Shown here: piece by piece, positions 1-64,000 of the stretch
Position numbering within the stretch: position 1 is the stretch's first letter
How the letters are laid out: the number at the start of each line of letters is the position of its first letter
Assembly: GCF_900116565.1 (NCBI RefSeq)
Contig: NZ_FPCJ01000001.1
Location: forward strand, 1,714,540 to 1,778,539
Direction of reading: 5' to 3'
Source of the DNA: Thermoflavifilum thermophilum
GTDB taxonomy: Bacteria; Bacteroidota; Bacteroidia; Chitinophagales; Chitinophagaceae
DNA length: 64,000 nt
Program-made: the position numbers and the translations under genes
Notes under the pieces: model-generated
Told to the model about the DNA's origin: nothing
The model's input: only the letters and a program-made list of their open reading frames with translations
Databases searched by the model: none

Positions 1-110
1 ATCTCAGGCAGTAAAGTTGCTGATTTTATGATTAGGAGAAATGCAAATTTTCATTGCATTCTTTGGATGATGTAACTATCAACAGCCCGGAAAGATAGAG
101 AAATACTAAA

Positions 111-506
111 TCAAGGATGGGCCTCGGCTATACCCAATTGCTGGAGTTCTGCAACGGTAATGGTAGGAGGCTCATGTTGCAAGATTTTGCCAGCCACACG
201 TGTACCTACACGCATGGCATCAGCCCGGCTATGAAACACATGATGCCCGGGAATGGCAGGTATTTGATTCTGATAAATAAACGGGCGATTATTGATCCAT
301 ATCTGATAGCCCCATCCCGAATCCACATGCATGACAATAACCTGCACGGAAAGAGAATCCTGTCCATTAGATAAGGCAGGATAATACGAATGGCGCAAGA
401 AGGTATGCATGAATATGATGATGAGCACAACCAATGCCAGTGCGCCTGAGAAAGTGAATATGCGATATTTTTGGGTTGAACGGAAAAAGGATTCTTTTTC
501 CCCCAT
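111..506 (-). CDS. DUF4907 family membrane-anchored protein
   Basis: A 131-residue protein with one N-terminal membrane segment (about residues 18-37) and a soluble domain outside the membrane. The core 'GWGYQIWINNRPFIYQNQIP' followed by 'TVAELQQLGI' near the C terminus fits the DUF4907 family of Bacteroidota, whose function is unknown. The gene starts 2 bases after the Kelch gene stops, so the two are almost certainly co-transcribed and probably translationally coupled. DUF4907 and Kelch genes being neighbours agrees with what I know of the family. No catalytic residues can be named. The 110 bases between this gene and the left edge show no other gene. Confidence 0.75.
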   Translation of the reverse strand: MGEKESFFRSTQKYRIFTFSGALALVVLIIIFMHTFLRHSYYPALSNGQDSLSVQVIVMHVDSGWGYQIWINNRPFIYQNQIPAIPGHHVFHSRADAMRVGTRVAGKILQHEPPTITVAELQQLGIAEAHP

Positions 507-508
507 AA

Positions 509-1546
509 TCAGTCGTCTGTTGTATTATCCGGAACATTGGGCTGAAACTCGCGCAGGTCGTCGTATTCAATGAGACTACCCTGTGAAGGGGTACCAAGCG
601 CAATGAAGCCCCGGTTTTTAACGCTAAACCCCACAGCGCCTACACGGGTTGGAAATTCAATATTGGTGCGCTGCAGCCAAAGATCTGTTTTCGGATCATA
701 TTGCCAGGTGGTATTGGTGTTTGAACCGGCCATACCGGTAGCAATGTAGGCGGTATCGTTGATCACAAAGGCAGCACCCTGTTGCCTTTCAATGGATGTA
801 TAATTATCATCGTAGGAGGCTGAGCTGGTGTTGGCAATATCTCTTTTGCGGATCCAGATATCTTGCGAAGGATCATACGCCCAGAAGTCGGCTACCAAAG
901 ACCCATTGTTAACACCACCCACCACATAAGCTGTATCGTTAATCACAAAACTCATGGCATACATCCGCTTGCTGCCGCCCAGACTGTTGTCTTTCAGCAT
1001 CCATTGATCCGCAACGGGATCATATTCCCAGAAATCTTTCAGGTAATTCCCATCATAGCCGGTGGTGATATATCCCTTACCATTGAGTGCAAAAGCCACA
1101 GCTCCGAAACGGCCGTTGGTAGGCATGCTGGCCTTTTGTGTCCAGCTGTTGGTTGTTGGATCATACATCCAGCAATCGTTCAGATAATTATTACCGTCAT
1201 AGCCTGTAGCCACATAACCTTTGCCATTGACACCGAAGCCCACGGCACCATTTCGGGGAGATCCGGGAAAATCAGCAATCTGGACCCAGCCGCCGTATCC
1301 GCCATTTACCGTAGGATCGAATTTCCAGAAATCAGACAGGCGGTTGGTTCCATCAAATCCGGTTCCTACATAAGCAGTGTCGCCGATTACAAAGCAAACA
1401 GCCCCGCTACGAGCTACGCCGTTGAAATCAGAACGCCGAATCCAGTTACCAAGGGTAACAGTTGAAGAACTGCTATGACAGCCTGCAAACAGCATGGCCC
1501 CCGCTAAAACGAAATATCCGTACAATAAGGTTGACTTCATGAACAA
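509..1546 (-). CDS. Kelch-repeat surface lipoprotein
   Basis: A 345-residue protein with a lipoprotein signal peptide (lipobox LFAGC, acylated Cys near residue 23) followed by about six Kelch repeats. Each repeat carries a version of 'GKGYVATGYDG..L.D.W.YDP....W', with hydrophobic, double-Gly and Tyr/Trp positions in register, so a beta-propeller is predicted. Kelch propellers normally bind proteins or carbohydrates; no enzyme active site is evident. It is probably anchored in the outer membrane or facing the periplasm. A second Met two codons in (start at 1540) is an equally good start. The DUF4907 gene follows after 2 bases. The partner or ligand is unknown. Confidence 0.85.
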   Translation of the reverse strand: MFMKSTLLYGYFVLAGAMLFAGCHSSSSTVTLGNWIRRSDFNGVARSGAVCFVIGDTAYVGTGFDGTNRLSDFWKFDPTVNGGYGGWVQIADFPGSPRNGAVGFGVNGKGYVATGYDGNNYLNDCWMYDPTTNSWTQKASMPTNGRFGAVAFALNGKGYITTGYDGNYLKDFWEYDPVADQWMLKDNSLGGSKRMYAMSFVINDTAYVVGGVNNGSLVADFWAYDPSQDIWIRKRDIANTSSASYDDNYTSIERQQGAAFVINDTAYIATGMAGSNTNTTWQYDPKTDLWLQRTNIEFPTRVGAVGFSVKNRGFIALGTPSQGSLIEYDDLREFQPNVPDNTTDD

Positions 1547-2091
1547 ATGTGTTTATGATGGTATTGAATGAACAAATATGCAAGGTAAAGCAATTGCAAA
1601 GAAAGCGGCATTACGAAAATAAGAACGATTTCCCGAAGGAAACGTTGCGCAGAAGGTTGTTAATTTTTTGATTATACTCACGAATTGCATGTCCGCAAAA
1701 AATCAGGCGCAATAATACTAAAAAAACATGTTGTTGCATATCGGGAAATCATATTCATTTGATAAAATACTGCATACGATTGTGTTCCTTGCTTACAAGC
1801 CTGTTACAGCCTGCTTTTGGTGTAGTTTTCCAATAAAACATGATTTGCTTGTTTATGAATTGTTAAATTTCTTTCTAAAGGCCACGATAACCTTTTAAAA
1901 GATGTTCTTATTCAAAAGTGTGCCTGATGTATTAAATTACCGGGTGGACGGGCATGTCTGTGCTTTATCCGCTCCTGTGCTGATGGTTTAATAAGTAAGT
2001 CCCGGAATCAAAAAATAGAAAAAAGCAAATACCGAACCGATATCAGATGCTTGAATGGTATTTTGTTACTTTTGCACCATTGCCAAAATGT
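1547..2091. other. Intergenic region between divergent genes
   Basis: 545 bases separate the Kelch lipoprotein gene (leftward) from the DUF4270 gene (rightward). I see no convincing open frame, RNA gene or strong hairpin here. The right end holds the promoter box of the DUF4270 gene. On the minus strand the bases just upstream of the Kelch gene contain only imperfect matches to the TAnnTTTG box. Confidence 0.5.
2067..2074 (+). promoter_or_regulatory. Bacteroidota -7 box for the DUF4270 gene
   Basis: TACTTTTG matches the TAnnTTTG -7 consensus and lies 17 bases before the ATG at 2092. An in-frame ATG at 2047 lies upstream of this box and so cannot be on a transcript starting here; this decides the start. 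No TTG is found 19 bases upstream, so only half the promoter matches. Confidence 0.55.
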
Positions 2092-3432
2092 ATGAAGTCA
2101 TCACACGGTTTCGCCTTTCGCTGGATATGCACGCTTGCCATCGCCACCAGTGGCATGTGGTATCTGAGTTCTTGCAAAAATGATACTTCAGCGTTGGGAG
2201 GTACCTTTTTCCCTTCGCATACCAATGTACTGCAGATTGATACGCTCACGCCTCTGGTGGAAACAGTTTTTCTGGATTCCATTCCCACATCCGGTACGGG
2301 TGTTTCACTGGTAGGTACGTATAGTGATACGCTTTCAGGGACTATTGATACGTATAGCTATTTTGCCATTGGCGCGCCTGCTGTGAAAAGCATCACCAGC
2401 AAGGTGGTATTTGATTCCCTCTGCCTGGTGCTGAAGCCCAATCATTATTATCTGGGTGATACAACTTCGGTTTTTCACCTGAATGTGTATGCATTGACAC
2501 GACAACTTGATTTGGGTACCCATGCTGCTTTTTATAATACCACGGTTTTTCCTTTTCAGCTTACGCCTTTGGCCAGCTGGTCGGGGAGAGTTTATCCCAA
2601 TCGCAATGATTCGGTCTTGATTCGTTTGCCGGATCAGATGGGCATCAACTGGTTGAATGCCATCATCAACAATCCTTCTACTATCAACTCAGATAATGCA
2701 TTTATCAACAACTATTTGCCCGGACTTGTAATCAAAGGATGGAACAATCAGCTTATTGTGGGTTTTGCAGCTAAAGATTCATCTACCTATATCCGTATGT
2801 ATTATCACAATCAAACTGATGCCAAAACACCCCTTTATAATGATTTTCAGATTACACAAACAGGTTTGCAATTCAATCATGTGGATGTGGACAAAACTCA
2901 AACGCCTTTTGCAGGAATTAACAGCCAGCACAAGCTTATCAGTTCAGCTCTCACGCACCACTATGCTATTTTGCAACCGTTGGCTGGAACGGCCGTCAGG
3001 ATTGGTTTTCCGGGAATGGATAATTTAAAACAAATTGGGACCTATTCACGCATATTAAGTGCAAAACTGATCGTCAAACCGTTGCGGGGCACTTATGCAC
3101 CAGGGAATCCGCTGCCACCGCTGGTAACGCTTACCGAGGTTACCGATTATTACACCATTCAGGACAGCCTGTTTAATTCCAGTGGCAATTATCAACATGG
3201 TGATCTCGTGCAGGACTTTGCCTTCGGAAATTCTTACTATACGTATGATATTACTCCTTATTTGGTAAATCAGCTTAGCATCACCAATTTGAATCTGCGT
3301 ACCCGGCTTATGCTGATGATTCCACGTCCTGCATATAACACTACATTTCAACGATTGATTGTAAATGATCGGCAAACCAATATGGATCCTATGCAGGTCA
3401 CTGTTCAAATGCTTATCTATACGATTCGATAA
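2092..3432 (+). CDS. DUF4270 family outer-membrane lipoprotein
   Basis: A 446-residue protein whose start at 2092 gives a clean lipoprotein signal (Lys-Ser start, hydrophobic stretch, lipobox YLSSC with Cys near residue 28). The body is rich in beta-strand and resembles DUF4270: 'IDTLTPLVETVFLDSIPTSG' early on, repeated 'Y.R......L' strands, and a C-terminal 'VTVQMLIYT'. The family has no established function; members are Bacteroidota lipoproteins. It is followed after 12 bases by a beta-barrel protein gene, suggesting a two-gene operon for an outer-membrane lipoprotein and barrel pair (inference). Confidence 0.7.
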   Translation: MKSSHGFAFRWICTLAIATSGMWYLSSCKNDTSALGGTFFPSHTNVLQIDTLTPLVETVFLDSIPTSGTGVSLVGTYSDTLSGTIDTYSYFAIGAPAVKSITSKVVFDSLCLVLKPNHYYLGDTTSVFHLNVYALTRQLDLGTHAAFYNTTVFPFQLTPLASWSGRVYPNRNDSVLIRLPDQMGINWLNAIINNPSTINSDNAFINNYLPGLVIKGWNNQLIVGFAAKDSSTYIRMYYHNQTDAKTPLYNDFQITQTGLQFNHVDVDKTQTPFAGINSQHKLISSALTHHYAILQPLAGTAVRIGFPGMDNLKQIGTYSRILSAKLIVKPLRGTYAPGNPLPPLVTLTEVTDYYTIQDSLFNSSGNYQHGDLVQDFAFGNSYYTYDITPYLVNQLSITNLNLRTRLMLMIPRPAYNTTFQRLIVNDRQTNMDPMQVTVQMLIYTIR

Positions 3433-3444
3433 ATCCGCAAGGGC

Positions 3445-4713
3445 ATGATGATGAGAAGCATACTGGCTGTTATATGTATTGCTGGCATCTGCTGCATGCA
3501 GGTATCTGCATTGCATGCACAGGTGAGACCTAATTTTCCTTATTCTTCATTAGGTATAGGTGAAATCAATTACAATACAGAAGGAATGTTGTCGGGTTTG
3601 GGCAATGCAACTTCTGCTGTGCGAAGCGATCAATATCCCAACAATGCAAATGTGGCCTCATTCAGCGGAATGCAACGCCAGCTGGCTGTGCTGGAGGCAG
3701 GTGCTACCGGCATCAGTGCGACTTTTAAAGACAACAATACCACTGCAAATGCCAGTTACTTCAGCATAGATCGGTTTGATATGGCTTTTAAGTTTAACAA
3801 CTGGTGGGGATCAGGATTTGGATTGAAACCATTGAGTACAGTGCGTTATCAGATCCTGCAAACCCAAACTTACAATGGTGGTACGCAGTCCATCTCCACC
3901 ACTATTCAGGGCACAGGAGGTTTAAACGAAGTATATTGGGGCAATGGATTCAAGATTGGCAATCATTTTTCGGCCGGCGTGAAATTGTCATACATCTTTG
4001 GCAACATTACCCGCAGTGAAATTGCGGGCTATGATGTAAACACACCATTGCTGACTTCCAGCGAGCAGGATTATTATCAGAATTTTCATGTTAGCTATGC
4101 TGCACAAATATTTGGTAAACTGGGATCTAACTGGGATTACGTACTGGCTGGCACTTATGCTCCTCATCAGTATTTGCACGCTCAGAGCCAGGTTACAGTA
4201 GTAAGTGGTATTGATACGCTATCTTTCAGCAATGCGCCGATTTCTGATTTCAGGCTGCCTGATCAATATCGGGGTGGACTTGCTTTTACTTATCAGCATA
4301 GCCTGAGCTTTATCCTGGATTATGCTTATGAAAAATGGGGCGATGCATCTACTAATGTAAATGCCGTACAGACGGTCAATAGCACCCGCTATGGTGCCGG
4401 TATCAAATATGAACCTGAACAAAATTATTCGATATACTCACGCGACTGGCTGCATCGCATCGTTGCCATGGGAGCATTTAACTATACCAAAAGTTATCTG
4501 CAAATCAATAACCAGCAGCTCAGGGATATCAACGTTTCACTGGGACTTGGTATCTACAATGCACCGCACACCCTGAACCTGAACCTGGGCCTGGAAATCG
4601 GCCAGCAGGGCGGGCCGGGAACATCCTCTACACTTATTACCGAAAATTATGTGAGGCTTCACATGGGTATCATCCTGCGTGATATCTGGTTTGTGAAAAG
4701 AAAATTCTACTGA
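3445..4713 (+). CDS. Outer-membrane beta-barrel protein of unknown function
   Basis: A 422-residue exported protein: signal peptide to about residue 26 (cleavage after LHA), then many alternating hydrophobic/aromatic strands typical of an outer-membrane barrel. Near the N terminus, 'PNFPYSSLGIGEINYNTEGM' followed by 'LGNATSAVRSDQYPNNANVA' resembles barrel proteins of the OmpP1/FadL-like and PorV-like kind in Bacteroidota, but I cannot assign the family firmly. Three consecutive ATG codons open the gene; any could be the start. It sits 12 bases behind the DUF4270 lipoprotein gene and is probably in the same operon. Confidence 0.65.
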   Translation: MMMRSILAVICIAGICCMQVSALHAQVRPNFPYSSLGIGEINYNTEGMLSGLGNATSAVRSDQYPNNANVASFSGMQRQLAVLEAGATGISATFKDNNTTANASYFSIDRFDMAFKFNNWWGSGFGLKPLSTVRYQILQTQTYNGGTQSISTTIQGTGGLNEVYWGNGFKIGNHFSAGVKLSYIFGNITRSEIAGYDVNTPLLTSSEQDYYQNFHVSYAAQIFGKLGSNWDYVLAGTYAPHQYLHAQSQVTVVSGIDTLSFSNAPISDFRLPDQYRGGLAFTYQHSLSFILDYAYEKWGDASTNVNAVQTVNSTRYGAGIKYEPEQNYSIYSRDWLHRIVAMGAFNYTKSYLQINNQQLRDINVSLGLGIYNAPHTLNLNLGLEIGQQGGPGTSSTLITENYVRLHMGIILRDIWFVKRKFY

Positions 4714-4754
4714 TCTGCCGGTTGCAGGGGTTCATCGCTGTGCATGGATAGCGC

Positions 4755-4784
4755 TTGGCTAATGCGTTTCTTCGCTTACCTTTG
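4755..4784 (+). promoter_or_regulatory. Full TTG-N19-TAnnTTTG promoter of glnS
   Basis: TTG at 4755-4757, exactly 19 bases of spacer, then TACCTTTG at 4777-4784: a complete match to the Bacteroidota housekeeping promoter. The ATG at 4800 lies 15 bases after the -7 box. An in-frame TTG at 4755 that might be taken as a start codon is in fact the -33 element. Confidence 0.8.
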
Positions 4785-4799
4785 CTTACTTTTCAGAAT

Positions 4800-6473
4800 A
4801 TGCCTATGGAAGAAGTGAAGGCCAGCAACTTTATTGAAGAAATTGTTGAAGAAGATCTTCGCACGGGGCGCTGCCAGTCAGTACTCACGCGCTTCCCGCC
4901 GGAACCGAATGGCTATCTGCACATCGGCCATGCCAAATCCATTGTACTTAATTTCGGCATTGCTCAGAAATACGGCGGAGAAACCAACCTGCGCTTCGAT
5001 GATACCAACCCCGAAACCGAAGAAACCGAATACGTGGAAGCCATCAAGGAAGATATCCGCTGGCTGGGCTTTCAGTGGGCACGAGAGCGTTATGCCTCGG
5101 ATTATTTTGAACAACTTTATGAATTTGCCGTCAAATTAATCCGCAAAGGTTTGGCGTATGTGGATGACTCCAGTTCCGAAGAAATAGCCCGCATGAAAGG
5201 TACACCTACCGAACCGGGCATTGAAAGTCCTTATCGCAACCGGTCGGTGGAAGAAAATCTCCGCCTGTTCCAGGAAATGCGCGAAGGCAAATATCGCGAC
5301 GGTGAAAAAGTATTGCGGGCTAAGATCGATATGAGCAGCCCCAACATGCACATGCGCGACCCTATCATGTACCGGATCAAGCACGCGCGCCATCATCGTA
5401 CTGGCGATAAGTGGTGCATTTACCCCATGTATGATTTTGCACACGGGCAAAGCGACAGCATTGAGCGTATCACACATTCGATCTGCACTTTGGAATTTGT
5501 GGATCACCGGCCTTTGTACAACTGGTTTATTGAAAAGTTAGAAATCTTTCCTTCCCGGCAATATGAATTTGCGCGGCTGAACCTAACGTACACCGTGATG
5601 AGCAAGCGCAAACTGCTGCAGTTGGTTCAGAAAGGTTATGTAAGCGGCTGGGATGATCCGCGCATGCCCACGATCCGTGGCCTTCGCCGCAGGGGATATA
5701 CGCCCGAAAGCATTCAGGATTTTTGTGAACGGATAGGTGTGCAAAAACGGGAAAACATTATCGACGTAAGCCTGCTGGAATTCTGTATCCGCGAGCATCT
5801 CAACAAAATAGCACAACGGGTCATGGTGGTGCTGGATCCCGTGAAGCTGGTGCTCACCAATTATCCCGGAGCTCAGGTGGAATGGCTGCCTACGGAAAAT
5901 AATCCGGAAGACCCGACAGCGGGCACCCGGGAAGTGCCATTCACCCGGGAGTTATGGATAGAACGAGAAGATTTCATGGAAAACCCACCCAAGAAATATT
6001 TCCGATTGGCTCCCGGTATGTCGGTACGGCTGAAGAGCGCCTATATCATTACCTGCACCGGCTTTGAGAAAAACGATCAGGGTGAAATCACAACCATCTA
6101 CGCGGAATATATCCCGCAATCGCGCAGCGGGCATGATGAATCGGCCATGAAGGTAAAAGGTACCATTCACTGGGTGAGTGCAACGCATGCCATACCTGTA
6201 GAAGTGCGGCTATACGATCGTTTGTTTGCAGTGGAAAATCCGGATGAACAGCCTGGCGAGTTTACGGACTATATCAATCCCAATTCGCTGCAAATTGTTT
6301 CCAGGGCACTGGCAGAGCCTTCGCTGGCCAAAGCCCGGCCGGAAGATCGTTTTCAATTTTTGCGGAAAGGATATTTCTGTGTAGATCCCGATTCTACAGC
6401 CGATCATCTGGTATTTAACCGCACTGTAACACTCAAGGACACCTGGGCCAAGGAAATGAAAAAACAATCCTGA
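4800..6473 (+). CDS. glnS: Glutamine--tRNA ligase
   Basis: A class I aminoacyl-tRNA synthetase that charges tRNA-Gln directly with glutamine in the cytoplasm. The HIGH-type signature is in '[16 protein letters not shown]', the KMSKS-type loop is 'VMSKRKL', and the protein ends with the two beta-barrel anticodon-binding domains ('[18 protein letters not shown]'). Length, about 557 residues, is normal. The start at 4800 (Met-Pro-Met-Glu-Glu) is set by the promoter just upstream; the ATG at 4806 is an alternative. Its stop lies 2 bases from the stop of the convergent DUF72 gene. glutamyl-tRNA synthetase is encoded nearby on the opposite strand. Confidence 0.97.
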
Positions 6474-6475
6474 TA

Positions 6476-7246
6476 TCACCCATCAGGAACGCCTGATGTC
6501 TGCAGCAACCGCTGAAGCGTACGGGCATTTTCCACGGCATGTCCGGCTGCATCGTTGTTGAAAAATACATACACATCCTGGCCAGCTTCCCATTTTTGTT
6601 TGACCAGGCTTGCGTAATAGGCCAGCTCTTCCTCGGAATAGGAGGAAGTGAACAATACTTTTGATCCATGCATCCGAATGTAGAAAAACGTGGCTGTGTT
6701 TTCGTTGACCAGCGGCCATTTGCGCGTGCCTTTAGTTGATATTGGACTATCGGCCAGCACCAGGGCCATATCGTGTTTCCGCAGCAGGGTATAGGTTTCG
6801 GGTTGAAACCAGGAGGGATGACGAAATTCAATCGCATAGCGGAAACCTGCAGGCAATTTTTCCAAAAAATTCTGCAACACAATGAAATCTGGTTTCAGGC
6901 TGGAAGGAAGCTGTATCAATATCACCGGTGGAGTGCTTTTTACAAGAGCAGGTTCCAAGGGGGCAAAAAATTTATCCAACGACGTCTGATCGCATTGCAG
7001 GCGCTGGATATGGGTGACGTAGCGCGAAAGTTTAAAACTAAAGCTGAAGCTATCAGGCGTTTGCGCAGCCCATTTCCGGATGGTGCTGATGCGGGGCGTA
7101 TGATAAAAGCTGGCATTGATTTCAACGGCTGGGAAATAACGGGCATAGTAAGCCAGCCATTCATCTCGGGGAGTGCCTGCCGGATAAAACGAACCTACCC
7201 AGGAAGAATAGGCAAATCCCGATGTGCCGATGTATATGCGGGGCAT
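6476..7246 (-). CDS. DUF72 (YecE-like) family protein
   Basis: A 256-residue protein with the DUF72 signature from its N terminus ('IYIGTSGFAYSSW..FYP', then 'YARYFPAVEINASFYHTP') and the later 'FRYAIEFRHPSWF' and 'YIRMHGS' motifs. The family adopts a TIM-barrel fold; its reaction is not established. The gene begins 5 bases after the gltX stop and is likely co-transcribed with it. It converges on glnS with only 2 bases between stop codons, leaving no room for a separate terminator there. Confidence 0.85.
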   Translation of the reverse strand: MPRIYIGTSGFAYSSWVGSFYPAGTPRDEWLAYYARYFPAVEINASFYHTPRISTIRKWAAQTPDSFSFSFKLSRYVTHIQRLQCDQTSLDKFFAPLEPALVKSTPPVILIQLPSSLKPDFIVLQNFLEKLPAGFRYAIEFRHPSWFQPETYTLLRKHDMALVLADSPISTKGTRKWPLVNENTATFFYIRMHGSKVLFTSSYSEEELAYYASLVKQKWEAGQDVYVFFNNDAAGHAVENARTLQRLLQTSGVPDG

Positions 7247-7251
7247 GTGGT

Positions 7252-8781
7252 TTATCCGTGCCGGGAAAATGCTACCAGGGCCTTGCGGATGCGCTGGCGG
7301 GTTTCGACTTTGCCCAACAGCTCAGCAATCTGGAAAACCGGAGGGCCGAATTTTCCACCCACGAGCATGATCCGCAATGGCAGCAGCATGTCGTTCTTTT
7401 TCAACTCCTGTTTTTCGGCTGCAGCAATAAGAGCATGTTCAATATTTTCGGCTTCCCATGGCTCCACCTGTTCCAGGGCTTTTTCCCATTCCTCAAATGC
7501 GGCTTGCATGCCAGGCGACCATTTTTTCTGAATAACACTCAGGTCGTAAGTTTCCGGGGCAACAAAGAAAAATTTTCCCTGCTCAATAAAATCACCCAGC
7601 AGCGTGCATCGTTCTTTGATGAGTTCCAGCACACGCATCAACTTTTCATCATCTGACAAGGGGATATGTTGTTGTTTGAAAAATATTTTTACTTCCTCCA
7701 GGTAATGCTTCACCGGCAAACGTTTGATCCATTCGTGATTGAACCATTTGGCTTTTTCAAAATCAAACCGGGCACCGGATTTATGTATTCGTTCAATAGA
7801 AAAGCGGGTAACGAGTTCATCCAGCGTAAAAATTTCCTGACCGCTGCCATCGTTCCAGCCCAGCAGGGCCAGCATATTCACAAAAGCTTCCGGCAAAAAG
7901 CCCATTTCACGAAAACCGCGGGTGGTTTCGCCGGTAAACGGATCAGTCCAGTCCATGGCATATACCGGGAACCCCAGCCGATCGCCATCGCGTTTGCTGA
8001 GCTTGCCGTGCCCGTCGGGTCGCAGAATCAGCGGCAGATGTGCCCATTCAGGCATGTGTGCTTTGCCGAACAGGTATTCCCATAGCAATACATGCACGGG
8101 TGTGCTGGGCAGCCATTCTTCACCACGAAACACGTGGCTGATCTGCATCAGATAATCATCTACCACCACGGCCAGATGGTAGGTAGGCATGCCATCGGCT
8201 TTCAGCAATACCTTGTCATCCACTTGATTGGTATCAAACTCTACTTCACCCCGAATGAGATCATGTATCCGGATGGTTTTGTTTTCAGGCATTCGGATTC
8301 GGATCACATAAGGCCTGCCTTCATGGAGGTAATGCTGAACTTCTTTGGCTGAAAGGGTTAATGAATTTTTCAACTGCCCGCGGGTAGTGGCGTCATATTG
8401 AAAATTGGGTTGTTGCCGGCGCAAGGCTTCCAGCTCTTCCGGTGTGTCGAAGGCATAATAAGCATGTCCTTGTTCCACCAGCTGATGGGCATATTGAGCA
8501 TATACATTTTTGCGTTCACTCTGGCGGTAAGGGCCAAACGGACCACCAATATGTGGGCCTTCGTCGGGCTTCAATCCACACCACTCCAGGCAACGAATGA
8601 TGTATTCTTCGGCACCGGGTACAAAGCGAGTCTGATCTGTATCTTCAATGCGCAGAATAAATTTTCCCTGATGCTTGCGGGCAAACAGAAAATTATACAA
8701 CGCTGTTCTAACCCCACCCAGGTGCAATCCTCCGGTAGGGCTGGGCGCAAAACGTACGCGTATTTCACGGGAACTCATCAT
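7252..8781 (-). CDS. gltX: Glutamate--tRNA ligase
   Basis: A 509-residue class I synthetase that attaches glutamate to tRNA-Glu. The ATP-binding HIGH-type motif is 'RFAPSPTGGLHLGGVRTALY' and the KMSKS-type loop is 'KLSKRDGDRLG'. The glutamate and tRNA-specific region 'RIEDTDQTR' is intact, and an alpha-helical anticodon-binding domain occupies the C-terminal third. Two ATG codons open the gene (8781, 8778). A TATCTTTG box sits 24 bases upstream. Because GlnRS is also encoded, this enzyme is probably of the discriminating type (inference). It leads a two-gene unit with the DUF72 gene. Confidence 0.97.
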   Translation of the reverse strand: MMSSREIRVRFAPSPTGGLHLGGVRTALYNFLFARKHQGKFILRIEDTDQTRFVPGAEEYIIRCLEWCGLKPDEGPHIGGPFGPYRQSERKNVYAQYAHQLVEQGHAYYAFDTPEELEALRRQQPNFQYDATTRGQLKNSLTLSAKEVQHYLHEGRPYVIRIRMPENKTIRIHDLIRGEVEFDTNQVDDKVLLKADGMPTYHLAVVVDDYLMQISHVFRGEEWLPSTPVHVLLWEYLFGKAHMPEWAHLPLILRPDGHGKLSKRDGDRLGFPVYAMDWTDPFTGETTRGFREMGFLPEAFVNMLALLGWNDGSGQEIFTLDELVTRFSIERIHKSGARFDFEKAKWFNHEWIKRLPVKHYLEEVKIFFKQQHIPLSDDEKLMRVLELIKERCTLLGDFIEQGKFFFVAPETYDLSVIQKKWSPGMQAAFEEWEKALEQVEPWEAENIEHALIAAAEKQELKKNDMLLPLRIMLVGGKFGPPVFQIAELLGKVETRQRIRKALVAFSRHG

Positions 8782-8805
8782 TCAGTTTTTGGTTCAGATT
8801 CCTGG

Positions 8806-8813
8806 CAAAGATA
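8806..8813 (-). promoter_or_regulatory. -7 box for gltX
   Basis: TATCTTTG on the minus strand, 24 bases before the gltX start, matches the TAnnTTTG consensus. No TTG lies at the usual spacing upstream. Confidence 0.55.
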
Positions 8814-8856
8814 AAGTTTCACGGTTGCAGGCGATGTTCCCTGTGTAGAGCCGGGT

Positions 8857-9636
8857 TTATTTTCCCTGGAAACGAGGCTTGCGTTTTTCCAGAAAGGCCT
8901 GAATACCTTCGCCTGCATCGGCCGTAGCAAAGCATTCGCTGAAGGCCTGTGCTTCTGCTTCATAGCCTGCCTGATCACCAGCCATCGAAAGATAAGTGCA
9001 ATGCAAAATATGGCGAATGGCATGGCGTGGCCCCGAAATAATTTTTTGCATGAGCTCCAGGCTTTTTGGCAAAAGCTCTTCTGGTTGAACCACATCCAGG
9101 ATCAGGCCGTAAGCTTGAGCTTGTTCGGCCGTTATCATATCGCCGGTAAGCATCAGATACAGTGCTCGTGTGAGTCCCATCAGGCGTGGAAGGCGTTGTG
9201 TACCGCCATAACCGGGGATCAGGCCCAGATTGATTTCGGGCTGACCCAAGCGGGCCCGGGTGCTGGCTATGCGCAAATGGCAGGCCATGGCTAGCTCACA
9301 GCCGCCACCCAATGCATAACCATTGATTGCCGCCAAAAAAGGTTTGGGTGCTTGCTCGATGCTGGCAAACAAAGCCTGACCCTTGATGGATAATGCCCTT
9401 GCTTCCTCTGTACTTAATTGTTGAAAACCGGCAATATCAGCACCGGCCACAAAAGCCCTGTCGCCACTGCCGGTGATAATAGCTCCACCTATATCGTCAC
9501 GGGTTAAAACCTCTTCTACAGCCAGGTCTAATTCTTCCATAACGGTGCTGTTCAACGCATTCATTTTCTCAGGACGGTTGATGGTAATCATGAAAATACC
9601 TTCCCGAGCTTCAGTCAGCAGGGTTTGATAAGCCAT
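8857..9636 (-). CDS. Enoyl-CoA hydratase/isomerase (crotonase) family protein
   Basis: A 259-residue crotonase-fold enzyme. The oxyanion-hole segments 'AFVAGADI' and 'NGYALGGGCELA' are present, and both catalytic glutamates of hydratases are conserved (about residues 114 in GGCEL and 134 in QPEIN). It therefore probably hydrates trans-2-enoyl-CoA in beta-oxidation or a related pathway; the exact substrate cannot be read from sequence. It lies alone between gltX and the LytTR regulator. A weak TACTTTCA box lies just upstream on the minus strand. Confidence 0.9.
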   Translation of the reverse strand: MAYQTLLTEAREGIFMITINRPEKMNALNSTVMEELDLAVEEVLTRDDIGGAIITGSGDRAFVAGADIAGFQQLSTEEARALSIKGQALFASIEQAPKPFLAAINGYALGGGCELAMACHLRIASTRARLGQPEINLGLIPGYGGTQRLPRLMGLTRALYLMLTGDMITAEQAQAYGLILDVVQPEELLPKSLELMQKIISGPRHAIRHILHCTYLSMAGDQAGYEAEAQAFSECFATADAGEGIQAFLEKRKPRFQGK

Positions 9637-9697
9637 AGATAAACATTAACGAACAGTGAAAGTACAGATTTCAATGTAATCCTGCAAGCCGGTATAT

Positions 9698-10417
9698 TTA
9701 GCTGAAAAGATGTTTTACCACTTCATCGCGGTAAAGCTTACCAATGGGAATCCAGTGGCCTGCAATATCCAGCTGGTTGCCGTACAGGGATTTTACTTTT
9801 TTCTTGTTTACGATATAAGATTTGTGTACCCGAATAAAAGTATCGGCGGGCAATAAATCTTCCAATTTTTTCAACGATTCCAATGTGATGATTTTTCCGA
9901 ATGCAGTATGAAATGCTACATATTCCCGCAAACCTTCAATGAACAATATATCATCATAATAGATGCGATGGAGTTTGTGATCGGCCTTTACAACAATGAA
10001 TGATTTCTGTTCGGGTGGAGCGGATGCAATTGAACTTACATGGGTTGTACCTTGGCTGAGCTGAAAACGTTCGGCGGCTTTATTGACGGCTTGTACGAAT
10101 CGTTCGAATGAGAAAGGCTTAAGCAAATAATCCACCACATTTAATTCATATCCCTTCAAAGCATAATCAGCGTAGGCAGTCGTAAGAATCACCAATGGTG
10201 GATGGGCTAAGCTTTGTAAAAATTCTAATCCCGTGAGCTCTGGCATCTGAATGTCCAGAAAAATTAGATCCACGGATTGTTCCCGCAATACGGCCATAGC
10301 TTCAAGTGCTGTTTTGCAGGAAGCCACTACCTGCAGCAAGGGCAACTTATTTGCATAATCATTCAGCAGTACCCTTGCTGGATATTCATCATCCACAATC
10401 ATGCATTTCAGCAACAT
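9698..10417 (-). CDS. LytTR-family response regulator
   Basis: A 239-residue two-component regulator. The receiver has the acidic pair in 'MIVDDE', the phosphoacceptor Asp near residue 55 in 'LIFLDIQMPELTG', and the conserved Thr and Lys ('LTTAYADYAL', 'LLKPFSF'). The C-terminal half (about residues 140-239) is a LytTR DNA-binding domain ('FIEGLREYVAFHT..GKI.TLESL', 'FIRVHKSYIVN'). It begins 3 bases after the sensor kinase gene stops, so the pair is co-expressed. The divergent Spy-like and barrel-protein genes beyond the kinase are the natural candidate targets (inference). Confidence 0.93.
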   Translation of the reverse strand: MLLKCMIVDDEYPARVLLNDYANKLPLLQVVASCKTALEAMAVLREQSVDLIFLDIQMPELTGLEFLQSLAHPPLVILTTAYADYALKGYELNVVDYLLKPFSFERFVQAVNKAAERFQLSQGTTHVSSIASAPPEQKSFIVVKADHKLHRIYYDDILFIEGLREYVAFHTAFGKIITLESLKKLEDLLPADTFIRVHKSYIVNKKKVKSLYGNQLDIAGHWIPIGKLYRDEVVKHLFS

Positions 10418-10420
10418 GTG

Positions 10421-11569
10421 TTATTGGGTGTCTATTTGCAAATCTACTTCAAACACCTGATCATGTGATGTAATATTAAGCCGGTGTTTGTTAGGATACA
10501 ACAGTTCAAGGCGTTTGCGGATATTCTGCAGTCCAATACCACCTACTACATCTTTGGTGTAGGTTCTGGCGGGAATACTGTTGCTGATATGGAAATACAC
10601 TTTTTTCCCTTCTGTTCTCAATTGTAATTTAATCCAGCCATGTTTGATATCTTCAATATTGCTGTGTTTAAAACTGTTTTCAATAAATGGAATAAAAAGC
10701 ATGGGTTCAATCATCAGGCTTCCGTCAACCTGATCCATATCAATTTCCAGATGTGGTTGTCCTTCAATTTTCAGCAGTTGAAAATCAATATAGTGGCGGA
10801 TATAAGTAATCTCTTCCTGCAGGCTTACTTTGCGTTCATTGTTTTCATACAACATATACCGAAGCATATTGGAAAGCTTCATAATCATCTCCGGAGTTTT
10901 TTCGGAATGGGTATAGGAGAGCGAATAAATGTTATTCAGTGCATTGAACAAGAAATGCGGATTGATTTGTGACTTCAGGAATTTCAGTTCGGTTTGCAGA
11001 TTTTCATTTTTCATGGAAAACTCCCATTGCATGCGTTTCCTGGCCTGAGAAATTGCCCAGTAAGTAGTACTAACAAACAAAATAGCCAGTGAGGAAAACA
11101 TATTGGTGATAAACCAGGGCCCCCAGATGGGACGATGCCCATGTGGAAAACGGGGCCGATGGGGTGGACGTAAAGCTATGAATGCGTTGCGGATAAGGGG
11201 CCAGTCGTTGGTAAGTTCATAAAGCAAACTCGCTCCAACTACCAGCACTATGACTGATAAAATATAGGCCAAGAACCGATTCCGTTCCATCAGGCGCGGC
11301 AATAAAAAGCCCGTATTCAGATAAAAAATACCCGCCTGAATGAGCAGGGTGCGCAATACAAGAGGTATGGCTGTTACATAAAAATAGCCAAAGGTAAGCC
11401 AGTTCATGAGCACGGTCCCGTAGGCCAGCCACACCAGTATGTGTAACAGGATGGTTCTCGTTTGTCGGTTCGGAATCCACCATTTGTGTATTGCCATACT
11501 GGCAAAAATAAGATAAACTAAAGCGGATGATTTGCAAATTTCAACCAACAACATCCTATTCATCATCAA
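10421..11569 (-). CDS. LytS/YehU-type sensor histidine kinase
   Basis: A 382-residue membrane kinase. Four predicted membrane segments occupy about residues 10-170, then a His_kinase domain with the phosphorylated His in 'QINPHFLFNALNNIYSL' and a HATPase domain ('FIPFIENSFKHS', 'GGIGLQNIRKRLELLY'). Between the third and fourth segments is an extracytoplasmic loop (about residues 121-152) rich in His, Pro and Arg ('RPPHRPRFPHGHRPIWG'). Such a loop could be a metal- or ligand-sensing element; this is inference. Its partner is the LytTR regulator immediately downstream. Three ATG codons open the gene, so the exact start is uncertain. Confidence 0.92.
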   Translation of the reverse strand: MMMNRMLLVEICKSSALVYLIFASMAIHKWWIPNRQTRTILLHILVWLAYGTVLMNWLTFGYFYVTAIPLVLRTLLIQAGIFYLNTGFLLPRLMERNRFLAYILSVIVLVVGASLLYELTNDWPLIRNAFIALRPPHRPRFPHGHRPIWGPWFITNMFSSLAILFVSTTYWAISQARKRMQWEFSMKNENLQTELKFLKSQINPHFLFNALNNIYSLSYTHSEKTPEMIMKLSNMLRYMLYENNERKVSLQEEITYIRHYIDFQLLKIEGQPHLEIDMDQVDGSLMIEPMLFIPFIENSFKHSNIEDIKHGWIKLQLRTEGKKVYFHISNSIPARTYTKDVVGGIGLQNIRKRLELLYPNKHRLNITSHDQVFEVDLQIDTQ

Positions 11570-11611
11570 TTGCTGAAATTCTTCTGCAAGTGGGTTAAAA
11601 ATGTAGAGCTG

Positions 11612-11624
11612 ACATATGATATGT
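11612..11624. promoter_or_regulatory. 13-bp palindrome in divergent promoter region
   Basis: ACATATGATATGT is a perfect inverted repeat around a central G. It lies between the kinase/regulator operon (leftward) and the Spy-like gene (rightward), just upstream of a TACATTTT box (11598-11605, minus strand) that could drive the kinase gene. It could be an operator, but it does not look like the direct-repeat sites usual for LytTR proteins, and a 13-base AT-rich palindrome may occur by chance. Confidence 0.3.
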
Positions 11625-11767
11625 GGTTGGTTGAATCAATGAGGCCATTAATCGAAAAAATCAATTCTTATATTGAATATTTTTTTGCTCAGATAAACCT
11701 CCTTGTAGTTTTACCATCGAATTGAACAACAAACTGGTTTTTTACCATGTCATCAAAACACACAAAT

Positions 11768-12157
11768 ATGAAAAAGCAAATGTTCATGTTCATCGCCTGC
11801 ATTGCAATGGCTTTTGCAGGACTGCAGTTGCATGCGCAAGGTCGCATGAATCCGGAAGATCGTGCAAAAATGCTATCTCAGCGAATGGAGCAACAAATCA
11901 GCGGACTCACGGATCAGCAAAAAGATTCCATCGAAGCCATTAACCTGGACATTTCAAAAGCCATGCAGGCAGCTTTCGAACAAAATCAGGGCGATCGGGA
12001 TGCCATGCGTTCGGCCATGCAAAGCCTGCAGCAACAGCGCGATGCACGCCTGAAAGCTGTGCTGAACGATGATCAGTACAAGCAGTATCAGGACATGATG
12101 CAAAACATGCGCCGCAATTTCCGGGGCAATAACGGCGGCGGTGGTGGAAATAATTAA
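11768..12157 (+). CDS. Small Spy/CpxP-like periplasmic protein
   Basis: A 129-residue exported protein from the ATG at 11768 (signal peptide through LHA; an earlier in-frame ATG at 11747 would place extra polar residues before it). The mature part is almost all helical and charged, with 'LTDQQKDSIEAINLDIS' and 'LKAVLNDDQYKQYQDMMQNM', resembling the LTxxQ helices of Spy/CpxP-type envelope proteins seen in many Bacteroidota. It ends in an Asn/Gly-rich tail. Being divergent from a two-component operon suggests an envelope-stress output (inference). A weak promoter (TTG, 18 bases, TAGTTTTA) lies in the 200 bases upstream. Confidence 0.65.
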   Translation: MKKQMFMFIACIAMAFAGLQLHAQGRMNPEDRAKMLSQRMEQQISGLTDQQKDSIEAINLDISKAMQAAFEQNQGDRDAMRSAMQSLQQQRDARLKAVLNDDQYKQYQDMMQNMRRNFRGNNGGGGGNN

Positions 12158-12206
12158 TGTATGGGTTAATGAGGATACAAGTTTCATGTTTCATTTGGTA
12201 TCATCG

Positions 12207-12226
12207 GCGGGGGTTTCTACCCCTGC
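12207..12226 (+). terminator. Hairpin between Spy-like and barrel-protein genes
   Basis: GCGGGGGT and ACCCCTGC pair over 8 bases (one G-U) around a TTCT loop, followed by the T-rich TATTATTTCT. A probable terminator or attenuator after the Spy-like gene, with only a weak T tract. Confidence 0.45.
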
Positions 12227-12326
12227 TATTATTTCTCCTGATGTATTAGAATCCTGATATCAAAAAATATCAGATCCTTTGAAGAATTTAATCGAATGGT
12301 TTTCTATGGAAATAAAATATATACTC

Positions 12327-15227
12327 ATGAAAAAGTTTTTCATCACCATGGTCGTGTTGTTGCTAAGCCTGGGTGAGCTCTGGGCTCAGCAGGTTTCTGT
12401 GAGTGGAAGCCTGCAGGATGGCCAAACGAAAACGCCCTTGATTGGTGCCACGGTGGTGCTTATTCCTCAACAAGATACCTCCCGAAAACTATTTGGGATA
12501 ACCGATGCGCAGGGACATTTCCAGATCGGCAATCTCACCAATGGCAACTATAGGCTGAATATTTCCTATCTGGGATATCAATCCCTGCAGCGGAGTATTT
12601 CCATAGAAAAAAATCAATCGCTGAATGTAGGTGTTTTATACCTGCAACCTACCAAAACCATGTTGCAGGAAGTAAAGGTAGTAGGACAGGTACCACCCAG
12701 CCAGATGAAGGGAGATACGGTGGAATACAATGCCCAGGCCTACAAAACCAATCCCAATGCCACAGCCGAAGACCTGGTGGGTAAAATGCCAGGTATCATT
12801 GTCAATAGCGATGGCTCAGTAACCGCGCATGGCGAAACGGTGCAGAAAGTGCTGGTAGATGGAAAACCTTTTTTTGGGGATGACCCAACAACCGCTTTGC
12901 GCAACCTGCCAGCCGAAATTGTGGATAAAGTGGAGGTGTTTGATAAAATGAGTGATCAGGCACAGTTCACCGGCTTTGATGATGGCAATACCCAGAAAAC
13001 CATCAACATTGTTACCCGTGCGGATCGCAGGAATGGACAATTCGGAAAACTATATGCCGGATATGGGACGGATTCCCGTTATTCTCTCGGTGGCAATATC
13101 AATTTCTTCAATGGTGATAGGCGCATCTCCCTGATAGGAATGAGTAACAATGTGAATCAACAAAACTTTGCTTTTCAGGATCTGTTGGGCGTCACCGGTG
13201 GTGGTGGAGGATTTGGTGGCGGCAGGGGAGGAGGATATCGTGGAGCCGGAGGTATAGGCAATTTCCTGGTGGGCCAGCAAAATGGCATCGTAACCACTAA
13301 CTCAATTGGTTTAAATTATTCCGATGATTGGGGCAAGAAAATAACGGTTACCGGAAGTTATTTCTTCAATACTTCACATAACAATAATCAGCAAACTATT
13401 GATCGAACCTATTTTGTATCCCAAAATGCCAATCAGCTGTATCATGAAAACGATCTTTCCAGTTCAACCAATTACAATCACCGGTTTAACCTTCGGATGG
13501 AATATCAGATCAATGATAAAAACTCATTGATTTTTACGCCAAGTTTCAATACACAAGAGTATAACGGTTCCAGCACCGTGGCTGGGGCTTATTATACGCC
13601 CGACAGTGTGATGATCAGCCAAACAAATACACAACGCAATTCGCACAATACCGGATATAATTTTTCAGATAACCTGTTGTGGCGGCATGCTTTCAATAAA
13701 AAAGGCAGGACACTTTCTGTGAACCTGAGCACCAGCCTGAGCGAAAAAAATGCTACCAATCTGCTTTTGGCCAACAACAGTTATTTCAAAGATCCATCCA
13801 ATTTGTTTGATACCACCAATCAGCAATCCGTTTTGCATTCACATACTCAGCAAATAGGTACCACGCTTGATTATACAGAGCCTATTGGCCAGAAAAGCCA
13901 GCTCTTGCTCACGTACAACACATCCTATACCACAGGTGAATCAGATAAAAATACCTATCAGTTTGATCCATTAAAACAACAATATACCAACCTGGATACA
14001 GGATTGACCAACAATTACAAAAGTTATTATACGGCTAATCAATTTGGTGCCAGTTATCGTTACCGGGCTAACAACAACCTGTTTTTCACCGCCGGACTTT
14101 CCTATCAAATAGCCAATCTGGAAGGTGATCGTACATTTCCCATGAATACAATCATCAAAAGGAATTTTTATAACCTGTTAGGCAATGCCATGATGCGGTA
14201 TCGGATCGGCAATACCCGAAACCTGCGGGTGTTTTTCAGAACTTCTACCAATGCACCTTCCATCAGCCAGTTGCAGGATGTGGTAGATAATTCCAATCCG
14301 TTGCAGCTTACCACCGGGAACCCCGATCTGAAGCAGGAAACCACCCAATCGCTTTTTGTCCGTTATTCAGCCGTGAATACGGATAAAAACAAGATGTTCT
14401 TTGCATTCCTGGGTGTACAACAAACGCAGAACAACATCACCAATGCTACCATTACCGCCACACAGGATAGTGTGCTGGCTCACGGTGTAATACTGAACAA
14501 GGGCTCACAACTCACCTATCCGGTAAACCTGAACGGATACTGGAGCATTCGCTCATTCGCTACTTTGGGATTGCCGTTGAAGTTTATGAAATCCAATCTA
14601 AACCTGAGCGGAGGCATTAACTTCAGCCGTACACCCGGATTGGTGAATAATCAAAAAAATTATGCAAACAACTTTGGTGTAACATTCCCGATAGTCATCA
14701 GCAGCAACATCAGCGAAAATCTTGATTTCACCTTGTCTTACACACCCAATTACAACATTGTAAAAAACTCCATTCAGCCGAATTTAAACAGCAATTACTT
14801 TTCCAATGCTGCCAGTGCGCGGATCAACTGGATATTCTGGAAAGGATTTGAACTGGATAATAACATCACCTATCAGAAATACAGCGGATTGGGTGAAACG
14901 TATGACAAGCCTTACTTGCTATGGAATGCCAGCATTGGCAAGCATTTCTTTAAGAATCAAAACGGAGAATTGCAACTCACTGTGTTTGATTTGCTGAAAC
15001 AAAATCGCAGCATCAACCGGAATGTAACGGAAACGTATATTGAAAACAGCACCACCAGTGTATTGCAACAATATTTCTTGCTGACGTTTACCTACAACTT
15101 GCGTAATTTCAAAGGAGCAGTACCACAGCAATCTCCGCGCGATCGGATGTTTATGTTCCCAGGCATGCGTCCGCCTGGTGGCGGGCCTCCTCCAGGTGGT
15201 GGCATGATGCACCCACCTGAAGATTGA
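12327..15227 (+). CDS. Outer-membrane beta-barrel protein, TonB-receptor type
   Basis: A 966-residue outer-membrane protein from the ATG at 12327, which gives a proper signal peptide ending at LWAQ. The order is: a carboxypeptidase-regulatory-like beta-sandwich (about 25-110, 'GATVVLIPQQDTS', 'YLGYQSLQRSI'), a plug domain ('LVGKMPGIIVNSDGSVTAHG', 'VLVDGKPFFGDDP'), a Gly-rich insertion near residue 300, then a long 22-strand-type barrel. This is the outer membrane barrel family related to TonB-dependent receptors but distinct from SusC. It ends in a Pro/Gly/Met-rich tail. No SusD partner follows. Substrate unknown; regulation by the neighbouring two-component pair is plausible. Confidence 0.88.
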   Translation: MKKFFITMVVLLLSLGELWAQQVSVSGSLQDGQTKTPLIGATVVLIPQQDTSRKLFGITDAQGHFQIGNLTNGNYRLNISYLGYQSLQRSISIEKNQSLNVGVLYLQPTKTMLQEVKVVGQVPPSQMKGDTVEYNAQAYKTNPNATAEDLVGKMPGIIVNSDGSVTAHGETVQKVLVDGKPFFGDDPTTALRNLPAEIVDKVEVFDKMSDQAQFTGFDDGNTQKTINIVTRADRRNGQFGKLYAGYGTDSRYSLGGNINFFNGDRRISLIGMSNNVNQQNFAFQDLLGVTGGGGGFGGGRGGGYRGAGGIGNFLVGQQNGIVTTNSIGLNYSDDWGKKITVTGSYFFNTSHNNNQQTIDRTYFVSQNANQLYHENDLSSSTNYNHRFNLRMEYQINDKNSLIFTPSFNTQEYNGSSTVAGAYYTPDSVMISQTNTQRNSHNTGYNFSDNLLWRHAFNKKGRTLSVNLSTSLSEKNATNLLLANNSYFKDPSNLFDTTNQQSVLHSHTQQIGTTLDYTEPIGQKSQLLLTYNTSYTTGESDKNTYQFDPLKQQYTNLDTGLTNNYKSYYTANQFGASYRYRANNNLFFTAGLSYQIANLEGDRTFPMNTIIKRNFYNLLGNAMMRYRIGNTRNLRVFFRTSTNAPSISQLQDVVDNSNPLQLTTGNPDLKQETTQSLFVRYSAVNTDKNKMFFAFLGVQQTQNNITNATITATQDSVLAHGVILNKGSQLTYPVNLNGYWSIRSFATLGLPLKFMKSNLNLSGGINFSRTPGLVNNQKNYANNFGVTFPIVISSNISENLDFTLSYTPNYNIVKNSIQPNLNSNYFSNAASARINWIFWKGFELDNNITYQKYSGLGETYDKPYLLWNASIGKHFFKNQNGELQLTVFDLLKQNRSINRNVTETYIENSTTSVLQQYFLLTFTYNLRNFKGAVPQQSPRDRMFMFPGMRPPGGGPPPGGGMMHPPED

Positions 15228-15256
15228 ATAATTACAACTGAATATCAGTGTGATAC

Positions 15257-15290
15257 AAATCAGGCGCACAAGTCTATGTGCGCATGATTT
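15257..15290. terminator. Bidirectional terminator hairpin
   Basis: AAATCA-G-GCGCACA pairs with TGTGCGC-A-TGATTT around a 6-base loop, with a single G/A mismatch. T-rich sequence lies at both ends. It sits between the convergent barrel-protein gene and the ferredoxin oxidoreductase gene and could serve both. Confidence 0.6.
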
Positions 15291-15319
15291 ATTATACAAG
15301 CGGCTGTCAAATAGTAAGC

Positions 15320-16357
15320 TCAATAGATGGTCCAGGTTTCGCTGCCAGCCAGCAGTTTATCCAGATCGCCCACGCCATATTTTCCTGTTGCAGCTTCAAT
15401 TTGTTGTTGCATCAGTTCTTCATAGCTGGGCCGTTGTGCTTCGTAAAATACACCAAAAGGTCTGGGGAAATGGCCTTCCACAGATGGATCGTCGAACAAT
15501 CGCACCAGCATCTGGGCTTTGTAAAGATCGTGTTCATCATGTATCCACAGGTCATCGGCCGAATAGCCCTCATCCAGGCTTACCACAACAGGTTTCAGGC
15601 CATCCAGGCGAATGCCTTTATTTCGTTGGGCACCAAAAAGCAACGGTTTACCATGTTCCAGAAAAATAGTTTCATCGGCTTTAGTGGCCTTTTCTGTAAA
15701 GATTTCAAAGGCGCCGTCGTTAAAGATGTTGCAGTTCTGGTAGATTTCCAGGAAAGATGCGCCTTTGTGAGCATGTGCCCGTTTTAACATGTCTTGCAGG
15801 TGTTTGGGGTCGCGATCCATGCTGCGAGCCACAAAGGTGGCATCGGCGCCCAGGGCCAGCGCGGCCGGGTTGAAGGGATGGTCAATGCTGCCGTAGGGCG
15901 TGGATTTGGTGATTTTGTTTTCTTCAGAAGTAGGGGAATATTGCCCTTTTGTCAACCCGTAAATCTGATTGTTGAACAACAAAATATTCACATCGAAATT
16001 GCGACGCAGGATGTGTACCATGTGCCCCGCACCAATGGAAAGACCGTCACCATCGCCTGTCACAATCCAAACACTCAGTTCAGGCCGGCAGGCCTTCAGG
16101 CCGGAAGCAATGGCAGTAGCACGGCCATGAATGGAGTGCATGCCATAGGTATTCATGTAGTATGGGAAACGGGAAGAACAACCAATGCCTGAGATAATCA
16201 CAATGTTTTCCCTGGGGATGCCCAGCGTAGGCATCACAGTTTGCACCTGCTTAAGAATCGAATAATCGCCACAACCCGGGCACCAGCGCACTTCCTGATC
16301 AGTGGCAAAATCCTTCGGAGTCAGCGATTGAGGCGTCTGCACAGCTGTTGTGTCCAT
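15320..16357 (-). CDS. korB: 2-oxoacid:ferredoxin oxidoreductase, beta subunit
   Basis: A 345-residue thiamine-diphosphate subunit of a 2-oxoacid (probably 2-oxoglutarate) ferredoxin oxidoreductase. The iron-sulfur ligands are visible: Cys26 and Cys29 in WCPGCG, Cys60 in GIGCSS and Cys209 in QNCN. The ThDP-binding motif GDGDG (about 101-105) with 'FNNQIYGLTKGQYSPTS' is intact. The enzyme oxidatively decarboxylates 2-oxoglutarate to succinyl-CoA while reducing ferredoxin. It needs an alpha/gamma subunit, normally encoded next door; none is found on either side here, so the partner must be elsewhere. The preference for 2-oxoglutarate over pyruvate is inference. Confidence 0.9.
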   Translation of the reverse strand: MDTTAVQTPQSLTPKDFATDQEVRWCPGCGDYSILKQVQTVMPTLGIPRENIVIISGIGCSSRFPYYMNTYGMHSIHGRATAIASGLKACRPELSVWIVTGDGDGLSIGAGHMVHILRRNFDVNILLFNNQIYGLTKGQYSPTSEENKITKSTPYGSIDHPFNPAALALGADATFVARSMDRDPKHLQDMLKRAHAHKGASFLEIYQNCNIFNDGAFEIFTEKATKADETIFLEHGKPLLFGAQRNKGIRLDGLKPVVVSLDEGYSADDLWIHDEHDLYKAQMLVRLFDDPSVEGHFPRPFGVFYEAQRPSYEELMQQQIEAATGKYGVGDLDKLLAGSETWTIY

Positions 16358-16419
16358 AATTCTTTAAAATTGATTGATGGTAAAACGTTTGGCGTTATGG
16401 AATATTTTGTACCAAGGTC

Positions 16420-16761
16420 TTATTGCTGCAATGCTTCCCAGTATTCGGCAGCCCGACGGGTATGCGGAATTACAATGGTTCCTCCTACAATATTGGCCAC
16501 AGCGAAGATTTCATACATTTCATCCGTGGTTACACCCAGTTCCTTGCATTTGCCAAGATGATATTTGATACAATCATCACAGCGCAACACCATGCTGGCC
16601 ACGAGTCCCAGCATTTCCTTGACTTTGGCCGGCAAAGCCCCATCCTGATACGTATTCGTATCCAGATTAAAAAGTCGGTTGATTACCTTGTTTTGTTTAC
16701 TCAGGATGAGTTCATTCATCCGCTGCCGGTATGTGTGAAAAGCTTCTACGTCGGGATGCAT
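16420..16761 (-). CDS. Carboxymuconolactone decarboxylase/AhpD-like protein
   Basis: A 113-residue all-helical protein with the AhpD-type redox motif: Cys61, Cys64 and His68 in 'RCDDCIKYH', followed by 'GVTTDEMYEIFAVANIVGG'. Such proteins are peroxidase-linked disulfide reductases or close relatives; the CxxC plus His favours a redox role over a decarboxylase. A TAACTTTG box lies 19 bases upstream. The ferredoxin oxidoreductase beta gene follows after 62 bases on the same strand and may share the transcript. Confidence 0.85.
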   Translation of the reverse strand: MHPDVEAFHTYRQRMNELILSKQNKVINRLFNLDTNTYQDGALPAKVKEMLGLVASMVLRCDDCIKYHLGKCKELGVTTDEMYEIFAVANIVGGTIVIPHTRRAAEYWEALQQ

Positions 16762-16780
16762 ACCTGAGAGGCAATTTGGA

Positions 16781-16788
16781 CAAAGTTA
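16781..16788 (-). promoter_or_regulatory. -7 box for the AhpD-like gene
   Basis: TAACTTTG on the minus strand matches TAnnTTTG and lies 19 bases before the start at 16761. Confidence 0.5.
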
Positions 16789-16839
16789 AGGGATTGCCCA
16801 TCGAAATGGTGGACAAAAATCAGATTTTTTACGCATGGG

Positions 16840-18624
16840 TTACTTTTTGCACTCATCCAGAAAGTCCTTCAGTCCGGAAATAATAGCATGGATGATTTTT
16901 TCCCGGAATGCGGGATTCAGGATACGGGCTTCGTCGGCCGGGTTCGTCAGAAAGGCTACTTCAATCAACGCATTGGGGAAATCTGTTAATCCGTTCAGCG
17001 CGAAGTTGAAGTTGCCGATATTGCCAAATTCCTGCAACCCCGCTGCTACCAGGTGATGGTAAATGGCAAGGCTTAACGGGCGGAAACCCGCGTAATGGTA
17101 GTAGGTGCTGGTGCCTGAGATATCAATGGGATTGTTCGATGCGTTCAGATGAAGGCTAAGCAACAGGTCGGGATCAGCCTGTCGCAACAGGTTTTCCCGT
17201 TCCAGCATGGAAAGGCTGGTATCGGTTGTGCGAGTCATGATGGTTTGCACGCCTACATGCTGAAGTGCAGCCTTAAGCTCTTTGGCGAGAAGCAGGGTAA
17301 GGTCTTTCTCCTTTGTGCCGGTAGGGCCTGTTGCTCCCGCATTGCTGCCGCCATGTCCGGCATCAATGGCAATGTGCAGGTGAGCAAGGTTTAGATTAGC
17401 TGGCTGACGTTTTACTTTTACTACCAATGCAGCGCCTGCATATTGCAAAGTACAGCCCCAGGGTTGCGGATGTTTCAGGTTGATACGGGCTTCCACCACG
17501 CCGTCGGCCACAGTATGCAAATGCACCTGGCTGATTTCTTTTGCTGATAAATATTGAAATATCCAGTTGGTGTTGGATACAGCTCCGTACAGGCGAACAA
17601 TGATTTGTCCGGGATGATCGTAAATCTGCACATCGTAAGGCAGTCGTGTTCCAGTCTGAATCTGCACATAATCATACAGGCTATCACCCCAAACTTTCCA
17701 GCTGCCAAGAATGGCACGTGGCACGGGTGTACCTTCGGGTAATAATTGCAGATTTTCAACGGGCACATAGGCATGCTGATCGGGTGCGAGTTTTACCCGA
17801 TAGAAATCACCCAATCGGCCATCAACCTGCATGCAGATGCCGGTATCAAGATAGCTGCGTTTGGCTGCGCCCAGGCGATCTTCCCCAAGGCTGTATTGCA
17901 TAAAAGGCCTGTCGCCCATTGTTTTTCCCACTACTGCAGTTGCAGGCCAGGTGTAGAAAGCATTTGGTGTGTAGGCCGTAATCGTTTGGCCAGTCGCATT
18001 TTGCAGGATGATGGGGATAGGGCCGTTTAGCTGATCTGTAGCCAATACCTGATAATTACCTTCGTAAATACCCGCCAGGCTATCTTCCTCGCTTACCATT
18101 TCGGTTAAAGGAAGATGATGCAACCAAAAGGCCTTGCAACCAGCTTGCGCGATAACTTTGATATGGATGATATCGCCGGGAGCCAGCCAGCTGGTAACAG
18201 CAGGGTTGGTATAAATGCGAGCAATGGCAAAATCCCGGACAGTTATCGGTTGAGGAGGTTCATAACGATATATTATTTGCAGATTATTTGCAAGTCCTTC
18301 CTTGTTACGGGCTTGCAACACAATCGGATTTTCACCGGCATGCAAATACACCCGTGCAGCAAATCCTCCTGTGGCATATACCTTAACGGGTGTATCCTGT
18401 ACAATAAGCTGGCAGCCTTTGCAGGTAGCACCGGAAATGTATTGCACACTATCGTGCACCACCAGCGTGGTACGATCCGGCTGCTGAAGCCGGATGAATG
18501 GGCGTTGGGCATACGACGGAAATGCCAGGCCACATATCATACATATCCATATCCAAAGCCAGGAAATACTCCTGATTGTTCGCCCGTTTGTATGGAAAGA
18601 AAAAGCCGTCAATCCTGGTTTCAT
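16840..18624 (-). CDS. N-acetylmuramoyl-L-alanine amidase
   Basis: A 594-residue exported cell-wall amidase. The signal peptide ends near 'FPSYAQ'; a long beta-rich N-terminal part contains SH3-like and AMIN-like segments. The C-terminal amidase_3 domain has the zinc and catalytic residues in 'IDAGHGGSNAG', the Glu of 'TKEKDLTL', 'LSLHLNAS' and 'IEVAFLTNPADE'. It cleaves the bond between muramic acid and the peptide stem in peptidoglycan turnover. The start is taken at 18624 because a TATCTTTG box lies at 18629-18636; an upstream in-frame Met at 18642 would precede that promoter. The gap to the S41 peptidase gene upstream is about 80 bases. Confidence 0.9.
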   Translation of the reverse strand: MKPGLTAFSFHTNGRTIRSISWLWIWICMICGLAFPSYAQRPFIRLQQPDRTTLVVHDSVQYISGATCKGCQLIVQDTPVKVYATGGFAARVYLHAGENPIVLQARNKEGLANNLQIIYRYEPPQPITVRDFAIARIYTNPAVTSWLAPGDIIHIKVIAQAGCKAFWLHHLPLTEMVSEEDSLAGIYEGNYQVLATDQLNGPIPIILQNATGQTITAYTPNAFYTWPATAVVGKTMGDRPFMQYSLGEDRLGAAKRSYLDTGICMQVDGRLGDFYRVKLAPDQHAYVPVENLQLLPEGTPVPRAILGSWKVWGDSLYDYVQIQTGTRLPYDVQIYDHPGQIIVRLYGAVSNTNWIFQYLSAKEISQVHLHTVADGVVEARINLKHPQPWGCTLQYAGAALVVKVKRQPANLNLAHLHIAIDAGHGGSNAGATGPTGTKEKDLTLLLAKELKAALQHVGVQTIMTRTTDTSLSMLERENLLRQADPDLLLSLHLNASNNPIDISGTSTYYHYAGFRPLSLAIYHHLVAAGLQEFGNIGNFNFALNGLTDFPNALIEVAFLTNPADEARILNPAFREKIIHAIISGLKDFLDECKK

Positions 18625-18628
18625 TTTC

Positions 18629-18636
18629 CAAAGATA
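18629..18636 (-). promoter_or_regulatory. -7 box almost touching the amidase start
   Basis: TATCTTTG on the minus strand is followed by only 4 bases before the ATG at 18624, implying a leaderless or near-leaderless transcript if used. Confidence 0.5.
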
Positions 18637-18724
18637 AAGCACAACCTATGGATGAGAGGGAAGAGAATAATGAATAAATGGATGTTGTTTTCGAAAAGAA
18701 TCAACATATTCTTCTTCGTATTTT

Positions 18725-20425
18725 CTAATGAGTATGCGCGATGCTGGATGATGCAGGCATAAGCAAGGCACGATAACTTTTCGGATCGTGCAGGATACGA
18801 ATGGTTTTGAGAATGATTTCATCAGATTGCAGAGAAACCAACCATTGTCCTTGCTGTGGCCAGTAGCGATCGGCAATTTCAGCTTTCAGCAATTGCATAA
18901 TTTCTTCACGGTGTGCAATCAATTGTTTTGTTTCGATCTGATTTAAGGTACGACGAAGTGAATCTGCCTGCTGGCGGAGTTGTTCCCACCAGCCGGCGAT
19001 CTGCACTTGATCCGTAAACTGATCGAGCAGTTGGGATGCATTGGATTGAAAATGATAATTTTTTTCCTGAAGGAATTGGAGGAACGATGTATAATCACGA
19101 TCTGTGAGCATCAGGTCGTTTGGTGAAGCGGGTTTTGCATGTTCATAAAAATAACGGGTAGCGTAATCGAAGATCATGTGATGGATCAGTAAATCCTCTG
19201 CAATTTCACTCAGATGCTGTTGCCTGAGCGGGATATCGGGTTCGATACCGCCACCGCCCTTCACAATACGGCCATGGGCAGTTTTATAGATTTGCCGCAG
19301 GGAGTCGGGTATATAATCCTGTTGCAACACGTCGCCCTGATGGGAATAGGTAATAGCCTGAATACAGCGACCACTGGGCGTGTAATAGCGAGCAGTGGTG
19401 ATTTTCATTTTGGTGTCATAGGGTAAATCGTATGTGGTTTGTACCAGCCCTTTTCCATAGGATCTTTGGCCGACAATCACAGCTCTGTCCAGATCTTGCA
19501 AGGCACCGGCCAGAATCTCAGCAGCGGAAGCCGATTGGTGGTTGATAAGCACAGCCAGGGGTATGCTATCATCATCGGCCCGTTCTGTGGTGCGATAGGT
19601 CTGGTTCCAGGCTTGTATGCGTCCGCGGATGCTTACAATGATTTGTCCTGGATCAATGAACAGGTTAGCCGTTTTTACAGCTTCTTCCAGAAGGCCACCG
19701 GGATTGCCCCGCAAATCAAGGATGAGTCCCTGCAAACCACCAGGCAGGTTTTTCAGGGAATCCAGTGCTTGTTTTACCTGTCGGCTGCAACCTTGCGTAA
19801 ACTGCTGAAGGCGGATGTAGCCCACCCCGTCTGCAAGTCGGAATGCATAGGGTACGCTACGGAGGCCAATTTCGGCCCGCACCAGTTTTACTGTAAATCG
19901 TTGTTGCTGATAAGGTCTGTAAATGCGCATGATTACCGAGGTACCGGGCACACCCCGTAACAGATTGCTCACCGTATCTTCTGAAAGACTGTCCACATCG
20001 CGGCCATCAATATTTTCAATCCGATCGCCGGGCCTCAATCCGGCCAGGCCAGCAGGGCTGTCTTGCAACACATCGGTGATCAACACATGATCCTCTTCCC
20101 GACGGATGGATATGCCCGTTCCGCCATATTTTCCGGTAGTCTGAAAAGTAAGATCGCCTACATCTTCCTCCGGGTAAAAGGTGGTATAAGGATCCAAAGA
20201 GCCCGTCATGGCATCTACACTGGTACGCATCAGGGAAAAAGGGGAAAGGCTATCCACATAATATGTGTTCAGATCACGAAGTACACTGGCATAGATATCC
20301 AGGCTTTTGATGATTTCAAAATATTTATCGTCAGTCCGCAAGGCCCATATACCCATGCCTGCCAAACCCAGCAGCAGCCCCGCAGCGAGCGTTTTCCATT
20401 TGTTTTTCCGGAACATCATATTCAC
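18725..20425 (-). CDS. S41 family C-terminal processing peptidase
   Basis: A 566-residue membrane-anchored protease of the CtpA type. One N-terminal membrane segment is followed by a helical region, a PDZ domain (about 90-180, 'GTGISIRREEDHVLI..VL..SPA..AGL..GD.I'), and the S41 catalytic core. The nucleophile Ser is in 'NHQSASAAEI' and the general-base Lys in 'GQRSYGKGLVQ'. A C-terminal helical extension of about 150 residues follows. It processes or degrades periplasmic proteins from their C termini. A near-consensus TACTTTG box lies at 20439-20445 on the minus strand, 13 bases before the start. Confidence 0.92.
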   Translation of the reverse strand: MNMMFRKNKWKTLAAGLLLGLAGMGIWALRTDDKYFEIIKSLDIYASVLRDLNTYYVDSLSPFSLMRTSVDAMTGSLDPYTTFYPEEDVGDLTFQTTGKYGGTGISIRREEDHVLITDVLQDSPAGLAGLRPGDRIENIDGRDVDSLSEDTVSNLLRGVPGTSVIMRIYRPYQQQRFTVKLVRAEIGLRSVPYAFRLADGVGYIRLQQFTQGCSRQVKQALDSLKNLPGGLQGLILDLRGNPGGLLEEAVKTANLFIDPGQIIVSIRGRIQAWNQTYRTTERADDDSIPLAVLINHQSASAAEILAGALQDLDRAVIVGQRSYGKGLVQTTYDLPYDTKMKITTARYYTPSGRCIQAITYSHQGDVLQQDYIPDSLRQIYKTAHGRIVKGGGGIEPDIPLRQQHLSEIAEDLLIHHMIFDYATRYFYEHAKPASPNDLMLTDRDYTSFLQFLQEKNYHFQSNASQLLDQFTDQVQIAGWWEQLRQQADSLRRTLNQIETKQLIAHREEIMQLLKAEIADRYWPQQGQWLVSLQSDEIILKTIRILHDPKSYRALLMPASSSIAHTH

Positions 20426-20640
20426 ACAGTTTCTTTCACAAAGTAAGCATTAAACGAATTAAATGATGTTTTGCGTCAGTGAAATGAAAACGGCAAATCG
20501 GGATAGCATTATCCGGATGCCGACAAATACGAAGATGCATGACTCATTTGTATCTTCCTTACACCAAAGAAAATTTTTCCTGCGAAGAAATGCCTCTGAA
20601 ATGATGTAAAAGGCTCATCTGGGCACAATCTGAATGTGTC

Positions 20641-20680
20641 AAAAAAAATCCCTTGCATATTTTTTCATGGCATGCAAGGG
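20641..20680 (-). terminator. Strong intrinsic terminator of acs
   Basis: CCCTTGCAT (20650-20658) pairs perfectly with ATGCAAGGG (20672-20680). On the minus strand this 9-bp stem is followed by a run of eight T residues (A residues at 20641-20648 on the plus strand). It lies 35 bases past the acs stop. Confidence 0.85.
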
Positions 20681-20714
20681 CATAAGTTCATTCACAGATA
20701 ATCCGCGCAGATGA

Positions 20715-22643
20715 TTAACTCATGGCCAGACGTCCCTGTTTGATTTCTTCTACTACCGATGGGTCGAGCAGGGAGGTTGTATCGCCAAAGTTTTCCATTT
20801 CTCCTTCTGCAATTTTACGCAGGATACGGCGCATGATTTTACCGCTTCGGGTTTTGGGCAGATTTTTTACAAACTGAATCTTGTCGGGTTTTGCAATGGG
20901 GCCGATCACACGGGAAACGGTTTCCAGAATATCTTTTCGGGTTAATTCTGGATCATCCAGGTGGGTGCAAATCACGAAAGCATAAATACCCTGGCCTTTG
21001 ATGGGATGCGGAAAGCCCACCACAGCGCTTTCCACCACATCGCTGTGCATGTTGATGGCATTTTCAATTTCTGCCGTGCCGATGCGATGGCCGCTTACAT
21101 TCAGCACATCGTCCACGCGGCCGGTGATGCGGTAATAGCCATCTTTTTCACGAATGCAACCATCCCCCGTAAAATAATAACCGGGATAGGGATCAAAGTA
21201 GGTTTTGCGACAGCGTTCATGGTCACCCCAGGTGGTGCGGAACATGCCGGGCCAGGGAAATTTGATGCAAAGGTTGCCGGTAGCCTCGGTAGTTGGAATT
21301 TCCTGGCCCTTTTCGTCCATCACAGCTGGTTGCACGCCAGGCAGGGGAAGGGTGGCATAGGAAGGCCGCATAGGGGTTACGGTGGCTATAGGTGAAATCA
21401 TGATTCCACCGGTTTCGGTTTGCCACCAGGTATCCACGATGGGGCAGCGTTTTTTGCCGATATGTTCGTAAAACCATTGCCAGGCTTCCTCGTTGATGGG
21501 TTCACCCACACTGCCCAGGACGCGCAGGGTATCGAGTTTTTTGTTTTTGACGAAATCCAGGCCGTGTGCCATCAACGAGCGGATGGCCGTAGGTGCGGTG
21601 TAGAGGATATTCACCCGGTGTTTGCCTACAATATCCCAGAAACGGCCTGCGTCGGGCCAGGTGGGTATGCCTTCAAACATAAGCGTGGTGGCACCGGCTG
21701 AAAGCGGGCCATAGAGAATGTAGCTATGACCTGTAACCCATCCGATATCGGCTGTACAGAAATAAATTTCGCCAGGTTGATAATTGAACACATTGACAAA
21801 CGTGTAATTAGTATAAATCATGTAGCCTGCTGTGGTATGCAACACTCCTTTGGGTTTACCGGTGGAACCCGAGGTATAAAGGATATACAACGGATCTTCG
21901 GCATCCATTACTTCAGCAGGACATTTAGGATTCCCCTGGGTTTCCACGATTTTCAGTTCATCTTCCCACCACACGTCGCGTCCTTTGATCATGGATACCG
22001 GTGTGCGGGTGCGGGTATATACGATTACCCGTTTTACAGTCGGACATTGTACCAACGCATCATCTACAATTGATTTCAGGGGTACATCCTTGTTGCCGCG
22101 GAAAGCGCCATCGCAGGTAATCACAACCGAACACTGGGCATCATTGATCCGATCGGCAATGGATTGCGCTGAAAAACCTCCAAATACAACGGAATGAATA
22201 GCTCCTATGCGTGCACAGGCCAGCATGGCAATCGGCAGTTCGGGAATCATGCCCATGTAAATACACACCCGATCTCCTTTTTTTACCCCGTTGTTTTTCA
22301 AAACCTGGGCGAACTGGCAAACTTTATCGTACAGCTGCTGATAGGTGAGCACACGATAGTGTTCTTCCGGATCGTTGGGTTCCCAAATGATAGCAGGCTG
22401 CTGGCCGCGGAAGGGCAAATGCCGGTCCAGACAGTTTTCCGTGATATTCAGCTTGCCGTTGATAAACCATTTTACAATGGGTGCACCTGGACCTTTGAAA
22501 TCCCATTCCAGTACACGATCCCATTTTTTATGCCAGGTAAAATGTGCTGCAATCTCAGCCCAGAATTCTTCCGGGTTTTCTACACTTTTTTGATACGCTT
22601 TCTGATAATCTTCAAATGTCCGGATCTGGTAGGGGTATGACAT
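20715..22643 (-). CDS. acs: Acetyl-CoA synthetase
   Basis: A 642-residue AMP-forming acetate--CoA ligase. Signatures include 'YTSGSTGKPKGVLHTTAGY' (ATP loop), 'WWQTETGG', 'YFTGDGCIREKDGYYRITGR' and, near the end, 'TRSGKIMRRILRK', whose Lys is the usual acetylation-regulated catalytic residue. It activates acetate through acetyl-AMP to acetyl-CoA. Length is normal. The gene stands alone, ends in a strong terminator and is divergent from the T9SS-type protein gene at 22742. Confidence 0.97.
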   Translation of the reverse strand: MSYPYQIRTFEDYQKAYQKSVENPEEFWAEIAAHFTWHKKWDRVLEWDFKGPGAPIVKWFINGKLNITENCLDRHLPFRGQQPAIIWEPNDPEEHYRVLTYQQLYDKVCQFAQVLKNNGVKKGDRVCIYMGMIPELPIAMLACARIGAIHSVVFGGFSAQSIADRINDAQCSVVITCDGAFRGNKDVPLKSIVDDALVQCPTVKRVIVYTRTRTPVSMIKGRDVWWEDELKIVETQGNPKCPAEVMDAEDPLYILYTSGSTGKPKGVLHTTAGYMIYTNYTFVNVFNYQPGEIYFCTADIGWVTGHSYILYGPLSAGATTLMFEGIPTWPDAGRFWDIVGKHRVNILYTAPTAIRSLMAHGLDFVKNKKLDTLRVLGSVGEPINEEAWQWFYEHIGKKRCPIVDTWWQTETGGIMISPIATVTPMRPSYATLPLPGVQPAVMDEKGQEIPTTEATGNLCIKFPWPGMFRTTWGDHERCRKTYFDPYPGYYFTGDGCIREKDGYYRITGRVDDVLNVSGHRIGTAEIENAINMHSDVVESAVVGFPHPIKGQGIYAFVICTHLDDPELTRKDILETVSRVIGPIAKPDKIQFVKNLPKTRSGKIMRRILRKIAEGEMENFGDTTSLLDPSVVEEIKQGRLAMS

Positions 22644-22721
22644 ATGGAAACGGTTTTTTTAAACAAGGTTTTTGCAATTGACGGGATAAATTTAACCTTT
22701 TTCATAAAAAGCGAAAAATGA

Positions 22722-22737
22722 CAAAGCTGTAGCTTTG
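22722..22737 (+). promoter_or_regulatory. Inverted repeat containing a -7 box
   Basis: CAAAGCT-GT-AGCTTTG is a perfect 7+7 inverted repeat. Its right side provides TAGCTTTG (22730-22737), a TAnnTTTG box ending 4 bases before the ATG at 22742. The symmetry could be an operator or coincidence. Confidence 0.45.
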
Positions 22738-22741
22738 CGCC

Positions 22742-23377
22742 ATGGGTAAGCTTATGATGTATGTCGTGTGGATGGGATTATCCATGGGAGGGGCACTGAA
22801 ACCTCCCACTGTAATTGGTTTTTCCGCTGATTATAATGCAACAGAGGAAGTGGTTCATCTGCACTGGATCACCCGCAATGCTCCAGCCGGTGAAAAGTTT
22901 ATCATTCAGCGATCGTTGGATAGTGTGCATTTTGTGGCCATTGGCCAAACGATAAATGTCGGTGGTCAGGCCGTGCAACATTATTATTTTGACGATCCCA
23001 AACCCATTGGAGGAAAAATCTACTATCGGATAGCCGAACAAGACGCCAGTGGCAAATTTTATTATTCTTCAACCGCTACAATCAACAAGCCGGTTGCCTC
23101 GCTTATGATTGGCAATTTATATGTGGATAGCAGCCGGCAGGTGCATTTTGCCATTATTTCACCACAGGCTTCCATTGCCAATATCACGCTGGTTGATCTG
23201 AACGGCAAAATATGGCAGTCTTATCTGGTGAATTTAAAGCAGGGAAATAATTTGTTTGCCACTGATTTAAAGCATCTCACGCCCGGTATTTATTTCTTTC
23301 AGGTGAATGATAAAAAAGGCGGGGGTTCTGCTATGCTTCGTTTTGCAAAGGTGAATGATACAACCTACCGCTTATAA
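22742..23377 (+). CDS. Secreted protein with T9SS-type C-terminal domain
   Basis: A 211-residue exported protein. The first part has a fibronectin-like strand pattern ('VHLHWITRNAPAGEKFIIQR', 'YYRIAEQDASGKFYYS'), and the last 80 residues resemble a type A sorting domain of the type IX secretion system ('ANITLVDLNGKIWQSY', 'L.PGIYFFQVNDKKG'). It is probably small surface or periplasmic cargo; no enzyme motif is visible. ATG codons at 22754 and 22757 are alternative starts, since the -7 box nearly touches the ATG at 22742. Its stop abuts the stop of murF-alr with no base between. Confidence 0.65.
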   Translation: MGKLMMYVVWMGLSMGGALKPPTVIGFSADYNATEEVVHLHWITRNAPAGEKFIIQRSLDSVHFVAIGQTINVGGQAVQHYYFDDPKPIGGKIYYRIAEQDASGKFYYSSTATINKPVASLMIGNLYVDSSRQVHFAIISPQASIANITLVDLNGKIWQSYLVNLKQGNNLFATDLKHLTPGIYFFQVNDKKGGGSAMLRFAKVNDTTYRL

Positions 23378-25885
23378 TCATTCCTGGTAGTACACCCTTT
23401 TGACTCGTTGGGAAATGGTAGTCATCATTTCATAGGGGATGGTGTCGGCCCAGCGGGCCAGTTGCTGGATAGGCAATGCTTCGCCAAATACAATCACTTC
23501 ATCTCCTTCTCTGACATCGGGGATGCCCGATACATCGAGCATCAGCATATCCATGCAAATCCATCCGATGGTGGGGGCCTGTTGGCCATGTACAAGCATC
23601 CAGGCTTTCCCATGGCTGAGTCGGCGCGGGTACCCATCGGCATAGCCGATGCGCACCGTGGCAATGGTGGTGGGCTTTTCTATCCTGGCGGCCCGGCCGT
23701 AGCCAACAGATTCGCCGGGCATCAGGTGTTTAATCTGTGCGATGGTGGTTTTGAGGGTTGCTACCGGCTGGAGTTGCTTCTGGATTTCCGGGTCGCTGTC
23801 CACACCATACAGACCTATGCCCAGCCGCACCATATCATATTGCCATTGCGGATGGCGATGGATGGCGGCACTGTTGCCCAGATGGCGTTTTACGCGATAG
23901 GGCAGAGCCTGTAAGATTTGCTGGCTCATGGATTCAAACAGCTCAGCTTGCTGGGTGGTGAAGCTGTCTTGTGCCGGATCTTCGCTGGCCGTAAAATGGC
24001 TAAACACGCTGGCTACACGAATGTACGGGTGCATCTGCAGCAAAGCTTCCACAAGAGCAGGCAACTGTGTCGGCTCAAAACCCAGCCGATGCATCCCGGT
24101 ATCGAGCTTCAGATGAATCGGAAATCCGGACTGTTGTGCCTGTTGTACCTCCCGGACAAATTGCCTGAGTTGTGTAAGTGTAAAAATCTCCGGCTCCAGA
24201 TTCCATTGAATCATGGCCTGAAAGCTTCCCGGCTCTGGATTCATCACCAAAATGGGCAGGCGAATGCCTCCCTTACGCAGGGCAATTCCTTCATCGGCAT
24301 AGGCTACTGCCAGGTAATGCACGCCATGGTAGGCCAGCAGACTGGCTATCTCCACGCTGCCACTGCCATACGAAAAGGCTTTTACGACTGCCATCATCTG
24401 TACACCAGGTTTGAGAAAGCGCTGAAACAGCTTCAGGTTATGCACAATGGCCTGCAGATTGATTTCAAGAACAGTTTCATGCAGGCGCTGTTCCAGCAGC
24501 CGGCTGATTTTTTCAAAAGCAAATATTCTGGCACCTTTCAGTAAAATGGCTTCTTCCCGGAAATCATCGGGTGAGAAGGCCCGCATGAAGGCGGCCGTAT
24601 CAGGATAAAAGCTGCCATTCAAATTCGGAATGCTTTCAAAAATATCTTGGTGTTCCATTAATCGTGGACCAATGCCAATCAATCGTTCCACACCTTTCTG
24701 CTGCATCTGCCCGGCAATCTGTTGATACAAATCTTGTTCATCGCGCCCGCTTTGCAACACATCACTCAGAATCACGGTTTTTTTCAGGCCGGATGATTGT
24801 TGCTGCAAAAAATCCAGCGCTATCGCCAGCGAATGCAGATCACTGTTGTAACTATCATTGATCACTATGCAACCGTTAATACCATGTTTGAGAAAAAGTC
24901 GCATTTCAACAGGCTGCAATCGGGAAATACGCTCCTGAATGGTATTCCAGTCGTATCCCATCCAGCACATCAGGCATACGCAATGCATGGCATTTTCAAA
25001 AGAACCATCATCCGTAAAAGGAATCTGCAACGCATGCATCTGATGCTGATCATAAATTTCTACTCGGATATGATGCAGATCTTTTGAAACGGAAGTTACC
25101 TGCAGGCGGGCTTTTTCACTTGTTGACCAATCGAATATTTCCAGCGGATGCTGGGCTGCACTTCTTTGCAATTGCAAATCTGCAACTGCCCGCTGAATCA
25201 ACGGATAATCTTTCCGGTATATCAGCAATTGAACTTTTGTAAACAGCCGCATTTTCTCGGCTACTTTTTGTTCTATACCGGCAAATCCCTCCTGATGGGC
25301 ATCTCCGATATTGGTGAAAATGCCAATGCTTGGTTGAATGATATCGGCCAGCTTACTCATTTCTCCCGGACGCGAAATGCCCGCTTCGAAAATAGCCAGC
25401 TGGTGTGTCTCTTCCATTTGCCATACCGAAAGAGGTACACCAATCTGTGAGTTATAGCTTTTCGGACTTCGGACGATATAATAATCTTTGGACAGCAATT
25501 GAAATAGCCATTCTTTTACAATTGTTTTCCCATTGCTGCCTGTAATGCCTATGACAGGGATCTGAAACCTGCTTCGGTGATAGGCCGCCAGCCTCTGCAA
25601 CGCTGCAAGTGTATCTTGTACGAGAATAAAAGCTGCATCAGAAAATCTTTCAGCTGCAGGAGGATGGCTGATTAAAAAACAGCGGATTCCTTTGATGTAG
25701 GCATCTTCCATGAAATCATGCCCATCGCGGGTTTCACCTTTTAGTGCAATGAACAAAGTTTGTTCAGCATCCACCAGGGTGCGGCTGTCAATACATAACC
25801 GGGTAATGATGTATTGTGCATCCATGTAGCCTATGCAGGTTCCACCTGTTATGGCAGCTATTTGTTCCAGTGAATAGGCAGGCAT
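23378..25885 (-). CDS. murF: Bifunctional MurF ligase/alanine racemase
   Basis: An 835-residue fusion known in Bacteroidota. Residues about 1-455 are MurF, which adds D-Ala-D-Ala to UDP-MurNAc-tripeptide (ATP loop 'GITGSNGKTIVKEW', 'NDSYNSDLHSL'). Residues about 460-835 are a PLP alanine racemase that makes the D-alanine (PLP Lys in 'MMAVVKAFSYGSG', catalytic Tyr in 'VGYGRAAR', C-terminal 'RIGYADGYPRRL'). Making substrate and using it in one polypeptide is a plausible advantage. The gene starts 4 bases after terC and is probably the end of a gldF-gldG-terC-murF string, with an internal promoter before terC. Confidence 0.96.
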   Translation of the reverse strand: MPAYSLEQIAAITGGTCIGYMDAQYIITRLCIDSRTLVDAEQTLFIALKGETRDGHDFMEDAYIKGIRCFLISHPPAAERFSDAAFILVQDTLAALQRLAAYHRSRFQIPVIGITGSNGKTIVKEWLFQLLSKDYYIVRSPKSYNSQIGVPLSVWQMEETHQLAIFEAGISRPGEMSKLADIIQPSIGIFTNIGDAHQEGFAGIEQKVAEKMRLFTKVQLLIYRKDYPLIQRAVADLQLQRSAAQHPLEIFDWSTSEKARLQVTSVSKDLHHIRVEIYDQHQMHALQIPFTDDGSFENAMHCVCLMCWMGYDWNTIQERISRLQPVEMRLFLKHGINGCIVINDSYNSDLHSLAIALDFLQQQSSGLKKTVILSDVLQSGRDEQDLYQQIAGQMQQKGVERLIGIGPRLMEHQDIFESIPNLNGSFYPDTAAFMRAFSPDDFREEAILLKGARIFAFEKISRLLEQRLHETVLEINLQAIVHNLKLFQRFLKPGVQMMAVVKAFSYGSGSVEIASLLAYHGVHYLAVAYADEGIALRKGGIRLPILVMNPEPGSFQAMIQWNLEPEIFTLTQLRQFVREVQQAQQSGFPIHLKLDTGMHRLGFEPTQLPALVEALLQMHPYIRVASVFSHFTASEDPAQDSFTTQQAELFESMSQQILQALPYRVKRHLGNSAAIHRHPQWQYDMVRLGIGLYGVDSDPEIQKQLQPVATLKTTIAQIKHLMPGESVGYGRAARIEKPTTIATVRIGYADGYPRRLSHGKAWMLVHGQQAPTIGWICMDMLMLDVSGIPDVREGDEVIVFGEALPIQQLARWADTIPYEMMTTISQRVKRVYYQE

Positions 25886-25889
25886 AGCT

Positions 25890-26822
25890 TCAGGATTGTT
25901 TATTTCTGCCGGCTACCAGTATGGATATTCCAATGCTGATGCCTATGCAGCATACAATGACCAGCAAGGAAATATAAGTGGGAATATGCAGGTGCAACAA
26001 TTCAGCCAGCATTTTCAAACCGATAAACACAAGAATCACGGAAACACCCTGCTGCAGATAAGCAAACCGGTTGACTGCACCTTGCAACAAAAAAAATAAG
26101 GAACGCAATCCCAGTACAGCAAAAATATTGGAAGTATAAACCACCAGTTTATGCTGGGAAATGGCCAGCACAGCCGGAATGGAATCCATCGCAAATACCA
26201 CATCTGTGCCTGCCAGAATAGCTACTACCACGCCCAAACGGGATAATTTTTTTTTGCCGGATTCCCGGATAAAGAAATTACCCTCTGCATCCATGCTATC
26301 GCTTACCGGAAAATATTTTTTCAGAAAACGATAAATGCGATTTTCATCCGGTTTAAACTCCCGATCTTCTTTTGAAAAAAACATCTGAAAGCCGGTATAA
26401 ACCAGAAAAGCACCGAACATGTACAAAATCCAATGAAACCGGCTAACCAGGCTGATACCTGCAAAGATGAAAAGAATGCGCAGCACAATAGCCATCAGAA
26501 TACCCACCATCAATACACGGCCATAATGTTTCTCACCGATGTCAAACGCAGCGAAGATGAGAATGAATACAAAAATATTATCTACCGACAAAGACCATTC
26601 CATCAGATATGCGCTGTAATATTCAATAGCCAGTTCATGTCCGTTTTCAAACCACACCCATATCCCGAAAGCCAGCGACAGACTTACCCATAAAATCGTC
26701 TGCCAAACGGCCATTTGGATTGATACTTTTTTTCCTTTTTTGTTAATCAGCCCCAAATCAAAGATCAATGCAAAAAGCAGCACAATAGCAAAAAGCGAAT
26801 AGGTGATAAGGGTATTTGACAT
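25890..26822 (-). CDS. TerC/Alx family integral membrane protein
   Basis: A 310-residue protein with about nine membrane helices and the TerC signatures: acidic residues in 'LMEWSLSVDNIFVFILIF' and 'ILAGTDVVFAMDSIPAVLAI', and a cytoplasmic charged loop between. TerC/Alx proteins are linked to metal ion (manganese, tellurite-related) homeostasis and export-coupled metallation. A TATCTTTG box lies 31 bases upstream. The MurF-Alr gene follows after 4 bases. Confidence 0.9.
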   Translation of the reverse strand: MSNTLITYSLFAIVLLFALIFDLGLINKKGKKVSIQMAVWQTILWVSLSLAFGIWVWFENGHELAIEYYSAYLMEWSLSVDNIFVFILIFAAFDIGEKHYGRVLMVGILMAIVLRILFIFAGISLVSRFHWILYMFGAFLVYTGFQMFFSKEDREFKPDENRIYRFLKKYFPVSDSMDAEGNFFIRESGKKKLSRLGVVVAILAGTDVVFAMDSIPAVLAISQHKLVVYTSNIFAVLGLRSLFFLLQGAVNRFAYLQQGVSVILVFIGLKMLAELLHLHIPTYISLLVIVCCIGISIGISILVAGRNKQS

Positions 26823-26853
26823 AAGCCTTTATTTGAAGTGAACCGATTTTGTT

Positions 26854-26861
26854 CAAAGATA
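26854..26861 (-). promoter_or_regulatory. -7 box for terC (and murF)
   Basis: TATCTTTG on the minus strand between the gldG stop and the terC start matches TAnnTTTG, suggesting terC-murF can be transcribed independently of gldFG. Confidence 0.5.
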
Positions 26862-26863
26862 AA

Positions 26864-28585
26864 TCAGATGCCGGTGAAATATGATTTTTTGCGAAACATC
26901 TGAAATGCAACTCCAATCAATATTCCAAAAGCAATTGGTACAAGGAAGTTAAGTGCCTGCCAGAGGTTTTTTTGCTGGTCAATGCGGGTTGTGTTCATGA
27001 GTCGCAGGATAAATGTTTTGTTCCGGCATTGCATGATGCCACTGGTGTCGGTCAGGTATTCCAGGCAATTGGCAAAAAATTGTGGATTGGCATATTGCAC
27101 ATGCGTATAAGCATTATTGCCCATGGGCAAAGGCCCTTCTCTGGCCGATATTTCATTCATGGCCATATCTCCGTCGCCCACCACAATCATGGCTGTTGGC
27201 ACACTGCTGTCGGCTACCGGTTGGGGAAACACACGGTTCAGGCTATCCAGCGTCTGCTGATCAAGCCGGTTCATAAACATGGAGCGGAAACGGCCTTCCA
27301 GCAATACGGCAGCAGGGATGAACGGATGCTGAAACAAAGCCGGATCGGGCTTGATGCGCACGTCATTCCACGATACTTTTACCGGTGATCCTACGATGCG
27401 ACTGTAAGCTGATGAACGAAGCAGGATGGTTTTGCGGATGCCGGGTGTGCCAACCGTATCCACACTGTTTACAAAATGTCCCAATACAGGATTCATGTTT
27501 TTAACGATAGGACTGTTGTCCGTGGGCGCAAGTAAAGGAAAATAAGGCCAGGGTACCAGCTGTATCTGAGGCTGATTGCCGGCATGGCCCACTACCAGCG
27601 GAATCATATCACATTGCAGATCCTGGATCAGATCAGGATTGATACGCACACCATAGGTAAAAAACAAATCCTCCAGATGCAGGTTTTTATCAAAAGCAAT
27701 GAAACTGTTTTTATCCTTCAGGCTATCCATGGATGCATTTAAATCATCCACAAACCACAGGATTTTACCGCCATGCATGAGATATTGATCAATCTTCAGT
27801 TTTTCTGATGTGGTAAAAGGTTTTTCAGGCTTGATAAATACAATCGCTTTGAAATCCTGAGGAATGTAGGGATAATGATTCAACGGGATGGTATCAACCA
27901 GATAGTTTTTGGCCAGAATAGTCAATGCATCATTTATGCGCGGATCAAGGGGCTCGTCGTTGCCCAGCATGTAACCGATCAGGGGAGGATGGGTTTGCTG
28001 CAAATGATAAATAGCATTTGCAAATTTATATTCCAGCAAAGCTTCTGCATTGTTCAGCGAAGCCAGTGCATTATCAGCTATTTTGCTTTCAAGCAAATCA
28101 ATCGTTCGTTCTTTGTTTCCGGTTTTAAGCACAGCCCCAGGAAAAATCAGTTTTTCAGAATAACCTTCAGCGGCACTGAGCTGTACCTGCAGGTTGTACG
28201 GAGTGATTCCTTTGGCTGTTAGCGAATCATATAACTTTGATCTAACCGAATCCGGGAAAGAAGAGGGATCAATGAAGCTATATTGTATGCGAGAGCCGGC
28301 ATAATTGCGAAAGTTGTTGAGCAGATCCCGAATGCTTTCTGAGAGATGCCGGAAGCCAGCTGGTAATTTGCCACTCAGGTAAATCTGAATGCGGATGGGT
28401 TCGTGGATATGTTTCAGCAAACGGATGGTGGCAGGCGAAAGTGTAAAGCGTTTTTCAGCTGTTAAATCCCATCGGGTATGAACATAAACTGATGCCAGAT
28501 TCAAACCGGAAAGAATCAATAACATGCCGAAAGCACGGCCCAGATATTTTTTCCACACAGATGAAGAAGTTGACTTTTGCATCAA
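26864..28585 (-). CDS. gldG: Gliding-associated ABC transporter component GldG
   Basis: A 573-residue protein with one N-terminal membrane segment, a large extracytoplasmic domain ('LTAEKRFTLSPATIRLLKHI', 'IDLLESKIADNALASLNNAE', 'KIDQYLMHGGKILWFVDDLN') and a C-terminal membrane segment, the GldG architecture. With GldF and the ATPase GldA (not in this window) it forms an ABC transporter tied to gliding and type IX secretion in Bacteroidota. It starts 13 bases after gldF. Presence of these genes does not by itself prove motility. Confidence 0.9.
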   Translation of the reverse strand: MMQKSTSSSVWKKYLGRAFGMLLILSGLNLASVYVHTRWDLTAEKRFTLSPATIRLLKHIHEPIRIQIYLSGKLPAGFRHLSESIRDLLNNFRNYAGSRIQYSFIDPSSFPDSVRSKLYDSLTAKGITPYNLQVQLSAAEGYSEKLIFPGAVLKTGNKERTIDLLESKIADNALASLNNAEALLEYKFANAIYHLQQTHPPLIGYMLGNDEPLDPRINDALTILAKNYLVDTIPLNHYPYIPQDFKAIVFIKPEKPFTTSEKLKIDQYLMHGGKILWFVDDLNASMDSLKDKNSFIAFDKNLHLEDLFFTYGVRINPDLIQDLQCDMIPLVVGHAGNQPQIQLVPWPYFPLLAPTDNSPIVKNMNPVLGHFVNSVDTVGTPGIRKTILLRSSAYSRIVGSPVKVSWNDVRIKPDPALFQHPFIPAAVLLEGRFRSMFMNRLDQQTLDSLNRVFPQPVADSSVPTAMIVVGDGDMAMNEISAREGPLPMGNNAYTHVQYANPQFFANCLEYLTDTSGIMQCRNKTFILRLMNTTRIDQQKNLWQALNFLVPIAFGILIGVAFQMFRKKSYFTGI

Positions 28586-28598
28586 TCGGGCTTTTCAA

Positions 28599-29342
28599 TC
28601 ATCCGTTTAATTGAATGAATCTGTATTTCAAATTCAGATGCGTCAGATATAAGAAAAAGAAAATCACACTCAGAAAATAAATCACATCGCGGGTATCTAT
28701 AACGCCCCGGCTGATGGATTGATAATGAAACTGAATGCCAATCATCTGCACGTAATAATCCAGCGTGCCCTGCCATGCCGGCAGATGACTGAGTGCATCA
28801 AAGCCGAAATAAAACAGGAAACCTACAAACAGGGCCAGCAGAAAGGCCACAATCGTATTGGACGTCAGCGAGGATGTCCATACACCCATGGCAGCAAAAC
28901 TGCTTCCCAGCAACAGTAGGCCCACATACGATCCTGCAATGCCGCCGTTGTCCAGTGGAATACCCGGATCGGTAAAATGCCTGATGGTAACATAATACAT
29001 AAGGGTTGGCAACAGCGCGATGATCATCAGTATCACACAAGCCAGATATTTCCCAAGGATAATCTGTGCATGGGTAAGCGGCTTGGTAAACAACAATTCC
29101 ATGGTACCGCTGCGATATTCTTCAGCAAAGCTGCGCATGGTGAGTGCGGGAATGAAGAACAGAAAAAACCAGGGAGCCAGCGTGAATAATTCATCGAGCG
29201 TGGCGTAACCCGCATTCAACAGGCTGGTATCCGGGAAAATGAATAAAAACAATCCGCAAACTACCCAGAAGATAATCAGCGAAATATATCCCACCAGATG
29301 GCTGAGAAACTGGCTGATTTCTTTTTTCAGAATGGCCCGCAT
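28599..29342 (-). CDS. gldF: Gliding-associated ABC transporter permease GldF
   Basis: A 247-residue integral membrane protein with six predicted helices, starting 'MRAILKKEISQFLSHLVGYI'. Cytoplasmic motif 'MRSFAEEYRSGTMELLFTKP' is characteristic of ABC-2 permeases of the GldF/NosY kind. It is the membrane channel partner of GldG, which follows immediately. It is transcribed divergently from the cytochrome c gene at 29484. Confidence 0.92.
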   Translation of the reverse strand: MRAILKKEISQFLSHLVGYISLIIFWVVCGLFLFIFPDTSLLNAGYATLDELFTLAPWFFLFFIPALTMRSFAEEYRSGTMELLFTKPLTHAQIILGKYLACVILMIIALLPTLMYYVTIRHFTDPGIPLDNGGIAGSYVGLLLLGSSFAAMGVWTSSLTSNTIVAFLLALFVGFLFYFGFDALSHLPAWQGTLDYYVQMIGIQFHYQSISRGVIDTRDVIYFLSVIFFFLYLTHLNLKYRFIQLNG

Positions 29343-29430
29343 ATCATAAACAACCGTGCAAGATAAGATTTATGCAGGTTTGGATATCTGTTTTCTGTCA
29401 TTTTCACAAATCAGAAACAGGAAATGATTG

Positions 29431-29460
29431 TTGTGGTAAAGAGCTAACATGCTATTTTTG
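29431..29460 (+). promoter_or_regulatory. Full TTG-N19-TAnnTTTG promoter of the cytochrome c gene
   Basis: TTG at 29431-29433, 19 bases of spacer, then TATTTTTG at 29453-29460, 23 bases before the start codon: a complete consensus match. Confidence 0.78.
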
Positions 29461-29483
29461 CCGAAACGCAAAAATCCATCCTC

Positions 29484-29942
29484 ATGAAAAAGATTTTGTG
29501 GACTGGAGCTACTGCTGTGGTGCTGGGCCTGCTTGCAGCGTGTGGGGGCAATAGCAGCAACCAGTCAGCAGCCACGTCAGGTCCTGTCAGCAATGCATCT
29601 TCTGCAACAACCGCCACAGCTCCATCTGCCAGCACAGCTTCTTCAGCCAGCAGTGCGGTGGAAAAAGGGCAGGAATTGTTTCAGGCCAATTGTTCGGCCT
29701 GCCATCGCATCCATGAAAAGCTGATTGGACCCCCACTTGCAGGAGTTACCAAAATCCGCAGCAAGCAATGGCTCTACAACTGGATTCGCAATTCGCAGGC
29801 TGTGATCAACAGCGGCGATACGGCAGCCATCAACCTGTACAAGGAATACAACCAGGTGCAGATGACGCCTTTCCCCCAGCTTTCCAATGAAGACATTGAC
29901 AATATCCTGGCCTATATTGATGCTCAATCGGGGCAGCAGTAA
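29484..29942 (+). CDS. Lipid-anchored class I cytochrome c
   Basis: A 152-residue lipoprotein: signal peptide with lipobox LLAAC (Cys20), an Ala/Ser/Thr-rich flexible linker (about 21-60), then a cytochrome c domain with the heme motif CSACH (Cys70, Cys73, His74) and a likely axial Met127 in 'QMTPFPQLS'. It probably carries electrons in the periplasm to a terminal oxidase or similar. Convergent with the cysteine desulfurase gene, 9 bases apart. Confidence 0.92.
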   Translation: MKKILWTGATAVVLGLLAACGGNSSNQSAATSGPVSNASSATTATAPSASTASSASSAVEKGQELFQANCSACHRIHEKLIGPPLAGVTKIRSKQWLYNWIRNSQAVINSGDTAAINLYKEYNQVQMTPFPQLSNEDIDNILAYIDAQSGQQ

Positions 29943-29951
29943 GTTCAGGTT

Positions 29952-31118
29952 TCAGTCGGCCTGACGAAGACGTTCGATGGCATTGCCGATCAACTGAATG
30001 CTGTATTGCAGTTCTTCTTCTGTGGTAAAGCGTCCTACGGAGATGCGCAGGCTGCTGAAAGCCTCTTCGTCGCTCATGCCCATGGCTTTCAGTACATGGC
30101 TGGGTTGGCCTGTAGCACTGCTGCAGGCAGAGCCGGCCGATAATGCTATTTCTGCAGCCAACGCAGGAATCAAGACGCGCGAGGGTATGCCCGGAGTATG
30201 TACGTGGGTTACATGGGGTAATCGGGGTTCCGTGCTGCCATGAATGATGCATCCCGCTGCTACCAAAGCTTTTTCCAGTCGGTCACGCAGTTGCTGCAAC
30301 CGCAGATATTCTGTTTCCCGGTGTTGCATGACCAATTCGGCTGCTTTCCCAAAACCCACAATGGCAGGCACATTCAGCGTACCGGATCGCATTCCCTTTT
30401 CCTGACCACCACCGTGTAGCAAAGGTACCAGCTGCAGCCGGCGCCCCAGGAAGCGTTTGCGCACATATAAAGCTCCCGCTCCCTTGGGGCCATACATCTT
30501 ATGAGCGCTGATCGCCATCAGATCAATACCATCTTTTTCCACATCCATGGGCAGGATGCCCGCTGCCTGGGTAGCATCCGTAAGAAAAGGAATGCCATAT
30601 CTGTGCGCTATTTCAGAAATGGATTTTACCGGATGCAACACGCCGGTTTCATTGTTGGCGTACATCAGGCAAATGAGTAGGGTTTGATCGGTTATGGCAT
30701 TTTTAAGTTCTTCCAGATCCAATTTCCCGTTTGCATTTACAGAAAGATAGGTAACTTTTGCTCCCCGGTATTGTTCCAGAAACCGCATCGTATCCAACAC
30801 AGCATGATGCTCGGTGGTGCAGGTTATCAGATGATTGCCTTTTGCATGATAATGGGTAAACAGGCCCTGAATGGCCAGATTCAAGGCCTCCGTGGCTCCG
30901 CTGGTAAACAGGATTTCATCAGGTGAGGCATGAATAAGCTCCGCAATTTGTTCACGGGCTATTTGCACAGCCTCGGCAGCTTCCCAGCCATAGCGGTGAC
31001 TGGCCGAAGAGGCATTGCCAAAATGGGTGGTAAAAAAGGGCAGCATGGCTTCCACTACAGCCGGATCGCAGGGTGTGGTAGCACAATAATCTAGATAAAT
31101 CGGTTTGCGGTTGGCCAT
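29952..31118 (-). CDS. Cysteine desulfurase (IscS/NifS type)
   Basis: A 388-residue PLP enzyme that removes sulfur from cysteine for Fe-S cluster and other sulfur-transfer pathways. 'YLDYCATTPCDP' opens the protein, the PLP Lys is Lys207 in 'ISAHKMYGPKG', and the sulfur-carrying Cys is Cys332 in 'SAGSACSS', which sits in the longer loop typical of the IscS group. No iscU, iscA or regulator is adjacent. The 185 bases upstream (to tatD) hold only a short tandem repeat (AGTTGGAT twice) and no clear promoter. Confidence 0.93.
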   Translation of the reverse strand: MANRKPIYLDYCATTPCDPAVVEAMLPFFTTHFGNASSASHRYGWEAAEAVQIAREQIAELIHASPDEILFTSGATEALNLAIQGLFTHYHAKGNHLITCTTEHHAVLDTMRFLEQYRGAKVTYLSVNANGKLDLEELKNAITDQTLLICLMYANNETGVLHPVKSISEIAHRYGIPFLTDATQAAGILPMDVEKDGIDLMAISAHKMYGPKGAGALYVRKRFLGRRLQLVPLLHGGGQEKGMRSGTLNVPAIVGFGKAAELVMQHRETEYLRLQQLRDRLEKALVAAGCIIHGSTEPRLPHVTHVHTPGIPSRVLIPALAAEIALSAGSACSSATGQPSHVLKAMGMSDEEAFSSLRISVGRFTTEEELQYSIQLIGNAIERLRQAD

Positions 31119-31303
31119 GGGTGTTGGATTATTTATCAGACAAGCTTATGGGTTTTGCAGAAAGCCTATACAGCAAATTTCTTTTTTATTTTCAAAGCAC
31201 ACATTTTCCCATGGCATGTGGCAGTTGGATAGTTGGATGTGGTTAAATGAATTTTGTTTCAATGTTTTACAAAAAAGCAATTTTTGTTTTACTGATTGGT
31301 GAT

Positions 31304-32074
31304 TCAGATCGGGAATATCCGCAAGGCATTGGCTGTGGTAATGCGTGCTATCTCACTCTCGTGCAAATCATACAAAGATGAAAGCGTCTGGGCAATATAG
31401 GGAATTCGGCTGCTTTCATTTCTTTTTCCGCGAAAAGGTACGGGCGATAAATAAGGTGCATCTGTTTCCAGTACAATGTGTGCCGGTGGTATCTGGCTGA
31501 TGGTTTCCCGCAGGGCTGTGCTTTTTGGAAAAGTAATCACTCCACCTATGCCCAGTGCAAATCCCAGATCAATGATTTGTTTAGCCTGCTCAATAGTTCC
31601 GGTGAAACAATGAAATACGCCCTTTAATTGTCCGCGTTGTATGTTTTTTATTTCCTGAATGCAATCGTCCAAGGAAGAACGACTATGAACGGATACGGGC
31701 AAATGCCATTCTCCGGCCCAGTGCAACTGTGTACGAAATGCTTCCAGCTGTTCTGCACGATAGGTGAGGTCCCAATAATAATCGAGTCCGATTTCACCCA
31801 CGGCAATGAATTTGTTTTCATCGAATTGCTTTGCAATGATTTGCAATTGTTTTTTTACCTCTCGATTGACTGAGCAGGGATGCAATCCCATCATGGCTTT
31901 GCAGCAATCGGCATACTGTGTTGCACATGCATACAGAGACTGCAGGCTGTTTTCATCAATGTTGGGTAACAACATATATTTCACGCCTGTCTGTAAGGCT
32001 CTTTGAATCACTGCATCGCGATCCGCATCAAATTCCGGAAGAAACAAATGCGTGTGCGTATCTATCCATTCCAT
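31304..32074 (-). CDS. tatD: TatD family metal-dependent hydrolase
   Basis: A 256-residue TIM-barrel hydrolase. Metal ligands are visible in 'IDTHTHLF', 'VGEIGLDYYWD', 'PVSVHSRSS', 'VFHCFTG' and 'LETDAPYLSP'. TatD proteins act as DNases or related phosphoesterases in DNA quality control. The start abuts the stop of the upstream deacetylase gene, so the two are co-transcribed. Confidence 0.93.
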   Translation of the reverse strand: MEWIDTHTHLFLPEFDADRDAVIQRALQTGVKYMLLPNIDENSLQSLYACATQYADCCKAMMGLHPCSVNREVKKQLQIIAKQFDENKFIAVGEIGLDYYWDLTYRAEQLEAFRTQLHWAGEWHLPVSVHSRSSLDDCIQEIKNIQRGQLKGVFHCFTGTIEQAKQIIDLGFALGIGGVITFPKSTALRETISQIPPAHIVLETDAPYLSPVPFRGKRNESSRIPYIAQTLSSLYDLHESEIARITTANALRIFPI

Positions 32075-32716
32075 TTACAAACTGATTTTTTGATAGGGCA
32101 AAGCTTTCATGGCCCATCCTTTTTTTTCGAAATAAGCCAATACGCGCGGGAGTGTATATTCCAGGCGTGGCCGTGCTTTTTCACTATCATGAAATACAAT
32201 CACAGAACCGGGTCGTGTTTTAAACAATACTTTCTCTGTACAATCTTGTGGTGAAAGGGATGTATCAAAATCACCGCTTAACACATCCCACATCACGACC
32301 CGCATTTCGGGCAATTGTTGTTTGATTTTGCGGTACAACCAGGGTGTAATGTGCCCGTATGGCGGGCGGAACAAATGGCTGTTGATATGCACAGCTGCCA
32401 GCATTACATTATCCACATATTTCTGTGCAGACACATTCCATCCATCAAGATGATCGTAGGTGTGATTGCCAATGCTGTGTTCTTCTATGAAGATCTGTTG
32501 ATATACATCCGGATATTTCACTACCCGATGACCAATACAAAAAAAGGTAGCATGTGCATGATATTTCCTGAGTTGTTCCAGTACAAACGGTGTAATTTCC
32601 GGATGAGGTCCGTCATCAAACGTTAGATACACAGCGGGTTGAGCCTCTTTTACATCCCATATCCAATTGGGAAACATGGATTTGATCCAGAAAGGTGTGC
32701 GTGTCCAATACATCAT
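32075..32716 (-). CDS. Polysaccharide deacetylase (NodB-domain) family protein
   Basis: A 213-residue carbohydrate esterase family 4-type enzyme. Motif 1 'YLTFDDGPHPE', motif 2 'HSIGNHTYDH' with the two zinc His, motif 3 'FRPPYGHITP', and a late 'VFHDSEKARPR' are all present. It removes N-acetyl groups from peptidoglycan or another amino-sugar polymer. No clear signal peptide is seen, so the site of action is uncertain. A second Met directly after the first is an alternative start. tatD follows directly. Confidence 0.9.
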   Translation of the reverse strand: MMYWTRTPFWIKSMFPNWIWDVKEAQPAVYLTFDDGPHPEITPFVLEQLRKYHAHATFFCIGHRVVKYPDVYQQIFIEEHSIGNHTYDHLDGWNVSAQKYVDNVMLAAVHINSHLFRPPYGHITPWLYRKIKQQLPEMRVVMWDVLSGDFDTSLSPQDCTEKVLFKTRPGSVIVFHDSEKARPRLEYTLPRVLAYFEKKGWAMKALPYQKISL

Positions 32717-32852
32717 ACCTCACTTTATCATATGCATTTGCAGACAAATTCAATCAGATTAAACCCTGTTGGCAATTGTTTATTTGGATTTTCCTTCTTA
32801 AAGGATGATTCCAAACAAACACGATATCATGTTCGCCATACCACACATGAAC

Positions 32853-33596
32853 TTATTCCAACGCAAATACCACGTTCACGGATGATTGAATTTTGATTTT
32901 TTCAAAATCAATTTGCGGAAGTGGTTCTGCTTCCTGGCCCTGTACATAAGTTCTTACAGACATTTTCATCTCATTGGCTTGCAAGGGCATGATAGGGCCG
33001 GCACCAGTTTCTACGATATGAATGGCCTTGCCAATATTTTGATGCAAAGGCATTACCATGGCTCTGGCTTTGGTATATGCATCTTCAATGGCTCTGGCAA
33101 GCATTTTATTTCTTACCTGTTCTTTTTTCGAATAATCTGCATGATCCAAAGATATATTTGAAATGCCCATATCTTGCAGCCGGATGAGCACTTGCGTGGC
33201 TTCAACAGCTGTAGATACTCTCAGCATATAGTCTTTGGATTTTAAGATTTGTTTGCCTCTTAGAAAATAAGATTGAAAGTTACTTGCCAGATCGCTGGTA
33301 AACAGATTTTTTTCCGGATCAATACCCAGAGATTTGAGTGCATCCACCATTTTCCTTTCCAGATCTTCTACCGATGTTTTGCCTTTGGTATCGGCTTCTG
33401 AAATCTGGATGTGCAGATAAATTTCATCGGGCGTAACCGAAGTGTCTGCCATACCTGAAACTTCCAGATAGGGTTGATCAATGAAATTTTTATTCTGGGC
33501 TTGAACCGATGTGATGACAGATAAACTGCAGATTCCTGCCATGGCAATCCACATAAATAGTTTGTATAACATAGAAAAATCAATTTTCAAAAACAT
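32853..33596 (-). CDS. SIMPL domain (DUF541) periplasmic protein
   Basis: A 247-residue exported protein with a signal peptide ending near 'TSVQAQ' (start 33596, or Met at 33572 giving a shorter signal) and a SIMPL domain: 'VSGMADTSVTPDEIYLHIQI' at its start and 'ARAMVMPLHQNIGKAIHIVE' later. The family is involved in envelope functions but has no firm biochemical role. It is a single gene; a near-match TAACTTCG lies about 20 bases upstream. Confidence 0.85.
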   Translation of the reverse strand: MFLKIDFSMLYKLFMWIAMAGICSLSVITSVQAQNKNFIDQPYLEVSGMADTSVTPDEIYLHIQISEADTKGKTSVEDLERKMVDALKSLGIDPEKNLFTSDLASNFQSYFLRGKQILKSKDYMLRVSTAVEATQVLIRLQDMGISNISLDHADYSKKEQVRNKMLARAIEDAYTKARAMVMPLHQNIGKAIHIVETGAGPIMPLQANEMKMSVRTYVQGQEAEPLPQIDFEKIKIQSSVNVVFALE

Positions 33597-33766
33597 GTTG
33601 TGTGTTCGTTCTCCCGAAGTTAAGAGATCTTCTTGAAAAACACGGATTCAGATATTCTGCGATAAAATTTGGAATAGAGAACGTAGTGCTTACTTTTTAA
33701 AATTTATCTGGCTTCAGCATCTTTGGATAAAATGAAAATTTTATTTTTAGAGAGATTTTTCAGCTC

Positions 33767-35062
33767 ATGCACAGGTTTGCATTCACCTTACTGCTTTTTT
33801 ATCATCTGTTGGATTTTACACTCCTCCATGCTCAGACACCCAATGTGGATAGCCAGCAGATTTATGTATTAAAGGCAGATCGGGTATTTGATGGTGAACA
33901 GATGCACAGCGGTTGGTGGGTTATGGTAAAAGGCAATCGGATTGCAGCAGCCGGCGATTCGGGCAGTTTTTCCATCCCTCCGCAGGCCAGAGTTATGGTT
34001 TTGAAGGGCATGACTTTGCTGCCCGGGCTCATCGAAGGTCATGGACATTTGTTTTTGCATCCCTACAACGAAACATCGTGGGACGATCAGGTGTTGAAAG
34101 AATCTTTGGCTGAGCGTGTGGCAAGGGCGGTGGTGCATGCCCGGGCTACCCTGTTGGCTGGTTTCACCACAGAAAGAGACCTCGGAACGGAGGGCGCTGA
34201 TGATGCCGATGTGGGATTGAAGCAGGCCATTGAAAAAGGGATCATTCCGGGTCCGCGCATGCTATGCGCCACAAGGGCCATCGTGGCCACCGGTTCTTAT
34301 GGTCCTAAAGGATTCAGGCCCGACTGGCAGGTGCCACAGGGAGCGCAGGAAGCTTCAGGTATAGATGGCATCATGCAGGCAGTGCGCGACCAGATTAAGC
34401 AGGGAGCCGATGTAATCAAGATTTACGAAGACTATCGCTGGGGGCCAAGAGGAGAAAATGAACCTACTTTTACCCTGGATGAGCTAAAAGCAGCCGTGGA
34501 AGTAGCGCATAGCAGCGGCCGCATCGTGGCTGTGCATACCGTTACCGCCGAGGGGATGAGAAGAGCTATTCTGGCGGGTGTCAATACCATTGAGCACGGT
34601 GATTTCGGTACGGCCGATGTGTTCAGGCTCATGAAACAAAAAGGCATTGCCCTATGTCCTACCATAGCGGCCGATGAAGCTATCGCGTCTTACCAGGGAT
34701 GGCGCAAAGGCATGGATCCGGATCCACCTCGTATTGCGGAAAAGAAACGCAGTTTCCGGGAAGCCTTGCAGGCAGGGGTGACCATCTGCATGGGTGGAGA
34801 TGTAGGTGTATTTGCACATGGTGATAATGCCCGTGAAATGGAAGCCATGGTGGAATATGGTATGGCTCCGATCGACGTTTTGAGAAGCGCCACCTCCGTA
34901 AATGCAGATGTTTTTCATATTGCCGATGAAGTGGGTCGCATTAAACCCGGGCTCCTGGCCGACCTGATAGCTGTGGAAGGCGATCCTTCCCGCCGGATTC
35001 AGGATATTCGCCACGTTAGGCTGGTGATGAAAGATGGTGTGTGCTACCTGAAACCAGAATAG
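33767..35062 (+). CDS. Secreted amidohydrolase, prolidase/imidazolonepropionase-like
   Basis: A 431-residue exported metallohydrolase. After a signal peptide (cleavage near LLHAQ) comes the composite amidohydrolase fold: metal His pair in 'LIEGHGHLFLHP', the bridging carbamylated Lys in 'GADVIKIYEDY', His ligands in 'RIVAVHT' and 'NTIEHGDFG', and Asp in 'CMGGDVGVFAH'. The C-terminal 'VGRIKPGLLADLIAVEGDP' is typical. Relatives include Xaa-Pro dipeptidases and N-acyl amino acid hydrolases; the substrate cannot be told. An 8-bp stem (35049-35056 with 35070-35077) spans its stop codon and may act as a weak terminator. Confidence 0.88.
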   Translation: MHRFAFTLLLFYHLLDFTLLHAQTPNVDSQQIYVLKADRVFDGEQMHSGWWVMVKGNRIAAAGDSGSFSIPPQARVMVLKGMTLLPGLIEGHGHLFLHPYNETSWDDQVLKESLAERVARAVVHARATLLAGFTTERDLGTEGADDADVGLKQAIEKGIIPGPRMLCATRAIVATGSYGPKGFRPDWQVPQGAQEASGIDGIMQAVRDQIKQGADVIKIYEDYRWGPRGENEPTFTLDELKAAVEVAHSSGRIVAVHTVTAEGMRRAILAGVNTIEHGDFGTADVFRLMKQKGIALCPTIAADEAIASYQGWRKGMDPDPPRIAEKKRSFREALQAGVTICMGGDVGVFAHGDNAREMEAMVEYGMAPIDVLRSATSVNADVFHIADEVGRIKPGLLADLIAVEGDPSRRIQDIRHVRLVMKDGVCYLKPE

Positions 35063-35255
35063 ATAGGCTTGGTTTCAATCCACTCTTGATTTCAAGAATT
35101 AAATTAAAATGAAAATCCAGACCTTAGAGGCTTTGAGATTTTTAGGCAGGGGGTAAACATGTTTTTTTATGAACGGTAAAATCATACCTCCCGATCCCTC
35201 ATTCTGCTACCGAACATAAAACCCAACGCAAGTCCATTTTATCCTTAAAAAAATT
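35063..35255. other. Upstream intergenic sequence of the starch operon
   Basis: This left part of the 348-base gap before the amylase gene shows no gene and no strong hairpin apart from the weak stem spanning the amidohydrolase stop. The right part (35256-35410) holds the promoter, palindrome and leader described separately. Confidence 0.45.
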
Positions 35256-35285
35256 TTGCGGTTAACAAAATTTAGTTATACTTTG
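35256..35285 (+). promoter_or_regulatory. Promoter of the amylase-susCDE operon
   Basis: TTG at 35256-35258, 18 bases, then TATACTTTG (35277-35285), one base longer than the TAnnTTTG consensus. It is the best promoter candidate in the gap and would give a leader of about 120 bases before the amylase ATG at 35411. Confidence 0.6.
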
Positions 35286-35301
35286 CGTAATTATTACGCA
35301 A
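35283..35301 (+). promoter_or_regulatory. 19-bp perfect palindrome, candidate operator
   Basis: TTGCGTAATTATTACGCAA has 9-base arms around a central T. It overlaps the last bases of the -7 box and the expected transcription start, where a repressor would block transcription. No regulator gene is adjacent. A LacI-type site usually has a central CG, which this lacks, so the protein family is unknown. Confidence 0.55.
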
Positions 35302-35304
35302 TCG

Positions 35305-35359
35305 TATACATCCATTTTGGGAGGGTTTCTGATTAGATATTAGATAAGACGGATGTATA
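35305..35359 (+). promoter_or_regulatory. Leader stem in the amylase 5' untranslated region
   Basis: TATACATCC (35305-35313) can pair perfectly with GGATGTATA (35351-35359) across 37 bases. In the transcript this would form a leader structure about 50 bases before the start codon. Function unknown. Confidence 0.35.
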
Positions 35360-35410
35360 TGTGTTTGACAGTAATACATAGGGTTAAACATTAAATTCCT
35401 GGCCCCTACC

Positions 35411-38365
35411 ATGAAGCAGGTTTACACATTTTTGTTTTGTTTCCTATTCATTGTCCCTTTAAGGGGTCAGCTATTATCTACCCATCCTGCTTTCCCTACG
35501 GAGCATAGCATCGGAGTGCAAATTACGGCTGATGCGCATTTTGGCAATCAGGGATTATTGAATTACACGCCAGTTACGGACGTGTATGTGCACATTGGAG
35601 TCATTACCAACAAAAGCACCAGTTCGTCGGACTGGCGGTATGTACATTCCCAGTGGGGCACTACGAATGCGGCTTACCAGTGTACGTATGCGGGTAATAG
35701 CCGATGGACTTACACTATTTCCGGGGATTTGCGAAGCTATTTCGGCATTACGGATACCGGCGAGCATATTTTGAAGATTGCCATTCTGTTCCGCAACGGA
35801 AGTGGTTCTCAGGCTTTGCGCAATGCCGATGGCAGCGATATGTATATTCCGGTGTATGATACGGGTTTCTATGTGCGTTTCAGTTATCCGTATCGTCAAC
35901 CCAAGTATGTACCTGTTGCGGAACCACTGAATCTGAAGCAGGGAGATACGCTGCCTGTGCAGGTTGTAGCCAGCCACAGCGGGAATCTGAGTTTATGGTA
36001 CAATGGCAGAGAAGTGGACAGTACTTTGTCCGACAGCCTTTCCAGCCAGGTTGTACTGGCAGATTCCGGGAATCAGATGCTGATAGCAAGAGGCCTTTAT
36101 GGTTCACAGCAATCGAGCGACACTTTTAGCTTTTATATTGCGCCGCCTACCACGGTTATGCCTTTACCAGCGGGGGTTTCCGAAGGCATCAATTATGAAT
36201 CAGGCGATACTTCGGTAGTGCTGGTGCTTTATGCGCCGCATAAGCACCATATTGTGGTCATCGGTGATTTCAACAACTGGCAACAATTGCCGGCTTATCA
36301 AATGCACCAGACGCCCGATAGCAACTATTTCTGGATTCGCATTACCGGACTTACACCCCAGCAGCCCTACGCTTATCAATATGTCATCGACGACACCATC
36401 AAGGTGGCTGATTACAATGCACACCTGATTCTGGATCCCGATAACGATGCAGCCATTCCCGCTTCAGTTTATCCCAATCTAAAACCCTATCCCACGGGCA
36501 AAACCACCGGGATTGTAAGTGTACTGCAAACGGGTGAGCCGGCTTATGTATGGCATGATAGCGGATTCCGGCGCCCCGATCAGCATAACTTGATCATCTA
36601 TGAACTGCTGGTACGGGATTTTATTGCCGCTCACGACTGGCAGACTTTGAAGGATACGCTTGGCTACCTGAAGCGGCTGGGCATGAATGCCATAGAAGTA
36701 ATGCCTTTCACGGAATTTGAAGGGAATGACAGCTGGGGCTATAATCCGGATTTCTTTTTTGCACCCGATAAATATTATGGCACTGCCACTGCTCTCAAAC
36801 AGTTCATCGATGCCTGTCATCAGCAGGGCATAGCGGTGATCATGGATCTGGTGTTGAACCATGCGTTTGAGCAATGCCCCATGGTGCAGATGTACTGGGA
36901 TAAAGCTAATCAGCGGCCAGCAGCCGATAATCCCTGGTTCAATCCAGTGCCTACTCATCCTTTTAACGTGGGATATCAGTTCAATCATGAAAGCCCGGCC
37001 ACCAAAATATTCACCTATCGGGTGATGCAATACTGGCTTACGGAATACCACCTGGATGGATTCCGGTTTGACCTGGCCAAAGGATTCACCCAAAAACGGT
37101 CGTGCGACAGTACGGGCAACAACTGCAGTGTGGCACTCTGGAACGCTTACGATTCATCCCGCGTGGCCATCTGGGATACCATTTACCAGCAACAACAACA
37201 AATCAGTCCAGGCAGTTACTGCATTTTAGAAATGTTTGCCGACAACAGCGAAGAAAAAGTATATGCCGCCCAGGGCATGATGCTGTGGGGAAATCTAAAT
37301 GATGCTTTTAATCAGGCCACCATGGGCTATGGCACGCCATCACCCTCAGGTAATACCTGGGATTTCAGCTGGGGACTTTACACCGCCCGCGGCTGGTCGC
37401 AGCCTAACCTGGTAACCTATCAGGAAAGCCACGATGAAGAACGGCTGATGTATAAAAACGAACAATATGGCAACAGCAACGGATCGTACAATATTAAAGA
37501 CACGGCTACGGGGTTGAAACGCAACGCCATGGCCACGGCATTCTGGGCTATTATGCCAGGCCCCAAAATGTTGTGGGAATTCGGAGAGATAGGTTATGAT
37601 TATTCTATCAACACCTGCACCAATGGCACGGTAGATCCCAGCGGAGCCTGCCGCCTGGCCGATAAGCCCATTCGCTGGGATTATCTGCAAGATAAGCGCC
37701 GGCAGGGTTTGTTTCAGGTATATCAGCGCCTGTTTCGACTGCGGCAGATGCCGGCTTATACATCAACCTTCACGCAGGGACAGGTGCAATATAACCTGAG
37801 TGGGGCAGTAAAAACCATGGTGCTCACCGGCGATTCGCTGGATGTGGTCGTGGTAGGTAATTTTGATGTGGTACCGCATGGCGCTACGGTAAGCTTTCCA
37901 CATGCAGGCACATGGTATGATTATGTTTCCCTGCGAAACCAGCCCGACAGCACCTTTCAGTTACAGCAATCGCAGCTCACCATGGCTCTGTCGCCCGGTG
38001 AATATCATGTATTTGTAGATCGCAATGTAGATCAGGTTTCTACCGATACTACCCAGCAAAAGAGTCCTATATGGCTTTCGGGAACAGGATCGGAGTTGGC
38101 TTTGAAGGTCTTTCCCAATCCGGCATCCCGGCAGCAAACCATTCAATTCAATTACTATCTGCCCGATAACGACTATATCCTGCTTCGCGTGCTAAATGTT
38201 CGGGGCGAAGTAGTGGCTACCCTGTACGATGGATTTCAATATGCCGGAAATTATGTGGTCAGTTGGCCCTTTGGCAGCCGGCTCAGTGCAGAAGGGGGGA
38301 TGTATGTCGTACAACTCTCTGCCCGAAGTCACGGATCTGTTTCGCAAAAATTAATCATTCCATAA
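35411..38365 (+). CDS. Secreted GH13 alpha-amylase with T9SS sorting domain
   Basis: A 984-residue exported glycoside hydrolase. After the signal peptide come beta-sandwich regions (about 20-270), a CBM48-like segment ('VVIGDFNNWQQLPAYQMHQ'), then the GH13 barrel (about 390-800). The nucleophile is Asp554 in 'DGFRFDLAKG', the acid/base Glu607 in 'CILEMFADN', and the third carboxylate Asp675 in 'QESHDEER'. The last 80 residues form a type A T9SS sorting domain ('VFPNPASRQQTIQFNYYLP', ending in 'SVSQKLIIP'), so it is delivered to the surface. It cuts alpha-1,4-glucans outside the cell to feed the SusC/SusD importer encoded next. It is first in the operon. Confidence 0.94.
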   Translation: MKQVYTFLFCFLFIVPLRGQLLSTHPAFPTEHSIGVQITADAHFGNQGLLNYTPVTDVYVHIGVITNKSTSSSDWRYVHSQWGTTNAAYQCTYAGNSRWTYTISGDLRSYFGITDTGEHILKIAILFRNGSGSQALRNADGSDMYIPVYDTGFYVRFSYPYRQPKYVPVAEPLNLKQGDTLPVQVVASHSGNLSLWYNGREVDSTLSDSLSSQVVLADSGNQMLIARGLYGSQQSSDTFSFYIAPPTTVMPLPAGVSEGINYESGDTSVVLVLYAPHKHHIVVIGDFNNWQQLPAYQMHQTPDSNYFWIRITGLTPQQPYAYQYVIDDTIKVADYNAHLILDPDNDAAIPASVYPNLKPYPTGKTTGIVSVLQTGEPAYVWHDSGFRRPDQHNLIIYELLVRDFIAAHDWQTLKDTLGYLKRLGMNAIEVMPFTEFEGNDSWGYNPDFFFAPDKYYGTATALKQFIDACHQQGIAVIMDLVLNHAFEQCPMVQMYWDKANQRPAADNPWFNPVPTHPFNVGYQFNHESPATKIFTYRVMQYWLTEYHLDGFRFDLAKGFTQKRSCDSTGNNCSVALWNAYDSSRVAIWDTIYQQQQQISPGSYCILEMFADNSEEKVYAAQGMMLWGNLNDAFNQATMGYGTPSPSGNTWDFSWGLYTARGWSQPNLVTYQESHDEERLMYKNEQYGNSNGSYNIKDTATGLKRNAMATAFWAIMPGPKMLWEFGEIGYDYSINTCTNGTVDPSGACRLADKPIRWDYLQDKRRQGLFQVYQRLFRLRQMPAYTSTFTQGQVQYNLSGAVKTMVLTGDSLDVVVVGNFDVVPHGATVSFPHAGTWYDYVSLRNQPDSTFQLQQSQLTMALSPGEYHVFVDRNVDQVSTDTTQQKSPIWLSGTGSELALKVFPNPASRQQTIQFNYYLPDNDYILLRVLNVRGEVVATLYDGFQYAGNYVVSWPFGSRLSAEGGMYVVQLSARSHGSVSQKLIIP

Positions 38366-38382
38366 GCTGTTTATTCTTCAAC

Positions 38383-41300
38383 ATGTTAAAACCAATACAT
38401 ATGCGTATGCTGAAATTTTTCTCTTGTTTGAGGGATAAAGCCCGCATTCATGGCAGGCGTGCGGGCCTCATTCCACAACCTCCGGGTTGGAGAGCTTTGT
38501 GGTTACTGATACTTGGACTGGGCATCGCCACGGGTAGTGCTCAGGCACAAGGCAGAACCATAGAGGGGGTGGTCAAGGATGCCCAGAGTGGGCAGCCACT
38601 TCCTGGTGTGTCAGTACAGGTCAAGGGTACCGCATCGGGCACCATTACGAATGATCAGGGGATGTTTCATCTTAACCTGCCGCCCGATCACGACACGCTC
38701 ATCATCTCCTATGTGGGTTATGCCCGGCAGGAGGTTCCGGTAGGCAGCAGTTCTTCGCTGCAAATTGCTATGCACCAGTCGGCTGCTTCGTTGAATGAAC
38801 TGGTGGTTATCGGGTATGGTACCCAGCAAAAGAAAGACCTGACAGGTTCCATTGCCACGGTGAATGCCCGGGATTTTCAGCAGGGGGTTATTTCCACGCC
38901 CGACCAGCTCATCCAGGGCAAGATTCCCGGGGTGGTTATTACACCCGGCAGCGGTATGCCTGGTGCGGGCGGTGTGATCCGGATCCGGGGAGGGGCCTCG
39001 CTCAATGCCAGCAACGACCCCCTGATTGTGATTGATGGGGTGCCTCTATCTAACAGTGGTATTGCTGGATCACCCAACCCCTTGAGCTTAATCAATCCGG
39101 AAGACATTGAGTCGATCACCGTGCTGAAAGACGCCTCTGCAGCGGCTATCTATGGTAACCGGGCCTCCAATGGGGTGATCATCATCACCACCAAAAAAGG
39201 TACGGCTGGCGGCAAACTCTCTGTGCAATTGAACACCGTGCAATCTCTTTCCACCAAAACCAAGGAAGTGAGTGTGCTCAATGCCGACCAGATTCGCAGC
39301 ATCATCAACCAACAAGGTACTGCCCAGCAGAAAGCCTTGCTCGGCAATGCCAATACCAACTGGCAGAATGAAATTTACCAGACGGCTTTCAGCAGTGATA
39401 ATAACCTGAGCTTTACGGGTGGTATTCCTGGCCTGCCGTATCGCCTTTCTGTGGGTTATCTGGACCAGAACGGTATCCTGAAAACAGGTTATCTGAAGCG
39501 TACCAGCGTGGATTTGAGCCTGACGCCCAGTTTCTTTAACCATAGCCTGAAAGCCACCATCAATCTGAAGGGTGCGTATAACAACAATCGGTTTGCCAAC
39601 CAGGCTGCCATTGGCGACGCGTTGCGGATGGATCCCACCCAGCCGGTATATGATCCCAACAGCAAGTTTGGTGGCTATTTTGAATGGACCGATAACCAGG
39701 GTAATCCCAATCCGCAGGCTACCCGCAACCCGGTGGCCGACCTGATGTTGCGGTCTGATAAAAGTACCGTCAAACGCAGCATCGGTAACATTGAACTGGA
39801 TTATACCCTGCCGGCCTTTCCCGACCTAAAAGCTCATTTGAATGCTGGATACGATATTTCTAAGGGAGTAGGCAATGTGTTTATTCCGGCCATTGCAGCC
39901 ATGGATTATTTACAGGGAGGATATAAAAATCATTATCAACAATACAATCGCAATGAGTTGTTTGATTTCTATTTGAATTATGCTCATACCCTGCCCGAGC
40001 TGAAAAGCCATTTTGATGTAACAGCCGGATATGAATATCAAGATTTCTTCCGGGGCAGCCCTTCTTTCCCTTATTTGAATGAAAAAGGCGATACCTTACC
40101 TGGCGCGCCCCTGCCCGACTCTTCGCGGCATACCCTGGTATCGTTTTATGCCCGGTTGAATTATGCCTTCCGCGATAAATACTTGCTTACGGCTACCATT
40201 CGTCGTGATGGCTCTTCCCGGTTCAGTCCGGCCAACCGCTGGGGGAATTTCCCTTCTGTAGCTTTGGCCTGGCGCATCAACCAGGAAGGTTTCCTGAAAG
40301 ATTCTCGTACGGTTTCCGATCTAAAACTCAGGCTGGGATATGGTGTTACCGGACAGCAGGAAATTGGAAACGATTATCCCTATCTGCCGATTTATACCCT
40401 GAGTACCACTGTAGCACAATATCCGTTTGGCAATGCTTTCTACCAAACCTATCGTGCCGAAGCTTACGATGAAAATATCAAATGGGAACAAACGGCCACT
40501 TACAACATCGGCTTGGACTTTGGTTTTCTGAATCAACGCATCAATGGGAGTTTGGACTTGTATTACAAGAAAACCACCAATTTGCTGGCCGATATTACCA
40601 CGCCTGCACTGGGCAACCTGAGTAACCATGTGTTCACCAATATCGGCAGCCTGGAAGACCGGGGCATTGAATTTACCGTGAATGCCACACCCTTCACCAC
40701 CCAGAAATTTACTTGGAATCTCAATTTCAATATTGCTTACAACCAGAACAAAATCCTGAAACTTTCCAATTCGGCCGACTCTGCAGCGCAGAATCAGCTG
40801 GTAGGCCATATTGCCGGCGGTACGGGAAATACAATCCAAATCAATACGGTAGGCTATCCGGCCTACACTTTTTATGTGTACAAGCAGGTGTATGATGCCA
40901 CCGGTCACCCTATTGAAGGCGTGTATGAAGATGTGAACAACGATCCGAATAATTTGTTTTACCGGTACAAATCACCCGATCCGAAGGTGACGCTGGGATT
41001 CAGCTCGCAGTTTACCTATCAGCGCTGGACCCTGTCGTTCGTAGCCCGCGCCGATATTGGCAATTATGTGTACAACAATGTGCTTTCCACGATGGACACC
41101 TACAACAGCATTTCCAATTCCCTGGGTTACATTGGCAATGCATCTACTGATTACCTGTTCACCAAATTTCAGAACAGCCAGTATTTCTCGGATTACTACG
41201 TGGAAAACGCCTCTTTCCTGCGGATGGACAACATCACCTTGGGCTATAATTTCGGCAAAATTGCACACAGCGATGTGCAGCTGGCTGTGAATGCCTTTGT

Positions 41301-41421
41301 ACAGAATGCCTTTGTAATCACCAAATACCGCGGAGTCAATCCGGAAGTATTCGGAGGCATTGACGGAAACGTATATCCGGTTCCCCGGACGTATGCGCTG
41401 GGATTGAATATTCATTTTTAA
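38383..41421 (+). CDS. susC: SusC-like TonB-dependent outer-membrane importer
   Basis: A 1012-residue TonB-linked transporter. A long signal region ends at 'GSAQAQ', followed by a carboxypeptidase-regulatory-like domain (about 55-130), the SusC plug signature 'LNELVVIGYGTQQKKDLTGS' and a 22-strand barrel. It imports the oligosaccharides produced by the amylase with SusD as lid. The start at 38383 is 17 bases past the amylase stop; the frame stays open further upstream inside the amylase gene but that is not used. ATG at 38401 is an alternative. Substrate assignment (starch or malto-oligosaccharides) rests on its neighbours. Confidence 0.94.
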   Translation: MLKPIHMRMLKFFSCLRDKARIHGRRAGLIPQPPGWRALWLLILGLGIATGSAQAQGRTIEGVVKDAQSGQPLPGVSVQVKGTASGTITNDQGMFHLNLPPDHDTLIISYVGYARQEVPVGSSSSLQIAMHQSAASLNELVVIGYGTQQKKDLTGSIATVNARDFQQGVISTPDQLIQGKIPGVVITPGSGMPGAGGVIRIRGGASLNASNDPLIVIDGVPLSNSGIAGSPNPLSLINPEDIESITVLKDASAAAIYGNRASNGVIIITTKKGTAGGKLSVQLNTVQSLSTKTKEVSVLNADQIRSIINQQGTAQQKALLGNANTNWQNEIYQTAFSSDNNLSFTGGIPGLPYRLSVGYLDQNGILKTGYLKRTSVDLSLTPSFFNHSLKATINLKGAYNNNRFANQAAIGDALRMDPTQPVYDPNSKFGGYFEWTDNQGNPNPQATRNPVADLMLRSDKSTVKRSIGNIELDYTLPAFPDLKAHLNAGYDISKGVGNVFIPAIAAMDYLQGGYKNHYQQYNRNELFDFYLNYAHTLPELKSHFDVTAGYEYQDFFRGSPSFPYLNEKGDTLPGAPLPDSSRHTLVSFYARLNYAFRDKYLLTATIRRDGSSRFSPANRWGNFPSVALAWRINQEGFLKDSRTVSDLKLRLGYGVTGQQEIGNDYPYLPIYTLSTTVAQYPFGNAFYQTYRAEAYDENIKWEQTATYNIGLDFGFLNQRINGSLDLYYKKTTNLLADITTPALGNLSNHVFTNIGSLEDRGIEFTVNATPFTTQKFTWNLNFNIAYNQNKILKLSNSADSAAQNQLVGHIAGGTGNTIQINTVGYPAYTFYVYKQVYDATGHPIEGVYEDVNNDPNNLFYRYKSPDPKVTLGFSSQFTYQRWTLSFVARADIGNYVYNNVLSTMDTYNSISNSLGYIGNASTDYLFTKFQNSQYFSDYYVENASFLRMDNITLGYNFGKIAHSDVQLAVNAFVQNAFVITKYRGVNPEVFGGIDGNVYPVPRTYALGLNIHF

Positions 41422-41440
41422 ACCAGGAAAACTTGAGCAT

Positions 41441-43030
41441 ATGAAACGCATCAAACAATATCTCGTCATGGGGCTGGCTACCATAGGTTTGTGGGGGCTG
41501 AATTCCTGCACCAAAGACCTAAACCGCCTGCCTTACATACAGGTTACATCCGCTACGGTATTCAGCAACCCGCAAAGCATCAAACAGGCGCTGGCTAAAC
41601 TTTACGCTGGCCTTACACTTAGCGGACAGGATCAGGTGAACGAGCCCGATATCCAGGCTTCAGATATAGGATCCAATACTTTTTTCCGTAATTTCTGGGA
41701 AGCAGAAGAGCTACCAACCGACGAAGCCGTGATTTCCTGGAATGATGCCGATTTGCAACAGTATCATCTGATGAATTGGACAGCCAATATGAGTTTTCTG
41801 AAACTCATGTATAACCGTGTATTTTTTGAAGTTGCTGCCTGCAATGAGTTTCTTCGTGAAATGGATAAGCTCGACCTGTCGAAATTCTCCCCCCAGGATA
41901 CGGTTAATTTTGCCACTTACAAAGCAGAAGCCCGCTTCCTTCGTGCATTTGCCTATTGGGTGGCACTCGATTTCTTTGGCAATACTCCTTTTGCCACGGA
42001 AAACGATCCGGTGGGCAAGTTCCTTCCTCCACAGATCAGTCGGGCCGATTTGTTCAAATATGTGGAAAGTGAATTGCTCGATATCCAGAACCAGCTTCCT
42101 GATCCCGGGCAAAATGAATATGGCCGGGCTGATAAAGCCTGTGCCTGGTTTCTGCTCGCCAGGTTGTATCTGAATGCCCAGGTGTACACCGGCCAGGCAC
42201 GATGGACAGATTGCATCACCTATTGCAATAAAATCATCCAATCAGGCGCCTATCACTTGGCCAGCAACTATGCCCAGCTGTTTGAAATCGACAACAGACA
42301 AACCGGAGAAATCATCTTCCCGCTTCGTGCCAACGGGCTCACCTCCCAGTCGTATGGCAACACCACCTTCCTGGTGCATGCGGCTGTGGGTGGAAATATG
42401 AATGCCAGTGATTACGGAATTACCGGCGGCTGGGCGGGGCTGCGTACCACCAAAAATCTGGTGAACCTGTTCCCCAATGGCGACAGCTCAGTGGATAAGC
42501 GGGCTATGTTTTATACCAATGGCCAGACACTGGAGATTAGTGATATAAAGGATTTCAGCAACGGTTATGCTATCACCAAATTCAAAAATATCGATTCTCA
42601 TGGGAACCCTGGATCTGATCCTACCGGTACATTTGTGGATCTGGACTTCCCGCTGTTCCGCCTCGGTGAGGTTTACCTGATGTATGCTGAAGCTGTTGTG
42701 CGGGGTGGCAGTGGCGGCGATATCAATACGGCTGTGAATTATATCAATCAGCTTCGGGAAAGAGCCTATCGCAACACCAGCGGAGATATCACAGCCAGCG
42801 ACCTTACACCTGATTTCATCCTTGATGAAAGAGCCCGTGAACTTTACTGGGAAGCTATTCGCCGTACCGACCTGATACGTTTCGGCAAATTCACTTCTTC
42901 CACCTATCTGTGGCCCTGGAAGGGCGGTGTGAAGAATGGTCAGGGTGTGGATGCCCATTTGAATCTGTATCCGATTTCAGCCGATGATATCATTGCCAAT
43001 CCGCATCTCACCCAGAACCCTGGTTATTAA
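41441..43030 (+). CDS. susD: SusD/RagB family glycan-binding lipoprotein
   Basis: A 529-residue surface lipoprotein (lipobox LNSC, Cys23) with the SusD/RagB fold: 'VFSNPQSIKQALAKLYAGL' early, 'AEARFLRAFAYWVALDFFGN' in the TPR region, and 'RLGEVYLMYAEAV' with 'DERARELYWEAIRRTDLIRF' near the C terminus. It forms the extracellular lid on the SusC barrel and captures the glycan. It follows susC after 19 bases. Confidence 0.95.
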   Translation: MKRIKQYLVMGLATIGLWGLNSCTKDLNRLPYIQVTSATVFSNPQSIKQALAKLYAGLTLSGQDQVNEPDIQASDIGSNTFFRNFWEAEELPTDEAVISWNDADLQQYHLMNWTANMSFLKLMYNRVFFEVAACNEFLREMDKLDLSKFSPQDTVNFATYKAEARFLRAFAYWVALDFFGNTPFATENDPVGKFLPPQISRADLFKYVESELLDIQNQLPDPGQNEYGRADKACAWFLLARLYLNAQVYTGQARWTDCITYCNKIIQSGAYHLASNYAQLFEIDNRQTGEIIFPLRANGLTSQSYGNTTFLVHAAVGGNMNASDYGITGGWAGLRTTKNLVNLFPNGDSSVDKRAMFYTNGQTLEISDIKDFSNGYAITKFKNIDSHGNPGSDPTGTFVDLDFPLFRLGEVYLMYAEAVVRGGSGGDINTAVNYINQLRERAYRNTSGDITASDLTPDFILDERARELYWEAIRRTDLIRFGKFTSSTYLWPWKGGVKNGQGVDAHLNLYPISADDIIANPHLTQNPGY

Positions 43031-43058
43031 TGATGGTTTAATTTAAAACGAAATAATC

Positions 43059-44174
43059 ATGCGTAACATATCTTTTCATCGCCTGCTGATGGCCGCTGCG
43101 GGACTTCTCATCATCACAGGTTATTCGGCCTGTAAAAAAGATGAAATACGGGCTGTGCTGCAGCTGCCCAAAACAGCTCCTGCACTGCAAAGCTCGGCCA
43201 CCACGCTGGTGCTCGACAGTTCGCAGGCCAGCCAAACGGCCGTAACCTTTAGCTGGGCTCCAGTGAATTATGGTTACAATGCCGATGTAACCTATACCCT
43301 GCAATTTGATGTACCTGCCGATAGTTTTCAGAATCCGATAAACGTGACGGCTGGGATCAACAAAACGAGCTTTTCTTTTACAGTGGCCGATTTCAATACA
43401 TTGGCTATCCAAAGTCTGGGTTTGCCTTTCGGCCAATCGAGCACGGTGCTGGTAAGACTGGCCAGTAACGTAAATCAGTTTAATGGAAATCCTTCCGTGG
43501 TTCCTACGGTTTATTCCGATTCGCTCGTGCTGCAGGTAACACCCTACCAGGTGGTCATCAATTATCCCTCGTTGTGGGTACCGGGCGACTATCAGGGCTG
43601 GAATCCGGCCGCAGCGCCCAAGGTGGCTTCGGTGAAGGCCAACGGCATATATGAAGGCTATGTGTATTTCCCGCCCGGCGGCACCTTCCAGTTCAAATTC
43701 ACCAGCGCGCCCGACTGGAGCCATATCAACTACGGCGATGGCGGCAATATGAGCCTCGATGCTACCGCAGGTACGGCCTCCGGTAATTTAAGTACCAATG
43801 GCGGAGCCGGCAACCTGCAAGTGCCCGGCACAGGGTACTACCGCCTTATTGCCAATACAGGCAACCTGACCTGGAGCGCCACCCGCACTACCTGGTCGGT
43901 GATCGGCGATGCTACACCCGGTGGCTGGAGCACCGATACCGATATGACTTTCGACCCAACTACCCAGACCTGGAGCGTGACGGTAAATCTGGTGAGCAGC
44001 GGTTCATTTAAATTCCGGGCTAATCATGATTGGACAATCAATTTTGGCTTCGATAATGGGCAGTTGACTTATAATGGAAGCAACATTCCTGTGCCCAGCG
44101 ATGGCAAATACCTGATCACACTCAACCTGAGTGTAGCTGGAAATTATACTTTCAGCATGAAAAAAGTGAATTAG
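43059..44174 (+). CDS. SusE/SusF-like starch-binding lipoprotein
   Basis: A 371-residue surface lipoprotein (lipobox YSAC near residue 25). An N-terminal SusE-type Ig domain (about 30-165) is followed by two carbohydrate-binding modules: one starting 'LWVPGDYQGWNPAAAPKVAS', the other 'SVIGDATPGGWSTDTDMTFD', each with aromatic residues expected at a glucan-binding face. It probably helps hold starch at the cell surface. It is the last gene of the operon, 28 bases behind susD, and is followed by a strong terminator. Confidence 0.9.
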   Translation: MRNISFHRLLMAAAGLLIITGYSACKKDEIRAVLQLPKTAPALQSSATTLVLDSSQASQTAVTFSWAPVNYGYNADVTYTLQFDVPADSFQNPINVTAGINKTSFSFTVADFNTLAIQSLGLPFGQSSTVLVRLASNVNQFNGNPSVVPTVYSDSLVLQVTPYQVVINYPSLWVPGDYQGWNPAAAPKVASVKANGIYEGYVYFPPGGTFQFKFTSAPDWSHINYGDGGNMSLDATAGTASGNLSTNGGAGNLQVPGTGYYRLIANTGNLTWSATRTTWSVIGDATPGGWSTDTDMTFDPTTQTWSVTVNLVSSGSFKFRANHDWTINFGFDNGQLTYNGSNIPVPSDGKYLITLNLSVAGNYTFSMKKVN

Positions 44175-44223
44175 GTTTATGGGTTATTCTGCCTGCCGGT
44201 TCCCCCGGTGGGTCTATGCTTTG

Positions 44224-44252
44224 ATGCCCTTCTTCGTGAAGGGCATTTTTTT
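44224..44252 (+). terminator. Strong terminator of the starch operon
   Basis: ATGCCCTTC pairs perfectly with GAAGGGCAT around the loop TTCGT, followed by a T run. It lies 50 bases past the SusE-like gene. Its T tract overlaps the stop codon of the convergent alcohol dehydrogenase gene. Confidence 0.88.
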
Positions 44253-45285
44253 ATGTTTCCATCTCTATCATGGCTTTCAGGCACATGTGATCTTGGGTTT
44301 GATGGATCGCTTCAAAGGCTTGGGGAAGCTGTGCAAGGGAATAGCGGTGGGTAATCCATCCCTGAACCTGAAGGCGGCCGCTCTCCAACAGATTGATAAC
44401 ATAGGCAAAATCTGCAGGCAAGCTGTTGCGACTGGCAAATAAGGTGAGTTCTTTCTGGTGAAAGACGGGGTCAGAAAAGGAGAGATGCTGCTGACACAAG
44501 CCTACATAAATGATGCTGGCACCCTGCGCTGCGTAGGAAAAACACTGCTCCATGGAACGGGCATTTCCGGTGGCATCGAAGATCACCGTAGGTTTTTTGC
44601 AATCAAAAGCATCGCAAATCTGATCCAGAGGCTTCTGGCTGAGCAATATTGGCAAGGGCGTTTGGGGAAAGCTAAGTTTTTGCAGAAAACTGAGGCGCTG
44701 AGCTTGCAGGTCGGCCACTGCCAGTATTTGAGGGTGATGCAATGCGGCAAAGGTAGCCACCGCCAGGCCAATAGGCCCTGCACCCAGAATCAGCACCCGA
44801 TCATCGGCCTGCAGCCTGGCTCGTTGCACAGCATGAGCTCCTATGCTAAGAGGCTCTACCAGTGCCAGCTCATCGTAAGATAGCAAGGCCGATGGATGCA
44901 GTTGAGCAGCCGGTAGCTTCAGGTACAATTGCAAGCCACCATCCACATGCACGCCCAGTACCCGCATCTGTTCACAGGCATTTGTATATCCCCGCAGGCA
45001 GGCATCGCAACGTCCACAGGCCAGATAAGGCCTTACTGCACAACGATCACCCACAGCGATCTGTTGCACATCTTCGCCCGTTGCAATTACCTCTACCCCC
45101 AACTCATGTCCCAACAGACGGGGATACGTAAAATACGGTTGCTCGCCCCGGTATGCATGATAGTCAGTACCACACAAACCTATCCGATGGACTTTCACCA
45201 ACACATCGCCTGCAGCAGGATCGGTTATGTGGCCAGGTTCAGTGCGGATAAACAGCCCCGGCTTTTCCAGTATCCAGGTATGCAT
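44251..45285 (-). CDS. Zinc-dependent MDR-family alcohol/polyol dehydrogenase
   Basis: A 344-residue medium-chain dehydrogenase. Catalytic zinc ligands lie in 'IGLCGTDYHAY' and 'LLGHELGVEV', the four structural-zinc Cys in 'CGRCDACLRGYTNAC', and the nucleotide-binding loop is 'VLILGAGPIGLAVA'. It resembles sorbitol or sugar-acid dehydrogenases more than simple ethanol dehydrogenases; the substrate is unknown. Start at 45285 (Met-His-Thr-Trp) is preferred; a Met five codons upstream (45300) is possible. No obvious partner is adjacent. Confidence 0.87.
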   Translation of the reverse strand: MHTWILEKPGLFIRTEPGHITDPAAGDVLVKVHRIGLCGTDYHAYRGEQPYFTYPRLLGHELGVEVIATGEDVQQIAVGDRCAVRPYLACGRCDACLRGYTNACEQMRVLGVHVDGGLQLYLKLPAAQLHPSALLSYDELALVEPLSIGAHAVQRARLQADDRVLILGAGPIGLAVATFAALHHPQILAVADLQAQRLSFLQKLSFPQTPLPILLSQKPLDQICDAFDCKKPTVIFDATGNARSMEQCFSYAAQGASIIYVGLCQQHLSFSDPVFHQKELTLFASRNSLPADFAYVINLLESGRLQVQGWITHRYSLAQLPQAFEAIHQTQDHMCLKAMIEMET

Positions 45286-45380
45286 AAAAAAGCGTCTCAC
45301 ATGCTTTTACAGCACTTGCATTCCAGTGGATGATATTCTCATCAGGCACGCAAACATGAAATGCAGATCAGATTGCTAAG

Positions 45381-46781
45381 TCAATCCAGATTACCTACCA
45401 TTTTCATCGGATCCACCCACTCATCAAATTCTTCAGGCTTCACATATCCCAGTTCCACAGCGGCCTGTTTAAGGGTTTTGTGTTCACGATGCGCTTTCTG
45501 TGCAATCTCAGCTGCTTTGTAATAGCCAATTTTCGGATTCAGGGCCGTAACAAGCATCAATGAATTTTGCAAATGCCGTTGAATGTTTTCATGAATAGGT
45601 TCTATGCCAACTGCGCAACGATCGTTGAACGACATGCAGGCCTGGCCAATGAGTTTGGCTGAATGGAGAAAATTGTAAATAATCATGGGCTTGAACACAT
45701 TCAGCTCAAAATGGCCATTGCTACCACCCACATTGATGGCAACATCATTGCCCAACACCTGTGCTGCTACCATGGTCAATGCTTCACACTGGGTGGGATT
45801 TACCTTTCCGGGCATGATGGAGGAGCCGGGTTCATTCTCGGGAAGATGAATTTCGCCGATGCCACAACGCGGGCCCGAGCTAAGCATGCGGATATCATTG
45901 GCAATCTTCATAAGGCTTACGGCTACGGTTTTCAGGGCTCCATGGGCTTCCACAATCGCATCGTGTGCAGCAAGTGATTCAAATTTGTTTTCCGCACTTA
46001 CAAAAGGCAGTCCGGTGAGGCTTGCAATTTTCTCAGCCACTTTCACGGCAAAGCCCGGAGGCGTGTTGATGCCCGTTCCCACAGCTGTGCCGCCCAGTGC
46101 CAGCTCGGCCAGATGAGGCAGGGTATGCTGAATGGCGCGGATGCCATGATCCAGTTGCGACACGTAGCCGCTGAATTCCTGTCCGAGCGTAAGTGGCGTT
46201 GCATCCATGAAATGCGTACGTCCGATTTTCACTATTTTCCAGAATGCTTTTGACTTTTCAGCCAGCGTATCCCGCAGCTTTTGCAGGCCCGGCAATGTCA
46301 GCTCCACCAGCATTTTGTAAGCTGCAATATGCATGGCAGTAGGAAAGGTATCGTTGGATGATTGCGATTTGTTTACATCATCATTGGGATGAAGCACCTT
46401 GGGATAATCCGTGAGTTTGCCTCCCTGCAGCACGTGAGCGCGATTGGCAATCACTTCATTGACATTCATATTGGTTTGGGTGCCCGACCCGGTTTGCCAA
46501 ACCACCAGTGGAAACTGATCATCCAGTTTGCCCTCCAGTATTTCATCACACACCTTCGCTATGAGTTCGGCTTTTTCGCGGCTCAGCACTCCCAAATCCG
46601 CATTGGTCAGCGCTGCAGCTTTCTTCAGATACGCAAATGCACGGATAATTTCAATGGGCATACGGTTGATATCACGTGCAATGGGAAAATTTTCCAGTGA
46701 GCGTTCTGTTTGAGCACCCCAGTAAACATCTGCAGGCACCTTCACCTCGCCCAGTGTGTCTTTTTCAATCCGGTATTCCAT
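45381..46781 (-). CDS. fumC: Class II fumarate hydratase
   Basis: A 466-residue fumarase that interconverts fumarate and malate in the TCA cycle. '[22 protein letters not shown]' and the superfamily signature '[13 protein letters not shown]' with its catalytic Ser are intact. The start at 46781 (Met-Glu-Tyr-Arg) agrees with the family N terminus and with the TAACTTTG box just upstream; a longer frame from 46850 reads through that promoter. It stands alone. Confidence 0.96.
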
Positions 46782-46801
46782 GGCTGTTGATTTGAACGGT
46801 T

Positions 46802-46809
46802 CAAAGTTA
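46802..46809 (-). promoter_or_regulatory. -7 box for fumC
   Basis: TAACTTTG on the minus strand matches TAnnTTTG and lies 20 bases before the fumC start, deciding against the longer frame. Confidence 0.55.
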
Positions 46810-46974
46810 CAGGATATTTGGCTGCCTTGCATGGATGGAAATAACTGCAATCATGGAAGTATGAGAAGATGATTTTTCATGCAAAAAATGAAAGTTCATG
46901 TTATCTTTATTCAGATTCACTGCGGGATGCAGCTATGCTGCAGCTTCCTGTGGTGTGATTTGGATGATTGATAT

Positions 46975-47952
46975 ATGGCAAACATATTTGTAAGCGGGGG
47001 TACCGGATTCATTGGCTCGTATTTGGTAAAAAGATTAGTAGCGCAGCATCATGTGGTGCATGTATTATCCCGGCAGGCTCATGCTGCTGATATGCCACAG
47101 CTGCGCTGGTTTAAAGGTGATATCACTTCATGTGAGGCTGTGAAACGAGCCATGGAAGGCTGCGAATTTGCTTATCATCTGGCTGGCTATGCAAGAGCCT
47201 GGCATCGCGACAGGCAGTATTACTTTCAGGTAAATGCAGAAGGAACAAGAAATATCATGCAAGCGGCCATTGAAGCTCATGTGAAAAGAGTGTGCCTGGT
47301 TTCCACGGCCGGCATTCTGCCACCCGCTGAAAACGGATTGCCAGTACAGGAAACCATGCCTTTGCGTCCGGAACTGCATACCACATACGAGCGTTCCAAA
47401 TGGATGGGCGAGCAAATAGCCAGAAGCTATCAGGATCAGATTGAGCTGGTCATTGCTTATCCCACCAAGGTGTATGGCCCGGGCCCTGTGGATGAAAGCA
47501 ATTCCGCTACCCTCATGATGCGCGATTATTTGCTGGGCAAATGGCATGTGATTCCGGGAAATGGAAAAGGCACCATGGATTATGTGTTTGTAGAAGATGT
47601 AGCACAAGGCATTCAGTTAGTGATGAATAGGGGGCGGGCAGGAGAAGCTTATCTGTTGGGCGGTGAGCCGGCCAGCTATGACCGATTCTTTGATCTGTTG
47701 AGAAAACTCAGTCAGGTTCATCATCCTTTGTTTCATCTGCCAGTACCGGTTATTTACAGCATTACCGGTATAGAATGGCTAAAAGCAAAATTGGGATACA
47801 GGCCGTTGCTGACACCAGAATGGGTACGCAAGATTCCGTATGATTGGATCAAGAGCAGCGAAAAAGCCCGCCGCGAGCTTGGTTATCATGCGCGCAGCCT
47901 GGAAGAAGGCATGCGATATACGATTGACTGGTTACGATCCACATGTGTATAA
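46975..47952 (+). CDS. NAD-dependent epimerase/dehydratase family protein
   Basis: A 325-residue extended short-chain dehydrogenase. The Rossmann motif 'VSGGTGFIGSYLVKRL' opens the protein, with the active-site 'YERSKWMGEQ' (YxxxK). Sequence between resembles dihydroflavonol-4-reductase or 3-beta-hydroxysteroid-type reductases ('GCEFAYHLAGYARAW', 'NAEGTRNIMQAA'). It probably reduces or oxidises a hydroxyl or keto group with NAD(P); the substrate is unknown. A TATCTTTA box lies about 65 bases upstream, and a TGCAGC-TAT-GCTGCA hairpin lies in the leader. Confidence 0.87.
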   Translation: MANIFVSGGTGFIGSYLVKRLVAQHHVVHVLSRQAHAADMPQLRWFKGDITSCEAVKRAMEGCEFAYHLAGYARAWHRDRQYYFQVNAEGTRNIMQAAIEAHVKRVCLVSTAGILPPAENGLPVQETMPLRPELHTTYERSKWMGEQIARSYQDQIELVIAYPTKVYGPGPVDESNSATLMMRDYLLGKWHVIPGNGKGTMDYVFVEDVAQGIQLVMNRGRAGEAYLLGGEPASYDRFFDLLRKLSQVHHPLFHLPVPVIYSITGIEWLKAKLGYRPLLTPEWVRKIPYDWIKSSEKARRELGYHARSLEEGMRYTIDWLRSTCV

Positions 47953-48061
47953 GGCTTTACATGAATCATAAGTGCATGCAAAAGATTTATTCTGGTTAAG
48001 TAAAACGTGTTTTAGCCTCGTGAGGGCAAAATTTCATTTATATTCGAATAAACAACCCATT

Positions 48062-48871
48062 ATGCATGATCACACAACTCTCTGCTATGCTCTGATAACC
48101 GGTGCCAGTGCAGGTATAGGAAAGGCACTGGCAGAAGAATGTGCGCGTCGAAAATTTCCTGTTTTACTGGTAGCCTTGCCAGGCGATGACTTAGCTCGTT
48201 TGGCACAACAGATTCGGGATCAATATGGAGTGAAAACGGATTATCTGGGTATAGATTTTTTGGAGCAAGATAGTGTAATGCGGGTATGGGAGTGGTGCAG
48301 GGATCGGCATTATGCTGTTCGTCTGCTTATCAACAATATCGGCCTGGGGGGCAGGCATCATTTTGAAGAGCTGCAACCCGAGCAAATCACACAGATGATC
48401 CGGTTAAACATTCAGGTTACCACGCAACTCACGCGTGTCTTCATAGAAGACCTAAAGACACATCGCCCGGCTTATATTCTGAATGTAGGCAGTGCTGCGG
48501 GGTTTCTGCATGTGCCCTACAAGGCAGTGTATTCTGCGACCAAGGCATATATTTATTCTTTCAGCCGAGCTTTGCGCACGGAGCTCAGGTCACAGGGCAT
48601 TTATGTGTCGGTACTGTGTCCGGGTGGTGTTTCACATAAACAGGATCCGGTCGTACATCAGAAGATCAATGGCTGGCTTTTTCGGTCGGCCCATGAGAAG
48701 CCGGAATATGTGGCTCGTGTAGCCTTGGACGGGCTTTTTCAGCGCCGAAAAACCATTACGCCGGGCTGGATGTCTACCGCATATTACTGGCTCAGCCGCT
48801 GGATGCCGCCGGCCTGGCTGGATAAGGTCATGCACAGGTTGTTCGCCGAATCAGAAAAGAATTTGCTATAA
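48062..48871 (+). CDS. SDR family oxidoreductase
   Basis: A 269-residue classical short-chain dehydrogenase: 'LITGASAGIGKALAEECARR' at the N terminus, 'NNIGLGG', Ser in 'LNVGSAAGF' and the catalytic 'YSATKAY'. Substrate unknown. The ATG at 48062 fits the usual family start; an in-frame start at 47972 would add 30 unrelated residues. The gene has normal base composition (48 % GC in the line 48601-48660), and the AT-rich block begins right after its stop. Confidence 0.88.
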   Translation: MHDHTTLCYALITGASAGIGKALAEECARRKFPVLLVALPGDDLARLAQQIRDQYGVKTDYLGIDFLEQDSVMRVWEWCRDRHYAVRLLINNIGLGGRHHFEELQPEQITQMIRLNIQVTTQLTRVFIEDLKTHRPAYILNVGSAAGFLHVPYKAVYSATKAYIYSFSRALRTELRSQGIYVSVLCPGGVSHKQDPVVHQKINGWLFRSAHEKPEYVARVALDGLFQRRKTITPGWMSTAYYWLSRWMPPAWLDKVMHRLFAESEKNLL

Positions 48872-48940
48872 GTTAAGAAAATGTTTGAAAAAACATCTAA
48901 TTTAGAGAGCAGAAAATCTAATATTAGTTGATTATTTACA

Positions 48941-49633
48941 ATGGTAAAGTATAGATTTACTGCTTTTAAAGCGGTTGATGACCCAGATTCATGTTTCAGA
49001 TTTATAGAAGGTCATAAAAAGTTATTGGAGATTTATGGAATAAGTATGATAACTTCAAATACTCCTAATTGGGTATATCATGATAATACATATGTTATTT
49101 TGGTTGAATCAATCCCAGATAAAAGAGTTTTAGGTGGGGCACGGGTCCAATTAGTGGATGAAAGTATTGAGGTTCCTTTGATTGAAGCAGTAGGTAAAGT
49201 CGACCGAAGAATCTTTGATTTAGTTTTTAATCCACATTTTAAGACAGCTGAATTATGTGGATTGTGGAATTCTAAGGCTATGGCTATGAATGGTGTGGGT
49301 AGTCTGTATTTGGGTTGGACTGGAATAACAGTAGCTAGAATATTAGGAGTTCAGAAACTTCATGCTCTTTGTGCGCCAGCAACTGTTAAATATTGTTTAA
49401 GATTAGGGTTTACTATTCAGGAAACAGTTGGAAACAAAGGAATATTTAACTATCCAAAGGATAACATGATAGCTACAGTAATGACTGTTGAGGATTTAGT
49501 TAATCTTCCTACATCTGAAGAAGAAATCAGAAAAACAATTTTTGCATTATCGTTAAACCCAATTCAAAATGTAGAATATAATACAAGATTAGGTAGAGTA
49601 TTAATAGAGTATGTATTAAAAATAAAGCCATGA
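48941..49633 (+). CDS. GNAT/autoinducer-synthase-like acyltransferase
   Basis: A 230-residue cytoplasmic protein with a GNAT-like pattern. 'VLGGARVQL' (about 63-71) recalls the GGxRL strand of LuxI- and FeeM-type N-acyltransferases. 'AELCGLWNS' (103-111) corresponds to their conserved Glu-containing motif, and 'HALCAPATVKYCLRLGF' (141-157) is the acyl-donor-binding helix and LGF strand of GNAT proteins. It may join an acyl group from CoA or ACP to an amine to make a small diffusible compound (inference). Its stop overlaps the start of the E1-like gene (ATGA), implying translational coupling. The gene is AT-rich. Donor and acceptor are unknown. Confidence 0.55.
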   Translation: MVKYRFTAFKAVDDPDSCFRFIEGHKKLLEIYGISMITSNTPNWVYHDNTYVILVESIPDKRVLGGARVQLVDESIEVPLIEAVGKVDRRIFDLVFNPHFKTAELCGLWNSKAMAMNGVGSLYLGWTGITVARILGVQKLHALCAPATVKYCLRLGFTIQETVGNKGIFNYPKDNMIATVMTVEDLVNLPTSEEEIRKTIFALSLNPIQNVEYNTRLGRVLIEYVLKIKP

Positions 49634-50754
49634 GTAAATATTATAACCTTTCCGATTTTCTAGAAGTAGTTAATAATATTGGCGATGTAGATACGATTTA
49701 CTCTCCTATATTTTTTAAAATTGTAACGGATAAGGATCGTAAGTCATTACAGTATCTAATAGAATCATATCCCTGTATAAGAATTATCAATTCGATTAGG
49801 AATCAGGTTAATGAATTAATTAAATTAAGAAATCCTTCTAAGGAATTAGATGGAAATCAAATCGAAAGTATAGTAAATAAATTCTTCTCTGATAGAGACG
49901 AACTGAGTTATGGAGTATGGATTTTCTATCCGTGGGAGAACTTTTTAATACACTTACTCGAAGAGGAAGATTTTGTTGAAGTAAGGACATCTAGAAATCA
50001 GTTCAAAATTACGAAAGAAGAACAAGAGGTTTTTAGTAAAAAGAGGGTTGGTGTTATAGGTTTATCTGTTGGTCAATCTATAGCTGTAACTATGGCAATT
50101 GAAAGAATTTGCGGAGAACTCAGGCTGGCTGATTTCGATAAGATTGAGCTAAGTAATTTGAATAGAATAAAGACAAGTATAAAAAATTTATCGTTGAATA
50201 AATCAATAGTTGCAGCAAGGGAAATTTCACTAATTGATCCTTATATTAAGGTAATATGTTTTTGTGATGGGATAAATGAAAATAATATTGATGAATTTCT
50301 TTTGGGAAATAATAGTAAATTAGATGTACTTATTGAAGAGTGTGATAGTGTGGATATTAAAATTTTATCTAGAATTAAAGCTAAATTATATGGTATTCCC
50401 GTAGTAATGGATACGAATGATAGAGGAATGATTGATATTGAAAGATTTGACCTTAATAAGGATTATCCAATACTTCACGGGCTAATTGATAATTTAGATT
50501 ATAAATCTATTTCTAAATTGACAATTAAAGAAAAGATTAAAATACTTGGTCCCATCGCTGGCATAGAAAATATGTCGCCAAGAATGAAGTATTCGTTATC
50601 ACAAATTGGTAAAACAATCACTACTTGGCCTCAATTAGCTTCTTCCGTTATGCTAGGTGGGGCCATTGTTACAGACACTGTACGTCGAATATTTAATGGT
50701 GAATTTAAAAATTCAGGTAGATATTACGTTGATGTTGAGTCTATAGTAAAATGA
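49630..50754 (+). CDS. E1-like ThiF/MoeY-type adenylating enzyme
   Basis: A 374-residue protein. Residues 1-135 are a domain I cannot name, ending 'EVRTSRNQFKITKEEQ'. Residues 138-350 are an E1/ThiF fold: nucleotide loop 'RVGVIGLSVGQS' (139-150), Asp in 'LADFDKIELSNLNRI' (166-180), 'EECDS' (236-240) and 'DTNDRGMIDIERFDL' (261-275). From memory, the last motif and 'TWPQLASSV' resemble the Rv1355c/MoeY-type family, which in actinobacteria carries an additional nitroreductase-like domain absent here. No CxxC zinc pairs and no ubiquitin-like partner are seen. It probably activates a carboxylate as an adenylate. Both ends overlap neighbours by 4 bases. Confidence 0.65.
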   Translation: MSKYYNLSDFLEVVNNIGDVDTIYSPIFFKIVTDKDRKSLQYLIESYPCIRIINSIRNQVNELIKLRNPSKELDGNQIESIVNKFFSDRDELSYGVWIFYPWENFLIHLLEEEDFVEVRTSRNQFKITKEEQEVFSKKRVGVIGLSVGQSIAVTMAIERICGELRLADFDKIELSNLNRIKTSIKNLSLNKSIVAAREISLIDPYIKVICFCDGINENNIDEFLLGNNSKLDVLIEECDSVDIKILSRIKAKLYGIPVVMDTNDRGMIDIERFDLNKDYPILHGLIDNLDYKSISKLTIKEKIKILGPIAGIENMSPRMKYSLSQIGKTITTWPQLASSVMLGGAIVTDTVRRIFNGEFKNSGRYYVDVESIVK

Positions 50755-52973
50755 CAAGATTTCTACATATAACTTTTTTTGTTGTCTTTTTTTTAAACAA
50801 ATTATATTGTTTTCCAACATACCCACATGTAATTAATCTCACAGATCCTAATAAATTGATAAACATAGGGAATGATGTTTTTTATTTTGTTGATTCAAAT
50901 TCTTCGTACTCAATTAATGATATTATTTCAAAACAGGAAATAATATTTAAAAAGTCTACCTCCGAATATTTGAACTTTGGTATTTCTGGATATACTTATT
51001 GGATAATGTTTTCTATTGTAAATTCTACAAGAGAAAATAATTTGATATTAGATATTACTTATCCTACCATCGATACGGTTGATTTTTTTTATTTTCAAGA
51101 TGGTGTAATTAAAAAAATTTCAAAATATCAGTCTAACCTCAAATACTCTCAAATTCCAGGAGTTAATGCCCCTGATTTTTTGTTCTCACTTCATTTACCA
51201 ACGAATCAGTATTCAACCTATTACATTCGTTTGCATTCATATAAACAGCTCCAATTACCTATATTTATTGGTTCTATAAAGAGTGTTTTAAACCAGATTG
51301 GTATTAGAAATCTAATTTTTGGTATTTATGTGGGTATCATTATCATTATGATATTCTATAATCTATTTATTTATATCGTTACTTTGGATGATAATTATTT
51401 GTTTTATGTTATATATATCTTTTTTGTGGGACTTACTCAAGTAACGTTAAACGGATATGGGAATCTTTACATTTGGCCGAGATTTTATTATTTGTCTTTG
51501 AATTCTGATTTCATTATTCCTATATTAAATGGGTATGCTGCTATTTTGTTTATTAGAAATTTTCTCAATCTAAAGAATACATACAAACAAGGTGAATACA
51601 TACTTTATTTTATAGGAATTATTTATACTACATCACTTTTTCTTTTAATTACCAATTTGCGACTGCTTAGCTTTATTTTCTTACAGATAGCTGCTATGTT
51701 TGGTTCCTTTATTGCTATACTTTTGGGAATCAAAGTAGCATTTAGTGGATATAAACCCGCAAAATTCTTTTTACTTGCTCTTGGTGTATTTCTTACTTCT
51801 GTAATTGTTTTTGTTTTAAGAAACTTTAGTATTATTCCTTTTAATATGTTGACGTCTTATTCTCTTGAGATAGGCTCCTCACTTGAGACTATGCTACTTT
51901 CCTTTGCTCTTGCCGATAAAATCAATACCTATAAAGCTGAGAAAGAACAGGCTCAGCTGGCGGCGTTGTCGAAATCAGAAGAGGTGCGGATGATGCTCAG
52001 CCAGCAAAATTTTACCCTGGAACGCATGGTGAAAAAACGCACCGAAGACCTGGAGAAAGCTAACCTGGAGCTTCTTCAAACCCTTAAAAACCTGCAAGAT
52101 GCTCAGGTACAGCTTATTCAGGCTGAAAAAATGGCTACACTGGGACAACTTACTGCCGGCATTGCCCATGAAATCAATAACCCCATCAATTTTGTCAAAT
52201 CTAACGTGAAACCCCTTCAGATGGATCTGTACGATCTGATTGCCCTTATCCAGGCTTATGAAAAACAACTCCAGCTTTTGCTTCCTGCACATGCCATGGA
52301 AGAAATAGAAGCCATTAAAAAGAAAATTCATTATCCTGAATTGATTGACGAAATCCGCATTCTGCTGAAGGGTATTGAGGAAGGCGCAGAGCGTACGGCC
52401 GAAATTATCCGCGGATTGCGCATCTTCAGCCGCCTGGATGAAAGTGAACTTAAAAAAGCAGATATCCACGAATGCATTGACTCCACTCTTATTCTGCTTA
52501 ATAACTCTATTCCGGATGATGTAATAGTCGAAAAGCATTATGCCCAGCTGCCGCTTATTGAATGTTATCCCGGCAAGGTGAATCAAATGCTTATGAATCT
52601 GCTTACCAATGCTATCCACGCAATTAAAAGCAAACTCAAATCTTTACCGTCTTCAAACGAACAAACAAAAGAAAAACAAAAAATCATCATCACTACAGCT
52701 ATGGAACCTGATGGGCAGCACATCCGCATCAGTGTGGCCGATACCGGAACTGGCATGACACCCGAAATCAAACAAAAAATATTTGAGCCATTCTTTACCA
52801 CCAAGGAAGTGGGCGAAGGCACCGGGTTGGGTTTGCCCATCGTGTATAGCATCGTGGAAAAACACGGAGGAAAAATTTTTGTGGAAACTACCTATGGAAA
52901 GGGTTCAGAATTTATCATAATTTTACCCACAACCCCAAAACCGGTCGCGCAGACTCAGGAGGTGAGGGATTAA
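50751..52973 (+). CDS. 7TMR-DISM receptor histidine kinase (mosaic gene)
   Basis: A 740-residue receptor kinase. Signal peptide (1-20); extracytoplasmic ligand-binding domain of 7TMR-DISMED2 type (about 30-175); seven membrane helices (about 185-385) ending 'MLLSFALADKINTYKAEKE'; coiled coil (395-460); kinase core with phosphoacceptor His473 in 'GIAHEINNPINFV'; HATPase domain with 'MNLLTNAIHAI', 'VADTGTGM' and 'GEGTGLGLPIV'. DISM receptors sense extracellular small molecules. Base composition switches from about 20 % to about 50 % GC between 51840 and 51960, at the membrane/coiled-coil junction. The start overlaps the E1-like gene stop, tying the receptor to the putative synthesis genes. The receiver-kinase gene follows after 13 bases. 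Confidence 0.9.
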   Translation: MTRFLHITFFVVFFLNKLYCFPTYPHVINLTDPNKLINIGNDVFYFVDSNSSYSINDIISKQEIIFKKSTSEYLNFGISGYTYWIMFSIVNSTRENNLILDITYPTIDTVDFFYFQDGVIKKISKYQSNLKYSQIPGVNAPDFLFSLHLPTNQYSTYYIRLHSYKQLQLPIFIGSIKSVLNQIGIRNLIFGIYVGIIIIMIFYNLFIYIVTLDDNYLFYVIYIFFVGLTQVTLNGYGNLYIWPRFYYLSLNSDFIIPILNGYAAILFIRNFLNLKNTYKQGEYILYFIGIIYTTSLFLLITNLRLLSFIFLQIAAMFGSFIAILLGIKVAFSGYKPAKFFLLALGVFLTSVIVFVLRNFSIIPFNMLTSYSLEIGSSLETMLLSFALADKINTYKAEKEQAQLAALSKSEEVRMMLSQQNFTLERMVKKRTEDLEKANLELLQTLKNLQDAQVQLIQAEKMATLGQLTAGIAHEINNPINFVKSNVKPLQMDLYDLIALIQAYEKQLQLLLPAHAMEEIEAIKKKIHYPELIDEIRILLKGIEEGAERTAEIIRGLRIFSRLDESELKKADIHECIDSTLILLNNSIPDDVIVEKHYAQLPLIECYPGKVNQMLMNLLTNAIHAIKSKLKSLPSSNEQTKEKQKIIITTAMEPDGQHIRISVADTGTGMTPEIKQKIFEPFFTTKEVGEGTGLGLPIVYSIVEKHGGKIFVETTYGKGSEFIIILPTTPKPVAQTQEVRD

Positions 52974-52986
52974 AACAACCAAGTGT

Positions 52987-54087
52987 ATGCCTGCTGAACA
53001 CATCAGAATATTGTATGTGGACGATGAGGTCAATAATCTGGCTGCATTTCGTGCCACTTTCCGGCGTGATTACGATGTTTTTACTGCTCCCCATTTCGAT
53101 GAAGCCTATCAGATTCTTGAACAGGAGCAGCCCATTCATCTTGTGATTGCCGACCAGCGGATGCCCGGCATGACCGGCGTGGAATTCCTGACCGATATCC
53201 GCAAAAAATATCCGGATCCCTTGCGTGTGCTGCTGACAGCACATATGGACATGGAAGCCCTGATTGAAGCCGTGAACGAAGGCCGTATTTACCGGTATAT
53301 CCGCAAACCCTGGAATGAAGCCGAATTGCATAATACCATTCATAATGCTTATGAAATCTACACGACCCGCATGGAGCTGAGGGAAAAAATGCAGATGCTG
53401 GAAAAAACCAACGATGAACTGAGTCGCTTTATTTACAGCGTATCCCATGATTTACGCTCACCGTTAATGTCTGTGCTCGGCATTCTGAATCTGGCTAAAA
53501 TGGATCAATCGGTCATTGACCCGAATGGATACCTGCAGATGATTGAATCCAGCGTGCTGCGTCTGGATGATTTCATCCAGAAAATCATTGAATATTACAA
53601 GAATTCAAGGCTGGAAATTGAATATGAACCCATCAACTTCAGGCAACAAATTGAAGATACCATCGAGAGTTTCCGGCATCTGCATCTTAATGTGGAATTT
53701 AAAATTGATGTAGATCAACCTGTACCTTTTATTGGTGATAACTTCCGTATCAATGTGGTATTGAACAATCTGATATCGAATGCCATAAAATATCAAAAGC
53801 CCGATGAGCAAAATCCCTGGGTGGCAATACGGGTAAAAGTAAATCCCAGCCAGGCTGTAATTGAAGTATCAGACAATGGAATCGGGATTGTTCAGGAGCA
53901 TTTGCAAAACATTTTTAAAATGTTTTTCCGAACCAAAAGTTTGAATAAGCCAGGTGCAGGTATTGGATTATATATTGCCAAAGAAGCTGTCAGCCGGATG
54001 GGTGGTACGATTGATGTACGTTCCGTGTATGGTGAGGGTACTACATTTGTGGTATGTATTCCCAATCATCCGGAGCACGCACGGTGA
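52987..54087 (+). CDS. Receiver-histidine kinase hybrid (REC-HisKA-HATPase)
   Basis: A 366-residue soluble signalling protein. Receiver at the N terminus (acidic pair in 'YVDDE', phosphoacceptor Asp56 in 'VIADQRMPGMTG', Lys in 'YIRKPW'); then a HisKA helix with His154 in 'YSVSHDLRSPLMS' and a HATPase domain ('NLISNAIKYQ', 'VSDNGIGI', 'GAGIGLYIAKE'). It has no DNA-binding or membrane domain. It probably receives phosphate from the 7TMR kinase encoded immediately upstream and modulates its own kinase, passing the signal to a regulator elsewhere (inference). Composition is normal, unlike the sensor cassette. Confidence 0.9.
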   Translation: MPAEHIRILYVDDEVNNLAAFRATFRRDYDVFTAPHFDEAYQILEQEQPIHLVIADQRMPGMTGVEFLTDIRKKYPDPLRVLLTAHMDMEALIEAVNEGRIYRYIRKPWNEAELHNTIHNAYEIYTTRMELREKMQMLEKTNDELSRFIYSVSHDLRSPLMSVLGILNLAKMDQSVIDPNGYLQMIESSVLRLDDFIQKIIEYYKNSRLEIEYEPINFRQQIEDTIESFRHLHLNVEFKIDVDQPVPFIGDNFRINVVLNNLISNAIKYQKPDEQNPWVAIRVKVNPSQAVIEVSDNGIGIVQEHLQNIFKMFFRTKSLNKPGAGIGLYIAKEAVSRMGGTIDVRSVYGEGTTFVVCIPNHPEHAR

Positions 54088-54178
54088 AAGAATCATTTTC
54101 CCAATAACTAACTTCTGATCTTTTCAGCTGTTTTTTGTTTAAATGAAAAGGCATAAACTTGTGTAATAATCTTATTGC

Positions 54179-55555
54179 ATGAAAGCTTGGCAGGATTATA
54201 TTTCCCAACATGGTGACCGGTTTGTAGAGGAGTTAAGTGAATTGCTCCGCATTCCTTCCATCAGCACAGATACAGCTCATAAGCAGGATGTACAACGATG
54301 TGCCGAACTGGTTAAACAATATCTGGAGCAGGCTGGTGCTGGCAAGGTGCAGATATTTCCAACAGCAGGTCATCCGGTAGTATATGCTGAAAAACATGTA
54401 TCCGATCAGTTGCCCACCGTGTTGGTTTATGGACATTATGATGTGCAGCCCGCAGATCCGCTTTCGCTCTGGCATCATGATCCGTTTGATCCCATCATCC
54501 GCGATGGTCGGATTTACGCACGAGGAGCCAGCGATGACAAAGGGCAGTTTTTTATGCATGTGAAAGCACTGGAAATCATGACCCGCACACAAACGCTGCC
54601 TGTGAACCTGAAATTTATCATTGAAGGAGAAGAAGAAATTGGTTCCAAACACCTGACTACGTTTGTGCAGGAACACAGCGACATGCTAAAGTGTGATGTG
54701 GTGCTGGTGAGTGATACGGCTCTGATTAGCTTACAGCAGCCTTCCATTGATGTGGGCGTGCGTGGACTGGCATACGTGCAGGTAGAAGTAACGGGTCCCG
54801 ATCATGATTTGCATAGCGGCGTGTATGGGGGCGCTGTGCCCAATCCGGCTACCATCCTCTGCCAGATGATTGCCCAATTGCATGATGCAGATCATCGGGT
54901 GCATATACCGGGCTTTTATGATGACGTGGAAGAAATTCCAGCAGAGGAACGTGCCTTGCTGGCCAAGGCTCCATTTGATCCGGAACAGTTTAAACGGGAA
55001 ACGGGTGTACGCGATTTTTGGGGTGAAAAAGGCTATACTGTGCGCGAACGGATCGGTATTCGGCCCACGCTTGAAATCAATGGCATCTGGAGCGGCTATA
55101 CCGGCGAAGGCGCCAAAACCGTATTGCCATCAAAAGCCTACGCTAAAATATCGTGTCGGCTGGTGCCACATCAGGATCATCAGCAAATTACCCAATTGCT
55201 TGGCGATCATCTGAAAAAGATAGCCCCCTCCTGTGTACAGGTAGAAGTCAAACCTCTACATGGGGGTGATCCCTATGTTTTGCCCATCAGCCATCCAGCC
55301 TATCGGGCAGCCGCCCGGGCTATGCAGGCCACTTTGGGTAAAGAGCCGGTTCCCGTGCGCGGAGGTGGTAGCATTCCTATTACTTCCGTGTTCCTGAAAA
55401 CATTAGGAGTACATACGGTATTTTTAGGCTTCGGTTTGGATGACGATTGCCTGCATGCACCCAATGAAAAATTTGATCTGGCTAACTTTTTCAAAGGCAT
55501 TGAAACCATTCCCTATTTTCATCGGTTTTTTGCAGAAGAAAACTTAAAATCATAA
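54179..55555 (+). CDS. M20 family dipeptidase
   Basis: A 458-residue zinc peptidase. Metal ligands lie in 'VLVYGHYDVQP' (His, Asp), 'RGASDDKGQ', the catalytic Glu pair in 'EGEEEIGS', Asp in 'LVSDTAL' and a late His in 'DDCLHAPNEKF'. The dimerisation lid ('DLHSGVYGGAVPNPA') is intact. It cleaves dipeptides or N-acylated amino acids, probably in the cytoplasm, since no signal peptide is seen. It stands alone before lysA. Confidence 0.93.
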   Translation: MKAWQDYISQHGDRFVEELSELLRIPSISTDTAHKQDVQRCAELVKQYLEQAGAGKVQIFPTAGHPVVYAEKHVSDQLPTVLVYGHYDVQPADPLSLWHHDPFDPIIRDGRIYARGASDDKGQFFMHVKALEIMTRTQTLPVNLKFIIEGEEEIGSKHLTTFVQEHSDMLKCDVVLVSDTALISLQQPSIDVGVRGLAYVQVEVTGPDHDLHSGVYGGAVPNPATILCQMIAQLHDADHRVHIPGFYDDVEEIPAEERALLAKAPFDPEQFKRETGVRDFWGEKGYTVRERIGIRPTLEINGIWSGYTGEGAKTVLPSKAYAKISCRLVPHQDHQQITQLLGDHLKKIAPSCVQVEVKPLHGGDPYVLPISHPAYRAAARAMQATLGKEPVPVRGGGSIPITSVFLKTLGVHTVFLGFGLDDDCLHAPNEKFDLANFFKGIETIPYFHRFFAEENLKS

Positions 55556-55573
55556 CTGCAAGTGGTTTTCCCC

Positions 55574-55581
55574 TAAATTTG
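55574..55581 (+). promoter_or_regulatory. -7 box for lysA
   Basis: TAAATTTG matches TAnnTTTG and lies 26 bases before the lysA start. Confidence 0.5.
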
Positions 55582-55607
55582 CCCCATTTCACATGATTGC
55601 TTGATTT

Positions 55608-56840
55608 ATGGCTCGACATACCCATGCAGATGTATTACCCGGACAGGTGTTGATGGATATTGCCCACCAGTTCGGCACTCCGGTATATGTATATCATGCT
55701 GAGAAAATTCAGCGGCAGTATGAAAAGATGAAGAAAGCTTTTCAGAAGGCCCCTGTGCAGATTTATTATGCTTGCAAGGCATTGACCAATATCAATATCT
55801 TGAAACTCATGCGGCAGCTGGGTGCAGGGCTGGATACGGTTTCTATTCAGGAAGTGCAACTGGGACTTCGTGCAGGTTTTGAACCTCAGCAAATCATCTT
55901 TACACCGAATTGTGTGGATCTGGATGAAATGATAGCTGCCAAGGAATTAGGTGTTAAAATTAATATCGATAATATTTCCATCCTGGAACAGTTTGGAAAT
56001 CGCTTTGGTGGATCCTATCCGGTGTGCATTCGCCTGAATCCGCATATCAATGCAGGCGGGCATTACAAAATTTCAACAGGTCATATCGATAGCAAATTTG
56101 GAATTTCCATTCATCAGATTCGCCATATTGAACGCGTGGTGAAATCAACCGGGTTACATGTAAACGGCCTGCACATGCATACAGGTTCGGAAATCAAAGA
56201 TGTAGATGTGTTTCTGCGGGGCGTGGAAATATTGCTGGATATGGCTCAGCATTTTGATCAGCTTGATTTTATTGATTTGGGCAGTGGCTTTAAAGTAGCC
56301 TATCATCCCGATGATACGGAAACCGATATCGATTTGTTGGGTGAAAAATTATCCAACTTATTTAATCAGTTTGCAGGCCAATATCATCGTCCGCTTACCT
56401 TATGTTTTGAACCCGGTAAATACCTGGTTAGCCAGGCAGGCTATTTTGTGGTAAAAGTGAATGTGATTAAACAAACATTGGCTACGGTGTTTGCCGGTGT
56501 CAACTCCGGATTCAATCATCTGATCCGCCCGATGTTTTATGATGCCTATCATATGATCCGCAATATTTCCAATCCCCAAGGGCCGGAACGTATTTATACC
56601 GTAGTGGGATATATTTGTGAAACCGATACTTTTGCCTGGGACCGGAAAATCAATGAAATCCGCGAAGGCGATTATTTGGTTTTTTACAATGCCGGTGCGT
56701 ATGGATTTGAAATGTCATCCAACTACAATTCCCGTTTGCGGCCTGCTGAAGTACTGGTAAAAGATAATCAATATCATCTGATTCGTTCCCGCGAAACTTT
56801 AGATGATTTGCTGCGCAATCAAATTGAAGTGCTGGATTAA
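55608..56840 (+). CDS. lysA: Diaminopimelate decarboxylase
   Basis: A 410-residue PLP enzyme of the alanine racemase-like fold that makes L-lysine from meso-diaminopimelate. The PLP Lys is in 'IYYACKALTNINI', followed by 'LHMHTGSEIKD', the glycine loop 'DLGSGFKV', 'CFEPGKYLV' and 'GYICETDTFAWDR' with the active-site Cys. Length is typical. It is a single gene; a tRNA-Arg gene follows convergently. Confidence 0.95.
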   Translation: MARHTHADVLPGQVLMDIAHQFGTPVYVYHAEKIQRQYEKMKKAFQKAPVQIYYACKALTNINILKLMRQLGAGLDTVSIQEVQLGLRAGFEPQQIIFTPNCVDLDEMIAAKELGVKINIDNISILEQFGNRFGGSYPVCIRLNPHINAGGHYKISTGHIDSKFGISIHQIRHIERVVKSTGLHVNGLHMHTGSEIKDVDVFLRGVEILLDMAQHFDQLDFIDLGSGFKVAYHPDDTETDIDLLGEKLSNLFNQFAGQYHRPLTLCFEPGKYLVSQAGYFVVKVNVIKQTLATVFAGVNSGFNHLIRPMFYDAYHMIRNISNPQGPERIYTVVGYICETDTFAWDRKINEIREGDYLVFYNAGAYGFEMSSNYNSRLRPAEVLVKDNQYHLIRSRETLDDLLRNQIEVLD

Positions 56841-56925
56841 GCCTTTGAACTTATTTTGGTTAGTTGTTTGTTGCAGCTTCGGCACCTTTTGTAACCATGC
56901 CTGTAAATTATTATGCGGGGGTTAG

Positions 56926-56997
56926 TAGCCCCGACAGGAATCGAACCTGTATTAACGGTTTAGGAAACCGCTGTTCTATCCATTGAACTACGGGGCC
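56926..56997 (-). tRNA. tRNA-Arg (anticodon CCT)
   Basis: The minus strand folds into a complete cloverleaf: acceptor GGCCCCG with CGGGGCT (first pair G-U), D arm GTTC/GAAC, anticodon arm GCGGT/ACCGT with loop TTCCTAA (anticodon CCT, reading AGG), T arm CAGGT-TCGATTC-CTG, discriminator A. The CCA end is not encoded. The rest of the gap 56841-57126 shows no other gene. Confidence 0.96.
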
Positions 56998-57126
56998 AAC
57001 ACGATGCAAATGTACGAATTCCTTGTACCTGCTAAAATGATTTTGTGTTTTCTACCGATTGCACGAGTTGACCAAAATCATCATCATCCAGTGACTTCGA
57101 TCACCATTTCGATAGTTTTTAGCGCT

Positions 57127-57134
57127 TAAGTTTG
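57127..57134 (+). promoter_or_regulatory. -7 box for the unknown 105-residue gene
   Basis: TAAGTTTG matches TAnnTTTG and lies 35 bases before the ATG at 57170. Confidence 0.45.
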
Positions 57135-57169
57135 TTATATCTTCTCCGATTTTAAAAATCCTTTTTACC

Positions 57170-57487
57170 ATGAGAATAGATAATTATACCGCTGCCATTT
57201 CTGTTCATTTGCAAAGGCAAGACGATTTTCTGCCTGTGCTCAGGCAGTGCGTAAAAGAAATTGAACGGGCCGAGAAAAAAGGTATTCGGCTTGAATATGT
57301 GGGGGTGCGTGTAGATGAGGAAGATGCAGGCCAGTACATAGTTTATCTAAAACTGGATGGCCCTGATCGCACAGTTACCGGGAATTTGAAAGGCAGAGAT
57401 GTATTGCAGATCCTTCGGGTATTGTTTGATCGCTTGTTCAGGAATTATGCGGGCCAGGCTGAGCTAAGCCATGTTGCTTTTGTTTGA
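57170..57487 (+). CDS. Hypothetical protein, 105 residues
   Basis: I do not recognise this family. It is a soluble acidic/basic alpha-beta protein with no signal peptide or membrane segment. The central part 'GIRLEYVGVRVDEEDAGQYI' suggests paired strands between N- and C-terminal helices. It has normal composition, a promoter box and a start context like its neighbours, and sits 17 bases before the alcohol dehydrogenase gene, so it is likely real and co-transcribed. Function unknown. Confidence 0.65.
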   Translation: MRIDNYTAAISVHLQRQDDFLPVLRQCVKEIERAEKKGIRLEYVGVRVDEEDAGQYIVYLKLDGPDRTVTGNLKGRDVLQILRVLFDRLFRNYAGQAELSHVAFV

Positions 57488-57504
57488 TATTTCAGTAGAT
57501 TTGG

Positions 57505-58518
57505 ATGAAGCGTGTTCCGATACACATGAAAGCCATGGTTTTGCATGAAGTGGGCAAGCCGTTGCAGGAGGAGCAATGGCCTGTGCCAGAGCCCGGGCCC
57601 GATGAAGTCCTTGTGCGTGTAATAGCCTGTGGTGTGTGTCGAACTGATTTGCATGTGGTGGATGGCGAACTGCCTGACCCGCTTTTGCCATTGATTCCCG
57701 GACATGAAATCATCGGCCAGGTTGAAGCACTGGGCACAGATGTAACCCGCTGGCAGATAGGCGATTGGGTAGGTATTCCGTGGTTGGGCTATACCTGCGG
57801 GCATTGTGTGTATTGCCAGAAAGGCATGGAAAACCTGTGTGAACGTGCTCAGTTTACCGGTTATACACGGCAGGGAGGATATGCTGAGTATACAGTGGTA
57901 CATCAAGATTATGCCTTTGCTTTGCCTGAAAACTGCCGCAGACCCGAAATGGCACCTTTGCTTTGCGCGGGCCTGATTGGTTTTCGGTCGTATCGCATGA
58001 TTCATCCTTCGGCTCGTCGGATTGGCCTGTACGGATTTGGAGCGGCCGCGCATATTCTGACACAAATTGCTTCGCACCAGGGCAAAGAAATCTACGCTTT
58101 CACGCGCGATGGCGATCAGGCAGGGCAGCGTTTTGCCCGGCGTATGGGTGCATATTGGGCGGGAGGATCGTCTGATCTGCCGCCTGTCAGGCTGGATGCA
58201 GCTATCCTCTTTGCACCGGTAGGAACGTTGATTCCGCAGGCGTTGCAGGCAGTAGATAAAGGCGGACAGGTCATTTGCGGAGGCATTCACATGAGCGATA
58301 TTCCATCATTCCCGTATCGCTGGTTGTGGGAAGAACGTAACATACAATCGGTAGCCAACCTAACGCGTGAAGACGGCGAAGCTTTTTTTGCTACTATTCA
58401 ACACATTCCCATCCATACGGAGGTGAGCTTTTATCCACTTTCACAAGCCAATCGGGCATTGGCTGACCTGAAGGCCGGCCATATTAAAGGAGCTGCAGTG
58501 TTGAGGATGGAGAAATGA
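57505..58518 (+). CDS. Zinc-dependent alcohol dehydrogenase
   Basis: A 337-residue MDR enzyme (330 if started at 57526, Met-Lys-Ala-Met-Val). Catalytic zinc ligands in 'CGVCRTDLHVVDGE' and 'IPGHEIIGQV', four structural-zinc Cys in 'CGHCVYCQKGMENLC', and a Rossmann loop 'IGLYGFGAAAHILTQIA'. It resembles the propanol-preferring AdhP/AdhA group acting on primary alcohols and aldehydes. It follows the 105-residue unknown gene. Confidence 0.9.
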   Translation: MKRVPIHMKAMVLHEVGKPLQEEQWPVPEPGPDEVLVRVIACGVCRTDLHVVDGELPDPLLPLIPGHEIIGQVEALGTDVTRWQIGDWVGIPWLGYTCGHCVYCQKGMENLCERAQFTGYTRQGGYAEYTVVHQDYAFALPENCRRPEMAPLLCAGLIGFRSYRMIHPSARRIGLYGFGAAAHILTQIASHQGKEIYAFTRDGDQAGQRFARRMGAYWAGGSSDLPPVRLDAAILFAPVGTLIPQALQAVDKGGQVICGGIHMSDIPSFPYRWLWEERNIQSVANLTREDGEAFFATIQHIPIHTEVSFYPLSQANRALADLKAGHIKGAAVLRMEK

Positions 58519-58585
58519 TGATCTTTTTAATTTTGAGTTACAGGTCGCCCTTGAAGCTAATAAATTAAACACTGCTACATTAAGA

Positions 58586-60154
58586 TCAGGGATCTTTTAC
58601 TTTATAAATGATGTACTTTTCCCCCTCTTCAATGGCCTTATAGTATTCTTTGATAAAATGATTGAGTTCAATTTTCTCTCCTTCATTACTTGCTTTGTTC
58701 AGGTAAAAATAGCTGCTTTTGAACATAACGATATATTGTGGCTTATGGGCGTAAAGTCCAAAAATAAATTCATCCCACAAGCTTTGCAGGTAAGGCGGGA
58801 AAACACCCTTCCATTCCATTTCCGTGAAATGAATTTCTTGTAAAAATCTGGTAGGAATATCAGCATGCAATTCTAAAAGTACATTAGATCCGCCTCCTAA
58901 TTCATCGAACACCTGTACTTTTTCATGCTTATGAATGGAGTCTTTTCTCAATTTGTTTACGATTTCCTCAATCATACCTGGCTGCTCAGCTACATTCCTG
59001 TCATATTGATTTATAGGATTTACCTTTTTTACAATTGTTGGAATAGTAAATAAGTCTAATATACACATCCATGATACAATTATCAGGAATCCAAATATTT
59101 TTATTCTTTTATCATCTGATCCTAAAAGATAATAGACAATAATTGAAAGAAATACAGATGAAAAAAAATACAGAGGATACAAATGATAATAAAAATCAGT
59201 ACCCTGTGTCAGATAATGTATCAGAGAGAGTAGTATCCCGGAAACAATCAACAAATTGATAATTCTTTTCCTGCTATTATCATGAATCAATTCTCTAAGA
59301 AAGGGCATACTCAAAATGAAGAAAATAAGCATTATCCCTACAGGAGTTCGCCATATTGTGCTTATCAGGGTAAAGATATTGTTTTTAGCTCCCTTACCAT
59401 ATATAGGCAGATAATGAATTAACATGTCCAGAAAACTGGATAATCCACCTTTATACATAATCCATAAAACAAATAAAACAGGAAAGAAAAGATAACCAAA
59501 TGTGATTAACAAGATTCCTTTAAGCATTTTATTATGATTATCTTTCTGACTTAAGAAAAGTGTAGCAAATAGAAGGATAAAGAATAAGATTCCTGTAGGT
59601 TTAATTCCCGTTGCGTATCCCACAAATATTCCGGATAAAAACAGATTCAGAAAATAATATTTTTTTTGTGCATTCAGGAATAACCAAGTAGATACACTGA
59701 TGCATGCTATCATAAAAAAATCTCTTTCTCCCATAGCTGCTTCTCCTCCCGAAAGATGAATGCCAGCAAAAGAGATTACAAAAAGCAAAATTGATGTGGC
59801 TCCGAATGGCTTTAATATCTTACCTCCGGCAAACAGGGTGATACATAAAAATAAAAGATCTACTATGCGAAACCCTAGGTTCGATTCACCAAATAGTTTA
59901 AGGGTAGCCATATGTATCCAGTAGGTACCCGGCATATTCATATCAAATATTTCCTTGTATGGGATAGCGCCGTCCAATAGCTTTCTGGCTATGTATTGAA
60001 ATATTGGGCTATCAACCAGATAATGCCATCTTAGTGAGGAAAGCAGAAGTGCAGTTGTTGGTAAAGATAAAATAATAATTATGGCATGCAGATATTTTCT
60101 GGGAAGAAACTCCTTTGCTAAAACAGATGCATTGAATCTTTGTATGCTTATCAT
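58586..60154 (-). CDS. GT39-like membrane glycosyltransferase
   Basis: A 522-residue protein with about 11 membrane helices. The first extracytoplasmic loop carries 'LVDSPIFQYIARKLLDGAIP' and 'EIFDMNMPGTYWIH', the acidic pattern of the PMT/ArnT (GT39/GT83) superfamily, which uses polyprenyl-phosphate sugars at the outer face of the membrane. A C-terminal soluble domain of about 120 residues follows. It is the last gene seen of the surface polysaccharide cluster, 17 bases after the TolC-like gene, and is AT-rich like the rest of the cluster. The sugar and acceptor are unknown. Confidence 0.75.
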   Translation of the reverse strand: MISIQRFNASVLAKEFLPRKYLHAIIIILSLPTTALLLSSLRWHYLVDSPIFQYIARKLLDGAIPYKEIFDMNMPGTYWIHMATLKLFGESNLGFRIVDLLFLCITLFAGGKILKPFGATSILLFVISFAGIHLSGGEAAMGERDFFMIACISVSTWLFLNAQKKYYFLNLFLSGIFVGYATGIKPTGILFFILLFATLFLSQKDNHNKMLKGILLITFGYLFFPVLFVLWIMYKGGLSSFLDMLIHYLPIYGKGAKNNIFTLISTIWRTPVGIMLIFFILSMPFLRELIHDNSRKRIINLLIVSGILLSLIHYLTQGTDFYYHLYPLYFFSSVFLSIIVYYLLGSDDKRIKIFGFLIIVSWMCILDLFTIPTIVKKVNPINQYDRNVAEQPGMIEEIVNKLRKDSIHKHEKVQVFDELGGGSNVLLELHADIPTRFLQEIHFTEMEWKGVFPPYLQSLWDEFIFGLYAHKPQYIVMFKSSYFYLNKASNEGEKIELNHFIKEYYKAIEEGEKYIIYKVKDP

Positions 60155-60171
60155 AAGGTTATGTATACAAT

Positions 60172-60897
60172 CTATTTATTTACTGCTCTTAATACATTCT
60201 CTAAGGGCACTCCAATCAACCTTTCGATCTCTAACTTCGACACATTTAAATCTCTTTGCAGGGAGATTTTTTTGCTGAGTTCTTCATTGTAAGACTGAAG
60301 AGCATTGTTATATTCATCCACACTGATCTGCCCGTTTCTGAATTTTTGTTCCGCTTGAAGATAAGTATTGTACAGATTTTCAACCACAGATGTTTCAATG
60401 GTCAACTGTTGTTTATACATCAGATAATCTTGATATTTGCTTAATACATTGGTTTTAATTTCTTCAAATTTACTCAGCTTGGCCATTTGAGCAATTTCCA
60501 GTTCTTTTCTTGCTTGCCTGACCTTATGAGCGTGAGTAGTAAATATACCCAATGGAATAGTGCCACCAAAGTTGTATCTGGGGTAGTAAATATTGGTTAA
60601 ATTTTTAGGCGGACTGATAGAGTATTCATTTATATTTCCGGATAGCGCTACATTGTTCCACCAATCTGTTTTGGCGAGTTTGAGTTGCTCGTTTGCAGCC
60701 TCAACTTGTAGCTCGGCAGATTTTGCATCTGCATTTTCAAGTGCAAGTAGCACAAGTTGTTTCGCAACTGGATCATCTTCTGGAATATATATTCCATATA
60801 TTATGTTATTAGAACCTTGTTGGGTATTCTGTTGCCCAAATAATAAGATCGGATTCAAACCGATTATAAGAATAAATAGCCTGAGAACAATCTTCAT
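60172..60897 (-). CDS. Half-length TolC-family outer-membrane protein
   Basis: A 241-residue exported protein (signal peptide through LLFGQ). It has long amphipathic helices ('LALENADAKSAELQVEAANE', 'LYNTYLQAEQKFRNGQISVD') flanking a short strand region ('ISPPKNLTNIYYPRYNFGGT'), the pattern of one TolC repeat. Full TolC proteins have two repeats and over 400 residues; this has one. It overlaps the polymerase gene by 4 bases (ATGA), so it belongs to the polysaccharide operon and may assist export, perhaps as a homo-oligomer (inference). Confidence 0.7.
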   Translation of the reverse strand: MKIVLRLFILIIGLNPILLFGQQNTQQGSNNIIYGIYIPEDDPVAKQLVLLALENADAKSAELQVEAANEQLKLAKTDWWNNVALSGNINEYSISPPKNLTNIYYPRYNFGGTIPLGIFTTHAHKVRQARKELEIAQMAKLSKFEEIKTNVLSKYQDYLMYKQQLTIETSVVENLYNTYLQAEQKFRNGQISVDEYNNALQSYNEELSKKISLQRDLNVSKLEIERLIGVPLENVLRAVNK

Positions 60898-62336
60898 ATG
60901 ATATTTTTTTCTGATTGAATGTATTTTAACTTTATCATAGCTGCTAAAATGCCGTTATAGATAAAACTAATACTAAAATTGCTGATGGCACCTTGTGAAT
61001 AATCCGATAAAAACCAGGTAAATAGAGCGGCAGCAAACCCCGCAAAAATGATTTTATGCCTATGAGAAGGTTGATGATAATATTGATGGATAGCAAATTT
61101 TAACACAATAAAGTATGTGATAAGCTGAATGATAAAGCCTATCCATCCGATTTCAAGAGCGTTCTGAACAAATACACTATCGGGGGGAAATCCTGCAAGG
61201 GGATGGTGTGGGTATAATTCCAGTGCTTCAAATCCGGTTGTTTTTATTCCCCCTCCAATTGGATGATGATGCATGTATGATTGTTTTGATCTTCGATTAA
61301 GATCCCTAACAATCATCGATGGATCCTGGCTGGGATGGAATGCGCTTCTTACTCTGTTAAGTACTCCATTTTGGAGCGGAGATAAGATTAATGCGGTACC
61401 AATCAATAGAACACCTCCAATGACAATAAGTGTTTTTCTATTTTGAATTGTGAGTAAGCCAAGAAAAATTATTCCAAACGGTATTACGGCAGTTGCTGTC
61501 CGGGTCCCTGAGTAAGACATGCCCAGCAACATAAAGATAATTGCAATAATAAGTAAAGCCGATTTTTTTACTGATAGTTTCATTAGTAGTATACTGATGC
61601 AGAAAACGATGGTTCCAGATAGAAATACACCAAATGCTGCTGGATCAGATAAAGTAGAATATTTTCTGATAAATCCACCCTGGAACAGTATGCCGAATGT
61701 ATGTGGGTCGCTCATTAATCTTCTGTATTCCCATGGGGGTAATCCAAGCCATTGCTGCATGCATCCATATAACGCGACTAAAAAGGCTATTATGATCCAG
61801 AATTTGATGAAAAAATAAATTTCTTTTTCAGTTTTAAATAGGTATAATGAAATCAAATAGAATACAAATCCCATCACTGTGACAGGATATATTTTCATCC
61901 ATCCGACAGGTGGATAGGCATTTGGATTAAATGCTTCCAATCCAAAATAAATCAAAATAATTACATAAGCATAAGTAAAAGGATTATGTATATGATGCCA
62001 TAAACGCTCATGGTGAATAATTTTCCTTAGTATGATACCCACAAATATGGCTCCTGTAAGAAACTCTCCACCAGTACTAACAGGAATACTTAGATTCAAT
62101 AACCTGATGAAAAAATAGGTCAGAAAGCCATACAGAATATCTAAATAATAAGCAATTCCAGGATAAGCTATGCTGATAAATAAAACTATTAGAGAAACAA
62201 TTACTAAAAATAATAACCCTCCAGTCTGCAAGGAGAGCGAATAAGCATAAGAGATCAAGACTACTGCCAGCAGTAGCACCGATATTATTATAGAAGTGTA
62301 TTGCTTTTTATGATATATTTTGTTGGCTGTTATCAT
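60894..62336 (-). CDS. O-antigen ligase/polymerase (Wzy_C-like) membrane protein
   Basis: A 480-residue protein with about 12 membrane helices and a long extracytoplasmic loop (about 330-400) containing 'HHHPIGGGIKTTGFEALELY' and 'HHPLAGFPPDSVFVQNALEI', typical of the O-antigen ligase/Wzy polymerase family. It joins or polymerises repeat units of the surface glycan at the periplasmic side of the inner membrane. Its end overlaps the TolC-like gene; a small 33-residue gene precedes it by 7 bases. Confidence 0.85.
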   Translation of the reverse strand: MITANKIYHKKQYTSIIISVLLLAVVLISYAYSLSLQTGGLLFLVIVSLIVLFISIAYPGIAYYLDILYGFLTYFFIRLLNLSIPVSTGGEFLTGAIFVGIILRKIIHHERLWHHIHNPFTYAYVIILIYFGLEAFNPNAYPPVGWMKIYPVTVMGFVFYLISLYLFKTEKEIYFFIKFWIIIAFLVALYGCMQQWLGLPPWEYRRLMSDPHTFGILFQGGFIRKYSTLSDPAAFGVFLSGTIVFCISILLMKLSVKKSALLIIAIIFMLLGMSYSGTRTATAVIPFGIIFLGLLTIQNRKTLIVIGGVLLIGTALILSPLQNGVLNRVRSAFHPSQDPSMIVRDLNRRSKQSYMHHHPIGGGIKTTGFEALELYPHHPLAGFPPDSVFVQNALEIGWIGFIIQLITYFIVLKFAIHQYYHQPSHRHKIIFAGFAAALFTWFLSDYSQGAISNFSISFIYNGILAAMIKLKYIQSEKNII

Positions 62337-62343
62337 TTAGATC

Positions 62344-62445
62344 CTAAAAAAATTCTATTTTCAGAAATATTATAATTATCCAAATGATAATAAAAATGGT
62401 CATGATTATTTCCAGAATTTCTTCGTTTGAATGCCTTCTGCTCAT
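62344..62445 (-). CDS. Small single-helix membrane protein, 33 residues
   Basis: An open frame of 34 codons on the minus strand, ATG to TAG. It encodes a charged, basic-then-acidic N terminus (MSRRHSNEEILE) followed by an Ile-rich membrane helix (about residues 13-28) and a short KIEFF tail. It begins 1 base after the acyltransferase stop and ends 7 bases before the polymerase start, filling a gap in an otherwise tightly packed operon. This spacing is the main support; AT-rich DNA favours chance Ile codons. Function unknown; similar tiny membrane proteins often modulate a neighbouring membrane complex. Confidence 0.5.
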   Translation of the reverse strand: MSRRHSNEEILEIIMTIFIIIWIIIIFLKIEFF

Positions 62446-62446
62446 T

Positions 62447-63580
62447 TTAGTTATATAATGAGAATGTTACTTTATTTGCATTTTCTAACTTTATGGGTTG
62501 TTTTTCCTGATTTATGCTATTATTTATTCTTTTTTTGTCTAATATAAAAATAAACCATCCACCATTTCTTATAATTAGGTTGTATAGCATGATGCTGAGC
62601 GTGATTGACAGAATCAGGTTAATAGGAAGTAGAAGATTTGTGTTTCTGATTTCTAAACCATGTGTGAATAACACTCTGAATAATGAGGCTATTCCTACAT
62701 GGAGTATGTATATATATAATGAATGGTATCCGACTATCTTCAGAAAATTCAGTTTATCATATTTCCCCAAGATAAAACATATATTTAACATAAAGGCACA
62801 TCCAATCAATGCCACTCCAGCAAATTGGAAGATGTGGGTATATTCTATATTCTCATGTTGTAAGAAATACCATTGTGAAATTATAAAAGCAGGAAGAATC
62901 CCAAAAAACAAACCATGCGATCTATAAATAGGATAGAACTTCTTATTTAGCAGATAGCTTGAAACCAGATCACCTAAGGCAAAAAAAGGATAAAAATAGA
63001 GAAGATCTCTTATGGGGCCACTGTTATACTTTGTCGATAAATAATAAAATATTATTCCTACCCCCAATTGAATTAATGCTGGTATTTTTAACAGATATTT
63101 TAATATAATGTAAAGTACAGACACATTAAATAGTGCAAATAGATACCACATTTGATCAAGTGCATCCGGGTTAGTTATGATGTATGTAAAATCATGAAGA
63201 GTTCGATCTGAGTTTGTATATTTGGAAAATAAGATTTGCAATGTGATCTGTATGGTGCACCAAAGAATATAGGGATAAAGCAATGTTTGTGATTTAACTT
63301 TAATCAGATTAAGCCATCCTCTTTTTTCAAGGCTTTTGCTGATAAATATTCCGGATAAAATAAAGAATAAGGGCATCCGGAAGCTGAAGAACATTTCATT
63401 TGCTTTTAACAGTATGATGTGTATGGGTAACCCGGCCCTTTCAAATCCGATAAGGATATGGCGATAAGCTACCAGAATCAGGGCAATTCCTTTTGCATAA
63501 TCAACCCATGACAGCCTGCTTTGGGTTGCATGGGAGATGTTAAAAAAATATTCAATCCAATATTTAATTTTCAGTTTCAT
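62447..63580 (-). CDS. Acyltransferase family 3 (OafA-like) membrane protein
   Basis: A 377-residue protein with about ten membrane helices and the acyltransferase_3 pattern: 'RLSWVDYAKGIALILVAYRH' at the N terminus with the expected catalytic His, 'FFSFRMPLFFILSGIF', and a late 'YHSLYIYILHVGIA'. It probably adds acetyl or another acyl group to a sugar of the surface polysaccharide. It starts 1 base after the Wzc-type gene stops. Confidence 0.87.
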   Translation of the reverse strand: MKLKIKYWIEYFFNISHATQSRLSWVDYAKGIALILVAYRHILIGFERAGLPIHIILLKANEMFFSFRMPLFFILSGIFISKSLEKRGWLNLIKVKSQTLLYPYILWCTIQITLQILFSKYTNSDRTLHDFTYIITNPDALDQMWYLFALFNVSVLYIILKYLLKIPALIQLGVGIIFYYLSTKYNSGPIRDLLYFYPFFALGDLVSSYLLNKKFYPIYRSHGLFFGILPAFIISQWYFLQHENIEYTHIFQFAGVALIGCAFMLNICFILGKYDKLNFLKIVGYHSLYIYILHVGIASLFRVLFTHGLEIRNTNLLLPINLILSITLSIMLYNLIIRNGGWFIFILDKKRINNSINQEKQPIKLENANKVTFSLYN

Positions 63581-63581
63581 G

Positions 63582-64000
63582 TTAGCGGTCTAAATTCTCA
63601 AACTCTACCTTGTTTAAGATAGCTCCGTTGAATTTCCCGTTCAGACTTTTCAGGTAATTAATGCCTTCCTGGTCATCTTCTTTTATTATGGCTTCAGATG
63701 AGAAAACAGCTATAATCCCATCTACGTATTCTACCATTTCTTTGGTATCTGTATATTCATTCATGGGTGCAGCTTCCAGGAATATGTAATCATACCAATC
63801 CAGTAAGTCTTTTAAGTGTTCAAGAAGATTTCCATCTGGCAAAATTTCATTAGGAGTATAATCACCTCCCTCACAACCAATGACATCTACGAGCGGAATG
63901 GATGTATGAGTTACAACCTGCTCGAGCTCTTCACGCGATATTTTGATATTTTGAGTAGAAAATTGTTCGAGTGTGGGTTTCGCTCCTGTTAGTACAGTTA
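63582..64000 (-). CDS. Wzc/BY-kinase-type chain-length protein, C-terminal part
   Basis: The last 139 residues of a protein open to the right edge of the window; the N terminus lies outside. The visible part is the C-terminal end of a P-loop ATPase of the polysaccharide copolymerase/tyrosine-kinase type: 'DLLDWYDYIFLEAAPMNEYT' corresponds to the Walker B region, 'VEYVDGIIAVFSSEAI' to the next strand, and 'FNGAILNKVEF' to the last strand. The usual acidic Walker-B motif (IIDTPP) reads FLEAAP, and the protein ends right after the last strand without a Tyr-rich tail, so kinase activity is doubtful. It heads the cluster. Confidence 0.75.
   Translation of the reverse strand, partial: TVLTGAKPTLEQFSTQNIKISREELEQVVTHTSIPLVDVIGCEGGDYTPNEILPDGNLLEHLKDLLDWYDYIFLEAAPMNEYTDTKEMVEYVDGIIAVFSSEAIIKEDDQEGINYLKSLNGKFNGAILNKVEFENLDR

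Follow-up and report, generated by a model that had tools for sequence, protein, structure and literature searches.

The window analysed here, a stretch of 64,000 nucleotides from Thermoflavifilum thermophilum, contains a cluster of overlapping genes that probably encodes a signalling module, in which an N-acyl-amino-acid/oxazolone-type signal and its matched receptor are exchanged as specificity cassettes between lineages. A sequence-only reading of this DNA had proposed such a cassette for the synthesis and perception of a signal. The observation behind it, coupled genes of distinct base composition, was confirmed and the interpretation as a signal cassette was supported.

According to the list of open reading frames, the forward strand carries genes for an acyltransferase (48941-49633, 230 aa), an E1/ThiF-like enzyme (49630-50754, 374 aa) and a 7TMR-DISM kinase (50751-52973). 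The ATGA overlaps, from which the coupling of the three genes had been deduced, can be read directly from the sequence at 49630-49633 (acyltransferase/E1) and 50751-50754 (E1/kinase). Two small corrections concern the extent: the third gene continues to 52973, and a fourth gene on the same strand, encoding a receiver and histidine kinase protein (receiver-kinase; 52987-54087; PF00072, PF00512, PF02518), also belongs to the conserved module, although it lies outside the exchanged block. The GC content amounted to 0.23-0.38 across intervals of 300 bases from 48,950 to 51,949, compared to 0.42-0.53 immediately before and 0.39-0.47 immediately after this region. For the individual parts, values of 0.328 (acyltransferase), 0.300 (E1), 0.273 (sensor half of the kinase), 0.441 (kinase half) and 0.437 (receiver-kinase) were determined, which makes sensor half and E1 the two lowest and the acyltransferase the fourth lowest among the 44 ORF parts that reach 200 aa in the window. 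The earlier description of an AT-rich block foreign to both flanks applies to this contrast, but AT-richness is not unique in the window. Since polysaccharide genes at 58,586-63,580 are AT-rich as well and the alleles of two same-genus genomes (G002 and G003) are less AT-rich than the window allele, base composition is a weak proof of foreign origin.

For the window acyltransferase no Pfam or NCBIfam match was obtained at E 1, and a comparison of its sequence with solved structures was of no help, with E values of 0.93 and 0.3 for the best matches. Its AlphaFold model (pLDDT 93.2) showed FeeM (2g0b) as the best PDB match, with an E of 1.3e-7 and a Z of 17.3 (177 residues, 2.6 A), and the fold was also close to LasI, TofI, RpaI and BjaI. 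This fold search on the predicted model agrees with the LuxI/FeeM-like acyltransferase expected before, and an unrelated fold was not the outcome. Judged by the model, the protein is a FeeM/LuxI-like GNAT fold, most like FeeM, and its predicted function is that of an N-acyl amino acid synthase. Membership in the LuxI family by sequence was set aside, since none of 65 acyltransferases matched the LuxI-type family profile at E 0.1 and the likeness lies in the fold only.

The second gene product had been described as an E1-like adenylating enzyme, which is borne out by a ThiF domain (PF00899, 4e-16 in Pfam) and can be refined. Against NF005901 an E of 1.5e-135 was obtained over profile positions 6-339 of 722, corresponding to the N-terminal half; the score of 453.2 bits stays below the whole-protein cut-off of 476 because the second (nitroreductase) half is absent. 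The invariant D239 aligns with an aspartate of tRNA threonylcarbamoyladenosine dehydratase. By this sequence comparison, the enzyme belongs to the Rv1355c/TrzS family and represents its ThiF-like cyclase half, lacking the nitroreductase/FDO half. This family makes N-acyl oxazolones, and according to PMC12856293 its ThiF half cyclises N-acyl tryptophan; the biochemistry of TrzAS and TyzACB is known (PMC12856293, PMC10404671). This family membership makes a conversion of N-acyl amino acid to oxazolone the likely chemistry, rather than protein tagging. The E1/ThiF fold family would also fit a ubiquitin-like or amide conjugation, with a protein or peptide tag as the substrate activated by E1 and with acyltransferase and kinase as its targets or regulators. 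With an E1 family that points to the Rv1355c cyclase and an adjoining FeeM-like acyltransferase, this explanation is hardly credible and was set aside. Since PMC12479983 describes three N-acyl tyrosine families, with clusters containing a ThiF protein, for which no oxazolone was observed, a ThiF neighbour is nevertheless no proof of an oxazolone product.

As judged from the coverage of the NF005901 profile, the flavin-dependent desaturase (nitroreductase) half is absent from the window E1 gene. PF00881 (nitroreductase) was found in 0 of 5 same-genus genomes compared to 14 of 14 control genomes, and the profile does match the desaturase half of a relative (L027, 2.3e-11). Among the named relatives, which are the best 80 of 554, a fused desaturase was present in 44. 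The raw counts of desaturase label changes, given without a null and taken in favour of the proposed module, were 3 for the E1 tree, 4 for the sensor, 6 for the receiver-kinase, 7 for the kinase and 8 for the acyltransferase. Alleles without the desaturase could yield a signal in the form of a reactive saturated azlactone, by which the receptor would be acylated.

The sensor half of the kinase (50751-51940, forward strand) comprises a likely signal peptide, judged by eye, a RetS-like periplasmic DISMED2 domain (PF07696) and a seven-helix membrane domain (PF07695), followed by the kinase half (51941-52973) with coiled coil, HisKA and HATPase_c, which is conserved in the same-genus genomes. The Pfam matches to 7TMR-DISMED2 (1e-24), 7TMR-DISM_7TM (1e-42) and HATPase_c (2e-24) all exceeded their cut-offs and substantiate the proposed 7TMR-DISM receptor kinase, while the HisKA match of 23.9 bits lies below the cut-off of 26.9. 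A model of residues 1-400 (pLDDT 92.2) showed the RetS periplasmic domain (3jyb, 2xbz) as best PDB matches.

The window genome (G000) was compared with the same-genus genomes G001 (probably Thermoflavifilum), G002 and G003. Compared to all three, conservation drops between about 48,941 and 51,900 and is high to the left and right of this interval, as had been predicted for 48872-51945, and uniform conservation was not seen. While the kinase half showed amino acid identities of 96%, 86% and 82% to G001, G003 and G002, the sensor half reached 71%, 33% and 31%; the receiver-kinase is 97% identical to its G001 counterpart. Acyltransferase, E1 and sensor half diverge in a correlated manner, apart from the kinase half.

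At fourfold sites, G000 and G001 differed by 57-70% in acyltransferase, E1 and sensor half compared to 20-27% in kinase half and flanks. Inside the block, differences were found at 40 of 70 sites in the acyltransferase, 50 of 77 in E1, and 19 of 27 and 40 of 64 in kinase residues 1-180 and 181-400. The kinase side showed 18/80 (residues 401-600), 14/54 (residues 601-740) and 34/136 (receiver-kinase), and the other flank genes 32/122 (SDR), 35/139 (epimerase), 54/203 (w41), 34/167 (w42) and 61/242 (w31). The confinement of this near-saturated synonymous divergence to the block indicates block replacement and not fast protein evolution. This synonymous test rests on the single pair G000/G001, because, compared to G002 and G003, synonymous changes approach saturation in the block and beyond it alike.

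The right border of the exchanged block (51900-51960) coincides with the junction of membrane domain and coiled coil and appears as a step in the G000/G001 nucleotide identity from 0.70 at 51870-51899 to 0.90 from 51900 and 0.936 at 51941-52190. The amino acid change point of the kinase was located at 379-386 in 8 of 12 tabulated pairs and at 328-357 in the other 4, including G000/G001 (333). The left border zone (48872-48940), a 69-nt gap after the SDR stop, is less sharp than the right border, with identities of 0.97 at 48840-48869, 0.74 at 48900-48929 and then 0.77-0.87 up to 49109. In the MAG G004, the SDR-bearing contig ends at the window equivalent of about 48,834-48,849, and another contig starts at 51,928.

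Instead of an exchange, a rapid in-place evolution of surface-exposed and biosynthetic genes could be assumed. AU tests, all run on 'quick' trees, did not rule out that the four same-genus alleles form one clade (p 0.31 for acyltransferase, 0.10 for sensor and 0.50 for E1), and in another DISM kinase of the genus (set 2) the sensor is faster as well; both would be compatible with this explanation. In contrast, the diverged synonymous and fourfold sites of G000/G001 are found in the block and on neither side of it, the gene order differs between same-genus alleles (acyltransferase-E1 vs E1-acyltransferase), topologies within Chitinophaga are in conflict, and a control DISM set (set 1) showed no drop (with the first hundred or so residues outside coverage). 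Altogether, in-place evolution is very improbable. In view of the AU tests, what is supported is either an exchange or allelic lineages of great age; formal proof by trees of an import from outside the genus was attempted and not reached (AU p 0.10-0.50).

That the three genes would be found together elsewhere was borne out as well. The module recurs in Bacteroidota. In a scan of genome contigs, from which the best 80 of 554 relatives were kept, acyltransferase and kinase adjoin E1 in 63 of the 68 named loci whose flanks were long enough. The 12 short-flanked loci left out of this count comprise 10 with the acyltransferase and 6 with acyltransferase and kinase, and the counted loci include two with broken frames, L063 (E1 and acyltransferase in two pieces each) and L086 (kinase in three pieces). 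Since choosing the best 80 biases the sample to close homologues, a draw of 198 genomes from the phylum is less biased; here, acyltransferase and DISM sensor accompanied E1 in 9 of 9 E1-bearing genomes (own included). Among 39 genomes, all 11 with a strong E1 match (own included) carried acyltransferase and DISM kinase beside E1. The sets overlap, as the same-genus genome G002 reappears as L124 and genome G010 as L051. For homologues of E1 from Brevibacillus, Blastocatellia and Dyadobacter, no adjacent DISM kinase was found.

Beyond the genus, pairs from the top of the list showed high identities for the kinase and low ones for the sensor, with 87% and 30% for L089/L110, 84% and 37% for L087/L098, and 76% and 31% for L101/L121. 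In 24-row trees of Chitinophaga, receiver-kinase, kinase half and E1 place {L046,L049} in one clade, while acyltransferase and sensor place them in another. The alternative placements were each rejected (p 0.007-0.043), with p values that are optimistic because the groups were chosen after the identity table was known. Based on these trees, a joint transfer of acyltransferase and sensor, without E1 and kinase half, seems to have taken place in Chitinophaga; in much of the genus the module is evenly conserved. For L098/L113, with identities of 80% (acyltransferase), 66% (E1) and 38% (sensor), the sensor seems to have changed without the acyltransferase, so that these two parts would not always move together.

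For the 60-module trees, 28 of the 80 loci were excluded (part missing, cut or under the score limits), and 10 of the 60 modules were thinned to leave 50 for partial Mantel tests. Given kinase and receiver-kinase, the sensor correlated with the acyltransferase (r 0.48) and with E1 (r 0.41; 0 of 2000 permutations each), while kinase and sensor gave an r of 0.12 (41 of 2000) given the receiver-kinase. Controlling for receiver-kinase and sensor, the kinase half is likewise correlated with E1 (r 0.41) and with the acyltransferase (r 0.30). The earlier proposal of a specificity unit that is swapped while the kinase output stays is supported by the fourfold block compared to G001 and the identity contrast between sensor and kinase half. 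Tentatively, and with somewhat less than even confidence, this can be extended to quorum sensing without peptides across the phylum Bacteroidota, by a patchily distributed family of systems with true small-molecule pherotypes, in which acyltransferase (chain, amino acid), cyclase (ring) and optional desaturase would set the dialect and the DISM sensor half would be swapped along at a recurrent joint in the kinase.

In the proposed mechanism, the acyltransferase would couple an amino acid with a fatty acyl group, and the ThiF-like enzyme would adenylate the carboxylate of the N-acyl amino acid and cyclise the latter to an oxazolone or related activated derivative. Presumably secreted, this molecule would enter the periplasm of the producer or of other cells. 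There, the RetS-like domain, the seven-helix domain or both would bind it, possibly depending on cell density, and the 7TMR-DISM kinase would relay the signal to the receiver-kinase and its output. Since signal chemistry and receptor specificity must match, synthase genes and sensor half would be swapped between lineages as a block, putatively by homologous recombination, while kinase half and partner remain.

The same genes could also form a private feedback, in which a membrane-associated or intracellular N-acyl amino acid or oxazolone lipid serves stress physiology and the DISM kinase senses the lipid or stress to control its level in the cell. The exchanged block of the window carries no transporter gene, PMC12856293 describes tryptazolones as more abundant inside cells, and oxazolones are linked to stress (PMC12856293, PMC10404671). 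However, acyl-tryptophan intermediates were mainly in the supernatant according to PMC12856293, and a housekeeping feedback offers no reason why enzymes and sensor half should be swapped as alleles up to a border that lies within the kinase gene. We consider this explanation rather unlikely. Autoinduction of an antimicrobial is known from lantibiotics. A product that inhibits competitors, with a kinase for autoinduction and exchange as a warfare polymorphism, would be a parallel, and the polymorphism fits antagonism too. Antimicrobial activity is reported for N-acyl tyrosine derivatives (PMC12856293), but an immunity or export gene would not fit into the exchanged block of the window, a weak argument with only seven proteins annotated among the neighbours in relatives; this self-sensing seems improbable.

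To our knowledge, few small-molecule signals are known from Bacteroidota. The signalling module proposed here pairs oxazolone-type chemistry with a candidate receptor in many of these bacteria and, if true, would provide the oxazolone class with a function, signalling, and a receptor. The 2025 tryptazolone paper (PMC12856293) names the physiological role of oxazolones as a major unresolved question, which the locus makes directly testable by matched and mismatched natural alleles and a defined joint for chimeric receptors. Among the literature matches listed, none links oxazolone/ThiF synthesis to 7TMR-DISM or quorum-sensing kinases.

As in TrzAS and TyzACB (Mycobacterium) and OxzAB (Pseudoalteromonas rubra), a FeeM-like acyltransferase adjoins an Rv1355c-family ThiF-like cyclase. 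Unlike there, both are linked to a 7TMR-DISM kinase and a receiver-kinase, alleles are exchanged, and the desaturase, fused or adjacent in those systems, is absent in the window, with no nitroreductase found in 5 same-genus genomes. Small-molecule systems of the LuxI/LuxM/CqsA/RpfF type, some of which have kinase receptors, share the encoding of a synthase with a membrane histidine kinase and, through LasI, TofI, RpaI and BjaI, the acyltransferase fold; here, an adenylating cyclase is added, the acyltransferase had no Pfam match, and receptor type and partner differ. Like the 7TMR-DISM proteins RetS, SagS and LadS of Pseudomonas, of which RetS gave the best PDB match, the kinase combines a periplasmic DISMED2 with a seven-helix domain, whereas no synthase coupling was noticed for those proteins and a paper title gives glucose-6-phosphate as the signal of SagS. 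In agr quorum sensing of Firmicutes, the variable unit consists of the signal genes and no more than the sensor half of the receptor, and the kinase half is constant. Among the Pfam matches of the four module genes, neither the AgrB peptidase nor the LytTR regulator AgrA appeared, and with overlapping genes there is little space for a small signal peptide gene of the AgrD type. The predicted signal is a small acyl compound instead of a peptide, the receptor is a 7TMR-DISM kinase, and its partner a receiver-kinase instead of a LytTR AgrA. The variable signal genes and sensor half next to a conserved kinase half are nonetheless seen at this locus, which resembles a non-peptide counterpart of the agr specificity groups.

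The genes of an acyltransferase (AT; 48941-49633), a ThiF/E1-like enzyme (E1; 49630-50754) and a 7TMR-DISM kinase with DISMED2, 7TM and kinase domains (50751-52973) are open reading frames on the plus strand, directly followed by a gene for a receiver plus histidine kinase (receiver-kinase; 52987-54087). The coupling by ATGA overlaps described in the sequence-only reading was present at both junctions, AT/E1 and E1/DISM kinase, and the AT-rich composition took in the two synthesis genes and the sensor half: a GC content of 0.27-0.33 was measured for AT, E1 and kinase codons 1-400, compared to 0.44 for the remaining kinase part and the receiver-kinase gene. A second AT-rich run in the window (58586-63580, GC 0.32-0.36) comprises envelope and polysaccharide genes, including PMT_2, an outer membrane efflux protein, Wzy_C and Acyl_transf_3.

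The expectation that relatives diverge strongly across this block and little on both sides held for the same-genus genome G001, where nucleotide identity in 250-base windows was 0.81-0.96 in the flanks, 0.62-0.78 across 48,941-51,940 and 0.94 at 51,941. With 30-base windows, the right border was located at about 51,900, while the left border was less sharp. Synonymous change is decisive for this pair, and its pattern would not result from faster protein evolution: fourfold sites differed by 57% in AT, 65% in E1 and 70% and 62% in the sensor, compared to 20-27% in the kinase half, the receiver-kinase and five other flanking genes. In the same-genus genomes G003 and G002, the sensor showed identities of 33% and 31% and the kinase half of 86% and 82%; AT and E1 also stand there in the opposite order to the window. 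Since synonymous sites are near saturation throughout these two comparisons, the synonymous test rests on the G001 pair. Two control sets of DISM kinases from the genus gave different results: one, with the first hundred or so residues uncovered, showed no sensor drop, while in the other (L043, L044, L045) the sensor half was clearly less conserved, with a moderate to strong drop. In the metagenome-assembled genome G004, the contig bearing the upstream SDR gene stops at about 48,834-48,849 and another starts at 51,928, so that the contig ends bracket the block, a pattern seen after the fact. Either a mixture of alleles within the population sampled or binning by composition could have caused these breaks.

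In the trees of the kinase half and the receiver-kinase, the four same-genus rows formed one clade (support 100), while in those of AT, E1 and sensor they split two and two; a single clade of four was not rejected by AU tests (p 0.31, 0.50 and 0.10, respectively). Two Chitinophaga loci (L046, L049) fell by receiver-kinase, kinase half and E1 into one clade, which takes in records titled Flavihumibacter and Flexibacter, and into another by AT and sensor, whose genes are contiguous there. For these groups, picked after identities were seen, the opposite groupings were rejected for receiver-kinase (p 0.0074), kinase half (p 0.0132) and E1 (p 0.0146), and marginally for AT (p 0.0431) and sensor (p 0.0382). 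Across 50 thinned modules, the distances of AT, E1 and sensor intercorrelated given kinase and receiver-kinase (r 0.41-0.48, 0/2000 permutations). Kinase and receiver-kinase correlated given the sensor with r 0.82, while sensor and kinase, although parts of one protein, reached only r 0.12 given the receiver-kinase (41/2000 permutations). On the other hand, E1 and AT still correlate with the kinase half (r 0.41 and 0.30), the pair L098/L113 combines 38% sensor with 80% AT identity, and the module is evenly conserved across much of Chitinophaga. Altogether, exchange of the block between lineages is well supported by the sequence comparisons. A 1168/1207-aa gene near the Pedobacter modules (L101:2648-6154; L121:1837-5460) is a candidate for another exchanged gene, showing 35% identity between the two strains, compared to 68-97% for genes nearby.

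The three genes were found together elsewhere, as had been predicted. A strong E1 occurred in 11 of the 39 genomes of the relatives search (own genome included), adjoined by AT and DISM kinase in all 11. Among the 68 adequately flanked loci of the best 80 of 554 relatives, E1 has AT as a neighbour at 64, the DISM kinase at 63 and both at 63, the five exceptions being Brevibacillus (two), Blastocatellia, Dyadobacter and Pedobacter. Of 198 evenly drawn Bacteroidota genomes, only nine (own included) had E1 at E 1e-40, and the system is therefore patchy; all nine carry AT and DISM sensor, with the locus stopping before the kinase half in two. Some E1 homologues outside the module have other genes immediately upstream (L109:6111-6899; L088:1720-2832; L059:5865-6920). 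Of these upstream genes, the ones in L109 and L088 look like acyltransferases by eye; a DISM kinase did not turn up in the vicinity at any of the three loci. Single-receiver proteins are frequently close to the module. Many modules (among L025-L030 and L046-L125) have a receiver-like protein of about 154 aa in their vicinity, in most cases encoded divergently from E1, and several have one of about 135 aa downstream of the receiver-kinase. Pfam confirmed two examples of either size; neither adjoins the module in the window's genus.

The window AT matched no Pfam or NCBIfam profile; among 65 ATs including it, weak matches to the GNAT family (13) and to FeeM (1) were obtained. The proposed LuxI/FeeM-like nature was borne out by fold search: for the AlphaFold model (pLDDT 93.2), the N-acyl amino acid synthase FeeM was the top match in both Foldseek (E 1.3e-7) and VIA-align (Z 17.3), followed in the latter by GNATs of a general kind, two of them at Z 16.2, and by the AHL synthases LasI (16.1), TofI (15.8), RpaI (15.4) and BjaI (15.2). 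The sensor model (pLDDT 92.2) most closely resembled the periplasmic domain of RetS.

E1 is ThiF-like by Pfam and aligns with positions 6-339 of the 722-position Rv1355c family profile, its N-terminal half, but lacks that family's nitroreductase-type desaturase half, which 44 of the best 80 of 554 relatives carry as a fusion with E1. The nitroreductase profile PF00881, which detects the desaturase half of a relative, was positive in 14/14 control genomes and in 0/5 same-genus genomes, one of them a metagenome-assembled genome (89% complete). Raw counts of desaturase label changes, taken without a null, were 3 for the E1 tree, 4 for sensor, 6 for receiver-kinase, 7 for kinase and 8 for AT, a hint that the sensor follows ring chemistry.

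The most likely mechanism runs from AT via E1 and the DISM sensor to the receiver-kinase. AT would synthesize an N-acyl amino acid, which E1 would activate and then probably cyclize; the DISM sensor half would detect the product, with the kinase passing the signal on to the receiver-kinase. Since TrzS, an N-acyl oxazolone enzyme, yields a cyclized saturated intermediate under oxygen limitation or with a disabled desaturase (PMC12856293), the compound released by the window allele could by analogy be a saturated oxazolone or what hydrolysis makes of it. ThiF proteins also occur in the stieleriacine, kyonggic acid and thalassotalic acid clusters, yet oxazolones had not been observed from these (PMC12479983).

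TyzACB is a related system (PMC10404671). The study PMC12856293 likens oxazolones to cell-cell signals, with cyclic-di-GMP genes adjoining in M. tuberculosis, and terms their role unresolved. We rate the module as a probable small-molecule quorum-sensing-like system. Oxazolone enzymes and 7TMR-DISM kinases are already known, as is agr-type specificity swapping, while no report combining the three was found in the literature searched; the locus is of high interest because it supplies a receptor candidate together with an experiment on specificity set up by nature.
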